Below, in pieces: positions 1 to 64,000 of a DNA stretch of 64,000 nt. The translations under genes were made by a program, and so were the position numbers. The stretch's first letter is position 1, and each line of letters starts with the position of its first letter. Under the pieces are notes generated by a model. It saw only the letters and a list, made by a program, of their open reading frames with translations, was not told where the DNA came from and searched no databases. The DNA is from Natrinema salaciae. Lineage in GTDB: Archaea; Halobacteriota; Halobacteria; Halobacteriales; Natrialbaceae. The stretch lies in contig NZ_FOFD01000001.1 of assembly GCF_900110865.1 (NCBI RefSeq), positions 868,001 through 932,000 on the forward strand. The letters run 5' to 3'.

Positions 1-149
1 TAGACGAGATCGTATCGTTCCATGTGAACTACAGTCGGGGGCAGTCGGATAATCGTTTCTGGTGGCGACCGCTTCGAGCACCGAGTGCGACGCTCCCGTA
101 CGAATTCGACGCCCCGACGTTCGGGACGAGGGGATTTACTCGAGTAGGA

Positions 150-161
150 ATAAATATTTAT
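150..161 (+). promoter_or_regulatory. TATA element of the gdh-gfcR operon
   Basis: A 12-bp AT-only palindrome (ataaatatttat) lies 24-35 nt upstream of the ATG at 185, the usual place for a haloarchaeal TATA box driving a leaderless or nearly leaderless mRNA. The symmetry is that of the TATA box itself, so it need not be an operator. Confidence 0.65.
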
Positions 162-184
162 CCTCACGGTTCCTAGTGGGGGGC

Positions 185-1309
185 ATGAAAGCCATCGCAG
201 TCACGCCCGGGGCGGGTGTCCCCGAAGTCGTCGAGCGGCCCGTTCCTGAACCGTCTCCCGGCGAAGCGCTCGTGCGGATCTGTCGCGTGGGCGTCGACGG
301 CACCGACTACGAGGTTATCGACGGAACGCACGGCGGCGTCCCCGACGGCGACGACCGACTGGTCCTCGGTCACGAGGCCGTGGGAATCGTCGAAGACGCG
401 AACGGAACGGCCCTCGAGGAGGGACAGTACGTCGTCCCGACGGTTCGACGACCGCCCGCGGGCGTCGAGACCAACGGGTACTTCGAGCGCGGCGAGCCCG
501 ACATGGCACCCGACGGCGAGTACGTCGAACGCGGCATCGTCGGGGCCCACGGGTTCATGGCCGAGTACATCACGAGTCCGGTCGACTGCCTCGTCCCGAT
601 CCCCGCCGAGCTAGCGCAGTGGGGGTTTCTCGTCGAGCCGATCAGCATCACCGAGAAGGCGATCGAGCACGCACGCGCGACGCGCTCGGCGTTCGACTGG
701 CGGCCCGAGTCTGCGCTCGTCCTCGGCACCGGGTCCCTTGGGCTGTTGACCACCGCGATGTTCGCGGAAACGCTCGGCTACGAACGCGTCTACTGCCTCG
801 GCCGAAAGGATCGACCGCACCCGACGATCGACATCGTCGAGCGGCTCGGCGCGACCTACGTCGACTCCCGCGAGACGCCGGTCCCCGAGATCCCGGACGT
901 CTACGAGTCGATGGACGTCGTCTACGAGGCGACCGGCTACGCGAAACACGCCTTCCAGTCGATCGAGGCGCTCGCACCCAACGGCGTCGCCGCGCTGCTC
1001 GGCGTCCCCGACGACTGGTCGTTCGAGGTCGACGGCGGCCGACTCCACCGCGAACTGGTCTTGCACAACAAGTCCCTCGTCGGTAGCGTCAACTCGAACC
1101 GGCGACAGTTCGAGGCGGCCGTCGACACCCTCGCCGGGCTCCCCGACTGGCTGCTCGAGGAGCTCGTCTCCGGCGTCTACGGGCTCGAGTCGGTCGACCG
1201 AGCGTTCCCGGAAGCGACCGCGCGCGTTCCGGCGGCCGGCGGCAGCACGGGTTCGGATTCGGATGACGATACGACTATAAAAACGGCGGTCGAATTCACG
1301 AGTATATGA
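185..1309 (+). CDS. gdh: Glucose 1-dehydrogenase, zinc-dependent MDR family
   Basis: The 374-residue protein oxidises glucose with NAD(P)+ in the cytoplasm, the first step of the haloarchaeal semi-phosphorylative Entner-Doudoroff pathway. The N-terminal GroES-like domain carries the zinc-site segment LVLGHEAVGIV, and the Rossmann domain carries GTGSLGL for the dinucleotide. The ending is unusual: after the family core there is an acidic Ser/Asp tail (SDSDDD). I start it at the ATG at 185, because the upstream in-frame extension to a GTG at 62 has no family character and covers the TATA element. It overlaps gfcR by 4 nt (ATGA), implying one transcript with translational coupling. Family and pathway assignment are firm; cofactor preference is not visible. 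Confidence 0.93.
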   Translation: MKAIAVTPGAGVPEVVERPVPEPSPGEALVRICRVGVDGTDYEVIDGTHGGVPDGDDRLVLGHEAVGIVEDANGTALEEGQYVVPTVRRPPAGVETNGYFERGEPDMAPDGEYVERGIVGAHGFMAEYITSPVDCLVPIPAELAQWGFLVEPISITEKAIEHARATRSAFDWRPESALVLGTGSLGLLTTAMFAETLGYERVYCLGRKDRPHPTIDIVERLGATYVDSRETPVPEIPDVYESMDVVYEATGYAKHAFQSIEALAPNGVAALLGVPDDWSFEVDGGRLHRELVLHNKSLVGSVNSNRRQFEAAVDTLAGLPDWLLEELVSGVYGLESVDRAFPEATARVPAAGGSTGSDSDDDTTIKTAVEFTSI

Positions 1310-1959
1310 AAAACGTCGACGACCTGATCGAGAGCGCGGCCGAGCTCGCGGCTCGGGGCCTCTCGAAGGGCGAAATCGCCGACGAGCTGAACGTCTCGCG
1401 GGAGACCGCGAGCTGGCTCGTCGAGCGCAGCAGTACCACCCCTCAGCCGACCGAACCCTCGACGCAGCAACCGGAGAGCGGTCCGAGCAGTCCGCAGGAC
1501 ATCCACGTCGACTGGTCTGCGATCGGCCGGGACAGCAAACGGATGAGCGCGATCGCCTCCGCGATGGCCGATATGCTCGCCAAACACGGCGAGGACGTCG
1601 ACCTGACGATCGGCATCGAGAAGGCTGGCGGCCCCATCGCCACGCTCGTCGCCCGGGAACTCGAGACCGACCTCGGGACCTACACTCCCGCGAAACACCA
1701 GTGGGAAGAAGGCGACATCGAGGAACTCGGCGGCACCTTCTCGCGGAACTTCGCTGGGATCCGCGACCGCGAGTGTTACGTCGTCGACGACACCATCACC
1801 AGCGGCACGACCATGCGCGAGACCATCGAGGCCATCCGCGCCGACGGCGGAAAGCCGCTAGCGTGTGTCGTCCTCGCCGACAAACAGGGGCTCGAAGAGC
1901 TCGAGGGCGTCCCCGTCTACTCGCTGTTGCAGGTCATCAGCGTCGGCAAAGACGAGTAG
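1306..1959 (+). CDS. gfcR: GfcR-type regulator of sugar catabolism (PRTase-like)
   Basis: The 217-residue protein fuses an N-terminal helix-turn-helix (about residues 18-42, GLSKGEIADELNVSRETAS) to a phosphoribosyltransferase-like domain with the PRPP motif VVDDTITSGTT near residue 160. Such proteins were once annotated as orotate phosphoribosyltransferase PyrE2. In Haloferax volcanii the family is the transcriptional regulator GfcR of glucose and fructose degradation. A pyrimidine role is unlikely because of the HTH. Coupling to gdh through an ATGA overlap fits direct control of the Entner-Doudoroff genes. A Gln/Pro/Ser-rich linker (about residues 45-62) joins the two domains. The inducing ligand cannot be seen from the sequence. 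Confidence 0.92.
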   Translation: MKNVDDLIESAAELAARGLSKGEIADELNVSRETASWLVERSSTTPQPTEPSTQQPESGPSSPQDIHVDWSAIGRDSKRMSAIASAMADMLAKHGEDVDLTIGIEKAGGPIATLVARELETDLGTYTPAKHQWEEGDIEELGGTFSRNFAGIRDRECYVVDDTITSGTTMRETIEAIRADGGKPLACVVLADKQGLEELEGVPVYSLLQVISVGKDE

Positions 1960-1984
1960 CGGTCTCCCGCGCCGACGAACGCGA

Positions 1985-1989
1985 TTTTT
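1985..1989 (+). terminator. Oligo-T stretch after gfcR
   Basis: A T5 run lies 26 nt past the gfcR stop codon in otherwise GC-rich DNA. Archaeal termination favours oligo-T tracts, so this is a plausible but weak terminator. Confidence 0.4.
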
Positions 1990-2070
1990 CGCTCCGGTCC
2001 AGGACTCGAGTGACGATGGCGCGATTCGATCGGGACGGCACGCCCGCTGGCGGTCGCGTCCCAGGGCGGT

Positions 2071-2076
2071 AAAAAA
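2071..2076 (-). terminator. Oligo-T stretch after the TFB gene
   Basis: A6 on the plus strand reads as T6 on the minus strand, 28 nt past the TFB stop codon. It lies between the convergent gfcR and tfb genes and probably ends the TFB transcript. Confidence 0.45.
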
Positions 2077-2103
2077 GGCGAGTTCGGAACGGCGCGGCGA
2101 CGG

Positions 2104-3066
2104 TCAGCCGTGAATGCCCATCGCTTCGATCTGTTCCTGATACCGGTTCCGGATCGTCACCTCGGTCACCTGTGCGACGTCGGCGACCTCGCGCTGGGTC
2201 TTCTTCTCGTTGCAGAGCAGCGAGGCGGCGTAGATCGCGGCTGCGGCGTAGCCCGTGGGTGACTTGCCGGAGAGCAACCCTTCCTCGGCCGTCTTCTCGA
2301 TGATCTCGTTGGCCTTGGTCTGGACCTCTTCGGACAGTTCGAGTTCAGAACAGAAGCGCGGGACGTACTTTTTCGGGTCGACGGGACGCATCTCGAGGCC
2401 GAGTTCCTGCGAGATGTATCGATACGTGCGACCGATCTCTTTGCGTTCGACGCGGGAGACTTCCGAGATTTCCTCGAGGCTTCGCGGGATCCCTTCCTTC
2501 CGACAGGCCGCGTACAGCGCGGAGGTCGCGACGCCCTCGATCGAGCGCCCGCGGATGAGGTCTTCCTTGAGTGCGCGGCGGTAGATGACCGATGCGACCT
2601 CGCGGACCGAGCGCGGAACGCCGAGTGCGGACGCCATGCGGTCGATCTCGCTCAGCGCGAACTGGAGATTTCGCTCGCCGGCGTCTTTGGTTCGGATACG
2701 CTCTTGCCACTTGCGCAGTCGATGCATCTGACTGCGCTTCTTCGAGGAGATCGAGCGGCCGTAGGCGTCCTTGTCCTTCCAGTCGATGGTCGTGGTCAGT
2801 CCCTTGTCGTGCATCGTCTGGGTCGTCGGCGCGCCGACGCGGGACTTCTCCTGACGTTCCTGGTGGTTGAACGCCCGCCACTCCGGGCCGGGATCGATCT
2901 GTTCTTCCTCCACGACGAGCCCACAGTCTTCACAGATGAGCTCACCCCGGTCGGAGTCCTTAACGAGATTATCCGATTCACACTCGGGACAGGCACGTAC
3001 CCCCTCCTGATCCTCGGTCTCGTCCGTCTCGCGCGTTCGCTCCCGCTGGCGGGTGGACCGTGTCAT
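2104..3066 (-). CDS. tfb: Transcription initiation factor TFB (TFIIB homologue) 1
   Basis: The 320-residue basal factor bridges TBP-TATA-BRE and RNA polymerase. The zinc ribbon uses Cys26, Cys29, Cys45 and Cys48 (ACPEC...CEDCG). The B-reader segment [15 protein letters not shown] follows, then two cyclin-like core repeats, with a BRE-contacting helix ending [13 protein letters not shown]. All functional elements are intact and the length is normal. The N-terminal 20 residues are a charged Arg/Glu/Asp extension. A second, more divergent TFB lies 12 kb away. The start at 3066 has a TATA box at 3094-3101 about 30 nt upstream, matching a leaderless message. Confidence 0.96.
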
Positions 3067-3079
3067 CGCACTTTTATAG

Positions 3080-3095
3080 TAGTATCACCATACTA
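3080..3095 (-). promoter_or_regulatory. Inverted repeat between TATA and start of TFB 1
   Basis: TAGTAT-cacc-ATACTA is a perfect inverted repeat with 6-bp arms. It lies between the minus-strand TATA box (3094-3101) and the TFB start codon, so a protein bound here would block initiation. No cognate regulator can be named. Confidence 0.45.
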
Positions 3096-3101
3096 TATAA
3101 A
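3094..3101 (-). promoter_or_regulatory. TATA box of TFB 1
   Basis: TTTATATA on the minus strand, about 30 nt before the ATG of the TFB gene, is a strong haloarchaeal TATA element. A second AT-rich stretch (ctataaaag) lies closer to the ATG, too near to drive a leaderless transcript. Confidence 0.65.
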
Positions 3102-3177
3102 CGTTCGGGAAGGAGTTTCGCCACCCGAGCCGTATCGCCCGAAAACAGCGGATACAAGGGTTGAAAGGCGAAGTTTA

Positions 3178-3190
3178 CGATTCGGAATCG
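3178..3190 (+). promoter_or_regulatory. 13-bp palindrome upstream of rnhA TATA
   Basis: CGATTC-G-GAATCG is symmetric except for its central base. It sits about 5 bp upstream of the TATA-like ctttat (3196-3201), itself about 30 nt before the rnhA ATG. The position suits an activator or BRE-proximal site; its function is unknown. Confidence 0.35.
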
Positions 3191-3228
3191 GAAACTCTTT
3201 ATCCGGGTGCGGCCGATCAGGGAGACGA

Positions 3229-3822
3229 ATGCCGGTTATCGAGTGCGACGTCGAGGCAGCTCGCGAACGGCTCGAGGAGGCGGGTGTCGCCGTCGACTCG
3301 GGGAACACCGACCACGAACGCTGGCGAGCGAGTCGCGGATCGGCGACCGCCGTCGCCTACGACGACAAAGTCGTGGTCCAGGGGTCGAACCCGCGCGAGC
3401 TCGAGGCGCTGCTCAGGGAGAGTGGTGGGCGCGCACACCTCTATTTCGACGGCGGCTCTCGCGGGAACCCCGGGCCGGCCGGGATCGGGTGGGTGATCGT
3501 CACCGGCGACGGGATCGTCGCCGAGGGCGGCGAGACCATCGGCCGTGCGACGAACAATCAGGCCGAGTACGAGGCGCTGATAACGGTGCTCGAGGCCGCG
3601 AACGACTACGATTACGACGAGGTCCACGTCCGCGGCGACTCCGAACTCATCGTCAAACAGGTCCGCGGCGAGTACGACACCAACGATCCCGAGCTCCGCG
3701 AGAAGCGCGTGACGGTCCACGAGCTGCTGCAGTCGTTCGACGAGTGGACGCTCGAGCACGTTCCGCGCGAGGTCAACAGCCGTGCGGACGAACTCGCGAA
3801 CGAGGCGCTCGATCGAGCGTAG
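3229..3822 (+). CDS. rnhA: Ribonuclease HI (archaeal type)
   Basis: The 197-residue enzyme hydrolyses RNA in RNA/DNA hybrids. Residues 1-65 form a haloarchaeal N-terminal domain of unknown fold. The RNase H domain then begins HLYFDGGSRGNPGPAGIGW, which holds the first catalytic Asp. It continues with NNQAEYEAL (catalytic Glu), VRGDSELIVKQV (Asp) and a C-terminal VNSRADELANEAL (last Asp). The DEDD set is complete. The ATG at 3229 was chosen because a TATA-like element lies about 30 nt upstream; longer in-frame reading overlaps the TFB gene on the other strand. The gene for a conserved acidic protein follows 65 nt downstream. Confidence 0.93.
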   Translation: MPVIECDVEAARERLEEAGVAVDSGNTDHERWRASRGSATAVAYDDKVVVQGSNPRELEALLRESGGRAHLYFDGGSRGNPGPAGIGWVIVTGDGIVAEGGETIGRATNNQAEYEALITVLEAANDYDYDEVHVRGDSELIVKQVRGEYDTNDPELREKRVTVHELLQSFDEWTLEHVPREVNSRADELANEALDRA

Positions 3823-3887
3823 CGCCGGCGGCAAGAAGCGGACCGAATCGGCAAGGGCAAAACCGCTCGAGTGCGTACGATCACCCC

Positions 3888-4496
3888 ATGAGCGATCGGA
3901 ACGCGATCGACGCCGGCGGAGACGGGGGCGAGGCCGAAGCCGACGGGGAGCTCCCCAGAGGCGTCGTCGACGAAATCGAACGAGTGACCCGACTCGAGCG
4001 CGCTGCGGTCGACGACAACGAGGTCGAGGCCTACGAGAATCGACGCGACAAACTCCTCGACGAGCACGGCTTCACGTCTCGAGTCCGCGACGACGACGGC
4101 GACGACGTGCTCGTGTGCCACCCCGAGGAGTGGCACGAGGACGGCATCATCAGGACCGACCGCATCGACGACATCGACCGCGCGGTCGAAGTCCCGCTCG
4201 AAGGGACGGACGACCCGGACGACTGGGAGGCGGTCGACGAACACAACCGAGCGGTCGTCGCGGACGTCAGGGAGGCCCACGGCGACATCCACGGCGACAA
4301 CGCGGCGATACTCGCGGACTTCGCGGGCAATCACTACGCGAAGCCGATGGAGTCCCTGACGAGCGAGGAGCTCGCGGAGTTTCGGACCGAGTACGTCGTT
4401 CGGAACGCCTGGCCGTCGGAAAAACAACGGGACGTGATCGCGGAGTCGATTCGACTCGTCTTCGAGGCGGTCGACGAGCCGGTCCCGAAGCGGTAG
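3888..4496 (+). CDS. RnhA-neighbour conserved haloarchaeal protein
   Basis: This 202-residue, strongly acidic soluble protein has no catalytic motif I recognise. In haloarchaea proteins of this type occur next to RNase HI and have been labelled rnhA operon proteins. The first 25 residues are Gly/Glu/Asp-rich and probably disordered. A conserved-looking helical part follows (VTRLERAAVDDNEVEAYENRR), then HPEEWHEDGIIR, then a C-terminal helical segment with FAGNHYAKPMESLTSEE. The same strand and 65-nt spacing suggest cotranscription with rnhA. A role in nucleic acid metabolism is only inferred from position. Confidence 0.8.
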   Translation: MSDRNAIDAGGDGGEAEADGELPRGVVDEIERVTRLERAAVDDNEVEAYENRRDKLLDEHGFTSRVRDDDGDDVLVCHPEEWHEDGIIRTDRIDDIDRAVEVPLEGTDDPDDWEAVDEHNRAVVADVREAHGDIHGDNAAILADFAGNHYAKPMESLTSEELAEFRTEYVVRNAWPSEKQRDVIAESIRLVFEAVDEPVPKR

Positions 4497-4498
4497 TT

Positions 4499-4858
4499 CT
4501 AGTAGCTGTTCTCGACGATCTCGCTGATCTCGTCCGCGCGGTCGTCGCCCGTGACGACCTTCGAGAGGGTCCACTGAAGCCCGTCGAGGACGGCGTCGTA
4601 GCCGTCGTCGGTCAGCGAGTACTGGTTGGTCCGCTTGTCGAGTTCGCTCTTCTCGACCAGTCCGAGGTCGACGAGTTCGTCGAGGTTGGGGTAGAGTCGA
4701 CCGTGGTTCACTTCCGTCCCGTAGTAGTCCTCGAGTTCTCGCTTGATCGCCAGCCCGTACATCGGCTCCTTGGCGAGGATGACGAGGATGTTGTTCTGGA
4801 ACGCCGTGAGTTCGCGCGCGATACTCTGTTCGCCGGTGATTGATTGTGCCTCTGACAT
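4499..4858 (-). CDS. PadR-family winged-helix regulator
   Basis: The 119-residue protein has the PadR fold signature: an N-terminal helix (ARELTAFQNNILVILAKEP), MYGLAIKRELEDYYG as helix-turn-helix start, NHGRLYPNLDELVDLGLVE as recognition helix and wing, and a short C-terminal dimerisation helix. It binds DNA and usually represses its own and a neighbouring promoter. It lies tail to tail with the rnhA-neighbour gene, only 2 nt apart, and divergent from ppa. An inverted repeat overlaps its own start codon (4853-4874), which fits autoregulation. The effector is unknown. Confidence 0.88.
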   Translation of the reverse strand: MSEAQSITGEQSIARELTAFQNNILVILAKEPMYGLAIKRELEDYYGTEVNHGRLYPNLDELVDLGLVEKSELDKRTNQYSLTDDGYDAVLDGLQWTLSKVVTGDDRADEISEIVENSY

Positions 4859-4874
4859 ACGTGTGCAAATGTCA
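4853..4874 (-). promoter_or_regulatory. Inverted repeat at the padR start codon
   Basis: TGACAT-10 nt-ATGTCA is a perfect 6-bp-arm inverted repeat covering the start codon and leader of padR. A minus-strand TATA element (cttaaatag, about 4881-4890) lies just upstream. This is the expected place for a PadR autorepression site. Confidence 0.45.
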
Positions 4875-5063
4875 CCAGACTATTTAAGACTTGTCAACTA
4901 TTCCTTCGTATCAGCCGGTCGGACAGCCCGAGATCGGCCGCAACATTGCCGGGCACTGGTGTATGTGCCCGTTTCGCGTTTGTCGATTATCTGGCAACCG
5001 TCACGTGAATACTGACACTCGATTACGAAAGTACTTTTTGATCGACCGTGGATTCTCCGGTAC

Positions 5064-5594
5064 ATGGTCAACCTCTGGGAAGACCTCGAGACCGGACCGA
5101 ATCCGCCGGAAGAGATCTACGCCGTCGTGGAGTGTCTCAAGGGCGAGCGCAACAAGTACGAGTACGACAAGGACGTACCGGGCGTGGTCCTCGACCGCGT
5201 CCTCCACAGCAACGTCCACTACCCGAGCGACTACGGGTTCATCCCGCAGTCCTACTACGACGACGAGGACCCCTTCGACGTGCTCGTTCTCGTCGAGGAC
5301 CAGACGTTCCCCGGGTGCGTCATCGAGGCCCGTCCCGTCGCGTTGATGAAGATGGACGACGACGGCGAACAGGACGACAAGGTCATCGCCGTCCCCTCGG
5401 AGGACCCGCGGTACGATCACATCGAGGATCTCGACGACATCCCACAGCAGCAACTCGACGAGATCGACGAGTTCTTCGCGACCTACAAGAACCTGGAGGA
5501 GGGCAAGGAAGTCGAGACGCAGGGCTGGGAGGACAAGCAGGCGGCCTACGACGCGATCGAGCACGCCCAGGACCTCTACGACGAGCACTTCTAG
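5064..5594 (+). CDS. ppa: Inorganic pyrophosphatase, family I
   Basis: The 176-residue enzyme hydrolyses pyrophosphate to two phosphates and so drives nucleic acid and lipid synthesis. The metal-binding signature DEDPFDVLVL is present near residue 70. The substrate segment ERNKYEYDK lies near residue 30 and the VHYPSDYGFIPQ strand near residue 52. The length is typical for the soluble hexameric family. The Glu/Asp-rich C-terminal third matches salt adaptation. The ATG at 5064 is the first possible start of the family N-terminus (MVNLWEDLETGPNPPEEIYAV, written here only as landmark residues 1-20). It is divergent from padR across about 200 bp. Confidence 0.95.
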   Translation: MVNLWEDLETGPNPPEEIYAVVECLKGERNKYEYDKDVPGVVLDRVLHSNVHYPSDYGFIPQSYYDDEDPFDVLVLVEDQTFPGCVIEARPVALMKMDDDGEQDDKVIAVPSEDPRYDHIEDLDDIPQQQLDEIDEFFATYKNLEEGKEVETQGWEDKQAAYDAIEHAQDLYDEHF

Positions 5595-5732
5595 ACACAC
5601 CGTCGCGTGCGGTGTGACCCGTTCTATCGGTTCCGTCGGTGCTCCCACGAACCGAGACTCGAGCCGTCCGCTCGCGTCGATTCCCGAGAGTTATCTGCGC
5701 CCGTCGGGCAGATGCGTTATGAGCATGGGTAA

Positions 5733-5738
5733 TTTTAT
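5733..5738 (+). promoter_or_regulatory. TATA-like element of the 42-aa peptide gene
   Basis: TTTTAT lies 28-33 nt before the ATG at 5766, the correct distance for a leaderless transcript, in otherwise GC-rich sequence. It supports expression of the small ORF downstream. Confidence 0.5.
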
Positions 5739-5765
5739 CCCCGGTACCGACGTAGTGATTCCCGT

Positions 5766-5894
5766 ATGGCAGCATCCAACTCCCCGCGAACACCGTCGGC
5801 CGACGATGCGACAGACTCCGCCGCCGGCATGGCCCACCTCACGGTCGTCCCGACCAACTTCGATCCCGAAGACGCGAACGACAGCGACGAGTAG
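5766..5894 (+). CDS. Putative 42-residue acidic peptide
   Basis: A short open frame starts at ATG 5766 and ends at TAG 5892-5894. It encodes 42 residues with a Ser/Ala/Asp-rich N-terminal half and a more ordered C-terminal half, MAHLTVVPTNFDPEDANDS. An internal ATG (residue 22) could start a 21-residue version. A TATA-like element at the leaderless distance upstream and haloarchaeal codon use (C or G in third positions) support it. It lies alone between ppa and the phosphodiesterase-like gene. I do not recognise the product, and no transmembrane segment or cysteine motif is present. It may instead be a chance frame. Confidence 0.45.
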   Translation: MAASNSPRTPSADDATDSAAGMAHLTVVPTNFDPEDANDSDE

Positions 5895-6092
5895 CCGCCG
5901 ACCGTCCCTCGGACGCGGGCGGCTCAGCGAGCCCAGCGCTCCCGATCGGCGTCCTCGGCCGGACCGTTCCGCTCACTGGTCGGCGCGGCAGCAGTCGGCG
6001 ACGAGCGATACCGCGATCACCGTTGTGTCAGGCATTCACAAGACACTGTCTCGAAACGAACCTTCTTGTATGCGGTCGGACTACGTCCGTCC

Positions 6093-7436
6093 ATGGGTCT
6101 GTTCGACCGAATACGGGGCGACGGCGATCCCCGGGTCGCGTTTATCGGGGTCGACGGCGTGCCGTATAGTCTCCTCTCGGAGAACGAGGAACTGTTTCCA
6201 AACTTCGCTGCGCTCGCCGACGAGGGGACCGCTGACGAGATCTCGAGCATCGTTCCGCCGGAATCCAGCGCCTGCTGGCCGTCCCTGACGACCGGGATGA
6301 ACCCCGGAGAAACGGGCGTCTACGGCTTTCAGGATCGGGAAGTCGGTACCTACGACACCTACGTCCCGATGGGCCGCGACGTCCAGGCCGACCGCGTCTG
6401 GGACCGCGTTCAGGAAAACGGCCGCAAGGCGACGGTCATGAACGTCCCCGTCACCTTCCCGCCCCAGCGCGACGTCCAGCGGATGGTTTCCGGGTTCCTT
6501 TCGCCCGGGTTAGACAAAGCGGCCTACCCCGACGACGTCCGCGACTACCTCGAGACGCTCGATTATCGGATCGACGTCAATCCGAAACTCGGTCATCAGG
6601 AGGACAAATCCGAGTTCATCGAGGACGCGCACGCGACCGTCGACGCCCAGTACGAGGCCTTCCAGCACTACATCGAGGAGGACGACTGGGACCTGTTCTT
6701 CGGCGTCTTCATGACGACCGACCGTGTCAACCACTTCCTCTTCAAAGACTACGAACGGGACGGCGAGTACAGAGAGGAGTTCATCGACTTCTACCGGAAG
6801 GTCGACGACTATATCGGCCGCCTCCGCGAGTCGCTGCCCGACGACGTCACGCTGATCGTCGCCTCCGACCACGGCTTCACCAGCCTCGACTACGAGGTCC
6901 ACTTCAACGAGTGGCTCCGAGAGGAGGGGTGGCTCTCCTTCGAGACCGACGATCCCGAGGAACTGAGCGACATCGCCGACGACACGATGGCCTACTCGTT
7001 CATCCCCGGCCGATTCTACATCAATCTCGAGGGCCGCGAACCCCGCGGCTCCGTTCCCGAGGACGAGTACGACGCGGTCCGCGACGAACTCAAGGCCGAC
7101 CTCGAGGCGCTCGAGGGGCCGAACGGCAACGCGGTCGTCGACCGGGTCGTCGAGAAGGAGGAGGCCTTCCGCGGCGACCACGACGACATCGCGCCGGATC
7201 TGGTCGCGATCCCGAACAAGGGTTTCGACCTCAAGTCCGGGTTCAAAGCCGACGCCGAGATCTTCGATACCGGCCCACGAAACGGGATGCACAGCTTCGA
7301 CGACACGTCGCTGTACATCGACGACCCGGACGCGACGATCGAAAACGCCGACCTGTTCGACATCACGCCGACGATCCTCGACCTCATGGACGTCGACTAC
7401 GGCCGCAGCGAGTTCGACGGCGCGAGCCTGCTCTGA
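6093..7436 (+). CDS. Alkaline phosphatase superfamily phosphodiesterase
   Basis: The 447-residue protein belongs to the type I phosphodiesterase/nucleotide pyrophosphatase branch of the alkaline phosphatase superfamily. Evidence is the metal motif VAFIGVDGVPYSLL near the N-terminus, the nucleophile region SSACWPSLTTGMNPGETGVYGF, and the second metal cluster VASDHGFTSLDYEVHFNEWL. It ends DLFDITPTILDLMDVDY, typical of the family. It is predicted to be cytoplasmic, with no signal peptide. The nearest known enzymes hydrolyse phosphodiesters or transfer phosphates; the substrate cannot be read from sequence. The ATG at 6093 gives the normal MGLFDRIRGDGDP start; the extra upstream nine codons are unlikely to be used. 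It is monocistronic. Confidence 0.87.
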   Translation: MGLFDRIRGDGDPRVAFIGVDGVPYSLLSENEELFPNFAALADEGTADEISSIVPPESSACWPSLTTGMNPGETGVYGFQDREVGTYDTYVPMGRDVQADRVWDRVQENGRKATVMNVPVTFPPQRDVQRMVSGFLSPGLDKAAYPDDVRDYLETLDYRIDVNPKLGHQEDKSEFIEDAHATVDAQYEAFQHYIEEDDWDLFFGVFMTTDRVNHFLFKDYERDGEYREEFIDFYRKVDDYIGRLRESLPDDVTLIVASDHGFTSLDYEVHFNEWLREEGWLSFETDDPEELSDIADDTMAYSFIPGRFYINLEGREPRGSVPEDEYDAVRDELKADLEALEGPNGNAVVDRVVEKEEAFRGDHDDIAPDLVAIPNKGFDLKSGFKADAEIFDTGPRNGMHSFDDTSLYIDDPDATIENADLFDITPTILDLMDVDYGRSEFDGASLL

Positions 7437-7526
7437 GGCTTCGAGCCGCAGTCGCCGCTCGAGCCGTCGTGGTCGACCCTCCCGATTTCCGAAACTAATT
7501 TTCGTTTCGAGACCGAAGTCGGTGGT

Positions 7527-7895
7527 ATGAACGACTCGGCTATCGTCGGCGGATGTCTCGCCGTGGCGGTACTCCTCGCCGGAATCGTCAGCGTCGTCAC
7601 CGAAACCACCGCGGTGCTCGGCCTGACGCCGGTCGGGTTCGGTGTCTATTTCGCCGTCGGGATCGGGCTGCCGCAGTTCCTCCTGTACAGGAACAGCGGG
7701 TCGTCGCTCCAGCTCGGCCTGTCGATCCTCGCGGTCGTCGGTGCCGCGGTCGCCGTCATCGCCGGAGTCGTCACGGGAGCGCCCCACGACGAGTGGGGGC
7801 TCGGACTCGTAACGATCCTGCTGGTCGTCGTGGTCGGGAACCTGCTCGGGGCCGTCACGCGCGAGTTCCGCGCCGGCTTTCGATCCGGGACGTGA
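7527..7895 (+). CDS. Small four-helix membrane protein, unknown
   Basis: The 122-residue protein is almost entirely hydrophobic. Four transmembrane segments are visible at about residues 5-27, 32-50, 58-84 and 92-112, separated by short polar turns. The last residues (TREFRAGFRSGT) are basic and probably cytoplasmic. No catalytic or ligand motif is recognisable. It stands alone downstream of the phosphodiesterase-like gene and upstream of the DUF371 gene. The high content of Ala, Val, Gly and Leu and intact frame support a real gene. Confidence 0.72.
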   Translation: MNDSAIVGGCLAVAVLLAGIVSVVTETTAVLGLTPVGFGVYFAVGIGLPQFLLYRNSGSSLQLGLSILAVVGAAVAVIAGVVTGAPHDEWGLGLVTILLVVVVGNLLGAVTREFRAGFRSGT

Positions 7896-8134
7896 CTCGA
7901 GGGGACCGCTCGAGTCGTGCGTCCGTCGACGTGTAATCGGCGGGAGTGCGGCCGATAACGGGTATCCCGGCCCGCTGTCCGAGAGCACGAACCCAGTGGC
8001 GGCGTAAGCGAGCGTGTCGTGTGGCTGTGAAGACGGCCGACGATTCGAGATCGGGATCGAACTCCTCCCGGGAGCTATCACCGGTGCCGACCGGAATTCG
8101 AGGGCGTTTTCCGGCCGGCAACGAACCGGCGGGC

Positions 8135-8548
8135 ATGGAAGAAGTCATCCACGCTCGCGGCCACGAGCACGTCAGCGCCGAGCACGCGAGCACGTTCGAG
8201 GTGACGACCGACGACTATCTCACCCCCGCGGGCGACTGTATCCTCGCGATCGAAGCCGATCGCGCCCCCGCGGACTTCGATCCCGACTTCGCCGCGGCCT
8301 GCCGGGACGCCGACGCGGCGATCACGGTTACTGTAGAGGCCAACGGCCACCGCGAGTCGGTGACGGGGCGGGGCAACCCCGACCTCGAGTTCACCAGCGA
8401 GCGCAGCGCGGTCGGACGGACGAGCGACTACGTCGACGATCGGACGATCGTAAACGGTGCCGAGTTCGCGGCCGAGGGGTTCGACCGCGACCTCGTCGCG
8501 GCGCTGGCCGACGGTGCCGAAGCGACGGTGACGATCAGCGTCGAGTGA
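8135..8548 (+). CDS. DUF371 family protein
   Basis: The 137-residue protein matches the archaeal DUF371 pattern. It begins with MEEVIHARGHEHVSAEHAST, with conserved His residues, and TTDDYLTPAGDCILAIEADR follows. The later segment GRGNPDLEFTSERSAVGRTS is also family-like. The function is unknown; the fold is small and cytoplasmic with no signal or membrane segment. The ATG at 8135 agrees with the usual family start; the longer in-frame extension upstream shows no family sequence. The nth gene follows in the same direction after 77 nt, so cotranscription is possible. Confidence 0.85.
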   Translation: MEEVIHARGHEHVSAEHASTFEVTTDDYLTPAGDCILAIEADRAPADFDPDFAAACRDADAAITVTVEANGHRESVTGRGNPDLEFTSERSAVGRTSDYVDDRTIVNGAEFAAEGFDRDLVAALADGAEATVTISVE

Positions 8549-8625
8549 CCGGCGGCGGCCTCGACGAACGATCGCGAGCCGTCGATTCCGGCGCGGTTTT
8601 GTCCCGCGAGCCCGAACGCGACGGT

Positions 8626-9438
8626 ATGAGCGACGATCCGGAGCCCGCCGTCAACATCAGCGGCGGCACGGAGGGCGGCGGCGCAGCGGCCGAGTTCGAC
8701 CCCGCGACGGCCGACACCCGCGCGGAGACGGTCGTCGACCGACTCGGAAACCTGTTCTGGGAAAAGACGTACGGCGGGCGGGACGCCTTCACCTGTCTCG
8801 TCCGGACGATCCTGAGTCAGAATACCAGCGATACGGCGAGCCAGCCGGCGCACGACGCGTTGATCGACCGATACGACGCCGACGGCGTCGATCTCGCGGA
8901 GTCGCTCGCGAACGCCGAACGATCGCAACTCGCCGAGACGATCAGTTCCGCAGGACTCTACAACCAGAAATCGGAAACACTCATCCAGACCGGCGAGTGG
9001 GTCCGCGAGGAGTTCGGCTCCGCCGCAGCGTTCGACGACTTCGTCAAAGACGAGGAGCCGGCGATCGTCCGCGACACGCTCCTCTCCGTCCGCGGCGTCG
9101 GGCCGAAGACTGCCGACTGCGTCCTGCTGTTCGCGGGCGGTCGCGGCGGCGTCTTCCCCGTCGATACGCACGTCCATCGGATCTACCGTCGCATGGGGAT
9201 CGCACCGCCCGAAGCCGACCACGAGGTGGTCCGCGAGGTCCTCGAGCAGGACGTCCCCGCCGCGAAGTGTGGCTTCGGCCACACGGCAACCATCCAGTTC
9301 GGCCGCGAGTACTGCACGGCGCGCAACCCGGCCTGTCTCGAAGATCCCGACGCCTGCCCCATGGCCGACCTGTGCGAGCAGGTCGGCGTCTATCCCGCGA
9401 CGGACGAGGTCGTCGATCCCGCCGAGACGCTCGAGTGA
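8626..9438 (+). CDS. nth: Endonuclease III, DNA glycosylase/AP lyase
   Basis: The 270-residue base-excision repair enzyme removes oxidised pyrimidines and nicks AP sites. The helix-hairpin-helix motif LLSVRGVGPKTADCVLLF contains the catalytic Lys, and FPVDTHVHRIYRR contains the catalytic Asp. Four C-terminal cysteines (in EYCTARNPAC, EDPDAC and PMADLC) form the 4Fe-4S site. The spacing is C-x6-C-x6-C-x5-C rather than the bacterial C-x6-C-x2-C-x5-C, an insertion of four residues. An acidic, Gly-rich N-terminal extension of about 35 residues precedes the core. It sits directly downstream of the DUF371 gene. Confidence 0.94.
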   Translation: MSDDPEPAVNISGGTEGGGAAAEFDPATADTRAETVVDRLGNLFWEKTYGGRDAFTCLVRTILSQNTSDTASQPAHDALIDRYDADGVDLAESLANAERSQLAETISSAGLYNQKSETLIQTGEWVREEFGSAAAFDDFVKDEEPAIVRDTLLSVRGVGPKTADCVLLFAGGRGGVFPVDTHVHRIYRRMGIAPPEADHEVVREVLEQDVPAAKCGFGHTATIQFGREYCTARNPACLEDPDACPMADLCEQVGVYPATDEVVDPAETLE

Positions 9439-9518
9439 GCGGTGCCGACGGCGACCGACGTCGGAGTCAACTAGTCGTCCGAGCACGCGTCTCCGGGTCG
9501 ATCGCGAGACGGCGGGTT

Positions 9519-9538
9519 TATACAACTGTTTTTGTATA
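9519..9538 (+). promoter_or_regulatory. Inverted repeat over the bluB TATA box
   Basis: TATACAA-ctgttt-TTGTATA is a perfect inverted repeat with 7-bp arms. Its left arm overlaps the TATA element (tttata, 9517-9522) and its right arm reaches the expected transcription start, 10 nt before the ATG. A factor bound here would compete with TBP or block polymerase, so this is a good repressor-operator candidate. Confidence 0.5.
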
Positions 9539-9547
9539 TGTGAAACG

Positions 9548-10237
9548 ATGGTTGAATTCACGGATGCCGACCGGAACGCGGTCTATAGGGCGATCTACGC
9601 CCGGCGCGACATCCGACGGTTCGCCGCCGAACCGATTCCGGACGCGGTCCTCGAGCGGCTCGTCGAGGCTGCACACCACGCGCCGAGCGTCGGCTTCTCG
9701 CAGCCGTGGGATTTCGTCGTCGTCACCGACGACGAGACGAAAGCCGAGATCGCGTCGATCGCGGATCGCGCCATCGCGGCCGCTCGCGAGGGTTACGAGG
9801 AACCGAAGCGGACCGAGTTCGCCGAATTGAAACTCGAGGGGATCGGCGAGTCGCCGGTCAATATCTGCGTGACCTGCGACCCGACGCGGGGCGCACCGCA
9901 CGTACTCGGCCGAAGCTCGATGAAACGAACCGACGTGTACTCGACGTGTCTCGCCGTGCAGAACCTCTGGTTGGCCGCCCGCGCGGAGGGCGTCGGCGTC
10001 GGGTGGGTGAGCGTGCTCTATCCGTCCGAGGTTCGGGACGTACTCGGCATTCCACCCCACGTCAAGCCGGTCGCGTACCTCTGTCTGGGCTATCCGGCGA
10101 ACGGCTTCCCCGCGGAGCCCGTCCTCCAGCAGGAGGGGTGGCGCGACCGGCTCGAGACGGACCGGCTCGTCCACGAGGAGACGTGGAGCGACGACCTGGC
10201 GGGTGCGACCGACGGTGAGCGGACGCTCGGTTCGTAG
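9548..10237 (+). CDS. bluB: 5,6-dimethylbenzimidazole synthase BluB
   Basis: The 229-residue nitroreductase-fold enzyme converts reduced FMN into 5,6-dimethylbenzimidazole, the lower ligand of cobalamin. Family features are YARRDIRRFAAEPIPD (FMN phosphate contact), AAHHAPSVGFSQPWDF near residue 42, VCTCDPTRGAPHVLGR-like sequence near residue 110, and GVGVGWVSVLYPSEVRDVLG near residue 150. The ATG at 9548 lies about 30 nt after a TATA box. No other cobalamin genes are in the window. A strong inverted repeat at the promoter suggests regulated expression. A general nitroreductase is the alternative, but the internal motifs favour BluB. Confidence 0.88.
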   Translation: MVEFTDADRNAVYRAIYARRDIRRFAAEPIPDAVLERLVEAAHHAPSVGFSQPWDFVVVTDDETKAEIASIADRAIAAAREGYEEPKRTEFAELKLEGIGESPVNICVTCDPTRGAPHVLGRSSMKRTDVYSTCLAVQNLWLAARAEGVGVGWVSVLYPSEVRDVLGIPPHVKPVAYLCLGYPANGFPAEPVLQQEGWRDRLETDRLVHEETWSDDLAGATDGERTLGS

Positions 10238-10359
10238 TCGACGGAACGGATCGACGGGGCCGGCCGATCGACGGCTGCTCGGCGGCGGCGACGCGCGCCG
10301 GTGCGCCGCAGAACTGGTCAACATAAATACGGCCCGTCCCAACCCTCGGCCGAACGACC

Positions 10360-11238
10360 GTGTCGTACGACAATCACACGCCCGACTCGAGATTTCGATC
10401 GCTGATCGATCGGTTCGGCTTTCCGCACCTGTTGACCGCGACGCTCGCGCTGGTCGCGGCGACGATCCTGCTAGGTGTCGCGGCGAAAGCGACGGGCTCC
10501 GGACTGGCCTGCGAGGCCAACTGGCCCCAATGTGACGCCGGTCCGTACAACCTGTTGCCGGGGAGTCTCCCGAGTTTCTACGAGTGGTTCCACCGGTTCG
10601 TCGCGATGTTCGCCGGGTTCGCCATCGTCGGTTCCGCGCTCGCGGCGTGGCGGCTCCCCGATATCGATCGGCGCGTCGTCGGACTGGTAGTCCTCGGGAT
10701 GATCCTGACGCCGGTACAGGTCGCGCTCGGCCGCGAAACCGTCACGCAGTACACGATGGACATCCTCTCCCTGCACTTCTGGACCGCGGTCACGATCTTC
10801 ACGCTGTTCCTCGTCGCGACCGTCATCGTCTGGACACCGCGCCTGACGGGGACCCACGTCACCGGTGCGCTGGCGCTCGGTATCGTCGCGCTGCCGGCAC
10901 ACGTCGTCCTCAGCCCCGTCGTCGACGCGGGCATCGCGACGTACTCGCCGACGATGCAGTTGACGCAGTACGCCGTGACCCTCACGCTGCTCGGCGCGGC
11001 GATCGTCGCCGCGATGGTCGGTCGGCGACGCGTTACCGGCCGCGCCCTCGCCCCGTTACTGGTCGCACCGCCGCTGGTGGTCCTCGTCCTCTTCTTCGGC
11101 CGGCAGGCGGTCAATCCGGCGCTCGAGGCCCCCTATCTCGTCGCCACCACGGCACTCTTCGTGACGTTCGTCGCCGGGATCGTTCTCGTTCGGCGAACCG
11201 GCGGCTCGAGCGGGACGAACGAGACGCTCTCGCCGTAG
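10360..11238 (+). CDS. ctaA: CtaA/Cox15-family heme A synthase-like membrane protein
   Basis: The 292-residue protein has eight predicted transmembrane helices in two similar four-helix halves. Family features are the GLACEANWPQCDAGPYNLLPG loop region (a Cys pair near residues 49 and 56), EWFHRFVAMFAGF with a heme-ligand His, LSLHFWTAVTIF with another His, and a second half lacking the equivalent strong cysteine pair. It probably oxidises heme O to heme A for terminal oxidases at the membrane. The start is GTG at 10360; a TATA-like taaata lies about 33 nt upstream. No cytochrome oxidase gene is nearby, so the partner is elsewhere. Substrate is inferred from the family. Confidence 0.87.
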   Translation: MSYDNHTPDSRFRSLIDRFGFPHLLTATLALVAATILLGVAAKATGSGLACEANWPQCDAGPYNLLPGSLPSFYEWFHRFVAMFAGFAIVGSALAAWRLPDIDRRVVGLVVLGMILTPVQVALGRETVTQYTMDILSLHFWTAVTIFTLFLVATVIVWTPRLTGTHVTGALALGIVALPAHVVLSPVVDAGIATYSPTMQLTQYAVTLTLLGAAIVAAMVGRRRVTGRALAPLLVAPPLVVLVLFFGRQAVNPALEAPYLVATTALFVTFVAGIVLVRRTGGSSGTNETLSP

Positions 11239-11282
11239 CTCGGCCGGCGGACCCTCCGTTTTCTCTGGTCCCGGTGCGCCGA

Positions 11283-11774
11283 TCAGCCGAACGCGACGAC
11301 GATTGCGGTTCCCGTCAGTACGGCTCCGATACCGAGTCCGAGCAGGCCGTAGTTGGCGAAGGGGTTCGCCGCCGTCGTCAGATCCGCGGAGTAGCGACGA
11401 CGCGAGATGGGCCAGAACGGACGGATACCCATCGGTGTCAGGGCGTCGACGAGGAGGTGGGAACCGATCGAGGCGAATCCGACGAGGAACGCGAAGCTGA
11501 CGAAGCCAGCGTCCGCAAACGCCGAGGAGGCGTCGACGAGGACGGCGGACAGGGCGGCGAGTCCGGCACCCGCAAGCAGCGCGAACGGGATCGTGTGCGT
11601 CGGGCCGCGGTGGTCGATCAACGGGAGCCGGTGATCGTAGTCGGGAAGCGTCGAGAGGGCCACACAGACGAGGCCGCCGACGATCGCGACCTCCGCGTGC
11701 CCCCACAGGGCGACGATGGTGCCGAGCGGCGCGTACGCCAGGAGCGCCCCACCGTAATGGCCCACCTGATACAT
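11283..11774 (-). CDS. DUF457/YdjM-type membrane-bound metal-dependent hydrolase
   Basis: The 163-residue integral membrane protein belongs to the DUF457 family of membrane metal-dependent hydrolases. Conserved polar residues are His4-Tyr at the start (YQVGHYGG), a LSTLPDYDHRLP Asp cluster, the central DHRGPTHTIPFA, and GSHLLVDALTPMGIRPFWP. These His/Asp clusters likely bind the metal. Four to five hydrophobic helices surround them. I start at the ATG at 11774, giving the usual MYQVGHYG beginning. It is convergent with ctaA. Two more members of the same family lie at 44 kb. The physiological substrate is unknown. Confidence 0.84.
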   Translation of the reverse strand: MYQVGHYGGALLAYAPLGTIVALWGHAEVAIVGGLVCVALSTLPDYDHRLPLIDHRGPTHTIPFALLAGAGLAALSAVLVDASSAFADAGFVSFAFLVGFASIGSHLLVDALTPMGIRPFWPISRRRYSADLTTAANPFANYGLLGLGIGAVLTGTAIVVAFG

Positions 11775-11967
11775 GTACGACAAAAAACGCAACATCGAGT
11801 GATAAAATCACCGTATCCGACCGCTCCGACCGACCGTCCGTCCAGCGGATCGTCGGACGGGCGGTTCGACCGGCCGGGGGAGGTTCGTCCGGCCGAGATG
11901 CCAGCCCGGGTTCCGTCTCTCTGCTGCAACCGCTGCGGTTATGACCAGCGGCCGCCTTCCACCGTGC

Positions 11968-12600
11968 GTGAAAAACGTCACCGACAGGACGAGCAACCCG
12001 TTCGGACTGCGACCGCCATTCGATCGCTCCGATCCCGACGACCGGACAGCCGTCTTCGGATACGGTGATGCCAACGCCGACTTCCACGTCGTCGGCGACT
12101 ACCCCGGTGTCCACGGCGGCGAAACGACCGGCGTTCCCTTCACCGAAACCGAGGACGGACTCGCCGTTCAGGACGTCGTTCGCGAGGTCGGGTTCGCGAG
12201 CGGACCGCGGAACGAGCTCGCCCTCGAGAACTGTTTCTGGAGCTACGTCCACATGTGCAGCCTTCCGAACGGCCGGCGGCCAACCGACGAGGAGTACGCC
12301 GAGCTCGAGCGGTTCTTCGATGCCGAACTCCGCGCGATCAACGCCCACATCCTCCTGCCGGTCGGGGCGCGGGCGACGGATCGCGTCCTCCGGGAGTACA
12401 CGACCCAGCGACACCGGTTCGACCTCGACATGGCAGCGCTGCACGCCCGCGACATCCGCGGTCGCGGGTTCCTCGTCGTCCCCATTCAGGAGCCCGTGGA
12501 GTGGACCGACGGCGACCGCGAGGCGATCGTCTCGAAGATCGAAGCGCTGCTCGCGAGCGATTACCGGCAGACGAAAGGGGTCGCGACGACGGTCGGCTGA
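11968..12600 (+). CDS. Uracil-DNA glycosylase superfamily protein
   Basis: The 210-residue protein resembles haloarchaeal uracil-DNA glycosylase-like proteins: YGDANADFHVVGDYPGVHGG near the N-terminus matches the motif-1 loop, NELALENCFWSYVHMC the middle strand, and ILLPVGARATDRVLREY the motif preceding the DNA-binding helix. The terminal part LVVPIQEPVEW stands where the active-site His motif would be, but a clear HPS motif is not visible. Activity is therefore uncertain. I prefer the GTG start at 11968 (VKNVTDRTSNPFG, the family start); an ATG at 11941 would add nine residues. It is convergent with the cupin gene. Confidence 0.72.
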   Translation: MKNVTDRTSNPFGLRPPFDRSDPDDRTAVFGYGDANADFHVVGDYPGVHGGETTGVPFTETEDGLAVQDVVREVGFASGPRNELALENCFWSYVHMCSLPNGRRPTDEEYAELERFFDAELRAINAHILLPVGARATDRVLREYTTQRHRFDLDMAALHARDIRGRGFLVVPIQEPVEWTDGDREAIVSKIEALLASDYRQTKGVATTVG

Positions 12601-12611
12601 CCGGCGACCCG

Positions 12612-12917
12612 CTACGACTCCGTCTTCGGCGCGAAGACGACCAGCGCCGTACTGTCCTCGACCGCGTACGGGGAGACGTCCCGATCGCCGTCGAATCGGA
12701 CGACGTCCCCCGGCTCGAGGTCGTAGGTGTCGTCGCCGAGCGTGAGTTCGACGGCACCGCTGAGCACGTGCAACACGACGTTCGATTCCGGGTGGCGGTG
12801 TTTCGGGACGCGCTCGTCGGCCTCGAGTCGCAATCGAACGGTTCGAGGCGTGGGATCGTCGAATACCTCGGCGTGGGGCGCCTCCTCGAGGGCGGAGAGG
12901 GACGTGACATCGGGCAT
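12612..12917 (-). CDS. Small cupin-domain protein
   Basis: The 101-residue protein is a single cupin barrel. Motif 1 is seen as ERVPKHRHPESNVVLHVLSG with two His and a Glu-like metal site, and motif 2 as YDLEPGDVVRFDGDRDVSPY. Such short cupins bind a metal and a small ligand, acting as enzymes, sugar-binding or antioxidant proteins. The specific role cannot be read here. It overlaps nothing and is convergent with the glycosylase-like gene, 11 nt apart. The N-terminal sequence MPDVTSLSALEEAPHAEVF is typical of haloarchaeal cupins. Confidence 0.85.
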   Translation of the reverse strand: MPDVTSLSALEEAPHAEVFDDPTPRTVRLRLEADERVPKHRHPESNVVLHVLSGAVELTLGDDTYDLEPGDVVRFDGDRDVSPYAVEDSTALVVFAPKTES

Positions 12918-13284
12918 AGGCGTAACCTGTTGGCCCGGGAACTTGTGCCCGCGGGCGAACCGGTTCGGGACGGCGGCGGGTCGCGATCACGGCGGCCCGG
13001 TCCGCACCGGGACGGGTCACAGTCGGCCGCGACCAGCCGTCGGCCGCAGCGGAACGGTGAGCCCGCGCCCACTAGGCGAATAGCGTCTACCTCCGCAAGA
13101 GGCCGTCAGTCCGGCCACCGGCGAACCGGAGGTGCCAGTCGACCAACCGTCTGCCGGCGGTGGATCACTCCCCTCCTGGATCGAGTCCGTTTAAGTAGTG
13201 TGAGAGAACATGTTCTCGGGGCTTCCCGATCGAGGGGAACTGGCTCGCCCCGTTATACGTCGGCTGTTCATACGCTCAGTTGTT
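12918..13284. other. Intergenic region between cupin and multicopper oxidase genes
   Basis: These 367 bp hold no convincing gene. The left half is GC-rich and carries the cupin promoter on the minus strand. The right end carries a 14-bp palindrome (13204-13217) and a TATA-like ttata (13253-13257) about 30 nt before the oxidase ATG. Confidence 0.6.
13204..13217 (+). promoter_or_regulatory. 14-bp perfect palindrome upstream of multicopper oxidase
   Basis: GAGAACATGTTCTC is a perfect palindrome about 36 bp upstream of the TATA element of the oxidase gene. Its position suits an activator or repressor dimer site. No metal-regulator consensus is claimed. Confidence 0.45.
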
Positions 13285-14442
13285 ATGAGTGACCGAATCG
13301 GCGCACCCGGATTGGGGCTATCGCGACGGGAATTCGTTGCAGCGACCGGCGGCGCGGCGGCCCTGACCGGCCTGGCGGGCTGTACGGGCCAGGGTGCACA
13401 GCAGGAACCCGAACCGGCGAGTTCCGACGAGGAGTCGACATCGTCGTCCGAACCCGAGCTTCCGTGGACGAGTTCCCCGGAGGTCGTGCAAGTCGACGAG
13501 CGGGGCGGCAGCGTGACTCTCCAGTCCGTAACGGCTCGACACGCAGTCCACCCGATGGATTCGATGGGCGGCCCCGTCGAACTCCCGCGGGTCTGGGCCT
13601 TCAAAGCCGACGACGGGACGCCGAGCGTTCCGGGCCCGATCCTCCGGACGACCGAGGGCAACGACATCGACGTCACCCTCGACAACACGGGGGCCGACCA
13701 CCCGCACACGCTGCACTTCCACGGCGCGAAGAAGACCTGGGAGAACGACGGCGTCCCGACGACGACCGGTATCACGGTCAATCCGGGCGAGAAACACACC
13801 TACACGATCCCGGCGAACGTCCCGGGCACGCACCTCTATCACTGCCACTACCAGACCCATCGACACATCGATATGGGGATGTACGGCATCTTCCGCGTCG
13901 ATCCGAAGGGGTACGAACCCGCCGACAAGGAGTACTTCTTCACCCTCAAAGACTGGGACTCCCGCGTGAACCGCCAGCTGGCGGGCGAAGACGTGGACTA
14001 CAGCCCCCGCAATCGCAACCCCGACGTGTTCACGATCAACGGGAAGAGCCTCCCGCGAACGCTTCACCCCGAGGAGGGCTCCCCGATCATCGTCGATCAC
14101 GGGGACACCGTTCGCCTCCACATGGTCAACGCGGGCTACATGTCCCACCCGATGCACACGCACAACCACCGCTTCCGCCTCGTCGAGAAAGACGGCGGGC
14201 AGATCCCGGACGCGGCCCAGTACGAACAGGACGTCACGAATATCGCGCCCGCGGAGCGCCACACCGTCGAGTTCGAAGCCGACGCCGACCCCGGGATCTA
14301 TCTCATGCACTGCCACAAGGTCAGCCACGCGATGAACGGCAACTCCTATCCCGGCGGGATGGTCAACGGGATCGTCTACCGTGACGCGATGGACACCGAC
14401 GTCTTCGCCGATCTCATGACGTACGCGGGCTACGAGGGCTGA
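13285..14442 (+). CDS. Exported two-domain multicopper oxidase (lipoprotein)
   Basis: The 385-residue protein is exported. A twin-arginine signal (SRREFVAATGG, residues 13-23) is followed by the lipobox TGLAGC with Cys33 as the likely lipid anchor. An acidic Ser/Glu linker (about residues 38-60) leads to two cupredoxin domains. Copper ligands are complete: HTLHFH at 141-146, HCHYQTH at 186-192 with a Met after, HPMHTHNH at 288-295 and HCHKVSH at 342-348. Two-domain enzymes of this kind are laccase-like or copper-nitrite-reductase-like and oxidise substrates at the cell surface. The ATG at 13285 is set by a TATA element about 30 nt upstream. Confidence 0.91.
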   Translation: MSDRIGAPGLGLSRREFVAATGGAAALTGLAGCTGQGAQQEPEPASSDEESTSSSEPELPWTSSPEVVQVDERGGSVTLQSVTARHAVHPMDSMGGPVELPRVWAFKADDGTPSVPGPILRTTEGNDIDVTLDNTGADHPHTLHFHGAKKTWENDGVPTTTGITVNPGEKHTYTIPANVPGTHLYHCHYQTHRHIDMGMYGIFRVDPKGYEPADKEYFFTLKDWDSRVNRQLAGEDVDYSPRNRNPDVFTINGKSLPRTLHPEEGSPIIVDHGDTVRLHMVNAGYMSHPMHTHNHRFRLVEKDGGQIPDAAQYEQDVTNIAPAERHTVEFEADADPGIYLMHCHKVSHAMNGNSYPGGMVNGIVYRDAMDTDVFADLMTYAGYEG

Positions 14443-14484
14443 CAATCCGCGAACGGACACCGGCCCGGCGCGATCAGCACGGGT

Positions 14485-14745
14485 TCACGGTCGACTTTCC
14501 GTTTCTGTCCGGCCGTCCGATCCGCCAGTCGCCGGTCCCACGTCGGCGAGCCGTCGCCGCCCGGTCGCGGTGATCTCGTACCGTCGGCAGCCGAGCGACC
14601 GGACGGCCGCCGCATCGCGGAGCCGGTCGCACGCCTGTTCGACCGCGACCGGATGCTCGTCAATCTCCGCAGCGAGATCCACGGCGTACTGCGGTGTATC
14701 GACGAGCGCGTCGAGAATCTCCCGCTCGAGGTCGGTCCGGGACAT
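14485..14745 (-). CDS. Mini winged-helix protein in operon with TFB 2
   Basis: The 86-residue protein looks like a single winged helix: LEREILDALVDTPQYAVDLA as helix 1-2, EHPVAVEQACDRLRDAAAV as recognition helix, and RSLGCRRYEITATGRRRLAD as wing and end helix. A Ser/Gly/Arg tail follows. Its ATG (14743-14745) begins directly after the TFB stop codon, so both genes are one transcript and may be translationally coupled. It could act as a local DNA-binding regulator or adaptor for the alternative TFB. No ligand domain is present. Family assignment beyond winged helix is not possible. Confidence 0.75.
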   Translation of the reverse strand: MSRTDLEREILDALVDTPQYAVDLAAEIDEHPVAVEQACDRLRDAAAVRSLGCRRYEITATGRRRLADVGPATGGSDGRTETESRP

Positions 14746-15726
14746 CTATCGCCGTCGGTCCTCCTCGTAGGCGTCCAGAAGCTCCCGGTATCGGTTCCGC
14801 ACCGTGACCGAACTGACCCCCGTCTCCTCGCCGACGGTGGCCTGGGTGACGCGTTCGTTCGTCAGTCGCGCCGCCCCGTAGATCGCCGCCGCCGCCAGCC
14901 CGGCCGGGCTTCGGCCACTGTGGAGATCCCGCGCTTTGGCTGCCTCGAGAATCTCCCGAGCCAGCCGCTCGGCGTCGTCGCTGACCGCGAGTTTCGAGGC
15001 GTACTGCGGGAGGTAGTGGACCGGATCGGCCGGTTCGATCTCGAGGCCGAGTTCGCTCGAGAGGTAGCGATACGCCCGCTGAATGGGGAGCTTGCCGACT
15101 CGACTCACCTGCGCGAACGCGACCAGCGTCCGCGGCGTGCCGTGACGCCGAGCGGCGGCGTACAGGCAGGCGGTCGTCATCGCTTCGATCGACCGCCCCG
15201 GAAGCAGGCCCTCGTCGACGGCGCGCCGATACAGGACGCCGGCAGTTTCGCGACACGGCTCCGACAGTCCGAGCGCGGACGCCATGCGCTCGAGCTCGCC
15301 GAAGGCCTGTTTGAGATTGCGTTCCTGAGCGTTCTTCGAGGTGAAGCGCTCGTTCCAGGTCCGCAGTCGCCGGAGCTGTTGGCGCTTCCGCCCCGAGATC
15401 CGGTTGCCGTACGCGTCCTCGTCTTGCCAGCCGATCGTCGTACTGAGGCCTCTGTCGTGTCTGAGCGTCGACACCGGTGCGCCGACCCGGCATCTGTCCG
15501 CGTCGTCGTCGAGATTTCGCCACTCCGGGCCGTAATCGATGACGTCGGCATCGAGTACGAGTCCACACTCCGTACACGTTCGTTCGCCGTGTTCCTCGTC
15601 GCGGCGGATCGGGCCCGCACACTCCGGACACTCCAGCCGCTCCGACCCCCGCTGTTCGGGAGCCGACTCGCGCTCTCCGTTCCGGGTCGATCCCTCGGTC
15701 GCCGTCTCGACGATCGTTTGACTCAT
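14746..15726 (-). CDS. tfb: Transcription initiation factor TFB (TFIIB homologue) 2
   Basis: The 326-residue factor is a divergent TFB paralogue. The zinc ribbon uses Cys33, Cys36, Cys51 and Cys54. The B-reader region is RVGAPVSTLRHDRGLSTTIG, which differs from TFB 1 at several positions, and the two cyclin repeats end VSSVTVRNRYRELLDAY. All domains look intact. Haloarchaea use expanded TFB sets to direct condition-specific promoters, so a specialised role is likely. I start at the ATG at 15726; a longer in-frame reading to 15885 has a low-complexity leader and lies over the neighbouring promoter. It is followed with no gap by a mini winged-helix gene and is divergent from the small protein at 15919. 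Confidence 0.93.
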   Translation of the reverse strand: MSQTIVETATEGSTRNGERESAPEQRGSERLECPECAGPIRRDEEHGERTCTECGLVLDADVIDYGPEWRNLDDDADRCRVGAPVSTLRHDRGLSTTIGWQDEDAYGNRISGRKRQQLRRLRTWNERFTSKNAQERNLKQAFGELERMASALGLSEPCRETAGVLYRRAVDEGLLPGRSIEAMTTACLYAAARRHGTPRTLVAFAQVSRVGKLPIQRAYRYLSSELGLEIEPADPVHYLPQYASKLAVSDDAERLAREILEAAKARDLHSGRSPAGLAAAAIYGAARLTNERVTQATVGEETGVSSVTVRNRYRELLDAYEEDRRR

Positions 15727-15918
15727 TGGTCTGTCTCCGCCGGAGCCGGACTCCGGCCGTGTGATGTTCTCACTCGGAGTGGAGTGGAGCGAAGATATCA
15801 ACGACCGGTGGATTCCCAGCCCGTGGGAACGGTCGGCGACGTACTTTTTCTCGAGAGGCGTCCCAGTGTACCCCGAGAGGGGCAACGTTTAGTCGCGCCG
15901 AGACGACAGCACGGACAG

Positions 15919-16341
15919 ATGGACCGCGACGGGGACCGGACCGGAACGGCAGATGGGGTCGGCGGCGAGGCCGACGTCGAAGCGGACGACGACCGTGTCG
16001 CGCTCGGACTCGCGCTACTGGCCCGCCTCGAGCACGAATCGCTCTCGCTCGCCGACGCCGTCGACCGGATCGAGACCGTCACGTCCGATCCGACGGTGAC
16101 GCGGACGATCCTGGATCAGGCCGAACTCCGCGGTATTATCGAGCGCGACGACGGCGTCATCCGCCCGAAGAGCAGGCAGTACGTTCGGTTCGAGCGAGAC
16201 GTCGTCACGAAAGAGGGGGAGTTTTCCTGTCGGCGCTGTGGCTCCGGCCTCTCGACCGGCTACTTCATCGACCTCGAGGCCGGCGAACTCGGTCCCTTCG
16301 GCTCCTCGTGTATTCGAAAAGTAACGGGACGTGACGGCTAG
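15919..16341 (+). CDS. DUF5830-like protein with zinc-ribbon end
   Basis: The 140-residue protein has a Gly/Asp-rich leader (residues 1-25), a helical middle (LALGLALLARLEHESLSLAD) and a winged-helix-like stretch. The C-terminal segment FSCRRCGSGLSTGYFID and FGSSCIRK gives a CxxC and one more Cys, suggestive of a metal site. It resembles haloarchaeal proteins grouped as DUF5830, which I recall rather than verified. It is divergent from TFB 2 and tail to tail with the next gene, 2 nt apart. Function is unknown; a DNA- or RNA-binding role is a guess. Confidence 0.72.
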   Translation: MDRDGDRTGTADGVGGEADVEADDDRVALGLALLARLEHESLSLADAVDRIETVTSDPTVTRTILDQAELRGIIERDDGVIRPKSRQYVRFERDVVTKEGEFSCRRCGSGLSTGYFIDLEAGELGPFGSSCIRKVTGRDG

Positions 16342-16343
16342 CG

Positions 16344-17501
16344 CTACCGGCCCTGCCGGAGTTCCGCGATCAACTGATCGATCGTCTGCTGTTGTTGCTC
16401 GATGAGGTCGCTCTGCCGTTCGACCGCCGTCTCGAGCGCATCGAGCCGCTCGAGGAGTTCGGGATCGGTTTTCGGTGGGGCCGCCGACTGTTCCGGGCCC
16501 GACGCAACCGGCGCACCCCCGGCGGCGTTCGATGCATCGGTCTCCTCGAGAATCGAATCGATCTCCGCCGCCGTCGTCGCTCCATCGCCGCCGCGATCCG
16601 AAGCGGAACCGTCGGTCGGGGCCGCTCGCGCCGACGACCGGCCGTCGCTCGCGTCGCCCTCCGTCGACGCGACCTCCTCGGTCGCGATATCGTCCGTCGC
16701 CCCTTCGGCGAGCGGATCGGTCGATTCCGCATCGGCCGCCCCGGTCGTCGCCTCGGTTGTCACGTCGGAATCGTCGGGTTCGGGCGGGTCGGCATCGAGG
16801 GGATCGACGCCACTGCCGAAGTCGACCGAACTCTCGCTGCTGGCCGCCGCTTCGTCGTCGCTCTCACCGACCGTCTCGTTGAGCTCCTCGAGCGAGCCGA
16901 CGCCGTGGTAATCGAACAGCGCGCGCTGGAGTCGTTCCCGGAGGTCGTTTGCCTCCTCGTTGGGGGCTTTGATCCGCTGGGGGCGGCCGTTGGCCGTGAG
17001 GACGATCTGGGTGGCGACGCTGCCGTCCTCGAACGAGAGGTTGGTTACGTCGTCGAAGTGGTACTCCTCGAAGTCCCCGTCCCAGACCGCGCCGCCGATG
17101 TGTTTGACGAGTCGATCGCTCGTGATGATCAGCGTCAGTTCGCTGAATCGGTAGGTCTTGACGACCGTCTCGCCGGGATCCGTGATCCCGTTCCCGTTCA
17201 GTACGCCGGCGAGGACGGGATGGAGCACGTCGTCGGTCTTCCCCGCGGGCACGGAAAACGCTCGGTCGCCGTCGAGGGCGTACTCGAGCGTGAACTTCGT
17301 CTTCCGCCGACCCTCCGAGATGCTCAGCCGGTCGGCATCGTGAGGGTATTCGTCGGCCGATTCGTCGCTCAGGAGGCCGTCGGCGCGGTACACGATCGTC
17401 CTCGTGGGAGTGATGAAAATCTCGTCATCACTGCCGAGGGAGACCCGCGCCGCGATCTCCTCGCCATCGAGAGTAGAGTGAACGATGCCGGGAACGCTCA
17501 T
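16344..17501 (-). CDS. Haloarchaeal PH-like and coiled-coil protein, unknown
   Basis: The 385-residue protein has two similar beta-rich halves in its first 190 residues (for example DEIFITPTRTIVYRADGLL and LIITSDRLVKHIGGAVWDG), each like a bacterial PH-type domain. About 150 residues of acidic Ser/Asp/Glu/Ala linker follow. The last 45 residues form a predicted coiled coil (LLERLDALETAVERQSDLIE). No enzyme motif is present. I recall similar haloarchaeal domains of unknown function (DUF7115). A scaffold or membrane-proximal role is inference. I use the ATG at 17501; reading further upstream would cross the repeat-rich promoter. Confidence 0.75.
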   Translation of the reverse strand: MSVPGIVHSTLDGEEIAARVSLGSDDEIFITPTRTIVYRADGLLSDESADEYPHDADRLSISEGRRKTKFTLEYALDGDRAFSVPAGKTDDVLHPVLAGVLNGNGITDPGETVVKTYRFSELTLIITSDRLVKHIGGAVWDGDFEEYHFDDVTNLSFEDGSVATQIVLTANGRPQRIKAPNEEANDLRERLQRALFDYHGVGSLEELNETVGESDDEAAASSESSVDFGSGVDPLDADPPEPDDSDVTTEATTGAADAESTDPLAEGATDDIATEEVASTEGDASDGRSSARAAPTDGSASDRGGDGATTAAEIDSILEETDASNAAGGAPVASGPEQSAAPPKTDPELLERLDALETAVERQSDLIEQQQQTIDQLIAELRQGR

Positions 17502-17530
17502 GCAGCGCCCTTCGTAACACCGTCTCATAA

Positions 17531-17573
17531 ATCCGTGGGTCCACTGTCCACTATCCCACGTATCCGTGGGTCC
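17531..17573 (-). repeat. Direct repeat in the promoter of the PH/coiled-coil gene
   Basis: ATCCGTGGGTCC occurs at 17531-17542 and again at 17562-17573, on the upstream side of the minus-strand gene starting at 17501. The copies flank a GTGGG...CCCAC stretch. This arrangement suits two sites for one regulator. Nothing more specific can be said. Confidence 0.4.
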
Positions 17574-17672
17574 GCGTTGCACAGCGGATCCGAATACAAA
17601 GGTTAAAGAAACGGACCGCACTACTCGTAATCGAGCCCGGGTGGCTTAGCTGGACATAGCGCCGCACTCATA

Positions 17673-17749
17673 GGGTTCAGAGATTCGGTGCGGTTTCGCC
17701 TTGGAAGCCTCCGTGTCCCTCGAGGACTGCCGAGCCTCGGACCTGGGAC
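17673..17749 (+). other. Archaeal tRNA intron
   Basis: This segment interrupts the anticodon loop between positions 37 and 38. Removing it restores a perfect 5-bp anticodon stem and 7-nt loop. Confidence 0.85.
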
Positions 17750-17763
17750 ATGCGGAGATCGAG

Positions 17764-17779
17764 GGTTCGGAGCCCTCCC
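17764..17779 (+). repeat. Possible att half: tRNA-Met 3' end copy A
   Basis: GGTTCGGAGCCCTCCC inside the tRNA T arm and acceptor is repeated exactly at 17921-17936. tRNA 3' ends are common integration sites for archaeal mobile elements, so the pair may be attachment-site remnants. Confidence 0.5.
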
Positions 17780-17920
17780 CGGGCACTGGCTTTCTACGTG
17801 ACGTCACGAACGGAGTGAGCGACGAGTCTGAAAGCCTACGGGACGGGGCGACGACCCGTCGGTCCTCGAGAGTGAACGAAGTGAACGATCGAGGGCACGG
17901 AAGAGCGAAGCGCTTCCGGA

Positions 17921-17936
17921 GGTTCGGAGCCCTCCC
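17921..17936 (+). repeat. Possible att half: tRNA-Met 3' end copy B
   Basis: This is the second exact copy of GGTTCGGAGCCCTCCC, with weaker similarity just outside it (CTTCCGGA before, AGGGGGC after). It marks the left side of a region of decayed accessory genes. No third copy was found to the right by eye. Confidence 0.5.
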
Positions 17937-18063
17937 AGGGGGCTTATCAAATTTTGTACACCCACATGTAAGAACCCCCTCCCAAGAGCGCGAAAATCTC
18001 GTCTTCCACGTTACGAGACTGTAGTCTCTGAACTATCTCTTGCAATAGCGACTTCGAAAAGCG

Positions 18064-18174
18064 GTGTTGCGGCGTGAGCGCCGCCACCGACGGATTCGGG
18101 ACGTCCTCGAAGCAACTGACGAGAACATCCACCGGACGGATACCTACGACGTCATGGGAAAGCCGAAGAGTTAG
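18064..18174 (+). pseudogene. C-terminal remnant of an accessory gene
   Basis: A 36-residue frame ends at TAG 18172-18174, with coding character in the last part: RIRDVLEATDENIHRTDTYD followed by a short basic end. It looks like the tail of a small regulator of plasmid or virus type, cut off from its N-terminus by an in-frame stop at 18046. The GTG at 18064 is the only start and has no ribosome-binding sequence. I cannot name the parent family. Confidence 0.4.
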
Positions 18175-18239
18175 TCGGCGATCGCGATCTCTGCCGCGTC
18201 CAGCAAGAACTGCGTTCGAATTTGAAGAACACGCGAGTT

Positions 18240-18350
18240 ATGGTGGAGACAGCGACCAAGCACCCAGGAACAATCGCTAATACCCAAGTGAATCGTACAA
18301 TCACACAGTCTAAGAACTCTACGCGAAGCGAAGGAGGTGGTGACTCGTGA
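18240..18350 (+). CDS. Tiny leader ORF of accessory operon
   Basis: A 36-residue frame runs from ATG 18240 to TGA 18348-18350. It is Thr/Asn/Lys-rich and ends EGGGDS because the last codons carry the ribosome-binding sequence of the next gene. Its stop overlaps the GTG of the next ORF (GTGA), so translation would be coupled. This layout is common in haloarchaeal plasmids and proviruses. The peptide itself is unknown and may only be a leader. Confidence 0.4.
   Translation: MVETATKHPGTIANTQVNRTITQSKNSTRSEGGGDS
18333..18340 (+). promoter_or_regulatory. Shine-Dalgarno of the 76-aa ORF
   Basis: GGAGGTGG, 6 nt before the GTG at 18347, closely matches the anti-SD of haloarchaeal 16S rRNA. It decides the start of the ORF and shows internal initiation within a polycistronic message. 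Confidence 0.6.
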
Positions 18351-18577
18351 CGACTGGCTACGTGGTCAATCTCGACAATGGCCACAATGGCGACTGCGTC
18401 GAGAGCCTCCTCGACGTCACGTACTATGGTGAAACGTTCGACCCGGAAGCCGCCAATCGTGAACTCCGCGCGGTCGATCGAAGCCACGACCACCCGCACA
18501 ACACGCTCTGCTTCGACTGTTCAATGGCCGACTCGCGAAAGGTCCGCGGCGCAGTCCGAGGTGAGCTCACGGGATGA
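18347..18577 (+). CDS. Accessory-element small protein, 76 residues
   Basis: The frame starts at GTG 18347 after a strong ribosome-binding sequence and ends in a 4-nt ATGA overlap with the next ORF. The protein begins MTTGYVVNLDNGHNGDCVES and contains HDHPHNTLCFDC, a His/Cys-rich stretch that might bind zinc, and ends with a basic tail. I do not recognise it, but compact overlapping genes of this type are typical of haloarchaeal proviruses and plasmids. It appears intact although its surroundings are decayed. Confidence 0.6.
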   Translation: MTTGYVVNLDNGHNGDCVESLLDVTYYGETFDPEAANRELRAVDRSHDHPHNTLCFDCSMADSRKVRGAVRGELTG

Positions 18578-18699
18578 GCGTCTTCGAAGACGCTCTCGAA
18601 CTTCTGCGCAATGCCCTCGAGCACGACGACATCGAGATCGTCGACGGCTTGGCCTCGATCGACCCACTGGAACCAGCCGCGGCACTCTCCACGAACTAA
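18574..18699 (+). CDS. Accessory-element 41-residue protein
   Basis: ATG 18574 overlaps the preceding stop (ATGA), and the frame ends at TAA 18697-18699. The 41-residue sequence is helical and acidic (MSVFEDALELLRNALEHDD followed by IEIVDGLASIDPLEP). It could be complete or a truncated larger protein. Coupling to the previous ORF argues for translation. Function is unknown. Confidence 0.5.
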   Translation: MSVFEDALELLRNALEHDDIEIVDGLASIDPLEPAAALSTN

Positions 18700-18704
18700 A
18701 GCCC

Positions 18705-18950
18705 ATGAGCCTCCCGGAAGCCCCCTGACACCGACGACTTGCGCCGAATGCGAAGTACAGTGTGGTTGCTCTCGAGGCCACCAGCGGGACGCTCGGTTGT
18801 AGCGACCTCCAAGAGCGAACTGCCCTCCCCGATGAAGCACGTGACCAACTCGAGGAGGCCGACGTTATCCATCGTGACCCCGCCGCTAGCGACTTACGGT
18901 TCATTCAGGTCGAATTAGTAGGCCCGGTCCATGGGAAATTAGGTTACTAA
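18705..18950 (+). pseudogene. Frameshifted small zinc-finger-like gene
   Basis: From ATG 18705 the frame reads MSLPEAP and hits a stop in a C5 run. Restoring one base gives TPTTCAECEVQCGC, a CxxC-bearing zinc-finger-like start. A second shift then leads to LGCSDLQERTALPDEARDQ and EEADVIHRDPAASDLRF in another frame. The original gene probably encoded a small two-CxxC protein belonging to the overlapping operon just upstream. At least two indels make it a pseudogene. Confidence 0.5.
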
Positions 18951-18995
18951 ATAACCGAAAGCTATAATATGGTGGTGTAGAATGTTTAAAACGTC

Positions 18996-19391
18996 ATGCC
19001 AGATGACAGAACACGGCGGTCAGTTTTGCAAAAAGGAGCACTCGCAACAGTAGCTGGCAGCGGGTTGATCCTTGGATCACAGTCTGCAGCTGCTGCTGAA
19101 ACCTCAGACTACACACTACGAGTCGAGCACGTTGGTACTGAGGAACCCATCCAGTATGGCATCGGTATCAATGCCGGTGACGGAAACGCGGGAATCAGTG
19201 CGGAACAGGTAGATACTAACGCCGAGTTTCGTTCAAACTCGGAGTACTTCCGGGTTATCTGGGCAACGAATATGGGTTCTGGAGACGTAGACATCGTTAC
19301 ATGTGAGAACTGTGAAGATCCCGACCCCGTCCTCTGGGAACCTTCCGCAGACCACTATGTAGTATTCCAAGACGACGAACGAATCCACTAA
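18996..19391 (+). CDS. Tat-exported small protein of unknown function
   Basis: The 131-residue protein starts with a twin-arginine signal (RRSVLQKGALATVAG, residues 7-21, with cleavage expected after the Ala run near residue 37). The mature part is about 95 residues, beta-rich and acidic, with CENCEDPDP giving one CxxC. No known domain is recognised. The gene has visibly lower GC and looser codon use than chromosomal neighbours (for example acacta, gtagat), and lies among decayed genes, so it looks acquired. A TATA-like tataat lies about 30 nt upstream. It is the only intact larger gene in the island. Confidence 0.75.
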   Translation: MPDDRTRRSVLQKGALATVAGSGLILGSQSAAAAETSDYTLRVEHVGTEEPIQYGIGINAGDGNAGISAEQVDTNAEFRSNSEYFRVIWATNMGSGDVDIVTCENCEDPDPVLWEPSADHYVVFQDDERIH

Positions 19392-19946
19392 ACTAGATCT
19401 ACATAGGAACTTCATCATCGTCCCATTTTTCGTGGAATATAAACCGTAGTGATAGATGCCATTATTTGTATCCGCTGGTATATGGCACGAATATTACGAG
19501 GCGGGAAGCCCGCGGTGTCTGAGCAATAAGCACAGAGACTGCGCATGCACTTATCGGTATCAACTCGACTTACCGTCACGAGAATAATACGATCGCTGCA
19601 AGGGTGTCGAGTCGGCGACTGCGTCGCTGGCGATGATCTCGTCCGCCCTACAGCGTCGCTTTGCTTAATACGATGTCCATAGTGTCATTCACACCAGCAG
19701 ACGACCACGTCTCGCCACAGCGAGCGTTCGACCGACCCGTTTGGCACAACCCTCGCGTGTGTAACGGTTAGTGTTGAGCACGTCTAGGAGGTCCGTTTTG
19801 AGCATGTCTGGGAGGTCCAGGAAGGAACGTTCAGCGACGGTGTTTACGACCACGCTGTCGAAGACCGAAACCGGACACCACAGGCTAGCCTCGAGCAGGG
19901 TGTCGTCGATCACGACGAGCGCGGAGAGAAGCCGTCGACGCCACCG
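19392..19946. other. Gene-poor decayed stretch
   Basis: These 555 bp contain no ORF I can support. Composition is low in GC at the left end. An imperfect direct repeat, TTGAGCAYGTCTRGGAGGTCC, occurs at 19774-19794 and 19798-19818. A 74-codon open frame on the minus strand covers this repeat but has no recognisable protein character. Confidence 0.5.
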
Positions 19947-20184
19947 ATGACGACCTGTCGGACCTATGCACGAGTCGGCTGCTGGACCGACGACAACGCA
20001 CTCTCGAAAGTGCAGGCGCTTCGTCTCATCGGGCTACTCGCTCATCGGCTTGGCGAACAGGACCTCGAGTTCGACGAAGGAACTCCGAAAGGGTGTTCGA
20101 CTGTTCAAAAGTCGCGAGGACATCCAGGGCTATGATACTGGAATCTTCCGCCGACCAGTCAACCTGGCGACCCAGCGAGAATGA
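19947..20184 (+). pseudogene. Frameshifted accessory gene (C-terminal part)
   Basis: Two frames together give a coherent protein end: SKVQALRLIGLLAHRLGEQD and LEFDE in one, then, after a single-base shift near 20085, ELRKGVRLFKSREDIQGYDT and GIFRRPVNLATQRE to a stop at 20184. The stop overlaps the ATG of the next decayed gene (ATGA). The frameshift suggests loss of function. It was once cotranscribed with the following gene. The family is not known to me. Confidence 0.5.
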
Positions 20185-20639
20185 CGATGATACAGAATCT
20201 TACCGGCTACGACCTCGACCCAGACGAACTGCTCGAGAAACCGCACCAGGACGCTCGGGTCCTCCGCCTCGCCGAGGCTGCTGTTCGAATCGGACGCTCT
20301 CGCGCTTCTGACTGGCGGGGTATCGTCGACGACGACGTCGCGACGCTCGATCCGCCGCCGTCGGCTATCGAGGTCGTCGAAGCACTCGCCTGTAAGGATT
20401 CACGCCAAACTAGATTCTTTCCTACGAGCACGGCGACGAGATTACAAACTTCGTCCGCTTCCATTATGACCTAAACGTCTTCCCGGAACGACCGTTCGTC
20501 AGCACCACGTTCGGATCTTCGCCGACGGCACACTCGAGGCCCACGAGGAGACGTTCGACCGCGAGGCCGGCACTGCTGCAGTCCAGACGGGCTTCGAGGT
20601 CGCGGGAGTCGAATCGAGGTGCTCGAGGAGTCTCGATAG
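20181..20639 (+). pseudogene. Frameshifted accessory gene, unknown family
   Basis: ATG 20181 opens a good reading frame (LTGYDLDPDELLEKPHQDAR, then LAEAAVRIGRSRASDWRGIV). It continues in a second frame near 20430 (YEHGDEITNFVRFHYDLNVF) and a third (VRIFADGTLEAHEETFDREA). At least two indels separate these parts, ending at TAG 20637-20639. The assembled protein would be about 150 residues, acidic and cytoplasmic. The upstream ATGA overlap shows it belonged to an operon. Confidence 0.55.
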
Positions 20640-20719
20640 ATGCCATGTCTGTCAGAGCAAAACCCTCTGATCCGCTTGACCGCGCGAAGATCGAACTCAT
20701 CTGCTTGGGGAGGACGCTG

Positions 20720-20927
20720 ATGCCCGACAGCGAGACACTCGAACGGACGATCGGAACGCTCGTGCTGTTCGGCGTCTGGGCGGTGATCGTTCTCCGGGGT
20801 CGATCCGGTACGCTACGAGATCCTCATCGGGACGACCGCGATCGCATATCAGCCGGCGGCGATCGAGTGTAACCGCTCAATAGCGGTATTTGTGGTGGCT
20901 TTCGCTCAGAACGGCAACGCGCGATAA
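20720..20927 (+). pseudogene. Frameshifted small membrane protein
   Basis: ATG 20720 begins MPDSETLERTIGTLVLFGVW, continuing as a hydrophobic helix, then loses frame near 20800. A second frame supplies RYEILIGTTAIAYQPAAIEC and a hydrophobic end to TAA at 20927. Together they form a two-helix membrane protein of about 68 residues. It closes the decayed island before the S-layer gene. Confidence 0.45.
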
Positions 20928-20968
20928 AATAGGGTATCAGGGCCGGCGTGAGCCGGTGATTCTACGGC

Positions 20969-23410
20969 TTAGTTCTGGCGGCGGAGTGCCAGCATGGCAG
21001 CGCCGAGCAGTGCGACGAGAGCGACGCTGACACCGAAGCCAGGCGTCCCGTCATCGTCGTCACCGTCGTCGCCGTCCTCGCCGTCTCCACCGTCGGAGCC
21101 GTCTCCGTCGTTGTTGTTGTCGTCGTTGTTGTTGTCGTTGTTGTCGTCGTTGTTGTCGTCGTTGTTGTCGTCGTTGTTGTCGTCGTTGTTGTCGTCGTTG
21201 TTGTCGTCGGAGCCGACAGTCACGGTACCGTCGTCGGTAGCATTACCAGCGTGGACTTCCCAGCTGATGTCGCCTTCGGCGCTCGTGTTGAGATCGTAGC
21301 TCTCGGTGAACTCCTCACCGGCCTCGAGCTCGAGCGACTGGTTGTCGACGGTCTCGCCGTCGATGTCGACATGGTAATCGACCGTCTGGGTGGCGTCTGC
21401 GTTGTTCGTGACGGCCACGTCGAGCGTGGCGCTCTCGTTGACCTCGACAGTCGACGGCGCGTCGCCCTCGACGTCGATGGTGGAATCGGATCCGCCATTG
21501 TTAGTGTCTTCAGTGAGAGTAACGCCCTTGAGCACGTCTTTGACCTTGCCGTCCAGGGGATCTTCGACGGAGAGTTCGAAGGTGACACCAGGTTCTTCCT
21601 CGCTGAGGTCGAACTCAACGGCGAACTCGTTGTTGCCGTCGTCACCGGCGGTGACGAGTGCGTTTTCCACCTGAACGAAGCTACCCTGGTCGTTCGGCGA
21701 GTCGGCTTCAGCGGGGAGCTCCGTCCCGGGTGCGACCGTGGTCGTCCCCGTTGCGGTTGCGTCCTCGGCTGCCGGGAGCGAGTCGATATCGTCCCACTCG
21801 AATTCACGGTCTTCGTACGTGAGCGTCGATTCCTGGCTGATTGCCGCATCCTCGTCAGGCACGTAGGTGTTCTGCTGCGTGACCTTGAACGCGAAGTCGT
21901 AGGTCTGGCCGGTCTCCAAGTTATCAGGGACTTCGACCGTGAAGACGAGGTTGCCGCTGTACTCATCGACGGTGATGCCGGTCAGGCTGAGCTGGTTGTC
22001 AGCGTCAGTGCTCGAGTTCCAGACCGTCGCGTCGTTGATCGGACCGGAGCTCTGTTCGGAGAGTTCCACGTAGATGCCCTCGTTGCTAAGGGCCGTCTGG
22101 AGGTCATCGTCGGAGTCCGAGATGTCCTCGACGAGACCCTCTGCACCGAACTCCTGGGCGTTGACGACGAGGTGGTCGGCTTCGGCGATCATGTTCGTGT
22201 CGGTGACCGTGGTGTCCTCGTAGTCGTCGAGGTTCTCCAGCCTGTCACCGGCGGGTGCAGTCTGCAGTGTCGTGTCACCGATTGTCGTCCGCTTGTTGAC
22301 GTCGAGACGATCTCGGTCGTGTTCGTTCGCGAGCTCGTAGTTCTCTGCGATTTCGTCACCGACGGACAGGTCCCAGTTGTGATCCGGGAACGGAGCGCCG
22401 TCTTCGAAGTTGTCCGATTTGTAGACGTTGGAGTCAGCGATCTCGGCGTCGGAACTGCTGTGGACGCTCCACGGGTCAGTGTGGACGTCGTACGTATCGA
22501 ACTGGAGGACGACCTGCTCGTCCTTAATGTTCTCGAGATCGACGTAAGTGGCGTAGCCGTCATCCATGCTACCGAGGGTGACGGCGGCCGAGTCGCCCTG
22601 GCCGACGTCGAGCGTGATGTTCGCGACGCCGCCCTGTTCGACCGAGTCAACGTTCTCGAAGCTGTAGTCGAGTCGGGAGTCGACAACGTCGACCGACGCG
22701 TTGTCGGAGCCCTCGGAGTCCGTCACGTCGAAGTCGAAGTCGTACGAACCCTCATCGACATCAGCGAAGTCGACGTCGTACGTCGTGTCGTCGCTAACCT
22801 TGAGGGTCACGACGTCTTCGTCGCCGTGGTCGATTTCGCTAGCCGCTGCGTCCGCGAACATCGTGCTGAGGTCCGATGCGTCGAAGCTGTCAGACGAGAC
22901 GTTCACGTACTGGGTGTCTCGGTCGGAGGAGACCTCGAGGGTGGCCATGCTGTCCTGCGTGACAGCGTCACGGGAAAATTCGATATCGAGGTTCTCAGTC
23001 TGCGCACGGAATGCCGCTCCGTGGAAGGTTCCCCCTTCGTCGTCGTGGACGTTGATGTGGTAAATTGCGTCTTCTTCCAGACTATCGGTCTTGAGGGTAA
23101 CGGTTCCGTCGGTTGCCTGACGGGTTTCGACCGTATCTGGGTCGTCGGAAGTGTCGGGGCCTTCAGCGATGGAAACGAATCCATTGAAGCTCCCGTCGCC
23201 GACGTTCTCGAGCGTGATTTCTTGACCGATCCATACCTTGTCGATCGACCCGTCACTGAACGTCGGGCCGGAATCATAATTCGCAGCTGTTGGGTCCTTC
23301 GCTGCTGCGCCGCCCGCGAACGCTGCGGACATGGCGACAACGGAGAGAACCATAAGTGCGGCCAGGATCACTGCACGACCCTTTTCGCGATAGGTTGCGT
23401 CGTTTGTCAT
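20969..23410 (-). CDS. csg: S-layer (surface) glycoprotein with PGF-CTERM tail
   Basis: The 813-residue exported protein should be the main cell-surface lattice glycoprotein. A Sec signal spans about residues 1-37 (ALMVLSVVAMSAAFAGGAAA). The body is beta-rich and very acidic, with at least eight N-glycosylation sequons (NVS, NAS, NIT, NSS, NES, NQS, NTS, NAT). Near the C-terminus a linker of repeated Asp-Asp-Asn-Asn replaces the Thr-rich linker of some relatives. The end PGFGVSVALVALLGAAMLAL plus RRQN is a PGF-CTERM signal, processed and lipid-anchored by archaeosortase A in related species. The start at 23410 gives the standard signal sequence. A long AT-rich upstream region suggests a strong promoter and a leadered mRNA. 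Confidence 0.93.
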   Translation of the reverse strand: MTNDATYREKGRAVILAALMVLSVVAMSAAFAGGAAAKDPTAANYDSGPTFSDGSIDKVWIGQEITLENVGDGSFNGFVSIAEGPDTSDDPDTVETRQATDGTVTLKTDSLEEDAIYHINVHDDEGGTFHGAAFRAQTENLDIEFSRDAVTQDSMATLEVSSDRDTQYVNVSSDSFDASDLSTMFADAAASEIDHGDEDVVTLKVSDDTTYDVDFADVDEGSYDFDFDVTDSEGSDNASVDVVDSRLDYSFENVDSVEQGGVANITLDVGQGDSAAVTLGSMDDGYATYVDLENIKDEQVVLQFDTYDVHTDPWSVHSSSDAEIADSNVYKSDNFEDGAPFPDHNWDLSVGDEIAENYELANEHDRDRLDVNKRTTIGDTTLQTAPAGDRLENLDDYEDTTVTDTNMIAEADHLVVNAQEFGAEGLVEDISDSDDDLQTALSNEGIYVELSEQSSGPINDATVWNSSTDADNQLSLTGITVDEYSGNLVFTVEVPDNLETGQTYDFAFKVTQQNTYVPDEDAAISQESTLTYEDREFEWDDIDSLPAAEDATATGTTTVAPGTELPAEADSPNDQGSFVQVENALVTAGDDGNNEFAVEFDLSEEEPGVTFELSVEDPLDGKVKDVLKGVTLTEDTNNGGSDSTIDVEGDAPSTVEVNESATLDVAVTNNADATQTVDYHVDIDGETVDNQSLELEAGEEFTESYDLNTSAEGDISWEVHAGNATDDGTVTVGSDDNNDDNNDDNNDDNNDDNNDDNNDNNNDDNNNDGDGSDGGDGEDGDDGDDDDGTPGFGVSVALVALLGAAMLALRRQN
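21108..21208 (-). repeat. 12-bp tandem repeats encoding the DDNN linker
   Basis: Units of GTTGTTGTCGTC (plus strand) repeat with small variation about eight times. They encode alternating Asp-Asp and Asn-Asn pairs of the S-layer stalk. Such arrays change length easily by slippage in 12-bp steps without loss of frame. Confidence 0.85.
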
Positions 23411-23903
23411 TTATTGTTGTATTGATGTCGTCTGCTTAGTTAGCGCGCGATTCGGTGGAAGGCGACTTCCAGCATCCTGTCGACACATCGTCGCAGACCT
23501 ACCAGCCTCCTGGGTAGGGGTAGTAGGACGTCTACCAACGTCCCGCATAAGTCTTGTGTTCTAACCATTATGGCATAATATATATTCGGATTCAATTATA
23601 ATGGATCGGCATAGCCCATAAATTACTGCTATATGCAGACTGTGCGCCACTTTCCGACCTGCCTGCTTCTTTATAATATATAATTTGGTATAGTTAGGAA
23701 ATTATAATTTTGTGTGCAACGACACCCCTTACACGACGGTCCACGCCGTACGAAACGAAGCAACCGAGTAAGCGATGGCTCATCCGTTCCTGCAACGAAC
23801 TGCCGGAACGTATCGTTTCATTCGACACCGAGTAGTAGCGTCGCCGTCCGACTGGGTCGTCGACCGGGGGTGAAAGTGACGATGCCGAAGACCGCCGACG
23901 CGA
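23411..23903. other. AT-rich upstream region of the S-layer gene
   Basis: No gene is seen in these 493 bp. From 23560 to 23715 the DNA is unusually AT-rich for this genome, with two strong minus-strand TATA candidates (about 23578-23588 and 23671-23690). Either would give an untranslated leader of roughly 135 or 235 nt before the csg start codon, consistent with csg genes being transcribed with leaders in other haloarchaea. Confidence 0.6.
23567..23579 (-). promoter_or_regulatory. 13-bp palindrome in the csg promoter region
   Basis: ATTATG-G-CATAAT is perfectly symmetric around one base and abuts a run of alternating AT (aatatatatt). It lies where a TATA box for the S-layer gene is expected, so symmetry may serve TBP orientation or a regulator. 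Confidence 0.4.
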
Positions 23904-24170
23904 TCAGGCGTCGTCGGCTTTCTCGTCCCAATCGGTAAAACAATCCTCGGGCTGGACGTCTCGTATCGCGTCCGTTCCCTCGCTTGGAATGTGCTTGAAA
24001 CAGCGCGGTTCGTCCTCCGTAACGGCGATCCACGCCGCCTCGTCGCCGCACTCGGCGCAGCGAGGTGCCCCGCCGAAGCGAAGCGCGTACCACCAGCGAA
24101 CTCCCTCGAGTCGGTCGCGTATCCTCGCGCCGAGACGGGTTCGAACGCGTGACAGACGACCGTCGGTCAC
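23904..24170 (-). CDS. Small Cys/His protein, possible zinc binder
   Basis: The 88-residue protein has a basic N-terminal part (RLSRVRTRLGARIRDRLEG) and a central CAECGDEAAWIAVTEDEPRC-F-K-H arrangement, which gives CxxC followed by CxxH, a plausible zinc-binding knuckle. The end is acidic. Haloarchaea encode many such small zinc-finger proteins. I do not recognise a named family. It lies alone between the S-layer promoter region and the HxlR gene. Confidence 0.65.
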   Translation of the reverse strand: MTDGRLSRVRTRLGARIRDRLEGVRWWYALRFGGAPRCAECGDEAAWIAVTEDEPRCFKHIPSEGTDAIRDVQPEDCFTDWDEKADDA

Positions 24171-24312
24171 GGTCGATCGACCACCTCGAGTCGGTCACTG
24201 ACATCGATCATATGGGGTGGTACGTCGCGTGAGGATTACGTCTTCGCATCCGATCTCACGACCGTCTCCGCGACCCGAGAGGCGCGTCGCGATCCCGTCG
24301 GTGAGTATCGGT

Positions 24313-24687
24313 TCAGGCGATCGAACTCTCTTCGTCCGACGCGGCCGCCAGATGCTGTTTTCCCCACGCTTGCATCTCCTCGATGACGGGCTCGAGCGAT
24401 TCGCCGATCTCGGTCAGCGAGTACTCGACGCGAACGGGTTTCTCGCTGACGATCTCTCGGTCGACGAGTTGTTTCTCTTCGAGGTCGCCGAGGACGTCCG
24501 AGAGGACCTTACTCGAGATGCCGCCGATCTCCGCTTGGAGTGCGTTGAACCCGAGCGGCCCGTTATCGAGCAGTCGGTGGATGACGACGGTATGCCACTT
24601 CTTGCCGATCAGCGTGGCGGTGGAGGTGATCGAACACCAGTCTTCGCCTGCGCACCATACTTCCAGTCGGCGGGACGATTCTCCCAT
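24313..24687 (-). CDS. HxlR-family regulator with N-terminal cysteine pair
   Basis: The 124-residue winged-helix protein matches HxlR: ATLIGKKWHTVVIHRLLDNG, then FNALQAEIGGISSKVLSDVL as helix-turn-helix, LVDREIVSEKPVRVEYSLTE as wing, and a C-terminal dimer helix. HxlR proteins such as YodB and HypR sense electrophiles or oxidants through an N-terminal cysteine. Here Cys12 and Cys18 (WCAGEDWC) sit before the fold. It is divergent from a thioredoxin-reductase-like flavoprotein across 159 bp of symmetric promoter elements, so a redox-responsive regulator of that gene is likely. Confidence 0.87.
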   Translation of the reverse strand: MGESSRRLEVWCAGEDWCSITSTATLIGKKWHTVVIHRLLDNGPLGFNALQAEIGGISSKVLSDVLGDLEEKQLVDREIVSEKPVRVEYSLTEIGESLEPVIEEMQAWGKQHLAAASDEESSIA

Positions 24688-24786
24688 ACTCGCCCGTTGG
24701 TAGCGCGTCGGTTAATAGTTACGTACTGTAATCGACTTACCAATCGTTATCCGAGTGCGGAACCGAGCGCGTCACTTACCGTCCAG

Positions 24787-24808
24787 TAACCGAATAACTG
24801 GTCGGTTA
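24787..24808 (+). promoter_or_regulatory. Inverted repeat upstream of TATA, flavoprotein promoter
   Basis: TAACCGA-8 nt-TCGGTTA is a perfect inverted repeat lying just upstream of the TATA-like ttatatttat (24811-24820). It occupies the BRE-proximal region and is a strong candidate site for the divergent HxlR regulator. Confidence 0.55.
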
Positions 24809-24831
24809 GCTTATATTTATCCCTGTAAAGA

Positions 24832-24846
24832 CGTAACCTGGTTACG
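24832..24846 (+). promoter_or_regulatory. 15-bp palindrome abutting flavoprotein start codon
   Basis: CGTAACC-T-GGTTACG is symmetric around its centre, between the TATA element and the ATG at 24847. It shares the GTAACC/GGTTA core with the upstream repeat, so one dimeric protein may bind both. Binding here would block transcription initiation. Confidence 0.55.
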
Positions 24847-25893
24847 ATGAGTGACCGGAAAGCGGAGACTCGCGACGCGACGGCAGCGGACCAACGCTAC
24901 GAGGTTGCCGTAATCGGCGGCGGGCCGGCAGGACTCACCACCGCCCTGTACGCCGCACGCCTCGGACACGAGACAGCGGTGTTCGACCGCGGTGGCGGCC
25001 GCGCTGCGATGATGAAGGACACGCACAACGTCATCGGTACCCCCGAATCGGTGTCGGGCAACGAGTTCCTCTCGACCGCCGTCGAACAGATTCGATCCTA
25101 CGGTGCGGACTACCGACGGGAGTTCGTCACTGCGGTCGAGCAAACGGACGGCGCGTTCGCGCTCGAGACGACGGACGGCTCGGCCGTGGCGGACAGCGTG
25201 GTTCTGGCCACCGGGTTCTCGGACGGCCGGCCCGAGCCGCCGCTGCCCCGGACCGGGCGCGGGCTCCACTACTGCCTCCACTGCGACGCGTACATGTTCG
25301 TCGACGAACCGGTGTACGTGATGGGTCACGGCGACAGCGCGGCCCACGTCGCGATGATCATGCTGAACGTCACCGACGAGGTCGACCTCCTGCTCCGCGG
25401 CGACGAGCCGACGTGGAGCGACGAGACGGCGAGGATGCTCGAGGGCCACCCCGTCGACGTCGTTCGCGAAGACGTGACCGGCGTTCGGAACGGCGACGAC
25501 GGCTGGCTCGAGGCGCTCGAGTTCGCCGACGGGACGAGCCGCGAGTACACGGGCGGCTTCGCGATGTACGGGAGCGAGTACAACAACGACCTCGCGGCGT
25601 CGCTCGGCGCGGAGCTGAACGACGACGGGACGGTCGCCGTCGACGATCACGGCCGGACGTCCGTCGACGGACTGTACGCCGTCGGTGATCTGACGCCCGG
25701 ACACAACCAGATCCCCGTCGCGATGGGACAGGGCGCGAAGGCGGGAATCGCGATCCACAAGTCCCTCCGCGAGTTCCCGAAGTCGATCGCGGAACTCGAA
25801 GCCGAGGGTGCTGTCTCCCCGAGCGACGTTCCCGCGATGGCCGCCGGGCTGCGGAGTCAGGCGAGCGAGCACTCGGCCGCAGAGGGAGACTGA
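24847..25893 (+). CDS. Thioredoxin-reductase-like FAD/NAD(P) oxidoreductase
   Basis: The 348-residue flavoprotein has the TrxR architecture. The FAD motif is AVIGGGPAGLTTALYAARLG (residues about 21-40), followed by a CxxC in HYCLHCDAYMF near residue 140, a second dinucleotide motif MGHGDSAAHVA, and the C-terminal FAD motif GLYAVGDLTPGHNQIPVAMG. The redox pair CLHC is present, so disulfide reduction is possible, but the NAD(P) site looks diverged (GHGDSA). Its partner may be a thioredoxin, glutaredoxin or another disulfide. It is probably controlled by the divergent HxlR regulator. Its transcript should be leaderless. Confidence 0.87.
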   Translation: MSDRKAETRDATAADQRYEVAVIGGGPAGLTTALYAARLGHETAVFDRGGGRAAMMKDTHNVIGTPESVSGNEFLSTAVEQIRSYGADYRREFVTAVEQTDGAFALETTDGSAVADSVVLATGFSDGRPEPPLPRTGRGLHYCLHCDAYMFVDEPVYVMGHGDSAAHVAMIMLNVTDEVDLLLRGDEPTWSDETARMLEGHPVDVVREDVTGVRNGDDGWLEALEFADGTSREYTGGFAMYGSEYNNDLAASLGAELNDDGTVAVDDHGRTSVDGLYAVGDLTPGHNQIPVAMGQGAKAGIAIHKSLREFPKSIAELEAEGAVSPSDVPAMAAGLRSQASEHSAAEGD

Positions 25894-25946
25894 GCGACGC
25901 GCTCGGAGTGGTCGCGGCGGGGCGCGACGGATGCTGCACAGCGTCG

Positions 25947-27362
25947 TTATTGCAGCGTCCCCGAGAGTACCTTCGCGGCGACCAACACCGGGTCCCACGT
26001 GGTGTTGAACGGCGGTGCGTACGCGAGATCGTAGTTTTCTACGTCCGAGACGGTCGCCTTCGCCTCGAGGGCCGCGACGATCGCGTGACTCCGGTGGACC
26101 GCCCCCTCGCCGTACTCGCTGACGAGGCTCGCGCCGAGGACGCGTCCGGAGTCGCGATCGGCGGTCAGGGTAACGGTGACGGTCCCGTCCTCGGGATAGT
26201 AACCGGCGCGGGAGTTCGCCGTCACCGTTTCGGTGACCGGGTCGAACCCGGCTGCGCGGGCCTCGTCGGGGTCGAGAACGCCGGTTCGGGCGGCCTCGAC
26301 GTCGAACGCCTTCACGGCCGCCGTGCCGGCGATACCGCCGCCCTCGGTCGGCGTGCCGGTGACCGTCTGTCCGACCGCACGACCGTGTCGGTTGGCGGTC
26401 AACGCCAGCGGCACGTACGCCGGGTCGCCGGTGACGACGTGCGTCGCCTCGGCGCAGTCGCCCGCCGCGTAGACGTCCGCCGCGCTCGTCTCCCGATAGA
26501 CGTCGGTGGCGATCGCACCGGTCTCGCCGAGTTCGATCCCGGCGTCTTCGGCGAGGGCCGTTCGGGGGCGAACACCGGTCCCGAGCAGCACCATCTCGAC
26601 CGCGACTCGCTCGTCGTCGGTGACGACGGCCTCGACGCGGTCGCCGCCCGCCAGCTCCCGAACGTCGGCATCGAGACGGAGCGCGACGTCCTGTTCTCGG
26701 AGGTGGTCGGCGACGTATTCGCTCGTTTCGTCGCTGAACCCCTTCAAAACGCGATCGCCGCGCTGGAACAGGGACACCTCGAACCCGTTCGCCGCCAGCG
26801 CCTCGGCCATCTCGACGCCGATGTAGCCGCCGCCGACGATGCCAACGGGGCCGGTACAGTTCTCGAGGTACCGACAGGCCGGCCCCCGATCCGGTTGCTG
26901 AAGTCCCTCGCCGTCGCGCGCTCGAGCGACGTACTCGCGGAGTTCCTTCCCGTCGCTCATCGAGCCGAGCGTGTACACGCCCTCGCGGTCGACGCCGTCG
27001 ATCGGCGGCACCACCGACTCCGATCCCGTCGCGATCAGGAGGTGTCCGTAGGGCTGGACGACCGTTCCGGCCGCGGATTCGGCAGTGACCGTCCGCGCGT
27101 CGGTGTCGATCTCGACCACCTCGTGTCCCGTCCGGAGATCGATGTCGCGCTCCTCGCGGAACTCCTCGGGGGTCACCGAGACGAGCTCCTCGAGCGACTG
27201 AATCTCCCCTTTGACGTAGTAGGGGAGTCCGCAGGCACCGTAGGAAACCCACTCGCCTCGTTCGAACACGACGACGTCGCGGTCGGGATCGTCGCGTCTC
27301 GCCTTGCTCGCCGCGGACATTCCGGCTGCGTCACCGCCGACGACGACGAACGGATCGTTCAT
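25947..27362 (-). CDS. CoA-disulfide reductase / NADH oxidase-like flavoprotein
   Basis: The 471-residue enzyme belongs to the FAD-dependent pyridine nucleotide-disulfide family with a single active Cys. It has VVVGGDAAGMSAASKARRDD at the N-terminus, SYGACGLPYYVKGEI containing the catalytic Cys (about residue 43), the NAD site VGIVGGGYIGVEMAEALAAN, and ATDVYRETSAADVYAAGDCA for FAD. A dimerisation domain ends the protein. Known relatives reduce CoA disulfide or coenzyme A persulfide, or reduce oxygen with NADH. The start at 27362 begins the Rossmann motif cleanly. It is convergent with the TrxR-like gene. Confidence 0.87.
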   Translation of the reverse strand: MNDPFVVVGGDAAGMSAASKARRDDPDRDVVVFERGEWVSYGACGLPYYVKGEIQSLEELVSVTPEEFREERDIDLRTGHEVVEIDTDARTVTAESAAGTVVQPYGHLLIATGSESVVPPIDGVDREGVYTLGSMSDGKELREYVARARDGEGLQQPDRGPACRYLENCTGPVGIVGGGYIGVEMAEALAANGFEVSLFQRGDRVLKGFSDETSEYVADHLREQDVALRLDADVRELAGGDRVEAVVTDDERVAVEMVLLGTGVRPRTALAEDAGIELGETGAIATDVYRETSAADVYAAGDCAEATHVVTGDPAYVPLALTANRHGRAVGQTVTGTPTEGGGIAGTAAVKAFDVEAARTGVLDPDEARAAGFDPVTETVTANSRAGYYPEDGTVTVTLTADRDSGRVLGASLVSEYGEGAVHRSHAIVAALEAKATVSDVENYDLAYAPPFNTTWDPVLVAAKVLSGTLQ

Positions 27363-27634
27363 ACGGGCCGATATGAAGGCTACGCATACATAGGATTGGG
27401 AAACGGCACTGGGTGTGCGAAACGCGACGGCGCGTCGCCCCCGCGACACCTGTCTCGAACCCCGTGGTCGGGTTCGAGCGGTCGACTCCGACCGCAGAAG
27501 GGACGAGATCGACGGATTCGGGACCAACAGCCCCGACCGGCAGCGAGATCCCACGCGAGAAGTGAGTCCGAGGTCGTTGGCGAGCGTCGGGAGAGTAGCG
27601 GTGACGGACGGCGTCCGGCCCGGTCCGACAGCGG

Positions 27635-28009
27635 TCAGGACAGTGCCGACGTGACGTCGGTCGACGAAACCATCCCGAGGTAGTCGTCGCCGTCCTCGAC
27701 CGGGAGGTGTTTGATACCGAAGGTGGTCATCATCGCCGCGACCTCCTCGAGGTAGAGGTTCGGCGGGACTGTCTCGACCGATTTCGTCATGACGTCGGCC
27801 ACCCGTCGGTCAGTGGGATCGTGCCCCTCGGCAGCGGCGGCGACGAGGTCGGTGCTGGTAACGATCGACGGTGGGTCCGTCGACACCACCAGCGCGCTGA
27901 TCTCGCTGTCGCGCATCGTCGCCGCGGCTTCCGCGAGCGTCTCGTCTTTCGAGACCATTTCCAGCGGCGTCGACATTACGTCCTCGACGGTTCTGTTTGC
28001 GGCGGCCAT
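27635..28009 (-). CDS. Two-CBS-domain protein
   Basis: The 124-residue protein is a tandem CBS pair: VEDVMSTPLEMVSKDETLAE for the first and VADVMTKSVETVPPNLYLEE for the second, each followed by ALVV or HLPV strand signatures. Such pairs bind adenine nucleotides and sense energy status, usually by interacting with a partner protein. No partner gene is adjacent. I start at the ATG at 28009 (MAAANRTVEDVM), since the longer reading adds nine weak residues. Confidence 0.87.
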   Translation of the reverse strand: MAAANRTVEDVMSTPLEMVSKDETLAEAAATMRDSEISALVVSTDPPSIVTSTDLVAAAAEGHDPTDRRVADVMTKSVETVPPNLYLEEVAAMMTTFGIKHLPVEDGDDYLGMVSSTDVTSALS

Positions 28010-28643
28010 ACCCACACATATGCTAACAGAACCCATGACACTTCCGGATGACGCGACTCGGTAGCGGCCGCGTCAACAGCGTCTCGACGACCGCGGTATC
28101 GCTCCGCGCTCGCTCGTGGCAGGTACCGAACGCGGCGGGCGCAGCGGTGGACGACCGCGCGCCGACGGTCGCGTCGGACTCGAGTGAGTGCGTCGGCTCA
28201 CCGGGAACGTGTCGCTCCGAAGACCCTCGTCGGACCGGCCCGAGCCGCGGAAAATATCGGCCGAAGGCCGACATCCCCCGACTCGGGTGACAGTAGATGG
28301 TGGGTGAACGCGGGATCGGCCCCTGTAGCGATGTGGCTGCAAGCCCATGTGACGATGTGGTTGTGTGCGTCACGACGAGTCGATTCCGGTCGCGGCGAGG
28401 GTCCGAATGTCTCGGGTCGGACGGATTCCGTCGGGTGCACGACTACCCCCTCGTCCCTCGCCGCTCTCACCTCGAGTCGGTTATACAATAGCTCTGTTCC
28501 CCTCATAGTGAGGTAACATCATCGTAACCGGGTCGTATCCGGGGATCTCGGCTCACGATCCGCGCTCGAGACCGGTTCGGTCCGATAGCGGCCGCTCGTC
28601 TCAGCGACGGGAGACGGCGGTGAGGAGGCGTACGTCGACACCG
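28010..28643. other. Gene-free region between CBS and formate dehydrogenase genes
   Basis: These 634 bp contain overlapping short frames on both strands but no protein signature or strong promoter that I can support. A minor repeat (gatgtggctg / gatgtggttg) is present near 28330-28360. A diverged remnant cannot be excluded. Confidence 0.5.
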
Positions 28644-31600
28644 TCAGGCGTCGTCGGCGAGGCGTGGCCCGTCGCTGGACCCGACGTCGGGCGTTCGCAA
28701 CACCGTCTCTTCGGTCTCCGCACCGAGCGCCTCGAGCCGGACGCTCGAGATTTTGTACTCGGGGATACCGGCTTGCGGGTCGAACGTCTCCTGGGTGAGT
28801 TTGTTGACCGCGCCGGCCGCGAAGTGCATCGGGATGAACAGCGTTCCCTCGCCGACGCGCTTGGTGACCTTCGCCTTCACGACGATCTCGCCGCGCCGGG
28901 ACTCGACGCGGACGTATTCGCCGTCCGCGACGCCGAGTTCGGCGGCCGCCTCGGGGTGGATCTCGACGAAGCTCTCGCCGACGTGGTCCATCAGCCCCTC
29001 GACGCGGCGCGTGATCTGGCCGGTGTGCCAGTGGTAGAGCACCCGTCCCGACGTGAGCGTGAGCGGGTACTCCTCGTCGGGGAGTTCACCGGGGTGGCCG
29101 CCGTCGGCGGGCACGAAGCGCGCTTTCCCGTCCTCGAAGTTGAAGTCACCCTCCTCGTAGTCGTAGAGGTACGGGGTACCGGGGTGGTCCGCGTCCGGAA
29201 CCGGCCACTGGAGACCGTGTTGCTCGCCCTCCTCGAGCCGGTCGTAGCTCACGCCGCCGTAGATGGGCGTGAGATCGCTGATCTCGTCCATGATCTCGCG
29301 CGGGTGGTCGTAGTCCCAGTCGTAGCCCAGCCGCTCGGCGAGCGCCTGGGTGATCTCCCAGTCCTGTCGGGCCGACCCCGGCGGCTCGGCGCTGGGTCGG
29401 ACCCGCTGGATGCGGCGCTCGGTGTTCGTGAACGTGCCGTGTTTCTCCGGCGAGGTCGCCGCCGGCAGGATCACGTCGGCGTGCTCGGCGGTCTCGGTCA
29501 CGAAGATGTCCTGGACGACCAGAAACTCGAGGGCGGCGAGCGCCGCGCCGGCGTGATCGACGTCGGGTTCCGAGAGCGCGGGATTCTCGCCGACGACGTA
29601 CATGCCGCGCAGGTTGCCCTCGCGGGCCTCGGCGAGCATCTCCGGCACTTTCAGGCCGGGCTCCTCGGGCGGCCGCTCGCCCCACACCACGCCGAACTTC
29701 TCGCCGACCGCGTCGTCGGCCGGGTCCTGATAGCCGGGGAGGCTGCCGGGGAGCGTCCCCATGTCCCCGCCGCCGCCCTGGACGTTGTTCTGGCCGCGGA
29801 ACGGCGAGAGGCCGGCCCCGGGCTTGCCGAGCTGTCCCAGCACGAGCGCGAGGTCCGCCATCGCCAGCAGGTTCTCCGTGCCGGTACGCTGCTGGGTCAT
29901 TCCCATCGCCCAGCCGAAGACGACGGAGTCGGCATCGGCGAGCGTCTCGGCGGCCGACGCCAGTTCCTCGGGGGAGACGCCGGCCAGATCCTCGACTCTC
30001 TCGGGTGTGAACGCCTGTACCTTCTCTTTCAGCTCGTCGAAGTTTTTCGTGTTGCGCTCGATGAACGCCTCGTCGTGGAGGTCGTGCTCGATGATGTACC
30101 GAATCATCCCGTTGAGCCACGTCACGTCGTAGCCGGGGGTGGTTCGGGTGTACTGGTCGGCGTGCTCGGCGATGCCGACCTTCCGGGGATCGAAGACGAC
30201 GAGATCCGCGCCGTCCCTGACGTTCCGCTTGATGCGAGTCGCCAGCACCGGGTGGGACTCGGTGGTGTTGGAGCCGCTGATGAGGTAGGCGTCGGCCTCG
30301 CCGACGTCCTCGTTGATGCGGTTGGTCATCGCGCCGTAGCCGACCGTCTGTTGGAGCGCCGCGACCGTCGAAGAGTGACAGAGCCGCGCGCAGTTGTCGA
30401 CGTTCTTGGAGCCGAGCACCTGCCGGGCGAACTTCTGGACGAGGTAGGCCTCCTCGTTGCTGCCCTTCGAAGAGGCGAGACTGCCGACCGCGTCGACACC
30501 GTGTTCGTCCCGAATCTCGGAGAGCCGTTCGGCGACGAGGTCCAGCGCGTCGTCCCACGTCGCTTCCTCGAGTTCGCCGCTCTCGTTGCGGACGAGCGGC
30601 GTCGTGAGCCGGTTCTCGCTGTTGGCGAACTCGTGGCCGAACTTCCCTTTCACGCAGGTCGAGAAGTTGTTGGCGGGCGCGTCGTCGGGGTCGTCGACGG
30701 GCATTACGCCGAGCGAGTCGCCGTCTTTCCCCCACATCTCGAAGCGACAGCCGACCGCGCAGAAGCCGCAGGTCGTCTCCGCCGTGTCGATCTTGCGCAG
30801 CCGGTAGTCGCTGACCGCGTCGGCGATGTCGAACAGGTAGCCCTCGGGAAGCGTGTTCGCCGCGATCGATTCCGCGGTGTGCTCGCCGGCCAGGAACGCC
30901 TTCCGCCCGTACTCGCCGGCCGTCGTCTCGAGTGTCCGCTTCGCGTTCTCCACGAACGCGGCGACGCCGCGCCGGTCGCCGTTCGTGGTCGCGCCGGCAC
31001 CGACCGCGACGTCACCGCCCGGCGCTGGCGTTCGGTTGGGCGCGGTCGTGTCGTCGAGCGTCTCCGCGTCCTCGTGATCGATAACCCGCCCGATCGAGTT
31101 GCGCTGGGTGAAGCCGGGCAGCGGGAGGGTCCCGGCACCGCCGATTCCCTTCTCGGTCAGCGCGCCGGTCGGACAGACCGTCGCGCAGTGGCCGCAGGAG
31201 ACGCAGTCGGAGTCGGCCATCGTCTCGGCGTCGGACTGGAAGCCGATGCGGGTGTCCTCGCCGTGGCCCTCGATGCGGAGGACGCCCTCGGCCTGCACGT
31301 CGTTACAGCCGTCGACGCACCGGTTACAGAGAATACACTTGTTGCGGTCGATCTGGATGAACGACGAGGTGTCGTCGAGCGGTTCGTACTCGTCGCGCTC
31401 GTCGAAGACACCGTACCGCGGGTGATCGACACCCTCGCTGATCGCGGTGCGCTGGAGTTCACAGCGGCCGTTCCCGTTGCAGGTCGTACACCGGAGGTTG
31501 TGGTTCGAGAGGACGAGGTCGAGGTTGACGCGCCGGCTCTCCGCGGCGGCGGGCGTGTCCGTCTCGACGGCGAGGCCGTCCGCCGCCGGGAACGAACACG

Positions 31601-31979
31601 ACGGCACGAGCCCGTGTGCCTCGGTCTCCACCACGCAGGTCCGGCACTCGCTGCGCGGACCGATCCCGTCACTACAGTCGCCGTCGCGGTCGTAGTGGCA
31701 GAGCGCGGGGACATCGGCATCGCCGTCGACGGCGTCCGCGCCGGGAGCGACGCTGACGACGTCGTCGTCGACCGCCTGCATCGCGTCGATGATCGTCGAC
31801 CCCGGCGGGACGGTCACCGGTTCGCCGTCGACCGTCACGGTCGTCGGCTCCCCGCCGCGAGTGCCGACGGCAGGATCGTTCGCGGTCCCGGTCTCGAACT
31901 CGGCCGTGACCGGCGTCTCTGTGCGCGGATCGTCGAGGTCCGGCACCCCCGGTAGCGGATCGTTCGTGTTCGTGCTCAT
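28644..31979 (-). CDS. fdhA: Formate dehydrogenase alpha subunit, molybdopterin, Cys-type
   Basis: The 1111-residue protein oxidises formate at a Mo- or W-bis-MGD site. It begins with a NuoG-like part: a 2Fe-2S ferredoxin domain with Cys94, Cys102, Cys112, Cys115 and Cys128, and a His-Cys cluster near residues 160-173. Two 4Fe-4S motifs follow (CILCNRCVDGC at 215-225, CVSCGHCATVC at 259-269). After an acidic linker (about 300-345) comes the catalytic half, with CGFCAVGC (404-411) for another 4Fe-4S and NCARLCHSS, where Cys534-His535 replace Sec-His of E. coli FdhF. The end has the KVTKRVGEGTLFIPMHFAAG dinucleotide-binding region. It overlaps the NuoF-like gene by 4 nt (ATGA). Assimilatory nitrate reductase is a weaker alternative. 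Confidence 0.9.
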   Translation of the reverse strand: MSTNTNDPLPGVPDLDDPRTETPVTAEFETGTANDPAVGTRGGEPTTVTVDGEPVTVPPGSTIIDAMQAVDDDVVSVAPGADAVDGDADVPALCHYDRDGDCSDGIGPRSECRTCVVETEAHGLVPSCSFPAADGLAVETDTPAAAESRRVNLDLVLSNHNLRCTTCNGNGRCELQRTAISEGVDHPRYGVFDERDEYEPLDDTSSFIQIDRNKCILCNRCVDGCNDVQAEGVLRIEGHGEDTRIGFQSDAETMADSDCVSCGHCATVCPTGALTEKGIGGAGTLPLPGFTQRNSIGRVIDHEDAETLDDTTAPNRTPAPGGDVAVGAGATTNGDRRGVAAFVENAKRTLETTAGEYGRKAFLAGEHTAESIAANTLPEGYLFDIADAVSDYRLRKIDTAETTCGFCAVGCRFEMWGKDGDSLGVMPVDDPDDAPANNFSTCVKGKFGHEFANSENRLTTPLVRNESGELEEATWDDALDLVAERLSEIRDEHGVDAVGSLASSKGSNEEAYLVQKFARQVLGSKNVDNCARLCHSSTVAALQQTVGYGAMTNRINEDVGEADAYLISGSNTTESHPVLATRIKRNVRDGADLVVFDPRKVGIAEHADQYTRTTPGYDVTWLNGMIRYIIEHDLHDEAFIERNTKNFDELKEKVQAFTPERVEDLAGVSPEELASAAETLADADSVVFGWAMGMTQQRTGTENLLAMADLALVLGQLGKPGAGLSPFRGQNNVQGGGGDMGTLPGSLPGYQDPADDAVGEKFGVVWGERPPEEPGLKVPEMLAEAREGNLRGMYVVGENPALSEPDVDHAGAALAALEFLVVQDIFVTETAEHADVILPAATSPEKHGTFTNTERRIQRVRPSAEPPGSARQDWEITQALAERLGYDWDYDHPREIMDEISDLTPIYGGVSYDRLEEGEQHGLQWPVPDADHPGTPYLYDYEEGDFNFEDGKARFVPADGGHPGELPDEEYPLTLTSGRVLYHWHTGQITRRVEGLMDHVGESFVEIHPEAAAELGVADGEYVRVESRRGEIVVKAKVTKRVGEGTLFIPMHFAAGAVNKLTQETFDPQAGIPEYKISSVRLEALGAETEETVLRTPDVGSSDGPRLADDA

Positions 31980-33505
31980 AGGTTCTCGGTACAGGTGCCG
32001 CTCGGACAGCGGCCGTCGGCGTGCGCGCGAAACGTCGGTTCGAACTCGTCTATCGCCGTGATCACCGGGCGCGGCGCGTGCGCGCCGATCCGGCAGTTGC
32101 TCGTCCGCTCCATCGTGCGGCCGAGTTCGCGGATCTTCGCGAGCTCGAACGACCCCCGGTAGACGTCGCGCAGCAGTTCGGTGAGCTGTTTCGTCCCCTC
32201 GCGTCCGGGGACGCAGCGGCCGCTGTTCTCGGTGGCCGCGAACCGCGCGCGCTCGCCGGCCGTCGCGACCGCACACCGGTCCTCGTTCAGCAACTCGACC
32301 ACACCCTCCGTCCCGAGGCCGGCCGCAGCCAGCGTCTCCGCCGTCGCGCTCACCTCGAGCGTCTCGGTGATGCCGCCGAAGATGTCGCCCACACAGGCCA
32401 TCTTGAGCGCCCCGTCGAGTGCGACGGCCTCGCGGACGGCCGCGAGGCTGTCGTCGGACGCGAGTTCGACGGTCGCCGGTGCCGCCACGTCGCCGGTGAC
32501 GGTGAACAGGCGGGTGCCGGGATCTCGGTCGGTTCCGGACGGCGCGTCGTCCTGGAGCGCCCGTCGGGCCTGGAGCACCGTCCGCACGGAGTGGACCGCC
32601 GTCGGGCGGCCGTACAGGCCGTGGACCGCCGGCGACGGCGGCTGGATCCGCGGTTCGATCCGGTCGTTGCCCTCCAGGGCTTCGAGCGCCGCGGTCGGCT
32701 CGCCGGCGCGGTACTCGTCGGGGCCGGCGACCAGCTGCGGAACGACGGGGAGGACGTCGGCGGCCGCGTCGACGGCCGACTCGAGGTGGCGGTGGAGCCC
32801 GGTCTCGGTCTCGTTGACGGAGAGCACCGCGTCGACCGCGCCGACGTGCTCGGCGATCGCCGCGATCCCGTCGAGGACGGCGATCGGCGCACCTTCGAGC
32901 AGCGTCCGGTCGACCCGCTGTCGGTCGTCGGTATCGTTGGCGTTGACGACGACGACGGGGTCGCCGTCCGTCTCGCGGATCGCGGTCCAGGTCTCGTCGA
33001 CCGCCTCGTCGGCGGCCGCGTCGCCGCGACCACGGCCGAGCAATCCAGCGTCACCGACCGCGGCCGCATCGCGCTCGAGCGACACGAGGTCGTAGTCGTC
33101 GGGGGCCAGCGGGTCGACCCACCCGCACGGCCCGAGGACGTCACGCCGGCCGACGGACAGCGGGCCGGTTTCGGGGACGGGAAGCGACCCCGTTCCCGGG
33201 TCGTGTTCGACGACCGCGGCGGCGGCGTCGGCCAGTACCTCACCGGTCTCGAGCGCGTCGACGACGGCGTCGACCGTCTCGGGACCGGGGTCGGGATGGA
33301 AGGCCGTACGGCCGTCGACGGTGGCGAGCACCAGCGGCTCGTACGCGGCGATTCCAGTCGGTCCCGTCCGAACGACCGGGACGGCGTCGCTCGTCCGGCG
33401 CGCGGTTTCGAAGGCGGGTTCGCGGTCGGCGGCCGTCGGGTGGGTCGAGACCCTGCAGACCGGCGATCGATCGCCCGCGGGCGCAGTATCGGTCACTGCT
33501 ACCAT
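31976..33505 (-). CDS. Degenerate NuoF-like subunit of formate dehydrogenase
   Basis: The 509-residue protein is a NuoF/HoxF homologue with eroded motifs. GLLGRGRGDAAADEAVDETW stands where NuoF has the GRGGAGFP FMN loop, and NANDTDDRQRVDRTLLEG where NuoF has NADExxPG...DR.LLEG. An SLBB-like region contains GRPTAVHSVRTVL. The N3 cluster motif ESCGxCxPCRxG reads ENSGRCVPGREG, leaving Cys431 and the distal Cys471; CPSGTC (500-505) ends the protein. FMN, NADH and 4Fe-4S binding are therefore doubtful. It is cotranscribed with fdhA (ATGA overlap). It may be a structural partner using another electron acceptor. Confidence 0.83.
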   Translation of the reverse strand: MVAVTDTAPAGDRSPVCRVSTHPTAADREPAFETARRTSDAVPVVRTGPTGIAAYEPLVLATVDGRTAFHPDPGPETVDAVVDALETGEVLADAAAAVVEHDPGTGSLPVPETGPLSVGRRDVLGPCGWVDPLAPDDYDLVSLERDAAAVGDAGLLGRGRGDAAADEAVDETWTAIRETDGDPVVVVNANDTDDRQRVDRTLLEGAPIAVLDGIAAIAEHVGAVDAVLSVNETETGLHRHLESAVDAAADVLPVVPQLVAGPDEYRAGEPTAALEALEGNDRIEPRIQPPSPAVHGLYGRPTAVHSVRTVLQARRALQDDAPSGTDRDPGTRLFTVTGDVAAPATVELASDDSLAAVREAVALDGALKMACVGDIFGGITETLEVSATAETLAAAGLGTEGVVELLNEDRCAVATAGERARFAATENSGRCVPGREGTKQLTELLRDVYRGSFELAKIRELGRTMERTSNCRIGAHAPRPVITAIDEFEPTFRAHADGRCPSGTCTENL

Positions 33506-33647
33506 CTTGGGTTCGGGTTACTTCTGTTTGGTTATCTATCGGGGTCGTCGGCTCGCAGTACCGACGGGGGACCGCGGTGACGACGACCGTCGGCCAGCCC
33601 GCGAACCGGACCACACCGGTTTAGTCCCTCGAGAACGGCGTTCGGGT

Positions 33648-33920
33648 ATGACGACCCCGCGATTCGAAGCGGTGAAGACGGAAGCCGCGTCGGCACTTAC
33701 GGACGACGACCTCCGCTCGGTGTACACCGGCCTCGTCCACGAGGACGGTCGGCACGAGTACTACCTCGGGAACGACACCGAAGCCGCCGCCGAACTCCGC
33801 GAGGCCGCGGCGGTCCAGCTCGGAATGCTGACGCGCGTCCTCGCGGACCGCTCCGACAGCACCGTCGAGGAGATCGCGGAACTCGCCGTCGAACGGGCCG
33901 AAGGGATGGAACTGCGGTGA
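33648..33920 (+). CDS. Small helical protein next to formate dehydrogenase
   Basis: The 90-residue protein is acidic and mainly helical: LTDDDLRSVYTGLVHEDGRH, ELREAAAVQLGMLTRVLADR and VEEIAELAVERAEGMEL. No catalytic, cysteine or membrane motif is present. It is divergent from the formate-dehydrogenase operon across about 140 bp and may share regulation. I start at ATG 33648, as the in-frame reading further upstream enters the divergent promoter. Function is unknown; an adaptor or chaperone role is only a guess. Confidence 0.7.
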   Translation: MTTPRFEAVKTEAASALTDDDLRSVYTGLVHEDGRHEYYLGNDTEAAAELREAAAVQLGMLTRVLADRSDSTVEEIAELAVERAEGMELR

Positions 33921-34061
33921 GGCGGCACGCGGTCGACGTGCCGTCGACGCGTACACGACGCGTGGCTGCGTCACCGGGGACGACCATCGGCGTGCCCCGA
34001 GTCCGCTATCGGAATCGGCGTGTGCGCCACCGGACGGTCTCCGACGCCGTCCCGTCTCGAG

Positions 34062-35885
34062 CTACTCTTCCAGCAGATCGGCGCGCTCGAGTTCGTCCCT
34101 GACGATCGCCCGGATCTCGGCTTCGCTCCGGCCGGTATCGGTCCGCGCAGCGGCCACGTCCTCGTTCAGCGCGGCCAGGAGTTCGAAGACGTCCTCGAGC
34201 TGGTCGTAGGCGGTTTCGTGGTCGCTCTCGAACAGCTCCGGGGACAGCGCCGCCGTCTCGGGATCGCCCTCGCGTTCGACGGCGATCGGGGTGAGCCGGC
34301 GGCTCCGGGTGACGGACCCGACGCTGTCGACGTTTTTCGCGAGGTGGTTCCCGAGGTGTTCCTGCGCGTAGTCCGGGCCGTGGATCAACGCGATCGTCTC
34401 CGGGTCGACGGTCCGCGCGAACTCGAGCAGCCCGTGCTGGGCGGCGTGCCCGCTCAGCCCGTCGACCGTCGCGACCCACTCGCTGGGGATCGTTACGCGC
34501 GTGCGCGGTTCGCTCCCGTCCTCGGTCGCGATCCAGGTCACGGTATCGGCGGCGGGCCAGTCGGTCCCGAAGGGGTCGGCGTCGGTGGTGAACCGGACCT
34601 CGTCGGTCCCGGCGTCGACCTGGTTCCGGATCGTCCGCCCGACCGTCTGCTGGGCCTGATAGCCCGTGAGCAGCACCGTTGCGGCGTGGAACCGCGACGC
34701 CATTTCGACGAGATAGCGCGGGGAGTTCCCGCCGGTCAGCATCCCCGACGGCGCGACGATTATCGGTACCCGCCCGCCCGTTGCCGGGTCGGCGTCCTCG
34801 AGAATCGCCCGCCGATCGGCGTCGGACTGCGGGAACTCGACCTGCGGCGGCGAGAACGGGGTCGCGTCCCCACTCTCCCGCGCTCGGTTCGCGATGGCGT
34901 CGTCCACATACTCGCTCGTCACGTACTCGTGATACAGCGCCGTCGCCTCCTGTGCCAGTCCGTCGACGACGAGACGCACGCGGTCGCCGAGATCGTTCGG
35001 TAACGTGTGGAGCCGATTGGAAAACAGCAACTGGAGCGTCTGTGCGCGGCCCACGGCGAAGGTCGGGATCAGAACAGGTTTCCGATCGTTCAACGCCCGC
35101 TCGACGGCCTCGTAGATCGCCGCCTGTGCGTCGTCGAACGACGTGTGGCTGTGGGTCGCCCCGTACGTCGACTCGAGGAGGAGGAGATCCGCCTGCGGCG
35201 GCGGTGTGATGTCGGGCAGGTGGTCGGCGCGGCCGCCGAGATCGCCGGAGAAGACGACGCGGTAGCCGCTCGTCTGGAGCATGAGCCACGCCGAGCCGAG
35301 CAGGTGGGCGGCGTTGCCCAGTTGAAACACCAGCGGGTCCGAGTCGACCGACGCCGCGACGGCTTCGACGCGCCCGCCGCCGTAGTCGACGGGTTCGAAC
35401 CGCTCGAGCACCGCCGAGACGTCCGCCCGCGTGAACCGCTGGCACCCGCCCCGTCGGTTCGCCTCCCGGCGGTGGATCGTCAACGAGTCCTCGAGTAGCG
35501 TCTCCGCGAGATCGATCGTCGGCCGCGTCGCGACGATCGGCGCGTCGTCGTCGAGCAGGCCGCGCGCCTCCAGGACCGGCAGCCCGCCGCAGTGATCGAT
35601 GTGGGCGTGGGTGAGAAAGACCGCATCGACCGATTCGGGGTCGAGCCCGCGGAAATCGGGGTAGTCGCCGCCGTCGCCCTGGTTCAGGCCGCAGTCCACG
35701 AGGTAGGTGCCGTACTCGGTATCGACCTGATAACAGCTCCGACCGACTTCTCGGTCGCCGCCGCGGGGCGTGACGACCATCGGTCTGTCCGCGGACGGGC
35801 GGATATCGGCGTGCTCGAGCGGGTCGAACGCCGGCCCCGCGTCGGCGGGAAGCCACGGCGCGTCCCGGTTTATTCCGGTCATCAT
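34062..35885 (-). CDS. MBL-fold beta-CASP nuclease
   Basis: The 607-residue protein combines a metallo-beta-lactamase core and a beta-CASP domain, as in CPSF73/RNase J-type nucleases. The metal motif is FLTHAHIDHCGGLPVL near residue 105; FSGDLGGRADHLP supplies the second Asp. The beta-CASP motifs are LLLESTYGATHSH, IPTFAVGRAQTLQLLF and VTSGMLTGG-like VAPSGMLTGGNSPR, with a closing LSGHAAQHGLLEF His motif. A C-terminal acidic helical tail extends past the core. It probably processes or degrades RNA. Two ATGs (35885, 35882) precede MTGINRDAPW; either gives the same protein within one residue. Confidence 0.87.
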   Translation of the reverse strand: MMTGINRDAPWLPADAGPAFDPLEHADIRPSADRPMVVTPRGGDREVGRSCYQVDTEYGTYLVDCGLNQGDGGDYPDFRGLDPESVDAVFLTHAHIDHCGGLPVLEARGLLDDDAPIVATRPTIDLAETLLEDSLTIHRREANRRGGCQRFTRADVSAVLERFEPVDYGGGRVEAVAASVDSDPLVFQLGNAAHLLGSAWLMLQTSGYRVVFSGDLGGRADHLPDITPPPQADLLLLESTYGATHSHTSFDDAQAAIYEAVERALNDRKPVLIPTFAVGRAQTLQLLFSNRLHTLPNDLGDRVRLVVDGLAQEATALYHEYVTSEYVDDAIANRARESGDATPFSPPQVEFPQSDADRRAILEDADPATGGRVPIIVAPSGMLTGGNSPRYLVEMASRFHAATVLLTGYQAQQTVGRTIRNQVDAGTDEVRFTTDADPFGTDWPAADTVTWIATEDGSEPRTRVTIPSEWVATVDGLSGHAAQHGLLEFARTVDPETIALIHGPDYAQEHLGNHLAKNVDSVGSVTRSRRLTPIAVEREGDPETAALSPELFESDHETAYDQLEDVFELLAALNEDVAAARTDTGRSEAEIRAIVRDELERADLLEE

Positions 35886-36086
35886 TGGACGATGCGGAGC
35901 GGCCCACATGGGTCTTCGGTTGTCGAGTTGACAGTCGAACGCTGCCGGCCGACGACGTCGCGTTCGACGCCACACCCCGGTCCCGAGGCGACCGGAAGCG
36001 ATCGCGACCGCCCGGCGGTCGTGGCCGACCGGGCGAACCGAAAAGCGTATTTCACCGCTCTCGAACCACGTGGCAACGGCCCCCGC

Positions 36087-36389
36087 ATGACACTCGATCG
36101 CTCCCGAACGGACCGCGACGCCGCAACACCCCACCGCGACGACCGGCCGGTCCTCGAGTCGCGGCGGCGACGGCTGGTCGCGTACTGTCGGCACAACGGA
36201 GAGCGGATCTGTCGCGATACGGCGGTGCTGGTCGCCTGGGCGCTGGTGATGACGATCTGGATCCGGGGGTTCGGCGTGCCGCGCTGGTTGTGCTACGTCG
36301 TCACCTTCGTCGGCGTCGTGGCCTACACGCAGGCGACGACGCCGTGGTCCCGGCCGTACGTGAGCCCGGACGATTTCGACGCGCGGTGA
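36087..36389 (+). CDS. Small membrane protein, unknown
   Basis: The 100-residue protein has a basic, Arg-rich N-terminal 40 residues, then two predicted membrane helices (AVLVAWALVMTIWIRGFGV and CYVVTFVGVVAYTQA) and a short acidic end, PYVSPDDFDAR. The layout suggests a cytoplasmic N-terminus with DNA- or lipid-contacting charge. It is divergent from the nuclease gene and convergent with the membrane protein at 36444. No known family is recognised, although similar small proteins occur in haloarchaea. Confidence 0.65.
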   Translation: MTLDRSRTDRDAATPHRDDRPVLESRRRRLVAYCRHNGERICRDTAVLVAWALVMTIWIRGFGVPRWLCYVVTFVGVVAYTQATTPWSRPYVSPDDFDAR

Positions 36390-36443
36390 CCGACGATCGG
36401 ACGGTTCTTTTCGGCCCCCTCGCGACCGGGAACTGACGCGTCG

Positions 36444-37565
36444 TCAGAGGAATCGAAGCAGCGGGACGAGCAGCGTCACGACCCAGAGGAGCACGCCCAT
36501 CCGCACGAAGCCGTGGTCTTCGGGATCGATCCGTTCCGCGTGCGACGCGCCGACGGCGATGAACCCGAGTGCGACCGCCGTCGAGAGCCGGTGGACGAAC
36601 ACGTTGACCGGCAGTCGCGTCACCCCGAGGAACGTGTAGTCGAGCAGGATCGCCGTCGCGAAGCCGATCGAGCCGGCCGCGAAGGCCGTCTGCCGGTCGA
36701 GCGGTCGCGCGAAGGAGTAGGCACAGACCGGCAGCCCGACGGCGAGCAGGGGGTAGAACGAGCCGGCGATGAGCCGCGGGTCGACGTCGCCGGTCCGCGT
36801 TTCGACGGCGACCGCGCCGAACCGAACGAACAGGTAGAGTCCGATCAGCGACCCGGCCAGCAGGAACGCGTGACGGAGGCGCGGGGCGACCAGCGCTCGA
36901 GGGGCGGTTCGCGACGCGACCCGGCCGATCAGCACCGCGCCCGGGAGAAGCCCGACCATCGCGAGCCGAGACGGGAGGCCGCCGTCGCCGAGGTCGATGA
37001 TCGTCACCCAGCCGTTGGCATCCGAGCCGCGGTCGTTGCCGAGGTGGACGCGCCGCAGGTCGGAGACGTACCGACGATCCCTGAACTCGCGTTCGACGTA
37101 CTGCTGGGAGTCCTCGACGCTGTTGACCGTGTGACTGAGCCGAAACCAGTCCCAGTGTTCCTGGTGAGCCTGGATCGCCGTCCACTCGTCGCCGTCGTCG
37201 GGGGACGCGTAGGCGCGAATGTGGTGACGAGAGCCGAGATACTCCCCATCGTGTAACTGGTAGCTCTCGTCGAGCCACCGTCCGCCGGTCGGATCGTCGT
37301 CGGCGACGTAGACGTATCGGGTCGAGCCGTCGGCGCGTCCCCAGGCGGTCGCCGTGCCGACGATTTCGTCGTCCGTCTCGACGCCCACGTCTTCCTGTTC
37401 CGGCGCGGTCTCGTTCCACTCGCCGCGGCTCCGTTCCTCCAGATGTCGACGCGTGTCCGCCGGATCGCCGGCGATGATCACGTTGATCGGGAGGGTGCGT
37501 TCCTCGAACGTCGTCGCCGGACTCGTGTACGGCCACAGCGACGAATCGTTATCGACGGTCGCCAT
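36444..37565 (-). CDS. Exported-domain and multi-helix membrane protein
   Basis: The 373-residue protein has a soluble N-terminal part of about 190 residues (a Trp/Tyr-rich sequence such as HQEHWDWFRLSHTVNSVEDS), then seven hydrophobic helices from about residue 200 to the end. The start is uncertain. At the ATG 37565 the protein lacks a signal. Directly upstream in frame, however, codons encode a typical signal-like stretch (TLLALGALVVVLVALSLGSA) but no ATG, GTG or TTG before a TGA. The true start may be noncanonical, or an indel hides it. It lies at the edge of the glycosyltransferase cluster. Function is unknown. Confidence 0.7.
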   Translation of the reverse strand: MATVDNDSSLWPYTSPATTFEERTLPINVIIAGDPADTRRHLEERSRGEWNETAPEQEDVGVETDDEIVGTATAWGRADGSTRYVYVADDDPTGGRWLDESYQLHDGEYLGSRHHIRAYASPDDGDEWTAIQAHQEHWDWFRLSHTVNSVEDSQQYVEREFRDRRYVSDLRRVHLGNDRGSDANGWVTIIDLGDGGLPSRLAMVGLLPGAVLIGRVASRTAPRALVAPRLRHAFLLAGSLIGLYLFVRFGAVAVETRTGDVDPRLIAGSFYPLLAVGLPVCAYSFARPLDRQTAFAAGSIGFATAILLDYTFLGVTRLPVNVFVHRLSTAVALGFIAVGASHAERIDPEDHGFVRMGVLLWVVTLLVPLLRFL

Positions 37566-37989
37566 GGGCTGGTGTCGCTCGGCCGACGAGTCGCCGGACG
37601 AGGTGGTCGCGGCCGAGCCGAGACTCAGCGCGACGAGAACGACGACTAGCGCACCGAGCGCGAGCAGCGTTCGTCGGTCGATGAGGCGTCACCCCCGTCA
37701 GCGAGTGTTCGCGTACCCATGGCTGGAACGACGGGTCCGTTCCCGTCTCGAGGTACGTATCACCCTCTCCGGTTCACTTATAACCCTTCTCTTCCGCCGC
37801 TTCAGGCCGTCTATCCCTGAGATTCACGTTTCCCAACCGGTCGATCGCGGCGCCGACGGTGAGCGGGCAAGCGGAGAACGGCGACCGGGCTCGAGAGTCC
37901 GAGCGCGGCGACGAAGATTCGGAGCGACGACGATTAGGACGGAGTCGAGAATCGGAGCGTGGAGGGCGCGAGCGGGCGATCGACCGCCG
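37566..37989. other. Intergenic region before glycosyltransferase cluster
   Basis: These 424 bp hold the signal-like in-frame extension of the upstream membrane protein (about 37566-37690 on the minus strand). Beyond that is Arg/Glu-codon-like GC-rich DNA without a convincing gene. Confidence 0.5.
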
Positions 37990-39087
37990 TCAGCTCCGTT
38001 CTTCTTCGGAGAGCCGCCACGGACTCTCCACGTCCACGGCGACCTCGTCCCTCGAGAGCGGGACGTTGTGGTAGAGTTGCTCGAGGTGGGTCATGGTGTA
38101 GTCGACGGAGTAGCGTTCGACGGCGGCCCTGGTCTCGCGGTCGGTCGCCAGACACGTCTCGACGGCCTCGACCATCGAGTCGAGATCGCCGTACGCGAAC
38201 CGCTCGCCGTTGTCGTCGCCGATCGTCTGGTCGAACGGCGGGACGTCGGCGGCCGCGACGGGCGTCCCGCAGGCGTTGGCCTCGAGCGTCGAGAGCCCGA
38301 GGGTGTCTGCGGTCGAGGCCGTCAGGAAGGCGTCGATCGAGGAGTAGAACACCGGTAACTCCTCGCGGGGGAGGAACTCGCGGAGTTCGACGTTGTCCGG
38401 GGCGTTCCGCTCGAGGCAGCCCCGGTAGGGACCCTCGCCGACGACGACGAAGTCGTACTCGGGCAGCTCCTCGGCGACGCGGAGGATCTCGCTGACGTTC
38501 TTCTCCATGCTGAGCCGCCCGCTGTAGCCGACGACCGTCCGGTCGGGATACCAGTCCGTCTCGGTCGGCCGGAAGAAGTCCATGTCGATCCCGACCGGCA
38601 ACTGGACGTGTTCGACGTCGCGTTCGATCCGTTCCGTCGACGCGGTCACGACGTCGAAGCTCCGGAGGAACGCGTCCTCCACGGGAACGTACAGCTTCGA
38701 GAGGAGCGCCGCGGCCGACTCGAGTTTGATGCTCTGGTGGAAGTACTCCTCGAGTGGCGTGTGGTGCGTGTAGATCGTCGGGAGGTCGTGTTTCCAGGCG
38801 TAGTACCGACCGAGAACCCCGATCGGTGCGGGGCCGTGACAGTGGACGACGTCGAGGTCGGGAAGCGTCGCGGTTCGTCTGGTGAGCGGGATCCGATAGC
38901 CCGCGTAGAAGGGGTTCGGGAGCGACGTGACCGGGAACTCGCGCTCCCCCGGTTCGTAGTCGCCGTCCGGGTAGACGACGTACACCTCGTGTCCCTTCCG
39001 CTCTAGCTCCTCCCGCCAGAGCTTGATCGTGTACGTTACACCGTCGATCTCGGGGAAATAACTGTCCGTAAAGAATCCGATTTTCAT
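37990..39087 (-). CDS. Glycosyltransferase family 4, envelope glycan
   Basis: The 365-residue GT-B enzyme has the GT4 layout: MKIGFFTDSYFPEIDGVTYT at the N-terminus, DVVHCHGPAPIGVLGRYY in the acceptor domain, and the donor region VVVGEGPYRGCLERNAPDNV. The EX7E motif is seen as ASTADTLGLSTLEANACGTP. It probably transfers an activated sugar to a lipid or protein-linked glycan at the cytoplasmic face. No membrane helix is present. It follows directly on the second GT4 gene (stop at 39088, ATG at 39087), so both are cotranscribed. Confidence 0.89.
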   Translation of the reverse strand: MKIGFFTDSYFPEIDGVTYTIKLWREELERKGHEVYVVYPDGDYEPGEREFPVTSLPNPFYAGYRIPLTRRTATLPDLDVVHCHGPAPIGVLGRYYAWKHDLPTIYTHHTPLEEYFHQSIKLESAAALLSKLYVPVEDAFLRSFDVVTASTERIERDVEHVQLPVGIDMDFFRPTETDWYPDRTVVGYSGRLSMEKNVSEILRVAEELPEYDFVVVGEGPYRGCLERNAPDNVELREFLPREELPVFYSSIDAFLTASTADTLGLSTLEANACGTPVAAADVPPFDQTIGDDNGERFAYGDLDSMVEAVETCLATDRETRAAVERYSVDYTMTHLEQLYHNVPLSRDEVAVDVESPWRLSEEERS

Positions 39088-40071
39088 TCAGGCCACCTCC
39101 TCGTACAGCGATCGGTATCGGTCCGCGACCGCCGCGAGCGAGAACTCCTCGCTCCGGCGGGCCGCGTTCGTTCCGAGCCGGTCACGGAGCGCGGGGTCCG
39201 TGAGCCGCTCCAGCGCGGCCTCGAACCCGCTCACACCTGCGTCGGACACCTTCAAGCAGTCGTCGCCGTCCTCGAGCCACGAGAACGTCTCGATGTCCCG
39301 GACGAGGATCGGCTTCCCCGCGGTCATCGCCTCCAACAGCGCGATGCCCTCGTTTTCCTCGTGCGTGGGGAAACAGAAGATGTCGCCCGCCGCGTACGCA
39401 CCGCGGATGTCGTCGACGTAGCCGGTGAAGGTGCAGTTGTCCGGCGAGTTGTCGATCAATCTCGTCGTCTCTCGTCCCTTCAGCGACCGGTCGAGCGGCC
39501 CGAACCACGCGAAGTCCAGCTCCGGCAGCCGCCGAGCCAGCTCGACGAACGTCTCGAGCCCCTTGCGCTTGATGACGTGACCGACGAGGAAGACCGTGGG
39601 CGGCTCGAGATCGTACCGCTCGCGGTACGTCGCTTCCAGCGACTCGAACCCCTCGAGCTTCTCGCGGTCGACCCCGTTCGAGACGACGGTCGTCGGCGTG
39701 TCAGTGTAGGTCTCGATCAGCCGCCGGTTGTACGCCGACGGACAGACCAGCGCGTCCGCGAGCCCGTAGGCCCGCTCGAGATACGGCCGGAGTGGCCTGG
39801 CGAGGGCGTTGGTAAACCGGAAGCTGTCGCCGAAGTCCTCTGCGGTCACGTGCGTGTGCGCGACGACCGGTATCCCCCGAGATCGGGCCCGCCTGGCGTA
39901 CCAGACGGATCGCGGGCCCATGAGGTTACAGTGGAGCACGTCGGCGTCGAGGGTCGGCGACGTCGTGTACGACAGCCCGAGCCGATCGAGCATCTTCCGT
40001 TGATGGACGACGGACTCGCGGATGCCGCCGGTGACGTGCTCCTCGAACTCGAAGTAGTGGCTGACTTTCAT
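39088..40071 (-). CDS. Glycosyltransferase family 4, second enzyme
   Basis: The 327-residue GT-B enzyme begins MKVSHYFEFEEHVTGGIRES, with DVLHCNLMGPRSVWYARRAR in the acceptor half. The donor half has VFLVGHVIKRKGLETFVELA, and the EX7E motif is FPTHEENEGIALLEAMTAGK. It forms a tightly packed pair with the GT4 gene downstream. The ATG at 40071 is preferred over a longer Arg/Pro-rich reading. It probably acts in sequence with its neighbour on a surface glycan or glycolipid; donor and acceptor sugars cannot be inferred. Confidence 0.88.
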   Translation of the reverse strand: MKVSHYFEFEEHVTGGIRESVVHQRKMLDRLGLSYTTSPTLDADVLHCNLMGPRSVWYARRARSRGIPVVAHTHVTAEDFGDSFRFTNALARPLRPYLERAYGLADALVCPSAYNRRLIETYTDTPTTVVSNGVDREKLEGFESLEATYRERYDLEPPTVFLVGHVIKRKGLETFVELARRLPELDFAWFGPLDRSLKGRETTRLIDNSPDNCTFTGYVDDIRGAYAAGDIFCFPTHEENEGIALLEAMTAGKPILVRDIETFSWLEDGDDCLKVSDAGVSGFEAALERLTDPALRDRLGTNAARRSEEFSLAAVADRYRSLYEEVA

Positions 40072-40153
40072 ACCGGGCTCCACCCGTCGTGACCGTCGGC
40101 GGTCGAGGTTGCCAGGCCGAGACGCCGGTCGCTGCATTCCGGTGAGCGCGGCG

Positions 40154-41014
40154 TTACTCGACTTCGAGCCACGGCACCTCCATCAGCGGCGGAATGTGCG
40201 TTTCGATGTGGTGCTCCCAGACGCCCTCCTCGCCGAAGGCCTCCCCGTGGTCGGCGGTCACGACCACCCGACCGTCCAGCTCTTCGACCAGGTCGGCGAC
40301 GGACTCGAGCGCGATCCGCAGGTTCTCCTCGTACAGTTCCAGCGCCGCCTCTCGAGTCCCGTTCTTGACGAGATCGGCCGGGTCGAGTTCGAGCCAGAGG
40401 CCCGCCTTCTGCGCGAGTTCGCTCCCCTCGAGCGTGTTCTCGACTTTCGGGCGGATGGTATCGCCCAGCGAGGAGAGCGCGCCGCCACCGCCGTCGTCCG
40501 CCTCTTCGGCTTCCTCCTGCTTGCGGATCCCCTTCTGGATCTGTTTGAGCTTCTGGCCTTTCCCGCGCGAGAGGTAGGGCGCGTGGGGCTGCATGTAGTG
40601 GATGACCGTCCGCTCGGCCTGCTCGACGGCCGCCCGATTGTCTCGGAACGCCTCCGCCAGGCTCTCCGGCGGAACGGTTCCGAGGTCGTCGTCCCAACCG
40701 GTCTTCCAGACGTCGAAGACGTTCGTGATGTGATCGGACGCCGACCACTCGTAGTCGCAGCTCGCCCCCCACTTGAGTTCGTTCAGCGGAATCCCGAGAT
40801 CGTTGATAAACGGGTTTCCGGAAAAGTACGCGAGATCGTGTTCGTCGGTAAACGTTCGATACGCCCACTCCGGCGTCGACGACCCCGTACTCCATCGCTT
40901 CTCCAACGACCCGTCGAGATACTCGCCGTACACGTCGCTGAACACGTCGTACCGACACGCATCCAGCACGAGACAGTAGTCCCACTCCGATTCGAGGAAG
41001 TGCTGGTCGTCCAT
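40154..41014 (-). CDS. Alkaline phosphatase superfamily protein, short
   Basis: The 286-residue protein begins WDYCLVLDACRYDVFSDVYG, where the Asp binds metal. It has a candidate nucleophile segment STGSSTPEWAYRTFTDEHD near residue 43 and the second metal motif VVVTADHGEAFGEEGVWEHH near residue 257. No signal or membrane helix is seen. Related haloarchaeal proteins are usually found in polysaccharide clusters and may add or remove phospho or sulfo groups on glycans. An extra acidic insertion with Gly4 (EEAEEADDGGGGALSS) lies near residue 170. Confidence 0.8.
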   Translation of the reverse strand: MDDQHFLESEWDYCLVLDACRYDVFSDVYGEYLDGSLEKRWSTGSSTPEWAYRTFTDEHDLAYFSGNPFINDLGIPLNELKWGASCDYEWSASDHITNVFDVWKTGWDDDLGTVPPESLAEAFRDNRAAVEQAERTVIHYMQPHAPYLSRGKGQKLKQIQKGIRKQEEAEEADDGGGGALSSLGDTIRPKVENTLEGSELAQKAGLWLELDPADLVKNGTREAALELYEENLRIALESVADLVEELDGRVVVTADHGEAFGEEGVWEHHIETHIPPLMEVPWLEVE

Positions 41015-41141
41015 TAGTTGTCGCCACCTTTCGAGTCGACCACTGTATTCTTATTGGTTCCTGAAAGTCACCCGGACCGACGTAAAACGGCGATCACGGC
41101 CCGAATACGCCGTCGATCCGAACTCGGTCACGGTGCGCTGC

Positions 41142-42713
41142 TCACTCGAGATAACCGAGTTCGCGCAGCCGCTCCTGGGTCTCCTCGTCGGCCTCGGCCA
41201 GCGCGTCCGCCTCGTCGGCGTTCGTCTCCGACGGGTCGTCCCACGCGCCGCCGACGGCGTCCTCGAACCGAGCGAGCGCCCGTTCGGTGGCGGCGACGGT
41301 CTCGTCGGCGGCCGGCTCGACAGGGGTCTCCTCGCTCGGGTCCTCGTCGAGCCGGTACCCCTCGTCCGGAATGCGATCCGCGCGGACGTACTTCGCGTCG
41401 GTGCTGCGGGCCGCGCGCAGTCGGGCGTACGCGCGATGGTCGTCGGGGAGCTCGATACCCGCCTCGCTCGCCTTCTCCTCCAGGTGGTGGAGTTCGATGA
41501 CCGGCTGCGCGTACTCGACGAACGCGTAATCGCCGCCGTCGCCGTCGCCGTCGCTGACGGCGCGCTGCCCGGGGTCCGGCTCCGTCGCCGCGCCGAAGCG
41601 CCGGTAGTCGCTCGAGAGCAGCGAGCGCGTCGAATCGCGAGCGACGGCACCGCCGTCCGTCCCGGCCGCGTCGGGGTCGACGTCCAGGGCGTCGAGGACC
41701 GTGTGATAGCAGTCGAGCAACTCGACAAGGCCGTCGCGTCGATCGGCCTCGAGATCGGGGTGTTTCACCAGCAGCGGAACGTTGATCAACTGGTCGTAGA
41801 GGGCGAACTCGTGACCGTAGAGGTCGTGCTCGCCGTGGAGTTCGCCGTGGTCGGCGCAGACGACGACGGTCGTCTCCTCCCACTGGCCGGTCTCGCGCAA
41901 CCAGTCGAACAGGCGGCCGAGTTCGGCGTCCATGTGCGCGATCTCCGCGTCGTACAGACCGCGGATGTCGTCCCACTCGTCGTCGTCGATGGCTCGCGCG
42001 CCGGCGTTGTACTCCTTGGAATTCTGGCAGACGTCGTCGGGGTCGACCCCCGGTGCGAACTCCTCGCGGTACTCCTCGGGTGGGTAGTACGGCAGGTGGG
42101 CGTCCATCAGATTGACGAACGCGAACCAGCCCGTCTCGCTCTCGCTGTCGTCGATGAACGACTTCGTCCGGTCGATGACCGACGGGGTCTTCGAGTCCGC
42201 CCCCTCACCGCTGGCGAGCGTGGCGTGGGCTTTCGCCCCGAGGTGGACGAGCCTCGAGGCCAGTTCGCGGAGATACTCGTTGTCGTTGACGGCCTGCCAC
42301 GCGCTGGCTAGCGGCCCCGAGAGGACGTCACCGGGCAGGATCTCGAAGAACGAGTCCTGCTCGTCGAACCCGTCCGTGAGTCCGGTGTAGGGTGTGATCC
42401 AGGCGTTCGAGGAGTAACACGCCGTGTCGTAACCGGCCGCCGACAGGACCGACGCGAGGGTCGTCTCGTCCTCGAGGTACGGACTTCCCTGATCGGCCCC
42501 GTGCTGACTGGGATAACGGCCGGTAAACAGCGAGGCGTGGACCGGCAGCGTCCACGGCGCGGGCGCGACCGCCGACTCGAAGACGGCCGCCTCCTCGGCG
42601 AACCGCGAGAGTGTCGGTGTCGTCTCCCGTTCGTAGCCGTACGGACCGAGCCGGTCCTTCCGGACCGTGTCCAGAACGACGAAGAGGACGTTCGACTGAC
42701 GAGTCGTTTCCAT
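41142..42713 (-). CDS. Sulfatase-fold enzyme with Thr nucleophile
   Basis: The 523-residue protein has the sulfatase fold, beginning NVLFVVLDTVRKDRLGPYGY. The nucleophile loop reads APWTLPVHASLFTGRYPSQH; a sulfatase would have Cys or Ser of CxPSR where Thr stands here, so formylglycine cannot form. Phosphoglycerol or phosphoethanolamine transferases use Thr, so transfer of a phosphorylated group is more likely than sulfate removal. The second metal motif is VVVCADHGELHGEHDLYGHE. A long acidic tail ends in ERLRELGYLE, common to this group. It sits in the envelope cluster with two GT4 enzymes and a flippase-like protein. Confidence 0.85.
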   Translation of the reverse strand: METTRQSNVLFVVLDTVRKDRLGPYGYERETTPTLSRFAEEAAVFESAVAPAPWTLPVHASLFTGRYPSQHGADQGSPYLEDETTLASVLSAAGYDTACYSSNAWITPYTGLTDGFDEQDSFFEILPGDVLSGPLASAWQAVNDNEYLRELASRLVHLGAKAHATLASGEGADSKTPSVIDRTKSFIDDSESETGWFAFVNLMDAHLPYYPPEEYREEFAPGVDPDDVCQNSKEYNAGARAIDDDEWDDIRGLYDAEIAHMDAELGRLFDWLRETGQWEETTVVVCADHGELHGEHDLYGHEFALYDQLINVPLLVKHPDLEADRRDGLVELLDCYHTVLDALDVDPDAAGTDGGAVARDSTRSLLSSDYRRFGAATEPDPGQRAVSDGDGDGGDYAFVEYAQPVIELHHLEEKASEAGIELPDDHRAYARLRAARSTDAKYVRADRIPDEGYRLDEDPSEETPVEPAADETVAATERALARFEDAVGGAWDDPSETNADEADALAEADEETQERLRELGYLE

Positions 42714-42858
42714 TACTGGCGATACTCGTCCCCACGCCAATAAATCGATTGAAGGTAACCGACCGATCCCGGTTCGAGGGAGCGAGTGCAGTCCCGTTCG
42801 CGCCCCGCTCGTCGGCGTCGATCAGACGTTTCAAGTTTGGTGACGATTCATACCAGCC

Positions 42859-43878
42859 ATGGAGGAGCGTAATCGACGGGCCTTTCTCATCGGCGCGTTC
42901 GGCGCGATCGCGGTCTTCGCCGTCCTGTTTTTCGCCGTCGGCGCGCGGGACGTCGTCGACTCGTTGCTCACGGCCGACCCGTCCCTGGTCGCCGCAACGT
43001 TCGCGCTCGCGCTCTGCTGGCTCGCCGCGTGGAGTCTGATGCTCCGAACCGTCCTCGTCGCGCTCGACGTCGAACTCCCCCTCGTCAAGTCGTTTTTCGT
43101 CTACAGTGGTGCCGTCTTCGCCAACAACGTTACCCCGTTTGGACAGGCCGGCGGCGAACCGATCGCCGCGCTGCTCATCTCGAAAGTCTCCGACGCGCGC
43201 TACGAGACCGGCCTCGTCGGCATCGCCAGCGTCGACGTCCTGAACGTCATCCCCTCGATCTCGCTCGTCCTCGTGGGCGTCGGCTACTACGCGACCACCG
43301 CCGCCGTCGGCGACCGCCTCGAGACGGCCGTCGGATCGGCCGTCGCGCTGATCGGCGGCGTCGTGGTCGTCATGGTGTTCGTCTGGCGGTACCGGGACAA
43401 ACTCGTCGACCGGCTTCCGGCCGTCGTCGCACCGCGACTCGGGCGGCTCGGCCTCGAGCGCTTCGAGTCCGACACGCTCGAGGAGGACCTCACGGACCGA
43501 ATGGGGCGGTTCTTCGAGAACATCGAGCGGGTGGCGACGGATCGGTGGCGGCTCTCGGCCGTGATCGGGCTGTCGCTCTGTGGCTGGCTCTTCCAGACGG
43601 CCGCGCTCATGATCGCGTTCGAGGCGCTCGGCCACAGCGTCCCGCCGTACGTGTTACTGTTCGCGGTTCCACTCGCGAACCTCGCCGGCGCGGCCCCGCT
43701 CCCGGGAGGGCTCGGCGGGATCGAGGCCGCGTTCGTCACGCTGCTCGTCCCGACGACCGGCGTCCCGGCGTCGGCGGTCACCGCGGCCGTGCTCATCTTC
43801 CGCGGCGCGATCTACTGGATGCCCGTCCTGATCGGCGGCGCGTCGGTGTCGGCCTTCGGCGTCCGGTCGCTGCGGTGA
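42859..43878 (+). CDS. UPF0104 / lysylphosphatidylglycerol synthase TM-like protein
   Basis: The 339-residue protein has eight or nine membrane helices and the family marks of the flippase-like UPF0104 group: VYSGAVFANNVTPFGQAGGE, VASVDVLNVIPS-like IASVDVLNVIPSISLVLVGV, and the loop GAAPLPGGLGGIEAAFVTLL. In bacteria the domain is linked to lipid modification and translocation. Here it is divergent from the sulfatase-fold gene. A role in moving glycolipid or modified phospholipid across the membrane is inferred from the cluster. Confidence 0.85.
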   Translation: MEERNRRAFLIGAFGAIAVFAVLFFAVGARDVVDSLLTADPSLVAATFALALCWLAAWSLMLRTVLVALDVELPLVKSFFVYSGAVFANNVTPFGQAGGEPIAALLISKVSDARYETGLVGIASVDVLNVIPSISLVLVGVGYYATTAAVGDRLETAVGSAVALIGGVVVVMVFVWRYRDKLVDRLPAVVAPRLGRLGLERFESDTLEEDLTDRMGRFFENIERVATDRWRLSAVIGLSLCGWLFQTAALMIAFEALGHSVPPYVLLFAVPLANLAGAAPLPGGLGGIEAAFVTLLVPTTGVPASAVTAAVLIFRGAIYWMPVLIGGASVSAFGVRSLR

Positions 43879-43954
43879 CCGGCGGCTTCTCGAGCGCGCG
43901 ACCCGCGCGCCTCCGACAGCGTAATCCTCGTCCGACCCGGAGTGGTGACCGTCC

Positions 43955-44434
43955 GTGTATCGAGACGGCCACGCCGGTTTCAACGCCCTGCTGTACGCCC
44001 CGTTCGTCCCGCTGGTGAGCGACCGCTGGTCGCTCCGGCTGGCGCTCGTAGGGGCGGTCGTCGCCCTCGGCGTCGCCACGCTCCCGGACCTCGATCAACC
44101 GGCCCCGCGGATCCGCCACCGCGGGCCGACGCACACGGTCTGGTTCGCGCTCCTCGTCGGGGTCGTCGCGGGCATCGGCACCGCCATCGTCGCCCCCGGC
44201 GCGCCGGACGCGTTCGCGTTCGGGGCCGCCGTCGGTGCCGGCGGCGTCCTCGCCCACCTCGCGGGCGACGTCGTGACGCCCATGGGGATCAGCCCGTTCG
44301 CGCCCCTCTGGCGGGCCCACGTCACGCTCGACTGGTTCGCCTCCAAGAACGCGCGGATCAACCGCGCGCTCTTGCTCGTCGGCTCGAGCGCGCTGGCGGC
44401 CTCACTGGCGCTCACGCTCTCGCTGGCCGCGTGA
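43955..44434 (+). CDS. DUF457/YdjM-type membrane hydrolase, second copy
   Basis: The 159-residue membrane protein begins with GTG at 43955 (MYRDGHAGFNALLYAPFVPL). Metal-cluster residues are seen in GVATLPDLDQPAPRIRHRGP followed by THTVWF, and in LAHLAGDVVTPMGISPFAPL. Four helices are predicted. It is convergent with a third family member, 6 nt away. It is closer in layout to the copy at 11.3 kb than to the third. Activity and substrate are unknown. Confidence 0.82.
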   Translation: MYRDGHAGFNALLYAPFVPLVSDRWSLRLALVGAVVALGVATLPDLDQPAPRIRHRGPTHTVWFALLVGVVAGIGTAIVAPGAPDAFAFGAAVGAGGVLAHLAGDVVTPMGISPFAPLWRAHVTLDWFASKNARINRALLLVGSSALAASLALTLSLAA

Positions 44435-44440
44435 GGACCC

Positions 44441-44938
44441 TCACCGCACCAGTCGCCGGCGAAGCCACTCGACCGGCCGGGCGTCCCGTCGCCACGCGAG
44501 GAGGCCGATCGACGTGGCCCAGAGCAGGGCCGTCGCGACCGGTCCGTGGACGGCGAGTCCGGGACTCCAGCTCGTCTCGAGGGGGAACAGCCAGTCGATC
44601 CCCATCGGGGAGAGCGAGTCGATCGCGAGGTGCGAGCCGATCGCGAGTGCGATGGCGACCGCTACCCGGCGACTGCGGGCGACCGCTACCCGGCGACTGC
44701 GGGCGACCGCGTAGCACCCGGCGACGAGCGCGAGCGCGAACAGCGGCGTGTGGGTGATTCCGCGGTGGACGAACGGCCACCCCCACGCCGCGGGAAAGAG
44801 GAAGTCCGCGTCCGGGAGGAGTCCGAAGACGATCCCGAGACGCGGATCGGCGTCGGTAACGCCGCGAACGAGCGCGTAGCCGACGAACGCGTGCGTCGCG
44901 AACGCGCCCGCGAGGAACGCGAACCGTGTCGGCTCCAT
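44441..44938 (-). CDS. DUF457/YdjM-type membrane hydrolase, third copy
   Basis: The 165-residue protein begins with MEPTRFAFLAGAFATHAFVG and carries GLLPDADFLFP, VHRGITHTPLFALALVAG and IGSHLAIDSLSPMGIDWLFP, the family His/Asp clusters. A 24-bp exact tandem duplication adds eight residues, so that ARSRRVAV occurs twice in the loop after helix 3. The frame is kept, and the insert would lengthen a basic cytoplasmic loop. It is convergent with the second copy. Function is unknown. Confidence 0.82.
   Translation of the reverse strand: MEPTRFAFLAGAFATHAFVGYALVRGVTDADPRLGIVFGLLPDADFLFPAAWGWPFVHRGITHTPLFALALVAGCYAVARSRRVAVARSRRVAVAIALAIGSHLAIDSLSPMGIDWLFPLETSWSPGLAVHGPVATALLWATSIGLLAWRRDARPVEWLRRRLVR
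44655..44702 (-). repeat. 24-bp exact tandem duplication inside the DUF457 gene
   Basis: Two head-to-tail copies of a 24-bp unit (44655-44678 and 44679-44702) encode ARSRRVAV twice. A partial third copy follows. The exactness indicates a recent event. Confidence 0.85.
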
Positions 44939-45067
44939 CCCTCGCCGTTTCGGACGGCCGACACAGATACGTTACGGTTTTCGAACACGATGCACTGACA
45001 CGTCGGTACGTCGGGCTCCGCTCGGGAACCAACACACCTTACATTTCGGACGGTCTATCCCCCGTTA

Positions 45068-45613
45068 ATGCTCCCGCTGCAGTTCGAGGAGACGCCATCC
45101 TGGCTCGAGTCGATGTTCACGTCGGAGCTCGCGTTCGCGGTGTTGTTCGGAATCTGCATCCTCGAAGGAGCGATGTTGCTGCGGTTCATGCCGAGTGAAC
45201 TCGTCGTGCCGGCCGCGCTGGCGCTGATCGGTTCGTCGATCCCCGAGACGGTCGCGATCGTCGGCATCGCCGTCGTCGGAACGACGATCGGACAGCTCTG
45301 TCTGTTCTATCTGGTCCGTCGGGCCGGCCGGGAGTACGTGCTCCGAAAGCGGTGGTTCCCGATCACCGAGTCGCGACTCGAGCGGTTCGACGGCTGGTTC
45401 GACCGCTGGGGGGGCGTCGCCGTGGCCATGAGCAACACGCTGTTGTTCGTTCGCGGGCTGCTCACGGTGCCCGCCGGCCTGTCCGAGATGGAGGGGCGAT
45501 CGTTCCTCGTCCTGTCGGCCGCGGGCTCGCTCTCGTTCCAGTCGATACTCGCGGTGGTCTACCTGCTGGGCGGTCACTTGCTGGCGCTGGTCGGCGGTCA
45601 CCTGCTGGTCTGA
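45068..45613 (+). CDS. DedA/VTT-family membrane protein
   Basis: The 181-residue protein shows the DedA layout: FGICILEGAMLLRFMPSELV (entry helix with charged residues), VVGTTIGQLCLFYLVRRAGR, WFDRWGGVAVAMSNTLLFVR and GLLTVPAGLSEMEGRSFLVL (the two re-entrant loops), then a last helix. Members are lipid scramblases or polyprenyl-phosphate recycling proteins. It is slightly shorter than bacterial DedA (about 200-220 residues). It begins right after a presumed leaderless promoter. Lipid recycling would match the neighbouring envelope genes. Confidence 0.85.
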   Translation: MLPLQFEETPSWLESMFTSELAFAVLFGICILEGAMLLRFMPSELVVPAALALIGSSIPETVAIVGIAVVGTTIGQLCLFYLVRRAGREYVLRKRWFPITESRLERFDGWFDRWGGVAVAMSNTLLFVRGLLTVPAGLSEMEGRSFLVLSAAGSLSFQSILAVVYLLGGHLLALVGGHLLV

Positions 45614-45668
45614 GAGAACCAATCGTGGCGTGTCGTGCGACCGCCGACCGCCGGATCGCGAGCCGCTC

Positions 45669-47132
45669 TCAGTCGCCGCTCCGATAGACCGGCAGTCGGA
45701 ACCGGACGCCGACGTCGCGGAGCTTCCACCTGATCTCGAGCGCGGCCCACGTCAGCCCCGTCAGCAGCGCCACGCCGATGGCGGCGAACTCGGACTGGCC
45801 CATCCAGACCGGCGTCGCGAAGAGGAGCGCGTTGTAGATCCGGTGTGGGAGGATGTTTTCGATGAGATCGCCGAGGTAGCCGAGCGGGTCGAACCCGAAC
45901 CCGCCACCGTCACCGCCACCGCCACCGCCGCTCTCGGCCGCCGTCCGCGACTCGAGGCCGAGTGCGGCGGCGCTTTGTCCGCCGTCGCTTTCGGCACCGG
46001 TCTCGAGGCGTTCGGCCTCGTAGGGGAGCGTCGAGCCGACTTCCCAGACGATGTCGCCGGAGGCGTTGACCTCAATGACGCGATTGCCGTGCGTGTCGGT
46101 GATCAGCGTGTTGCCGTTGGGGAGTCGATCGACGTCCCGCGGCCACTGGATCTGATCATCCTCCCACTCCCAGGAGCGGTTCCACTCGCCGTCCTCGCGC
46201 TGGAACTCCTGGACGCGGCCGTTCTCGGAGTCGGCGACGACGACGGCCGGACCGCCCTGACTCTCCGGGATGTAATCGGGGTTGTGCTGTTCGTACTGGA
46301 CGTCGTAGTCGTTCTCGCTACCGAGCGTCCACTCCTCGAGCAGGCCCTCCTCTTGGTCGAGGAAGACGACCTGATCCTGGTTCCGGAGGCTGACCACCAC
46401 GCGACCCCCCAGCCCGCCCCCCTCGATGTACTCGACGTCGTTGATGTGGGCCCAGTCGTTGGGGTAGGCGTGACCGCTCTCGAGCGAAAATTCGCTCTGG
46501 GCGTCCCAGAGCCAGTCGACGACCTCGGTCTCGGTGTTCACGATGAACACCTGGTCCGCGACGATGTCGGCGACGACGACGTGGGTCTCGTTGATGCGAT
46601 CCGCGTCGTGCCACTCGCCGGCGGTCTCCTTGTAGTCGTACCGCTCGTAGAGTACCTCGACCTCGCCGGTCTCGAGGTCGGCGCGCTCGATGACGTTCCG
46701 CGCGCAGGGCGGGTCGGAACAGGTCGGCCCTTCGGAGTGGATCGTGTCCGTCGCGGTGTACTCGACGGTCAGCGGGTCGCCCTCGACGGGGTCGACGTCG
46801 AAGTACTTCGTCCGCGAGTTGTTGTAGTATAGCACGTCGCCGTCGGGCGCGTAGGCGGTGATCGTCCCCGCCCGTCCCGACTCGGTCACGACCGTGTGGT
46901 TCTCCGTCGCCGGGGCGGTCGGGACGTCGGATTCCGACGCCGTCGAAATCCCGCCCGAGGACGCGCTGACGACGGCCGCGGCCGAGACGAGGATGAGGAC
47001 GACGAACGCGACCCGGAGTCGATTTCGAGTCAGCGCCGATCTGACGCGAGCGAGCGACGGGAGCGAGGTCTCGGTCACGGTTCGATCACCATCGGGGACT
47101 GGAGCACCGGCTGGGGAACCATCGTTTGCCAC
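45669..47132 (-). CDS. Arylsulfotransferase (ASST)-like membrane protein
   Basis: The 487-residue protein resembles the haloarchaeal arylsulfotransferase family. One N-terminal membrane helix (FVVLILVSAAAVVSASSGG, about residues 43-61) is followed by a beta-propeller with WHDADRINETHVVVADIVAD, HAYPNDWAHINDVEYIEGGG and WPRDVDRLPNGNTLITDTHG. A C-terminal helix region (LLFATPVWMGQSEFAAIGVA) returns to the membrane. The propeller would face outside and act on phenolic or glycan sulfates. A poly-Gly stretch precedes the last region. The start is GTG at 47132. Sulfotransferase activity is family inference. Confidence 0.83.
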   Translation of the reverse strand: MANDGSPAGAPVPDGDRTVTETSLPSLARVRSALTRNRLRVAFVVLILVSAAAVVSASSGGISTASESDVPTAPATENHTVVTESGRAGTITAYAPDGDVLYYNNSRTKYFDVDPVEGDPLTVEYTATDTIHSEGPTCSDPPCARNVIERADLETGEVEVLYERYDYKETAGEWHDADRINETHVVVADIVADQVFIVNTETEVVDWLWDAQSEFSLESGHAYPNDWAHINDVEYIEGGGLGGRVVVSLRNQDQVVFLDQEEGLLEEWTLGSENDYDVQYEQHNPDYIPESQGGPAVVVADSENGRVQEFQREDGEWNRSWEWEDDQIQWPRDVDRLPNGNTLITDTHGNRVIEVNASGDIVWEVGSTLPYEAERLETGAESDGGQSAAALGLESRTAAESGGGGGGDGGGFGFDPLGYLGDLIENILPHRIYNALLFATPVWMGQSEFAAIGVALLTGLTWAALEIRWKLRDVGVRFRLPVYRSGD

Positions 47133-47232
47133 TTCACGAGTCGAGATACTAGTACCTTTACTAACTCCTTCGAGTCTCGGCTCCGTGGACGAACGGTTCC
47201 GGGCAGGTGTTCGCGTCGGTCCGCGCCGAAAG

Positions 47233-48111
47233 TCAGTCCTGCTCGTCCGCCCGTCTCGTGGTGAGGACCGGAACCGGCGACGTCCGGATCACGCGCTCGG
47301 TGAAGCTCCCCAGCAGGTGGCGGTCGAGATCGGAGTGACCGTGGGTCCCCATCACGACGAGGTCGATCCCCTCCGCGTCGGCGTAGGACGTGATCTCCCG
47401 GGAGACCGAGCCAGTCGCGATGGTCGTCGTCACGTCGTCGACCCCCGCTCGCCTGGCGGTCGCCTCCGCCTCGTCGAGGACCTCCTGAACGTTCTCCTCG
47501 AGCTGCTCGGAGAGATCGGTCGACGCCGCGTCGATCACCTCCGGCAGTTCGTCCACGACCGACAGCAGGTGTAGCGTCGCGCCGTGTCGCGCGGCGATCG
47601 ACGCGGCCGCGTCCAGCGCCACCGTCGCGTGGTCGCTTCCGTCCGTCGGGACGAGGATGTCGGTGTACGGATAGCGCTGCGTCGCGTCCGCCGCCGACCG
47701 AACGGTCAGCACGGGGACCTCGCTTCGGTTCACGACGCAGTCCGTCGTGCTGCCGAGGACGTACTCGCCGATCCCCCGCCGACCGTGGGCACCCATCACC
47801 ACGAGGTCGAACCGTTCGCCGGTCGCGGCGTCGGTGATCACAGTTCGCGGGTCGCCCTGAACGACCTCGGTCGCGACGTCGACGCCGCGGTCCTCGGCCA
47901 GCGCGGCGGCGTCCGCGATGATCTCGTCGCCCTCCCGCTCGAGGACGTCGACGACGTCGCCGCCGAGTCGCGTCAGACTCGGGGTCTTCGTATCGGCGAC
48001 GTAGAGCAACTGCACCGTCGCCCCGTAGTTGGTGGCGACGTCTAACGCGTGCTCGAGAGCCGCCCTGGCGGGGTCGCTCCCGTCCGTCGGAACGAGTATT
48101 CGACTGATCAC
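47233..48111 (-). CDS. Tandem universal stress protein
   Basis: The 292-residue protein contains two USP domains. Each starts with a hydrophobic strand and nucleotide loop (SRILVPTDGSDPARAALEHA; TDILVPTDGSDHATVALDAA) and ends with the ATP motif GAHGRRGIGEYVLGSTTD and GTHGHSDLDRHLLGSFTE. Both ATP-binding signatures (GxxGx9GS) are intact, so nucleotide binding is likely in both halves. It probably responds to stress or energy state; no specific partner is adjacent. Confidence 0.92.
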   Translation of the reverse strand: MISRILVPTDGSDPARAALEHALDVATNYGATVQLLYVADTKTPSLTRLGGDVVDVLEREGDEIIADAAALAEDRGVDVATEVVQGDPRTVITDAATGERFDLVVMGAHGRRGIGEYVLGSTTDCVVNRSEVPVLTVRSAADATQRYPYTDILVPTDGSDHATVALDAAASIAARHGATLHLLSVVDELPEVIDAASTDLSEQLEENVQEVLDEAEATARRAGVDDVTTTIATGSVSREITSYADAEGIDLVVMGTHGHSDLDRHLLGSFTERVIRTSPVPVLTTRRADEQD

Positions 48112-48270
48112 GGGTGCCGGTTCGGCCCGAATCCGCTTACGTTTGTGGGACGCCGGGCGGAAGCAACCCCGCGGCTAGTCGCTCGCGGGCCCGGTCGAAA
48201 ACGGAGAGCGGAGAGCGAGGAACGGAAAACGCGATCGCGACCCCGTCGCGCGAGCCGACCGCGAGGCCGA

Positions 48271-48570
48271 TTAGGCCGATTCGACGTGAATCTCGCCGTC
48301 AGCGGTGACCGTTACCAAACAATCGCAGTACTCGAACGTGACCGAACCGCCGGTGCGGAGCCCGTCCGCACGCGGTTCGAACAGTCGCTCGAGCGCCTCG
48401 GCGTTGATCGAGTAGTGAAGCGGCTCGAGTGCAGTTACGTCCTCGTCCCGGAACGTTGCGACGGCGTCCGCCACGGCAACGCTGAGCGGTTCGTCGTCGA
48501 GTCTATCGTATTGTACGGAATACTGATCCCCCATCGTGGCAGATGGCGATCGTGAACTCATCTCTGTCAT
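48271..48570 (-). CDS. HalOD1 output-domain protein
   Basis: The 99-residue protein is a single HalOD1 domain: SVAVADAVATFRDEDVTALE, LHYSINAEALERLFEPRADG and VTFEYCDCLVTVTADGEIHV. HalOD1 is a haloarchaeal domain usually fused to or near response regulators and bacterioopsin-activator proteins, and is thought to be a signalling output. Its neighbour is a 1052-residue PAS/GAF/HTH-10 regulator on the same strand, which suggests a functional pair. The start could also be at internal Met residues 4 or 13. Confidence 0.87.
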   Translation of the reverse strand: MTEMSSRSPSATMGDQYSVQYDRLDDEPLSVAVADAVATFRDEDVTALEPLHYSINAEALERLFEPRADGLRTGGSVTFEYCDCLVTVTADGEIHVESA

Positions 48571-48679
48571 TGGTTTACGTACCCCCAGTACGTTATGTGG
48601 GAAGTCATCCGACTGTTCACGGGTCGTTGCAAAGAACCTGATCGTTAACCACGTAATGGTCGTTTCGCATCGTGGTTAA

Positions 48680-51600
48680 TCAGTTAACGTCGACGGCGGC
48701 GGACCCCTCGAACAGCGCCGCGAAGAGCTTTCGCTCGGCGGAGCGGACGTGTTTGTGAAACGCGGGCGAGGAGATGTCGAGCGACGCGGCGATCTCCTCG
48801 CCGTTCGCCCGCCGCGGCCACTCGAAGAACCCGCCGTGGTAGGCCGTCTGAACGACCTCGCGCTGTCGATCGGTAAACGTCTCGAGCATCGCGTTGCGTG
48901 CGGGACCGCCCAGCGTCGACAGGTCGTTCGTGCTCTGTTCGCGTCGGGCCACCATCGATACCGACGGGCCGTCCCGATTGATGCTCGCTAACACTTCGCG
49001 GATCTCGACTGCGTCCGGGACGTCGATGATCGCACGACCGCCAGACCCGTCGGCCGCGAACTCCCGCAGTCGTGCACCGTGGGTATCGACGATCGATCCG
49101 AGGAAGGGATCGGTCAGCTCGATCTGGAGTAACGTCTCGCCTTCGTGTTCGGTGATCGTCGAAACGCCGCGTATCCCGTCGAGTGCGATCCGGTCGATGG
49201 TCGCCGTCGGTTCCTCGATCAGTCCGTCGACGGCGACGAAGACGATCTGCGAGCCGTCGGCGCGCGTGGTCGCACCCTCGTAGGTGACGGATTCGCCGAG
49301 GGAATCGGCCAGCCGGCACAGCGTCGCGTCCGCGGCGACCTCGAGTTCGACTTCGGTTCGGTTGTCGCCCAGCAACGCGTTCTTCCGTTTGACGGCGTCG
49401 ATCGCGTACGCAATCGTCTCCCCGAGTTCCGAAAGCGTCGCTCGGAGCCACTGGTCGAACGCGTCCCGCTGTTCGCCGTACATCGAGAGGACCCCGTAGA
49501 GGAACCCGTCGTAGACGAGCGGGACCGCGTACGCTGACTGGAAGTTCCGCGACAGCGCCTCGCCCCGCCACGCCCCGTCGTGGACCGACTCCGCGACGTT
49601 CTCGACGTAGATCGCCTCCTCCGTGCGAGCGGCCCGGCCCGCGGGTTCGGCGGCCGACTTGTCGACCGTCGTCACCGTCACCGCATCGAGATACCCGCGG
49701 TCGAGCCCGTGCCGTGATCGCGACTGGAGCGTGTTCCCGCTCGGGTCGGGCTCGCCGATCCAGGCCATCGAACACGCCTCGAGGTCGGCCAGCCGCTCGG
49801 GAACGCCGCGTTCGATCTCCTCTCGGGTATCGGCCAGCAGGAGCAGCTGTTCGATATCCTGTCGCATCTCGTTGGCCTCGTTGAGACGCTCGAGGTGGCG
49901 ATTCTGGCGCTTGAGTTCCCGCTCGCGGTCGTGGAGTCGCCGCGTCCGACCGATCCGGTCGAGCGCGGCTTCGGCCGCCGTCGCGAACAGCTGTGCGAGT
50001 TCGACGGTGTCGTCGTCGTACTCACCGGGGGTCGTCGACAGGGCGACGAGCACGCCGTGCTCGCCGAGCGGAACGTAGAGCCCGCTCCGGGCGGCGGTCG
50101 ACTCGTCGTAGACGCTGGCCGCGTCCCTGACGTCGTCGTGGACGGCGGGCTCGCCGGTGACGAACGTCTCCCAGGTGATGCCGTCGTCGGGCCGGAACCG
50201 CGGCGGCGACCCGAACGTCGACTCGAGGGCGTCCGACCACGCCGCGGGCTCGAGGACGTTCTCCTGGTCGTCGAACCGGTAGACGACGCCGTCGATTTCG
50301 AGCACGTGCGTCGCGACGTCGACGATGTACTCGCACGCGGCCGCCTTCGACTCGACCGTCAGCAGGTGACTGGTCGCCTCGTGGAGCGCGTTCAGCGCCT
50401 CCTGATACTGCACCCGTTCGGTGATGTCGTTCGCGACCCCGATCACGCGGTCGACGGTTCCGTCGTCGTCCACGATCGGCCGATACCACGTTTCGAAGAT
50501 GCGATCGCCGAGCTGTCTGCGCGAGTTGACTTCGTCGCCGTCGAGCGCCGTCCTCGCATCAGTACAGACCTCGGGGTAGTCCTCGAGGAGATCGAAAAAC
50601 GACCGACCGACGACCTCCTCGGAGTCCAATCCGAGGTTCGCGAGGCCCCGTCCGTCCGAGAGCGTGAAGGTCCCGTCGTCGTCGAGGACGAACAGGACGA
50701 CCGGCACGTTCTCGACGAGCGTCTGTAATCGCTCCGTCCGCTCGGTCAGATTCCGCTCACGCTCGACGCGTTCGGACACGTCCCGCCAGTAGACGGAGAT
50801 GCCGGAGGGAGAGGGGTAGATCCGCGCTTCCACCCACACGTCGTAGGGATCGTAGTACGTTTCGACCGTCTGGGGTTCCTGCTGGTCCATCGCCTCGATG
50901 GCGACCGACTGGAGTTCCGTTCCCTCCATCTCCGGGAAGACGTCGAGGATCTGCTTTCCGAGCAGGTCCGATCGTTCGAACCCGAGCATGTCGAGCGCTC
51001 GGTCGTTGATGTACGTAAAGCGCCACTCCGCGTCGAGGGCGTAGAACGAGTCGGTGACTCGTTTGAACGACTCGGATAGCTCCTGCTCGATGCGGTGATA
51101 CTCCGTGATGTCCCGGATCGAGGCGACGACGCCGTCGATGAGGCCGTCCCCGAGCCGATTCATGAGAACGGCCTCGTGGACGTACCAGGAGCCGTCCGCG
51201 TGTTGGCACGTGTACTCGACGGTCCGCGTCGCTCCCTGTTCGTCCTCCCGAACGGCGTCGAACTCGTCTCGCACCGCTCGGGCGTCGTCGGGGTGAACGT
51301 AGTCGAGCATGTGGCTTCCGCGCATCTCGTCCGCCTCGAATCCGCCGACCCGTTCGACCGCCGGGCTCGCGTAGGTGACCTCCCCCGATCGGTCCAGCAC
51401 GATCAGGAGGTCGGACGACTGATCGAGCAACGTCTGATACCACGCCGTCTGCCGGTCCGCCGCTCGTTCCATCGCGGTGAACCGAACCGCCCGCCGAAGC
51501 CGGTGGGCCAGCAGCGGCGGCTCCTGAATCGTCGTCTTGGCGACCACGTCGGTGTCGTCGCCGCCGATTCGATCGATCGGTTCGTTCGCTCCTGGATCGA

Positions 51601-51838
51601 TCGCGTACACGACCGGACACGCCCCGTCGACCGCGGCGAGCGCGTCCCGGTCGTCGGTCAGGACGCAGTCGGCCGCATCGAGTCGGTCGTCCGTGAGCGC
51701 CGCCGCGTCCGGGACGGCTCCTGCGACGGTCACCGACTCGTCCGCGAGCCCCGCCGTCGCCGTCCGAATCCAGTCGGACGTCCCGACGGCGAGGGCGCGT
51801 ACCGGGGTCGTTTCGGTCTCCTCGAGGCCGCGAACCAT
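48680..51838 (-). CDS. PAS/GAF sensor with bacterioopsin-activator HTH-10 domain
   Basis: The 1052-residue protein reads signal and DNA in one chain. A receiver-like segment of about 120 residues lacks clear phosphoacceptor motifs. Three PAS domains follow, with PAC ends such as DGVVASIRDITEYHRI, SVYWRDVSERVERERN and RVIGVANDITERVQYQ. Two GAF domains lie in the middle, then a Bat-like domain (about residues 830-990), and the HTH-10 domain ends the protein (TDRQREVVQTAYHGGFFEWP). HTH-10 binds promoter DNA. Known relatives control bacterioopsin and respiration in response to light or oxygen; the signal here is unknown. It lies upstream of the HalOD1 gene. Confidence 0.9.
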   Translation of the reverse strand: MVRGLEETETTPVRALAVGTSDWIRTATAGLADESVTVAGAVPDAAALTDDRLDAADCVLTDDRDALAAVDGACPVVYAIDPGANEPIDRIGGDDTDVVAKTTIQEPPLLAHRLRRAVRFTAMERAADRQTAWYQTLLDQSSDLLIVLDRSGEVTYASPAVERVGGFEADEMRGSHMLDYVHPDDARAVRDEFDAVREDEQGATRTVEYTCQHADGSWYVHEAVLMNRLGDGLIDGVVASIRDITEYHRIEQELSESFKRVTDSFYALDAEWRFTYINDRALDMLGFERSDLLGKQILDVFPEMEGTELQSVAIEAMDQQEPQTVETYYDPYDVWVEARIYPSPSGISVYWRDVSERVERERNLTERTERLQTLVENVPVVLFVLDDDGTFTLSDGRGLANLGLDSEEVVGRSFFDLLEDYPEVCTDARTALDGDEVNSRRQLGDRIFETWYRPIVDDDGTVDRVIGVANDITERVQYQEALNALHEATSHLLTVESKAAACEYIVDVATHVLEIDGVVYRFDDQENVLEPAAWSDALESTFGSPPRFRPDDGITWETFVTGEPAVHDDVRDAASVYDESTAARSGLYVPLGEHGVLVALSTTPGEYDDDTVELAQLFATAAEAALDRIGRTRRLHDRERELKRQNRHLERLNEANEMRQDIEQLLLLADTREEIERGVPERLADLEACSMAWIGEPDPSGNTLQSRSRHGLDRGYLDAVTVTTVDKSAAEPAGRAARTEEAIYVENVAESVHDGAWRGEALSRNFQSAYAVPLVYDGFLYGVLSMYGEQRDAFDQWLRATLSELGETIAYAIDAVKRKNALLGDNRTEVELEVAADATLCRLADSLGESVTYEGATTRADGSQIVFVAVDGLIEEPTATIDRIALDGIRGVSTITEHEGETLLQIELTDPFLGSIVDTHGARLREFAADGSGGRAIIDVPDAVEIREVLASINRDGPSVSMVARREQSTNDLSTLGGPARNAMLETFTDRQREVVQTAYHGGFFEWPRRANGEEIAASLDISSPAFHKHVRSAERKLFAALFEGSAAVDVN

Positions 51839-51967
51839 ACTACAGGGTCGGTCGGAGCGGATAAAAAAGTCGCGTCGCATCGAGCGACGCTCGAGTCGCC
51901 ACTGATAGCCGCGCACGTGGCCGTCCGTTCGGGGTTCGGTCGCTCCGGCGAGGGGTATCGTCGCGGC

Positions 51968-53020
51968 TCATTCGAGCGTGAGCGGCGCGTGCTCGACGCG
52001 GTAGCCGTCGTCGATCTCGTCGACGGTGCGTACTTCGCGCAGCTGGATCCCGCGTTCCATCGCGGTGACGACCGGCGTCTCGTAGTAGTCCGCCTCGTAC
52101 TCGAATCCCGACCCCTCCTCGCGGCGGCGCTCGACGAACTCCCGATGGCGTTCGAGGCGCGCCCGGCCGATCGACCGCGACAGCGCCGGCACCTCGTCGA
52201 CGCCCTCGTCGAACACCTCGAGGAAGGCGTCCTCGAGTTCGGAGCCGACCGAGCTCCGGCCGGCACACATCGCCGCGAGCGTGGTCGTTCCGGTCCCCCA
52301 GAACGGATCGAGGACGGTGTCGCCGTACGCCGAGTACATGCAGATCAGTCGATAGGGGATCTCGAGTGGGTAGGCCGCGGACCGTTCCCGGAGTTCGTCG
52401 TCGACCGTCTCGATCGACTGGAGCGCGCCCGTGACGTCGGTCCAGACGTCGGTGAACCAGCGATTGCGCTCCTCCCAGAAGTAGGCGGCCTCGTATCGCC
52501 GGTCGGCCCGCGGCTCGAACGAGCGGCTCTCCGCTCCCTTGCGAAACACCAGGATGTACTCGTGTTCCAGCGTGACGTAGGCGTTGGGCGGGATCATCCC
52601 GCTGCCCATGAACTTGGCCGCGCTGTTGGCCGGCTTCCGCCAGAGCACGTCCGGGAGGGGGTCGAACCCTCGCTCCTCGAACGCCTCGAGCACGCGGGCG
52701 TGATTCGAGTAGACCCGAAAGCTGCCGTCGACCGATCGGGTCGCGTCACCCACGTTGATACAGGCGATCCCGCCGTCGACCAGGACGCGCTCGAGTTCGT
52801 CCCAGACGGCGTCGAGCCGGGCGTGCATCGCGTCGAACGCGTCGCGGCCGTCCCCGGCGGCCAGCGCCTCGCCGATCGCGGGATCGAGCTCGGTGAAGAG
52901 GTCGTCCCACATCTCGATCATCGGATACGGCGGGGACGTGACAACGAGTTCGACGGACTCGTCGGCCACGTCCGCGAGGTCGCGAGAGTCACCGACGAAC
53001 ACGCGGTGGGTCGTCTTCAT
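51968..53020 (-). CDS. zim: CTAG-type N4-cytosine DNA methyltransferase
   Basis: The 350-residue DNA methyltransferase has motif IV as VVTSPPYPMIEMWDD near residue 30, the TSPPY form of N4-cytosine enzymes, and the AdoMet motif VLDPFWGTGTTTLAAMCAGR near residue 223. The order IV before I is the beta class. The closest family I know is the haloarchaeal orphan CTAG methylase Zim and M.MthZI, which share the PPYPMxxMWD stretch. No restriction enzyme is adjacent. It would methylate cytosine in CTAG, a site clearly rare in this window. Specificity is inference. The ATG at 53020 starts MKTTHRVFVGDSRDL. Confidence 0.85.
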   Translation of the reverse strand: MKTTHRVFVGDSRDLADVADESVELVVTSPPYPMIEMWDDLFTELDPAIGEALAAGDGRDAFDAMHARLDAVWDELERVLVDGGIACINVGDATRSVDGSFRVYSNHARVLEAFEERGFDPLPDVLWRKPANSAAKFMGSGMIPPNAYVTLEHEYILVFRKGAESRSFEPRADRRYEAAYFWEERNRWFTDVWTDVTGALQSIETVDDELRERSAAYPLEIPYRLICMYSAYGDTVLDPFWGTGTTTLAAMCAGRSSVGSELEDAFLEVFDEGVDEVPALSRSIGRARLERHREFVERRREEGSGFEYEADYYETPVVTAMERGIQLREVRTVDEIDDGYRVEHAPLTLE

Positions 53021-53158
53021 TGGGTTCACACTGTCGGCGTCGCTCCCTTAGCTCCTTCGTCAGGCCGACGACGCGAGGCGTCCGGCGTCGACTCGAGTCC
53101 GGCGCGGCAAACACGGAGAATCGGGTCGGTCGTGCGCCGAAACCGCTCGCGGAGCTCC

Positions 53159-53719
53159 TTACTCCTCGACTTCGTCGTCGGCCGCGCCGGCTTCGGCGTC
53201 CTCGGCGTCTTCGTCCATCTCGCTCTCCTCCGCTTCCGTCTCGCCGCCCGTCGCGGGTTCGAACTCCTCGATCGGTTCCCACTCCTCTTCCTCCCCCGCC
53301 GAGAGCCGTCGACGGAGGGCCACCGCCCCCGCGACCGCACCGATCACGAGCAGGAGCCGCGGCAGTCGGGACCCGGACCCGCTCTCGCCCCCGGACGTCG
53401 CCGACTCGCCCGTCTCCGCTGTCGTCTCGCTCATCTCGTCGGCCGACTCCATCACGTCCTCGATGATCTCCGGCTCCTCCAGTTCCTCGATCGGCGACTC
53501 CTCGAGTTCGGGCGACTGTCTGCCCACCAGGAAGCCGACGGCCGTGCCGAGGCCGAACAGCGCTCCCGCGAGCGGAAGCCGACTGCCGGATCGCGACCCG
53601 TCCGCCTCCTCGACGGCCTCGAGAATCGAGTCGCGCATCGGCGACTCCATCCCCCTGTTGACCGCTTCTTTGACGATGAGCTCGGACAGCGTTTTGTCTT
53701 GTTGTTCCATCTCGGGCAT
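53159..53719 (-). CDS. Two-helix acidic membrane protein, unknown
   Basis: The 186-residue protein has an N-terminal helical part, a first membrane helix (LPLAGALFGLGTAVGFLVG, near residue 55), an acidic loop of Glu and Ser, a second membrane helix (LPRLLLVIGAVAGAVALRRR, near residue 122), and a Glu/Asp-rich tail. It could anchor a complex to the membrane through its charged tail. No family is recognised. The start at 53719 (MPEMEQQDKT) is one of three nearby ATGs. Confidence 0.7.
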   Translation of the reverse strand: MPEMEQQDKTLSELIVKEAVNRGMESPMRDSILEAVEEADGSRSGSRLPLAGALFGLGTAVGFLVGRQSPELEESPIEELEEPEIIEDVMESADEMSETTAETGESATSGGESGSGSRLPRLLLVIGAVAGAVALRRRLSAGEEEEWEPIEEFEPATGGETEAEESEMDEDAEDAEAGAADDEVEE

Positions 53720-54133
53720 AATCCGCTCCGACCACACCGCCGTACATAGTTCTATTCACCGTTCCCACAGCCGCGTCCCTCTCGGAACGCGTTATGTTCA
53801 AGTTAATGATGTAATCTGCCGACACAACGAGCTATTACGGGGACGTGAGCGATGGGTATCGGGCCGACGCGGCGCGTCTCGGCTGCCTGCGACTCGAGTC
53901 GGCGTCGACGAGACGCGGTCGAAACCGGGCGGTGGCGCGGTGTCGTGTTTCCGGTCGAATCCGGATCGAACACCGTCGCGCGGGCGATCCACTCCGGCAC
54001 CGCCGCCGCCGCGGGCGAAAACGACGGTCGCTCTCGGAGCGATCGGCCGCCCCAGCGACCGACGGTCCGATCGGGACGGATAAACGGACTGTTACGGGAG
54101 TATAAATCCATCTGGGCGCGCCGAGCGCGGTCC
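53720..54133. other. Divergent intergenic region
   Basis: This 414-bp stretch has no convincing gene. It contains a relatively AT-rich patch near 53740-53830 serving the minus-strand gene. A TATA box tataaat (54101-54107) about 30 nt before the ATG at 54134 serves the plus-strand gene. The middle is ordinary GC-rich DNA. Confidence 0.6.
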
Positions 54134-54832
54134 ATGCGGGAGAATGCCTTCCATAACGAAAGGGTCGCCGCCGAAAGGGGTCGGAATATGAGCGTCATTC
54201 GCCAGCCGGAGGTGCTCGGCCGACGGGCGCGGCGTCGCATGGTGGGCATCACGGCTTCGGTATCGGCCGCGGCCGTCGAAACGGTCGCAGTCGGACTCTG
54301 GTTCGCGCTCGTCATCGGCTCACGGACCTCCTCGACCGCGCTCGCGGGGCTCGGCATCCTCTTCTGTGGCTCGCTGCTCAGGGCGGGTGTCTTCGGTGCG
54401 ACCGTCAGCGAACTCGGCGACCTCCTGCAGCCGCGCCGGCTCGTCGCGGCGCTCGCGCTCACCGCCGGCTGGGTCGTCTGGCTGTTCGTGGCCGAACGGA
54501 TCGGCGACGCGCTCGGCGTCGCCGTCGCCACCGCCGTCCTCGCCGCCGTCTTCGCCGGCCAGTTCGTCCTCGAACAGCGCGCGTTCAAACGACACGCCTG
54601 CTACCGAGTCACGGTCACGCCGGTGCTCCCGGCGGTGTTGCTGGCCGCGGGGGCGTCGACGTTGCTCGCCGCCGTCTGGTTTACCGACTGGGGGATCTCG
54701 TCGCCGCCGCTCTCGCTCGGTTTCACGACGGTCGCCCTCCGGATCGAGGCCCTGCAGGTCGCCATCGTCGTCTTCGGTCTGCTCTCCTTCCTCGCCCACC
54801 AGCGACGGTTCCAGCGGCTCCTCGATCACTGA
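54134..54832 (+). CDS. Six-helix membrane protein, unknown
   Basis: The 232-residue protein has about six hydrophobic helices (examples: VSAAAVETVAVGLWFALVIG, LVAALALTAGWVVWLFVAER, VTPVLPAVLLAAGASTLLAA). Polar loops are short and no catalytic motif is visible. I use the ATG at 54134, since a TATA box lies 27-33 nt upstream and the protein then begins MRENAFHNERVAAERG; the ATG at 54188 (MSVIRQPEVLG) is the alternative start. The neighbours do not indicate a function. Confidence 0.7.
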   Translation: MRENAFHNERVAAERGRNMSVIRQPEVLGRRARRRMVGITASVSAAAVETVAVGLWFALVIGSRTSSTALAGLGILFCGSLLRAGVFGATVSELGDLLQPRRLVAALALTAGWVVWLFVAERIGDALGVAVATAVLAAVFAGQFVLEQRAFKRHACYRVTVTPVLPAVLLAAGASTLLAAVWFTDWGISSPPLSLGFTTVALRIEALQVAIVVFGLLSFLAHQRRFQRLLDH

Positions 54833-54851
54833 CGTCTGGCCGACCAGTCGA

Positions 54852-55445
54852 TCACTTCCCCTGTGCGCCCACGTTCTGGTCGCTCTCGAAGGAGTCCGGA
54901 TCAGGCTCGATCGACGCGTACTGGACCGCCCGTCGACCCAGCGTTCGGACCCGCTTCTCGAGTTTCGGATCGACGAACTCGCCGTCCTCGACGGCCGCGC
55001 TCGCGTTCGGGACCGCCGCCTCGTGGGGAATGACCCACGCGTTCAACGCCCGACAGACCGATCGCATGTGCTCGAGAGCCGTCACGGGGAAGGCCCCGCC
55101 CGAGACCGCGAGGAGGCCGACGGTTTTGTCCGCGAACTCGTCGAACCCGCAGTAGTCGAGCGCGGTCTTCAGCGGCGAGGCGTACGAGCCGTGGTACATC
55201 GGCGAGCCGAGGACGATCGTGTCGGCCGCCCGAACGCGCGCGGCCAATTGCTCGGCGTCGCCCGCCGCGCTGCGGTCGCGGTCCGCGTCGAAAATCGGCA
55301 ACTCGTACTCCCGGAGATCGAGCAGTTCGGTGGTCGCGCCGGCCTGCTCGGCGGTCGAGAGGACGTGCTCGAGTGCGGTCCGAGTGTGGCTCTCGTCGCG
55401 GAGGCTGCCACAGAGTGCAGCCACGCGAACGTCGCTGTCGCTCAT
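54852..55445 (-). CDS. NADPH-dependent FMN reductase-like flavodoxin protein
   Basis: The 197-residue protein has the flavodoxin-like fold of NADPH-dependent FMN/quinone reductases: VRVAALCGSLRDESHTRTAL binds the flavin phosphate, TIVLGSPMYHGSYASPLKTA is the flavin-ring loop, and GLLAVSGGAFPVTALEHMRS follows. It probably reduces quinones, azo compounds or flavin with NADPH in the cytoplasm. It is convergent with the six-helix membrane protein, 19 nt apart, and divergent from the gate-domain gene. Confidence 0.87.
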   Translation of the reverse strand: MSDSDVRVAALCGSLRDESHTRTALEHVLSTAEQAGATTELLDLREYELPIFDADRDRSAAGDAEQLAARVRAADTIVLGSPMYHGSYASPLKTALDYCGFDEFADKTVGLLAVSGGAFPVTALEHMRSVCRALNAWVIPHEAAVPNASAAVEDGEFVDPKLEKRVRTLGRRAVQYASIEPDPDSFESDQNVGAQGK

Positions 55446-55563
55446 GCCCGTCCGAACGGCGGGGACCGGGAAAAGTCCTCCCGGAACGATCGGCCGCTCC
55501 CGGGAAGCCGAGGTCGGCTCGAGATCCGATATCCATTTCTCGTCGGCATTCGAACGGTTCGCC

Positions 55564-56553
55564 GTGCAGTCACTCCTCTCCGTGTTGCTCGAAGAGGCGC
55601 TCCCGCGCGTGCTGACAATCAGCCTGCTGATCGGCGCGGGCGTCGGGCTGGCGAATCTCGCCGTGGCGTACGGCCTCGTCGCCGTCGTCGCCCGCGCGGG
55701 CCGCTATCTCACGGAGCCGGCGAACTTGCCGCCGGCAGTCGGGACGGCCGTCCTGACGAACGCGGTCTCGGTGACGGCGGGGTACGGCATGCTCGCGGAG
55801 TTTCGCGAGGAGGCGCTCCTCGACGACCGGGCGACCCTGATCGCCGTCGTCGTCAACACGTTCTTCGGGTTCGTCCAGCACATCTTCACCTACTACGGGC
55901 CCGTCCTCGTGCCGATCCTGGGGCTCCGCGTCGGCCTCATGTACGTCGGTGCACGCGCCGGCATCTCGCTCGCGATCACCCTCGTCGGCCTGCTCGCCGG
56001 CGCCGTCCTCCTCCGGGGCTACGAGTACGACAGTACCGCGCTCGAGCCCGACGCACCCGGCGAGGAACCGCGAACGAACCGGGAGAAGCTCCGAACGGCC
56101 GGGGAGGATACCCTCGAGCGCCTGCGCTCGATCGTCCCCCGGCTCGCGGTCGTCTACTCGCTCGTCTTCGTCGCACTCGAGTACTCGGAGCGGATTCTCG
56201 CCGCGTTCGCGTCGGCGGGGATCGACGATCCGGGTGCAGTGCTCGCGCCGATCGCCGGGCTAGTGGGCCTGCCGGGGGCCGCGGTGCCGGTGATCCTCGT
56301 CTCGCTGGTCGATCCGACGACCGGCGCGATCACCGTCGCACCCATGATCGGCGACGTGTTGACGCCGGACGAGGCGGTGATCGCGCTGCTCGTCGGGAGC
56401 CTCGTCTCGCTGACGATCGGGACCGTCAAGCGCTCGATCCCCTTCCAGTTCGGGATCTGGGGCGCAGCGTTCGGAACGAAAGTGATCGTCGTCAACGTCT
56501 GTCTGAAGGCCGCGTTCATCCTCGTCACGATCGGCGTCTTCGTCCTCGTCTAG
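55564..56553 (+). CDS. Gate-domain (nucleoside recognition) transporter-like protein
   Basis: The 329-residue protein has eight or more membrane helices and a Gate-domain layout, seen in the loops LTNAVSVTAGYGMLAEFREE, GFVQHIFTYYGPVLVPILGL and VDPTTGAITVAPMIGDVLTP. The cytoplasmic loop between helices 5 and 6 is acidic (residues about 155-195). Gate proteins occur in nucleoside and metal transport or spore-maturation families; the substrate here is unknown. The start is GTG at 55564, the first codon of the hydrophobic start MQSLLSVLLEEALPRVLT. Confidence 0.8.
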   Translation: MQSLLSVLLEEALPRVLTISLLIGAGVGLANLAVAYGLVAVVARAGRYLTEPANLPPAVGTAVLTNAVSVTAGYGMLAEFREEALLDDRATLIAVVVNTFFGFVQHIFTYYGPVLVPILGLRVGLMYVGARAGISLAITLVGLLAGAVLLRGYEYDSTALEPDAPGEEPRTNREKLRTAGEDTLERLRSIVPRLAVVYSLVFVALEYSERILAAFASAGIDDPGAVLAPIAGLVGLPGAAVPVILVSLVDPTTGAITVAPMIGDVLTPDEAVIALLVGSLVSLTIGTVKRSIPFQFGIWGAAFGTKVIVVNVCLKAAFILVTIGVFVLV

Positions 56554-56647
56554 GGGCTCCGCGACGGGGGCGATCGGCGATGTCGCTCGAGCCACCGCCG
56601 CCGCTGAGCAGTGACCGTGAACCGACGCCAGCAGGAAGCGGCCGTCG

Positions 56648-57046
56648 TTACGCGCTCGCTGCCGCGGTGTCCGACGTCTGGAAGCTCCCGTAGACGCCGG
56701 CCAGCGAGAGGATCACGATGAGCGCACCGGAGACGCCGTTGATTCCGAGCACCAGCTGGCGCTGGGGGTCAAATAGCACGATCGGTGCGATCGCGACCCA
56801 GATGCCGAGCACGGCGAGGATCACCGCGAGGGCGAGCGTGGGTCTGCGGGTCGTGCTCGTTCGGAGCGCGTGGACGGCTCCGAGGACGGCGATGACGGCA
56901 CCCACGAGGACGTTGTGAATCCCCAGCGTCCCCGTGATCGTGAAGACGACCGTCGACGCCATGACGAATGCACCGAGTACCGCCGTCAGTCCGGCCGTTC
57001 GTTCGACCAACACTGACGCACCGTCCGCGGACCGTGTCTGGCTCAT
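56648..57046 (-). CDS. Four-helix SPW-repeat-like membrane protein
   Basis: The 132-residue protein has four membrane helices in two similar pairs, each with a short loop after the first helix (GTLGIHNVLVGAVIAVLGAV; AIAPIVLFDPQRQLVLGING). This matches small archaeal SPW-repeat membrane proteins of unknown role. An N-terminal cytoplasmic tail of about 15 residues precedes helix 1. It is divergent from the histidine kinase gene. Confidence 0.72.
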   Translation of the reverse strand: MSQTRSADGASVLVERTAGLTAVLGAFVMASTVVFTITGTLGIHNVLVGAVIAVLGAVHALRTSTTRRPTLALAVILAVLGIWVAIAPIVLFDPQRQLVLGINGVSGALIVILSLAGVYGSFQTSDTAAASA

Positions 57047-57251
57047 ACAGTGTGACTAGCGATCGCCACGTATTTGATAGCGTCGAAGTGTTTCAAATTT
57101 GATTAATATTCGAGGGCCAGCGGGCGGTGACCCGGCACTTACCGGAACCGAGTCGAACGGCGTCGTGGTCGTACTCTCGACCGCCCGTCGAACCGAGCCG
57201 TCGTCGCGAGCGTCGGGAAGTTTATCCGATACAGAATACATTCCTAATACT

Positions 57252-59861
57252 ATGACAGAACGGGGCATCGGTACCGGCGGGCCCGTACTCGAGGGCGGTG
57301 ACGAAACGGCGACGCTCCAGCGGTACCGGACGCTCACGGAACTCCTCGACGACGGGCTCTTTCAGCTCGATACCGCCGGCCGGTTCGTCGCGATCGACGA
57401 CGCGTTGCTCGATCGGCTGGACGCCGCTCGTGCGGACCTCCTCGACGAGCACGTTTCGAGACACCTCGACGAGGACCGCGACCGCGTGAGCAACGTTCTC
57501 CGCGACTGTCGCGACACCGACGGCGTCACGACCCTCGAGACGACCGCCCGGACGACGGCCGGCGACCAATTCGCGTGTGAGTTGCGACTCCGGCCGCTCG
57601 TCGTCGACGGCGAGCAGCGCGGTATCATCGGTCTCGTTCGGGACATCGTCGACCGAACCGAGCACGAACGGAAACTCGCTGAATCGGAAGGGCGCTACCG
57701 GGCGCTCGCCGAGTCCTTCCCCAACGGTATCGTCACCCTGTTCGATCGCGACCTCGAGTACACGCTGGCCGCCGGGCAGGGATTCGCGGACCTCCCCGCC
57801 GATCCGGCGGACGTCGAGGGTCGGTACGTCCGGGATGTCGTACCCGAGAAAATGGCCGACGCGCTCGAACCCGCGTTTCGGGCGGCGCTCGAGGGGGAAG
57901 AGCGATCGATCGAACTCGAGTTCGACGGTCGCGTGTGGTCGGTGCAGGTGGTTCCCCTCGCCGACGACCGCGGCGACATCGTTGGCGGGACGACCGTCGC
58001 GCAGGAGGTCACCGAGCGCAAGGACCGCGAGCGCGACCTCGCCAAGTACGAGACGATCGTCGAGGCGATCAACGACGGTATCTACGTCAAAGACGAGGCG
58101 GGCCGGTTTACGATGGTCAACGACGCGTACGCCCAGCTGACTGGCTACGCCCGCGAGGATCTCGTCGGCGAACACGCCTCGCTCGTCGTCGACGAAGCGA
58201 CGCTCGAACGGGCCGAAGCGCAACGGGCGGCGATGGCCGACGGCGACGAGACGAACCCGACCATGGAGGCGACGATCCGGCGAGCGGACGGGGAGACGGT
58301 CCCCGCGGAAGGGACCTTCGCGACGCTCCGGACCGACGACGGGGAGACGAAACAGATCGGCGTGGTTCGGGACATCACCGAGCGCAAGCGACAGCGGCGC
58401 AAACTCGAGGAATCGGAGCAGCGGTACCGGACGCTGATCGACCACTTCCCGGACGGTGCGGTCGGGTTGTACGACGAGGACCTCGAGTACATCATCGCCG
58501 GCGGCGAGGTCTTCGACGACCTCGACCTCCCCGAAGAGGCGGTGGTCGGGTCCACCCTCGCCGAGCGGTACCCGCCCGAGCTCGTCGCGACGGTCGAGCC
58601 GTACTTTCTGGCGGCGCTCGAGGGCGAATCGAACACGTTCGAGTACCGGCTCCACGACCGCGACGTGTGGGCCCACACCCTGCCCGTACGAAACGACGAC
58701 GGCGAGATCTTCGCGGGCATGGTCATGGCACAGGACATCACCGAGCGCAAGCGAATGGAGCGAGACCTCCGCGAGAGCGAAGCCCGATTCCGGATGCTCG
58801 CCGAGAATCTCGAGGACATCGTCTGGATCGGCGCACCCGAGACGAACGAACTGCTCTACGTCAATCCCGCCTACGAGGAGCTGACCGGCCGCGACCGCGA
58901 GGCGCTGTATGACGATCCGCTCGCGGTCGCGAACGGGATCCACCCGGACGACCGCGAGCGCGTCGACGCCGCCTACGGCGACCTGTCCGACGAGGAGTTC
59001 GACGAGGAGTTCCGCGTGGTCACGCCCGACGGCGAGATCCGCTGGCTCCACGCCCGAGCGAGACGGGTTCGCGACGCGGAGCGCGACGTCTCGCGGATCG
59101 TCGGCATCGCCGAACACGTCACCGAGCGAAAGGAGCGCGAACGCGCGCTCGAGGAACTGGTCGCGAAGTTAGAGGCGTCCAACGAACGCCTGGAGCAGTT
59201 CGCCTACGCGGCCTCCCACGACCTGCAGGAACCGCTTCGGATGGTCTCGAGCTACCTCCAGCTGATCGATCGGCGGTACGGCGACGACCTCGACGACGAC
59301 GCGAGCGAGTTCCTCGCGTACGCCGTCGACGGGGCCGACCGGATGCGAAACATGATCGACGCCCTCCTCGAGTACTCCAGGATCGACACGCGGGGCGAGC
59401 CGCTCGAGCCGGTGTCGCTCGAGGCGGTGTTCGAGGACGTCCTCGAAGACCTCCGGCTGCAGGTCGCGGACGCGAGCGCGGAGATCACCGCCGACGAACT
59501 GCCGCGCGTCCAGGGCGACGCGGCCCAGCTCCGGCAGGTGTTCCAGAACCTGCTGGCCAACGCGATCACGTACAGCGGCGACGAACCGCCGACGGTGCAC
59601 GTGTCGGCCGAGCGCGACGGCGACGAGTGGCTCGTCTCGGTCCGCGACGACGGGATCGGCATTCCGCCCGACGAACAGGATCGGATCTTCGAGGTGTTCC
59701 AGCGGTTGCACAGCCGCGAGGAGTACGCGGGGGCGGGCATCGGGCTCGCGCTCTGTCAGCGCATCGTCGAGCGCCACGGCGGCGACCTCTGGGTCGAGTC
59801 CGACGTGGGCGACGGTGCGACGTTCTCGTTTACCGTGCCGCGGCTCCCCGAAGGCGCGTAG
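57252..59861 (+). CDS. Multi-PAS histidine kinase, orphan
   Basis: The 869-residue sensor kinase has five PAS units in series, each closing with a PAC end such as IGLVRDIVDRTEHERK, GTTVAQEVTERKDRER, IGVVRDITERKRQRRK, GMVMAQDITERKRMER and VGIAEHVTERKERERA. The HisKA dimerisation domain follows with the phosphoacceptor His in AYAASHDLQEPLRMVSSYL. The ATPase domain has N-box NLLANAITYSGDE, G1 DDGIGIPPDEQDRIF and G2 GAGIGLALCQ. No membrane helix is present, so it is cytoplasmic and may sense redox or flavin-bound signals. No response regulator is adjacent. The ATG at 57252 lies about 30 nt past a TATA-like tttatcc. Confidence 0.91.
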   Translation: MTERGIGTGGPVLEGGDETATLQRYRTLTELLDDGLFQLDTAGRFVAIDDALLDRLDAARADLLDEHVSRHLDEDRDRVSNVLRDCRDTDGVTTLETTARTTAGDQFACELRLRPLVVDGEQRGIIGLVRDIVDRTEHERKLAESEGRYRALAESFPNGIVTLFDRDLEYTLAAGQGFADLPADPADVEGRYVRDVVPEKMADALEPAFRAALEGEERSIELEFDGRVWSVQVVPLADDRGDIVGGTTVAQEVTERKDRERDLAKYETIVEAINDGIYVKDEAGRFTMVNDAYAQLTGYAREDLVGEHASLVVDEATLERAEAQRAAMADGDETNPTMEATIRRADGETVPAEGTFATLRTDDGETKQIGVVRDITERKRQRRKLEESEQRYRTLIDHFPDGAVGLYDEDLEYIIAGGEVFDDLDLPEEAVVGSTLAERYPPELVATVEPYFLAALEGESNTFEYRLHDRDVWAHTLPVRNDDGEIFAGMVMAQDITERKRMERDLRESEARFRMLAENLEDIVWIGAPETNELLYVNPAYEELTGRDREALYDDPLAVANGIHPDDRERVDAAYGDLSDEEFDEEFRVVTPDGEIRWLHARARRVRDAERDVSRIVGIAEHVTERKERERALEELVAKLEASNERLEQFAYAASHDLQEPLRMVSSYLQLIDRRYGDDLDDDASEFLAYAVDGADRMRNMIDALLEYSRIDTRGEPLEPVSLEAVFEDVLEDLRLQVADASAEITADELPRVQGDAAQLRQVFQNLLANAITYSGDEPPTVHVSAERDGDEWLVSVRDDGIGIPPDEQDRIFEVFQRLHSREEYAGAGIGLALCQRIVERHGGDLWVESDVGDGATFSFTVPRLPEGA

Positions 59862-59989
59862 CCGACTCCCCGCGCGGCCGGTGCGCGGAGCGGTCGCTCG
59901 CTCCGCGGGCCGTCGCGGCACGGGCGAAAATGACAATGAGTACACTAATTATCGGGGCGGGCGGAGACGCCGTACGGAGGTCTCTCGGT

Positions 59990-61015
59990 ATGCTGCTCGA
60001 TCTCAGGACGCGCGTGTCGCTCGTCCTCCGAATGCTCGCCGCGCTGGCCGTTCTGACGCCCGTCTCGATCGGTATCGGCGCGACGGGCGTTCTCGCGGGT
60101 GGATTCCTCGGCTGGCTCGCCCTGCTCGTGATCCTCTACGTACTCGAAACGCTCCTGCTCCCGGTCCCCGGCGATTCCTACGGATTGCTCGAGTGGGCGC
60201 TCACGAATCCGGTTCCCGTCGTCGTCGGAGCCGGGTGTCTCCTCCTCCCGGTTCTGTACGTCCGTCCGGTCCGGGACGAGATCCGCGCGTTTCGAACGGA
60301 GCTGGGGAAGGCGGGTGCGCCGGCGTCCGAAACGCACCCCGAGATAGCCACGATGGCCCGTCGGCTCGCCCAGCAAGCCGCCATCCCGGAACCGGACGTC
60401 TACGTCGCCGACCGGCGGCGGCCGGAGTCCTACGCCGTGGGCGGTCGCTCGAACGGAACCGTCATCGTCACCACGGGGCTCGTGAATCGGCTCTCGGACG
60501 CCGAACTGGCGGCCGTGATCGCACACGAACTCAGCCACCTCGTCAACGGCGATAGCCGGATCATGAGCCTCGTGCTCGCCCCGATGCTGCTCGCCGAGCA
60601 CGTCGGATCGGACGGCCCGCCGCCGCGACGGCTGCTCCTCCACCAGCCCCTCGCCTATCTGGCGACTTTCGCCCTGTGGGCGCTGCTCGCGGCCACCACC
60701 GCGATACAGCGACTGTGCTGCCAACTCGCGATCGCCGTCCTCTCGCGCGGACGCGAGTTCGCCGCCGACAGGGGAGCCGCGGAGCTGACCGGCTCGCCGA
60801 GCGCCCTCGCCAGCGCGCTCGAGACGCTCGACGACGGACGCGATCGGCCCAGCGAAGACAAACGCACCTGGGCGAGGTCGGCCAGCGCGCTGGACCTTCT
60901 CCCCCGAGAACGGGCGGTCGGCTCGCGGGGATGGTTCCGGACCCACCCCCATACCGACGAGCGCATCGACCGGCTGGAGCGACTGGTCGCGACACAGGTG
61001 GCCGACGCTCGGTAG
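59990..61015 (+). CDS. M48-family membrane metalloprotease (HtpX-like)
   Basis: The 341-residue protease has two N-terminal membrane helices (VLRMLAALAVLTPVSIGIGA and WLALLVILYVLETLLLPVPG), a third before the catalytic domain, and the zinc motif VIAHELSHLVNGD (HExxH) with a Glu ligand in REFAADRGAAELTG. It probably degrades misfolded membrane proteins on the cytoplasmic side. I choose the ATG at 59990 because a GGAGG ribosome site (59976-59980) lies 9 nt before it; ATGs at 59930 and 59936 would add 18-20 residues. It follows the histidine kinase by about 130 nt. Confidence 0.87.
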   Translation: MLLDLRTRVSLVLRMLAALAVLTPVSIGIGATGVLAGGFLGWLALLVILYVLETLLLPVPGDSYGLLEWALTNPVPVVVGAGCLLLPVLYVRPVRDEIRAFRTELGKAGAPASETHPEIATMARRLAQQAAIPEPDVYVADRRRPESYAVGGRSNGTVIVTTGLVNRLSDAELAAVIAHELSHLVNGDSRIMSLVLAPMLLAEHVGSDGPPPRRLLLHQPLAYLATFALWALLAATTAIQRLCCQLAIAVLSRGREFAADRGAAELTGSPSALASALETLDDGRDRPSEDKRTWARSASALDLLPRERAVGSRGWFRTHPHTDERIDRLERLVATQVADAR

Positions 61016-61043
61016 CCCGTGCGGTAACCGGTCGCGCCGGTTG

Positions 61044-62210
61044 CTACTCGAGGATGGCTGCGAACTGCGTCGCGAGCGCGTCTCGCCGCTCGGCGGAGAG
61101 CCCGGCGGAAAACTCGGCGGTCGACAGCTCCGACACCGCCGTGCCACGCTCGAGCGACCGGAGGGCCTCGACGACTGCGGTCCGATCGCCGACCCTCGCG
61201 ACGCGGTTGCGAGAGGTCCAGAGGTCGACGTGCTGCCGGCGGGCGTCCCGCCGGCTGACGCTCGGCAGGACGTAGCCGTCACAGCTCTCGATCGGTGCCA
61301 GCACGTCCGTCGTCTCGCCGACGACCTCCCGCCGGAGCTTCACCACCTGGCCGTTCGTCACGAAGGTTTCCCAGTCCGGTCCGTCGTCGACCGCCGGCGG
61401 ATCGGACAGCGCGGCCGGGTCGCTCACGTCGACGTGCACGAGGTCGGCCGTGCGCCAGTTCCCTACGACGGGGACCTCGCTGTTCCGGAGTACCCGCCGT
61501 TCGAACGCCGGCGTGCGGTACGCGACCGCGTCTTCGTCGACCGAGACCGACCCGACCCGCCGGGCCGTCTCGAGCAGATCGCGCCGCTGTTCGGTCGCCC
61601 CCGGACGGGTCAGCGGCGGGAACAACACGAAGGAGAGCCGCCCTCCGGGACGGACGTGCTGGCACGCGCGATACAGCCACGCTTCCGTGTGCTCCGGATA
61701 CCAGGGTGGATCGAAGAACGCGACCGGGTACGCCGACTCGAGCGCCACCGGCTCGTGGACGTCTTGCTGGAGGAAGCGCAACGACGCCGGCTGGGTCGCC
61801 GCGCGCTCCGCGAGCTGCTCGCTCCGATCGACGAGCGTCACGGAGACGCCCCGCCGAGCGAGGCGAGAGGCGACCGTCGGCGCGCCGAGACAGAGGACCG
61901 GCGGTCCACGCTCGGCCAGCGCGTTCGCGATCGTGGTCGCGGTGTCCTCGGTGAAGTACCACTCGTAGTCGAGCGGGTGCAGTTCGGGCGTCCGGGCGGC
62001 GTCGGGTGCGTCGGCCGGCTCGAGGTCGCCGGTCGGGAGCCGGTCGGCGATGCCACGTTCCCGCAACCGCTCGTAGACGAGCGTCGGAAACGCGCCGCGG
62101 GAGCCGCGAATCACGCTCCCGATCGTCGCGCCGGGAGTGGTTGCGATGGTCGTCACCCGTTCGTCGAGGCGACGGCGATACGGCGTATCACTGACGGAAT
62201 GATCGGTCAT
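61044..62210 (-). CDS. DPPW-motif SAM-dependent methyltransferase, unknown substrate
   Basis: The 388-residue protein has a Rossmann methyltransferase core: motif I-like VLCLGAPTVASRLARRGVSV near residue 106 and motif IV as VAFFDPPWYPEHTEAWLYRA near residue 162. A family-like ACQHVRPGGRLSFVLFPPLT then follows. DPPW is the signature seen in N6-adenosine enzymes such as MT-A70 and DNA adenine methyltransferases, so a nucleic acid base is a possible substrate. The C-terminal 100 residues are a separate acidic and Arg-rich region. A recognisable target-recognition domain and any restriction partner are missing. The start at 62210 is preferred; a GTG at 62330 would add 40 residues. Confidence 0.75.
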   Translation of the reverse strand: MTDHSVSDTPYRRRLDERVTTIATTPGATIGSVIRGSRGAFPTLVYERLRERGIADRLPTGDLEPADAPDAARTPELHPLDYEWYFTEDTATTIANALAERGPPVLCLGAPTVASRLARRGVSVTLVDRSEQLAERAATQPASLRFLQQDVHEPVALESAYPVAFFDPPWYPEHTEAWLYRACQHVRPGGRLSFVLFPPLTRPGATEQRRDLLETARRVGSVSVDEDAVAYRTPAFERRVLRNSEVPVVGNWRTADLVHVDVSDPAALSDPPAVDDGPDWETFVTNGQVVKLRREVVGETTDVLAPIESCDGYVLPSVSRRDARRQHVDLWTSRNRVARVGDRTAVVEALRSLERGTAVSELSTAEFSAGLSAERRDALATQFAAILE

Positions 62211-62562
62211 CGGTAGGGGCTGCAGTGGGGATTCGATCGGCGGTACGGATTCGCTGCGACGGCCGGCGAGCGGCCGGGATCGACTGCGGCTCGTCTCCGC
62301 ATCGGACAGGCAAAACGTAACCTCGCTCACAGTTAAAATTTTACCCGGTTGATAGCTTCGGCGGCCGGCGCTGGAGAGTGCGCCGGACGGCCGCCTCGAC
62401 TCCGTTCCCCGGCGTCACCGTCTACGGGCCGCGCCACAGCGGCCATCCCGCCCCGTTCGTCCTCGGCGTGGCCGCGGGATTCCACCCCCTATCGTTTCCT
62501 CGATTGACGTATCTAATTTTTTTAGAAACTGATTAGGTATTGTGGATGAGACTCGTTATCGA
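62211..62562. other. Divergent intergenic region near 62.3 kb
   Basis: These 352 bp lack a convincing gene. A minus-strand TATA candidate (aaattttaa, 62336-62346) would give the methyltransferase a leader of about 100 nt. A T-rich element (taattttttta, about 62514-62524) is the probable promoter of the plus-strand gene at 62563. Confidence 0.5.
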
Positions 62563-63072
62563 ATGTCTACCAGCGACAGGGGTACGGTGGAATCGGGGTA
62601 CGTCTTCAATTCGGTGCTCTTCTACACGACCGTCGGTCTCGGACTCGGGGTGGCGATTCTCCTCCTCAGCGAGTTCGGCACGTCGCCGCTCGAGGCCACC
62701 GAACTCGGCGTCCTGGCGGCCGAGCGAATCGAGCAGTTGAACACGGATCTGCTCCCGACGGCGGTCCTGGTCACGAGCGTCCTCGTCGCGATCGCAGCGC
62801 CGATGCTTGGCTGCGTCACCGGCTTTCTGGCCGCCAGCCGCATTCCGAGACGCAATCGGGCGGTCGCCTACAGCGCGGCCGCCGCGTTCGTCGGCTCGTT
62901 CGTCTTCGCGCTGGTCGTCGTCTCGCTGTGTGTCGCGGCGTTTACCGACGAGGCGACGGTGCTCACGCAACTCGAGGGCGTCGACGTCCAGGGCGTCGTC
63001 GTCAACGCCGTCCTCGTCAGTCTCGCCAGTACGATCCCCGCTGCCGGCACGACCTACAGCGCGTCGCGATGA
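62563..63072 (+). CDS. Four-helix membrane protein, unknown
   Basis: The 169-residue protein has four membrane helices (for example SVLFYTTVGLGLGVAILLLS, LVTSVLVAIAAPMLGCVTGF, YSAAAAFVGSFVFALVVVSL and VNAVLVSLASTIPAAG). A soluble loop of about 30 acidic residues links helices 1 and 2. No domain is recognised. The ATG at 62563 gives MSTSDRGTVESGY; a GTG at 62542 would add seven residues and lies nearer the T-rich promoter. It is convergent with the GH43-like gene. Confidence 0.68.
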   Translation: MSTSDRGTVESGYVFNSVLFYTTVGLGLGVAILLLSEFGTSPLEATELGVLAAERIEQLNTDLLPTAVLVTSVLVAIAAPMLGCVTGFLAASRIPRRNRAVAYSAAAAFVGSFVFALVVVSLCVAAFTDEATVLTQLEGVDVQGVVVNAVLVSLASTIPAAGTTYSASR

Positions 63073-63107
63073 GCGACGCGGGACGGGTCACGAGTTACAG
63101 GAACCGA

Positions 63108-64000
63108 TCACTCGGTGCTCGGCGTCCCGTCGTCGCCGACGACCGGCCACCCCTCGTCGTCCCACCGAATCGGGTCGATCGCGAGCACGCGCTCGGCCGG
63201 TTCGCCGGCGGCCACGGCGTCGTACAGCAGCCACCAGTCGCCGTCGTCGTCCCGGATCGTCGCGCCGTGTCCCGGGCCGCCGAACGCGTCGGTGTCGCGC
63301 AGGACGGCCGCGTCCGCGCGGTCGGCGTCGGGTTCCCGGCGGTCCGCCCCGCGCCGGTTCTCGTACGGGCCGAGAACGGACTTCGAGCGGCCGATCGCCA
63401 CCCCGGACGCGCCGTCGGCTCCGTCGTGCGGGCCCGTCGAACACCACAGGTAGTAGTAGCCGTTCGCCTCGAGGATCGTCGGTCTCCCCGCCCGCTCGCT
63501 CGCTATGCGGACCGTCGTGCCGGGGACGGGGTCCGTTCCGTCCGGGGTCAGTTCGACGCCGTAGATCCCGTCCCGGCTCCCCCACACCATGTAAGGCGTG
63601 TCGTCGACGACCGCCAGTTCCCCGCCGACGGCGCCAGTCACGCCCAACTCCGCCGCGCGGAACACCGGTCCCCGATCCGTGAACGGCCCCGCAGGATCGG
63701 ACGCGGTCGCGAGCGCGATCCCCGACTCCGCCCGACTCCCACCGGTCGAGTAGGCGTAGTACAGGTGGTACGTCCCGTCGTACCGAGCGACTGACGGGGC
63801 CCGCACTCCCGCACCGGACTCGTCGCGCCAGTCCGGCCGCGCCGCGAGGGCCGAGCCGACGGTGGTCCAGTCGACTAGCTCGTCCGATCTGACGACGGAG
63901 ACTGCACCGTCCGGCGTCGTCCCGTAGGCGTAGTAGGCGTCGCTGGTCCGGAGGACGCTCACGTCCCCGAACCCGACGGATTCCGTCGGATTTCCGTCGC
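63108..64000 (-). CDS. GH43/GH32-like five-bladed propeller protein, partial
   Basis: The frame runs off the right edge of the window, so the N-terminus is missing. About 297 residues are visible. A GH43-like start is seen in FGDVSVLRTSDAYYAYGTTP, followed by blades with APSVARYDGTYHLYYAYSTG, GRPTILEANGYYYLWCSTGP and GHGATIRDDDGDWWLLYDAV. These repeats fit glycosidases of the GH43/GH32 type that hydrolyse plant or microbial polysaccharides, often exported. The catalytic Asp, Glu pair cannot be identified with certainty. The GTG at 63962 is not the true start, because the open frame continues to the edge. Confidence 0.8.
   Translation of the reverse strand, partial: DGNPTESVGFGDVSVLRTSDAYYAYGTTPDGAVSVVRSDELVDWTTVGSALAARPDWRDESGAGVRAPSVARYDGTYHLYYAYSTGGSRAESGIALATASDPAGPFTDRGPVFRAAELGVTGAVGGELAVVDDTPYMVWGSRDGIYGVELTPDGTDPVPGTTVRIASERAGRPTILEANGYYYLWCSTGPHDGADGASGVAIGRSKSVLGPYENRRGADRREPDADRADAAVLRDTDAFGGPGHGATIRDDDGDWWLLYDAVAAGEPAERVLAIDPIRWDDEGWPVVGDDGTPSTE

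Follow-up and report, generated by a model that had tools for sequence, protein, structure and literature searches.

HydB of electron-bifurcating hydrogenases is among the closest known counterparts of the protein considered here. In HydB of A. mobile, FMN and NAD are contacted by K177, F180, N194, E197, E287 and F307, and a second metal site comprises Cys438, His525, Cys531 and Cys536 together with a semi-conserved Cys476 (PMC8880783). In T. maritima HydB the site, with three cysteines and one histidine, was assigned as zinc, and it is not conserved in Nqo1 (PMC9499530). Formate dehydrogenases fall into active-site classes that include CH...RGQ/H and CQ...RGH, and in B. subtilis ForE mediates the use of menaquinone (PMC8808070). 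No description of this NuoF-like protein was found in the haloarchaeal formate dehydrogenase literature surveyed, which lay mostly outside the subscription journals.

The window, a stretch of 64,000 nucleotides from Natrinema salaciae, carries a NuoF-like gene next to fdhA (Table 1). Public records name its product "NADH-ubiquinone oxidoreductase-F domain protein". Our analysis suggests that this HydB-derived subunit has lost the handling of flavin and NAD, and that it is probably kept as a scaffold.

Table 1. Positions in the window of the NuoF-like gene, its cofactor-site remnants and its neighbours
Feature	Position	Strand	Remark
HydB/NuoF-like subunit (P0001), 509 aa	31976..33505	(-)	without recognisable FMN/NAD site
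Former thioredoxin-like 2Fe-2S cysteine stretch, aa 48-53	33347..33364	(-)	intact: C-x3-C
Former FMN loop GRGRGD, aa 157-162	33020..33037	(-)
Former FMN/NAD loop NANDTDD, aa 188-194	32924..32944	(-)
B2 metal-site ligand Cys411	32273..32275	(-)
Former N3/B1 4Fe-4S loop ENSGRCVPGREG, aa 426-437	32195..32230	(-)	Cys428 to Ser, Cys434 to Gly
Fourth N3/B1 ligand Cys471	32093..32095	(-)	retained
B2 metal-site ligand His495	32021..32023	(-)
CPSGTC	31991..32008	(-)	B2 metal-site ligands Cys500 and Cys505
fdhA, 1111 aa	28644..31979	(-)	TIGR01591, 810.6 bits (cut-off 666)
Divergent 90-aa protein	33648..33920	(+)

Results

The likeness to NuoF that had been noticed by eye was borne out by both domains and fold. 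Pfam Complex1_51K (1e-12) and NADH_4Fe-4S (2.4e-18) matched above their cut-offs, as is expected of the complex I 51-kDa/NuoF superfamily, and the NCBIfam NuoF equivalog model gave 7.5e-33 and 113 bits, far below its cut-off of 559. A sequence search of the PDB returned HydB chains first (best 7t2r_B, 7e-43), with FdsB 6tg9_B at 8.6e-22. The AlphaFold model (pTM 0.84, mean pLDDT 78.7) aligned best with structures of NfnB, HydB and FdsB (TMq 0.85 for 9n5u_B and 0.81 for 7p8n_B). The protein ends in CPSGTCTENL; most of the intact relatives are longer, at about 570-690 aa. A search of the window genome found no second homologue.

In the alignment, the motifs of the subunit are GRGRGD, NANDTDD, ENSGRCVPGREG and CPSGTC, and those of the intact reference are GRGGAGFPTG, NADEGDPGAF, ESCGKCVPCREG and CPAKIC. 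The motifs stand where the sequence-only reading had placed them, and the subunit lacks both the FMN loop GRGGAGFP and the NADExxPG of a functional NuoF. The FMN loop, the NAD loop and the N-terminal 2Fe-2S cysteines were altered in all of the 177 aligned haloarchaeal family members (a number that includes duplicates because genomes overlap between sources) as compared with 21 intact relatives. Because the FMN and NAD changes are present throughout the whole family, they are not due to chance or sequencing error. Intact FMN/NADH residues were also sought among the homologues as evidence against the reading; none occurred within the family, and the intact proteins form a separate subfamily that is about 25-33% identical. 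Five of the six residues that contact FMN and NAD in HydB are changed (K177T, F180A, E197D, E287P and F307S), N194 alone being kept. GRG, Asn188, Asp199 and GGxxGG are near-invariant in the family and, given their retention, weak or altered ligand binding is possible.

One hypothesis is that the loops, though altered, have kept the ability to bind FMN and NAD, in which case the enzyme would be cryptically NAD+-linked. The retained fold, Asn188 and some of the loop glycines are consistent with this. However, the contact residues are largely changed, NADExxPG is lost, and in the window's subclade the N3 ligand set through which electrons would pass to FMN is incomplete, so that we regard the hypothesis as hardly credible; NAD+ reduction through the NuoF-like subunit is, judged from the sequence, unlikely. 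Alternatively, the FMN/NAD cleft might have been rebuilt for another ligand or protein (a regulator, a carrier or the FdhA arm), which would give the subunit a role beyond scaffolding. At twelve positions the family has a fixed residue that the intact relatives do not share, one of these positions being a column that they lack; residues such as D162, H305, R308, N427, R430 and R479 argue for a rebuilt cleft, as does the retention of GRG and Asn188. The same pattern would be expected, however, had the surface become fixed anew as an interface between subunits. No candidate ligand has emerged, and the loops are poorly modelled in the subunit and in an intact control. We think that a rebuilt cleft of this kind is unlikely.

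Low model confidence was considered as a sign of lost cofactors and rejected. The former cofactor loops at 159-164, 263-295 and 428-435 have low confidence in the model of the subunit. The intact control, the HydB-like protein of locus L091, was modelled from a similarly shallow alignment and falls below pLDDT 50 in the loops for FMN and NAD (204-206, 234-238 and 319-321); because it is equally low there, low loop confidence is not evidence of cofactor loss. L091-L094 are haloarchaeal loci in which an intact HydB-like gene has in its vicinity a gene whose motifs resemble those of the [NiFe]-hydrogenase large subunit.

The loss of two of the four 4Fe-4S cysteines, likewise proposed beforehand, was located in the aligned columns: Cys428 and Cys434 are replaced, Cys431 and Cys471 are kept (a state denoted SCGC), and the four-cysteine N3 set of a functional NuoF is absent. 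Among the 177 sequences the states were CCCC in 95, SCGC in 69, CCGC in 12 and CSCC in 1. The two-cysteine loss is shared by a clade comprising 48 non-redundant rows and is therefore not a product of chance or sequencing error; the alignment revealed no new conserved cysteine gained in the window's subclade. Since about half of the family has the N3/B1 ligands, the subunit may still carry electrons in those members.

The C-terminal CPSGTC had been offered either as a source of substitute cysteines or as a leftover from a NuoF of the ferredoxin-linked type. Our reference numbering reproduces all five published HydB B2-site residues, and Cys438, His525, Cys531, Cys536 and Cys476 of HydB correspond to Cys411, His495, Cys500, Cys505 and Tyr449 of the subunit. 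The ligands C, H, C, C are present in 174 sequences, the last cysteine alone being missing in the other 3. By alignment, the Cys3-His set matches the HydB B2 site, a putative zinc or 2Fe-2S site. The idea of stand-in 4Fe-4S ligands was discarded: the identical Cys/His set occurs in members with all four N3/B1 cysteines, and CPSGTC belongs to the separate B2 site. The leftover explanation fits, in that HydB/NfnB outscore FdsB and complex I NuoF and the B2 ligands are kept.

Matches to the subunit were found in 156 of 391 genomes sampled from the class, a count that includes a small separate set with 30-33% identity and longer frames. A scan of contigs gave 119 loci, the best 80 of which are all haloarchaeal by title. 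When 393 genomes of the phylum were searched, the family appeared at full length with E ≤1e-176, and the next full-length matches, of about 600 aa or more, stood at about 1e-83. In a plasmid collection, the sole bacterial sample, non-haloarchaeal matches had <30% identity among the matches listed. Laboratory haloarchaea with a window-type pair include Haloarcula hispanica and H. marismortui. A tree was built from 161 rows, of which 140 represent the family thinned at 93% identity, with the N3 loop and the fourth-ligand column left out; it came from a quick search, with several long branches flagged. The family forms one clade (SH-aLRT 100, stem 1.76), as do the SCGC rows (SH-aLRT 99), and the two-cysteine loss in the window's subclade is, on this tree, a single event. 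The CCGC state requires five changes, at least four by the starred branches. As the tree is drawn, N3/B1 ligand loss is later than FMN/NAD loss, with at least four further losses of one ligand.

Pairwise dN/dS against close relatives was 0.26-0.36 by NG86 and, with synonymous sites near saturation, about 0.08-0.12 by YN00, which indicates that the NuoF-like gene is under purifying selection. A functionless remnant heading for loss would agree with the repeated loss of cluster ligands, but not with the low dN/dS, the many residues invariant over deep divergence, or the conserved start/stop overlap with fdhA; this explanation is very improbable. The overlap, recorded earlier from the window, takes the form ATGA there; among the 65 loci of the subclade that could be read, it is ATGA in 62 and GTGA in 3.

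FdhA joins a NuoG/HydA-like N-terminus (2Fe-2S, His-Cys3 4Fe-4S and 2x 4Fe-4S) to a Mo/W-bis-PGD formate dehydrogenase, and thus has the NuoG-like arm and, with CH...RGQ, the FdsA-like active site found in FdsABG. None of the cluster cysteines of the arm varies among about 100 loci that include every N3 state, and the formate dehydrogenase motifs are kept at the loci where the catalytic part was covered. An FdsG/NuoE-like 2Fe-2S partner was not found in the window genome; its two PF01257 matches are both partial and lie in proteins that, by eye, are CbiX-ferredoxin-like and small ferredoxin-like. Downstream of fdhA, at 25950-27554 (-), is a CoA-disulfide-reductase-like flavoprotein, below family cut-offs, which was not seen as a conserved neighbour among the surveyed loci.

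The neighbourhood survey used a composition filter, by which some genes were missed. The gene of the 90-aa protein, which has no match in Pfam, NCBIfam or the PDB, adjoins the pair in 56 of 68 window-subclade loci, 2 of 95 CCCC loci and 0 of 12 CCGC loci. It occurs in 72 of the 391 genomes, 69 of them also with a NuoF-like match (Fisher 7e-29, ignoring relatedness), and this co-occurrence by itself suggests a functional link to the NuoF-like/FdhA pair. In deep-branching operons the arm gene may be split, and genes for a DUF1641 protein and for a second molybdopterin protein may be present. The latter is encoded near fdhA at L053, L054, L059, L062, L064, L078, L089 and other CCCC loci; it keeps CH, but RGQ/RGH is replaced by RGL (RGP in one case), and it follows a DUF1641 gene at L053, L054, L059, L062, L064 and L089.

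The DUF1641 gene raises the possibility that electrons reach the quinone pool through a ForE-like subunit, as in Bacillus ForCE. Such a gene is found nearby in 20 CCCC loci, and the role of ForE in B. subtilis gives the route a precedent. However, no DUF1641 cluster member was seen in the neighbourhoods of window-subclade or CCGC loci, the only DUF1641 match of the window genome (L106:8017-9822 (-)) lies just downstream of an SQR-like FAD oxidoreductase, and the active site of FdhA is not the CQ...RGH of ForC. A menaquinone-linked enzyme is thus quite improbable, and assignment of the window pair to ForCE was rejected on the same observations. For the subclade of the window, the survey found no gene that would indicate a particular acceptor.

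Discussion

Sequence, selection and synteny support a HydB-derived formate dehydrogenase subunit in which FMN/NAD handling was lost family-wide and the N3/B1 site was partly lost in the window's lineage. We think it likely that this subunit is kept as a scaffold and that electrons leave FdhA directly, most plausibly to ferredoxin. The ancestor would have been a HydB-type subunit with a ferredoxin-domain tail. The ancestor of the haloarchaeal family would then have shed this tail together with the FMN/NAD motifs and the 2Fe-2S ligands of the thioredoxin domain, while retaining the fold, the Cys3-His set of B2 and the position next to FdhA, and the window's subclade would have additionally lost two of the four N3/B1 ligands. 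With these gone, the window-type subunit is expected to be free of redox cofactors, barring a 2Fe-2S cluster at B2. Because parts for cofactors were lost and the protein is nevertheless kept by selection, it probably holds the enzyme together, most likely on the NuoG-like arm of FdhA. Formate electrons would pass through FdhA's own five clusters and exit from that arm to a diffusible carrier, perhaps ferredoxin. We infer the scaffold role, the absence of bound FMN and NAD, the exit route and the acceptor from a NuoF-type fold without recognisable FMN/NAD site, under selection in a formate dehydrogenase operon; for these reasons a structural or adaptor subunit with an acceptor other than NAD+, as first proposed from the sequence, is still the best reading.

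A bolder version is conceivable, if doubtful: haloarchaea would possess a formate dehydrogenase class of their own, with a HydB that became free of electron cofactors and is held by the B2 (zinc) site, a rebuilt cleft that docks a new partner, possibly the 90-aa protein, and direct reduction of ferredoxin by FdhA.

Metabolic models that rely on the current label could be misled into an NAD+-linked route of formate oxidation for as many as about 40% of the haloarchaeal genomes sampled. The family also provides a natural series, with four-, three- and two-cysteine N3/B1 states beside an FdhA whose cluster ligands do not change, in which the functions of a NuoF subunit apart from electron transfer can be explored, and it makes the question of the acceptor directly testable.

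Among known systems, the subunit shares its fold, the B2 Cys3-His set and its best sequence matches with HydB, NfnB and StnB (7t2r, 7p8n, 7q4v, 9n5u and 8oh5), and its N-terminal domain aligns with the thioredoxin-like domain of HydB/NfnB. Unlike these, it has no recognisable FMN/NAD site and no thioredoxin-domain 2Fe-2S cysteines, its N3/B1 ligands are incomplete in the window's subclade, and its partner is FdhA; the C-terminal 2x4Fe-4S ferredoxin domain of HydB is also absent. FdsB of the NAD+-dependent FdsABG (6tg9, 6vw7) is likewise NuoF-like and paired with an FdsA-like catalytic subunit, but has NADH bound in 6vw7 and is less similar to the subunit than HydB is. Complex I NuoF/Nqo1 has the core fold and Pfam domains in common with the subunit, which scores far below the NuoF equivalog cut-off. 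ForCE, which is menaquinone-linked, also combines a formate dehydrogenase bearing a NuoG-like arm with a noncanonical partner; its DUF1641 partner has a counterpart in some deep haloarchaeal operons but none beside the window pair, and with CQ...RGH in ForC as opposed to CH...RGQ in FdhA, the two enzymes differ in class as well as in partner.
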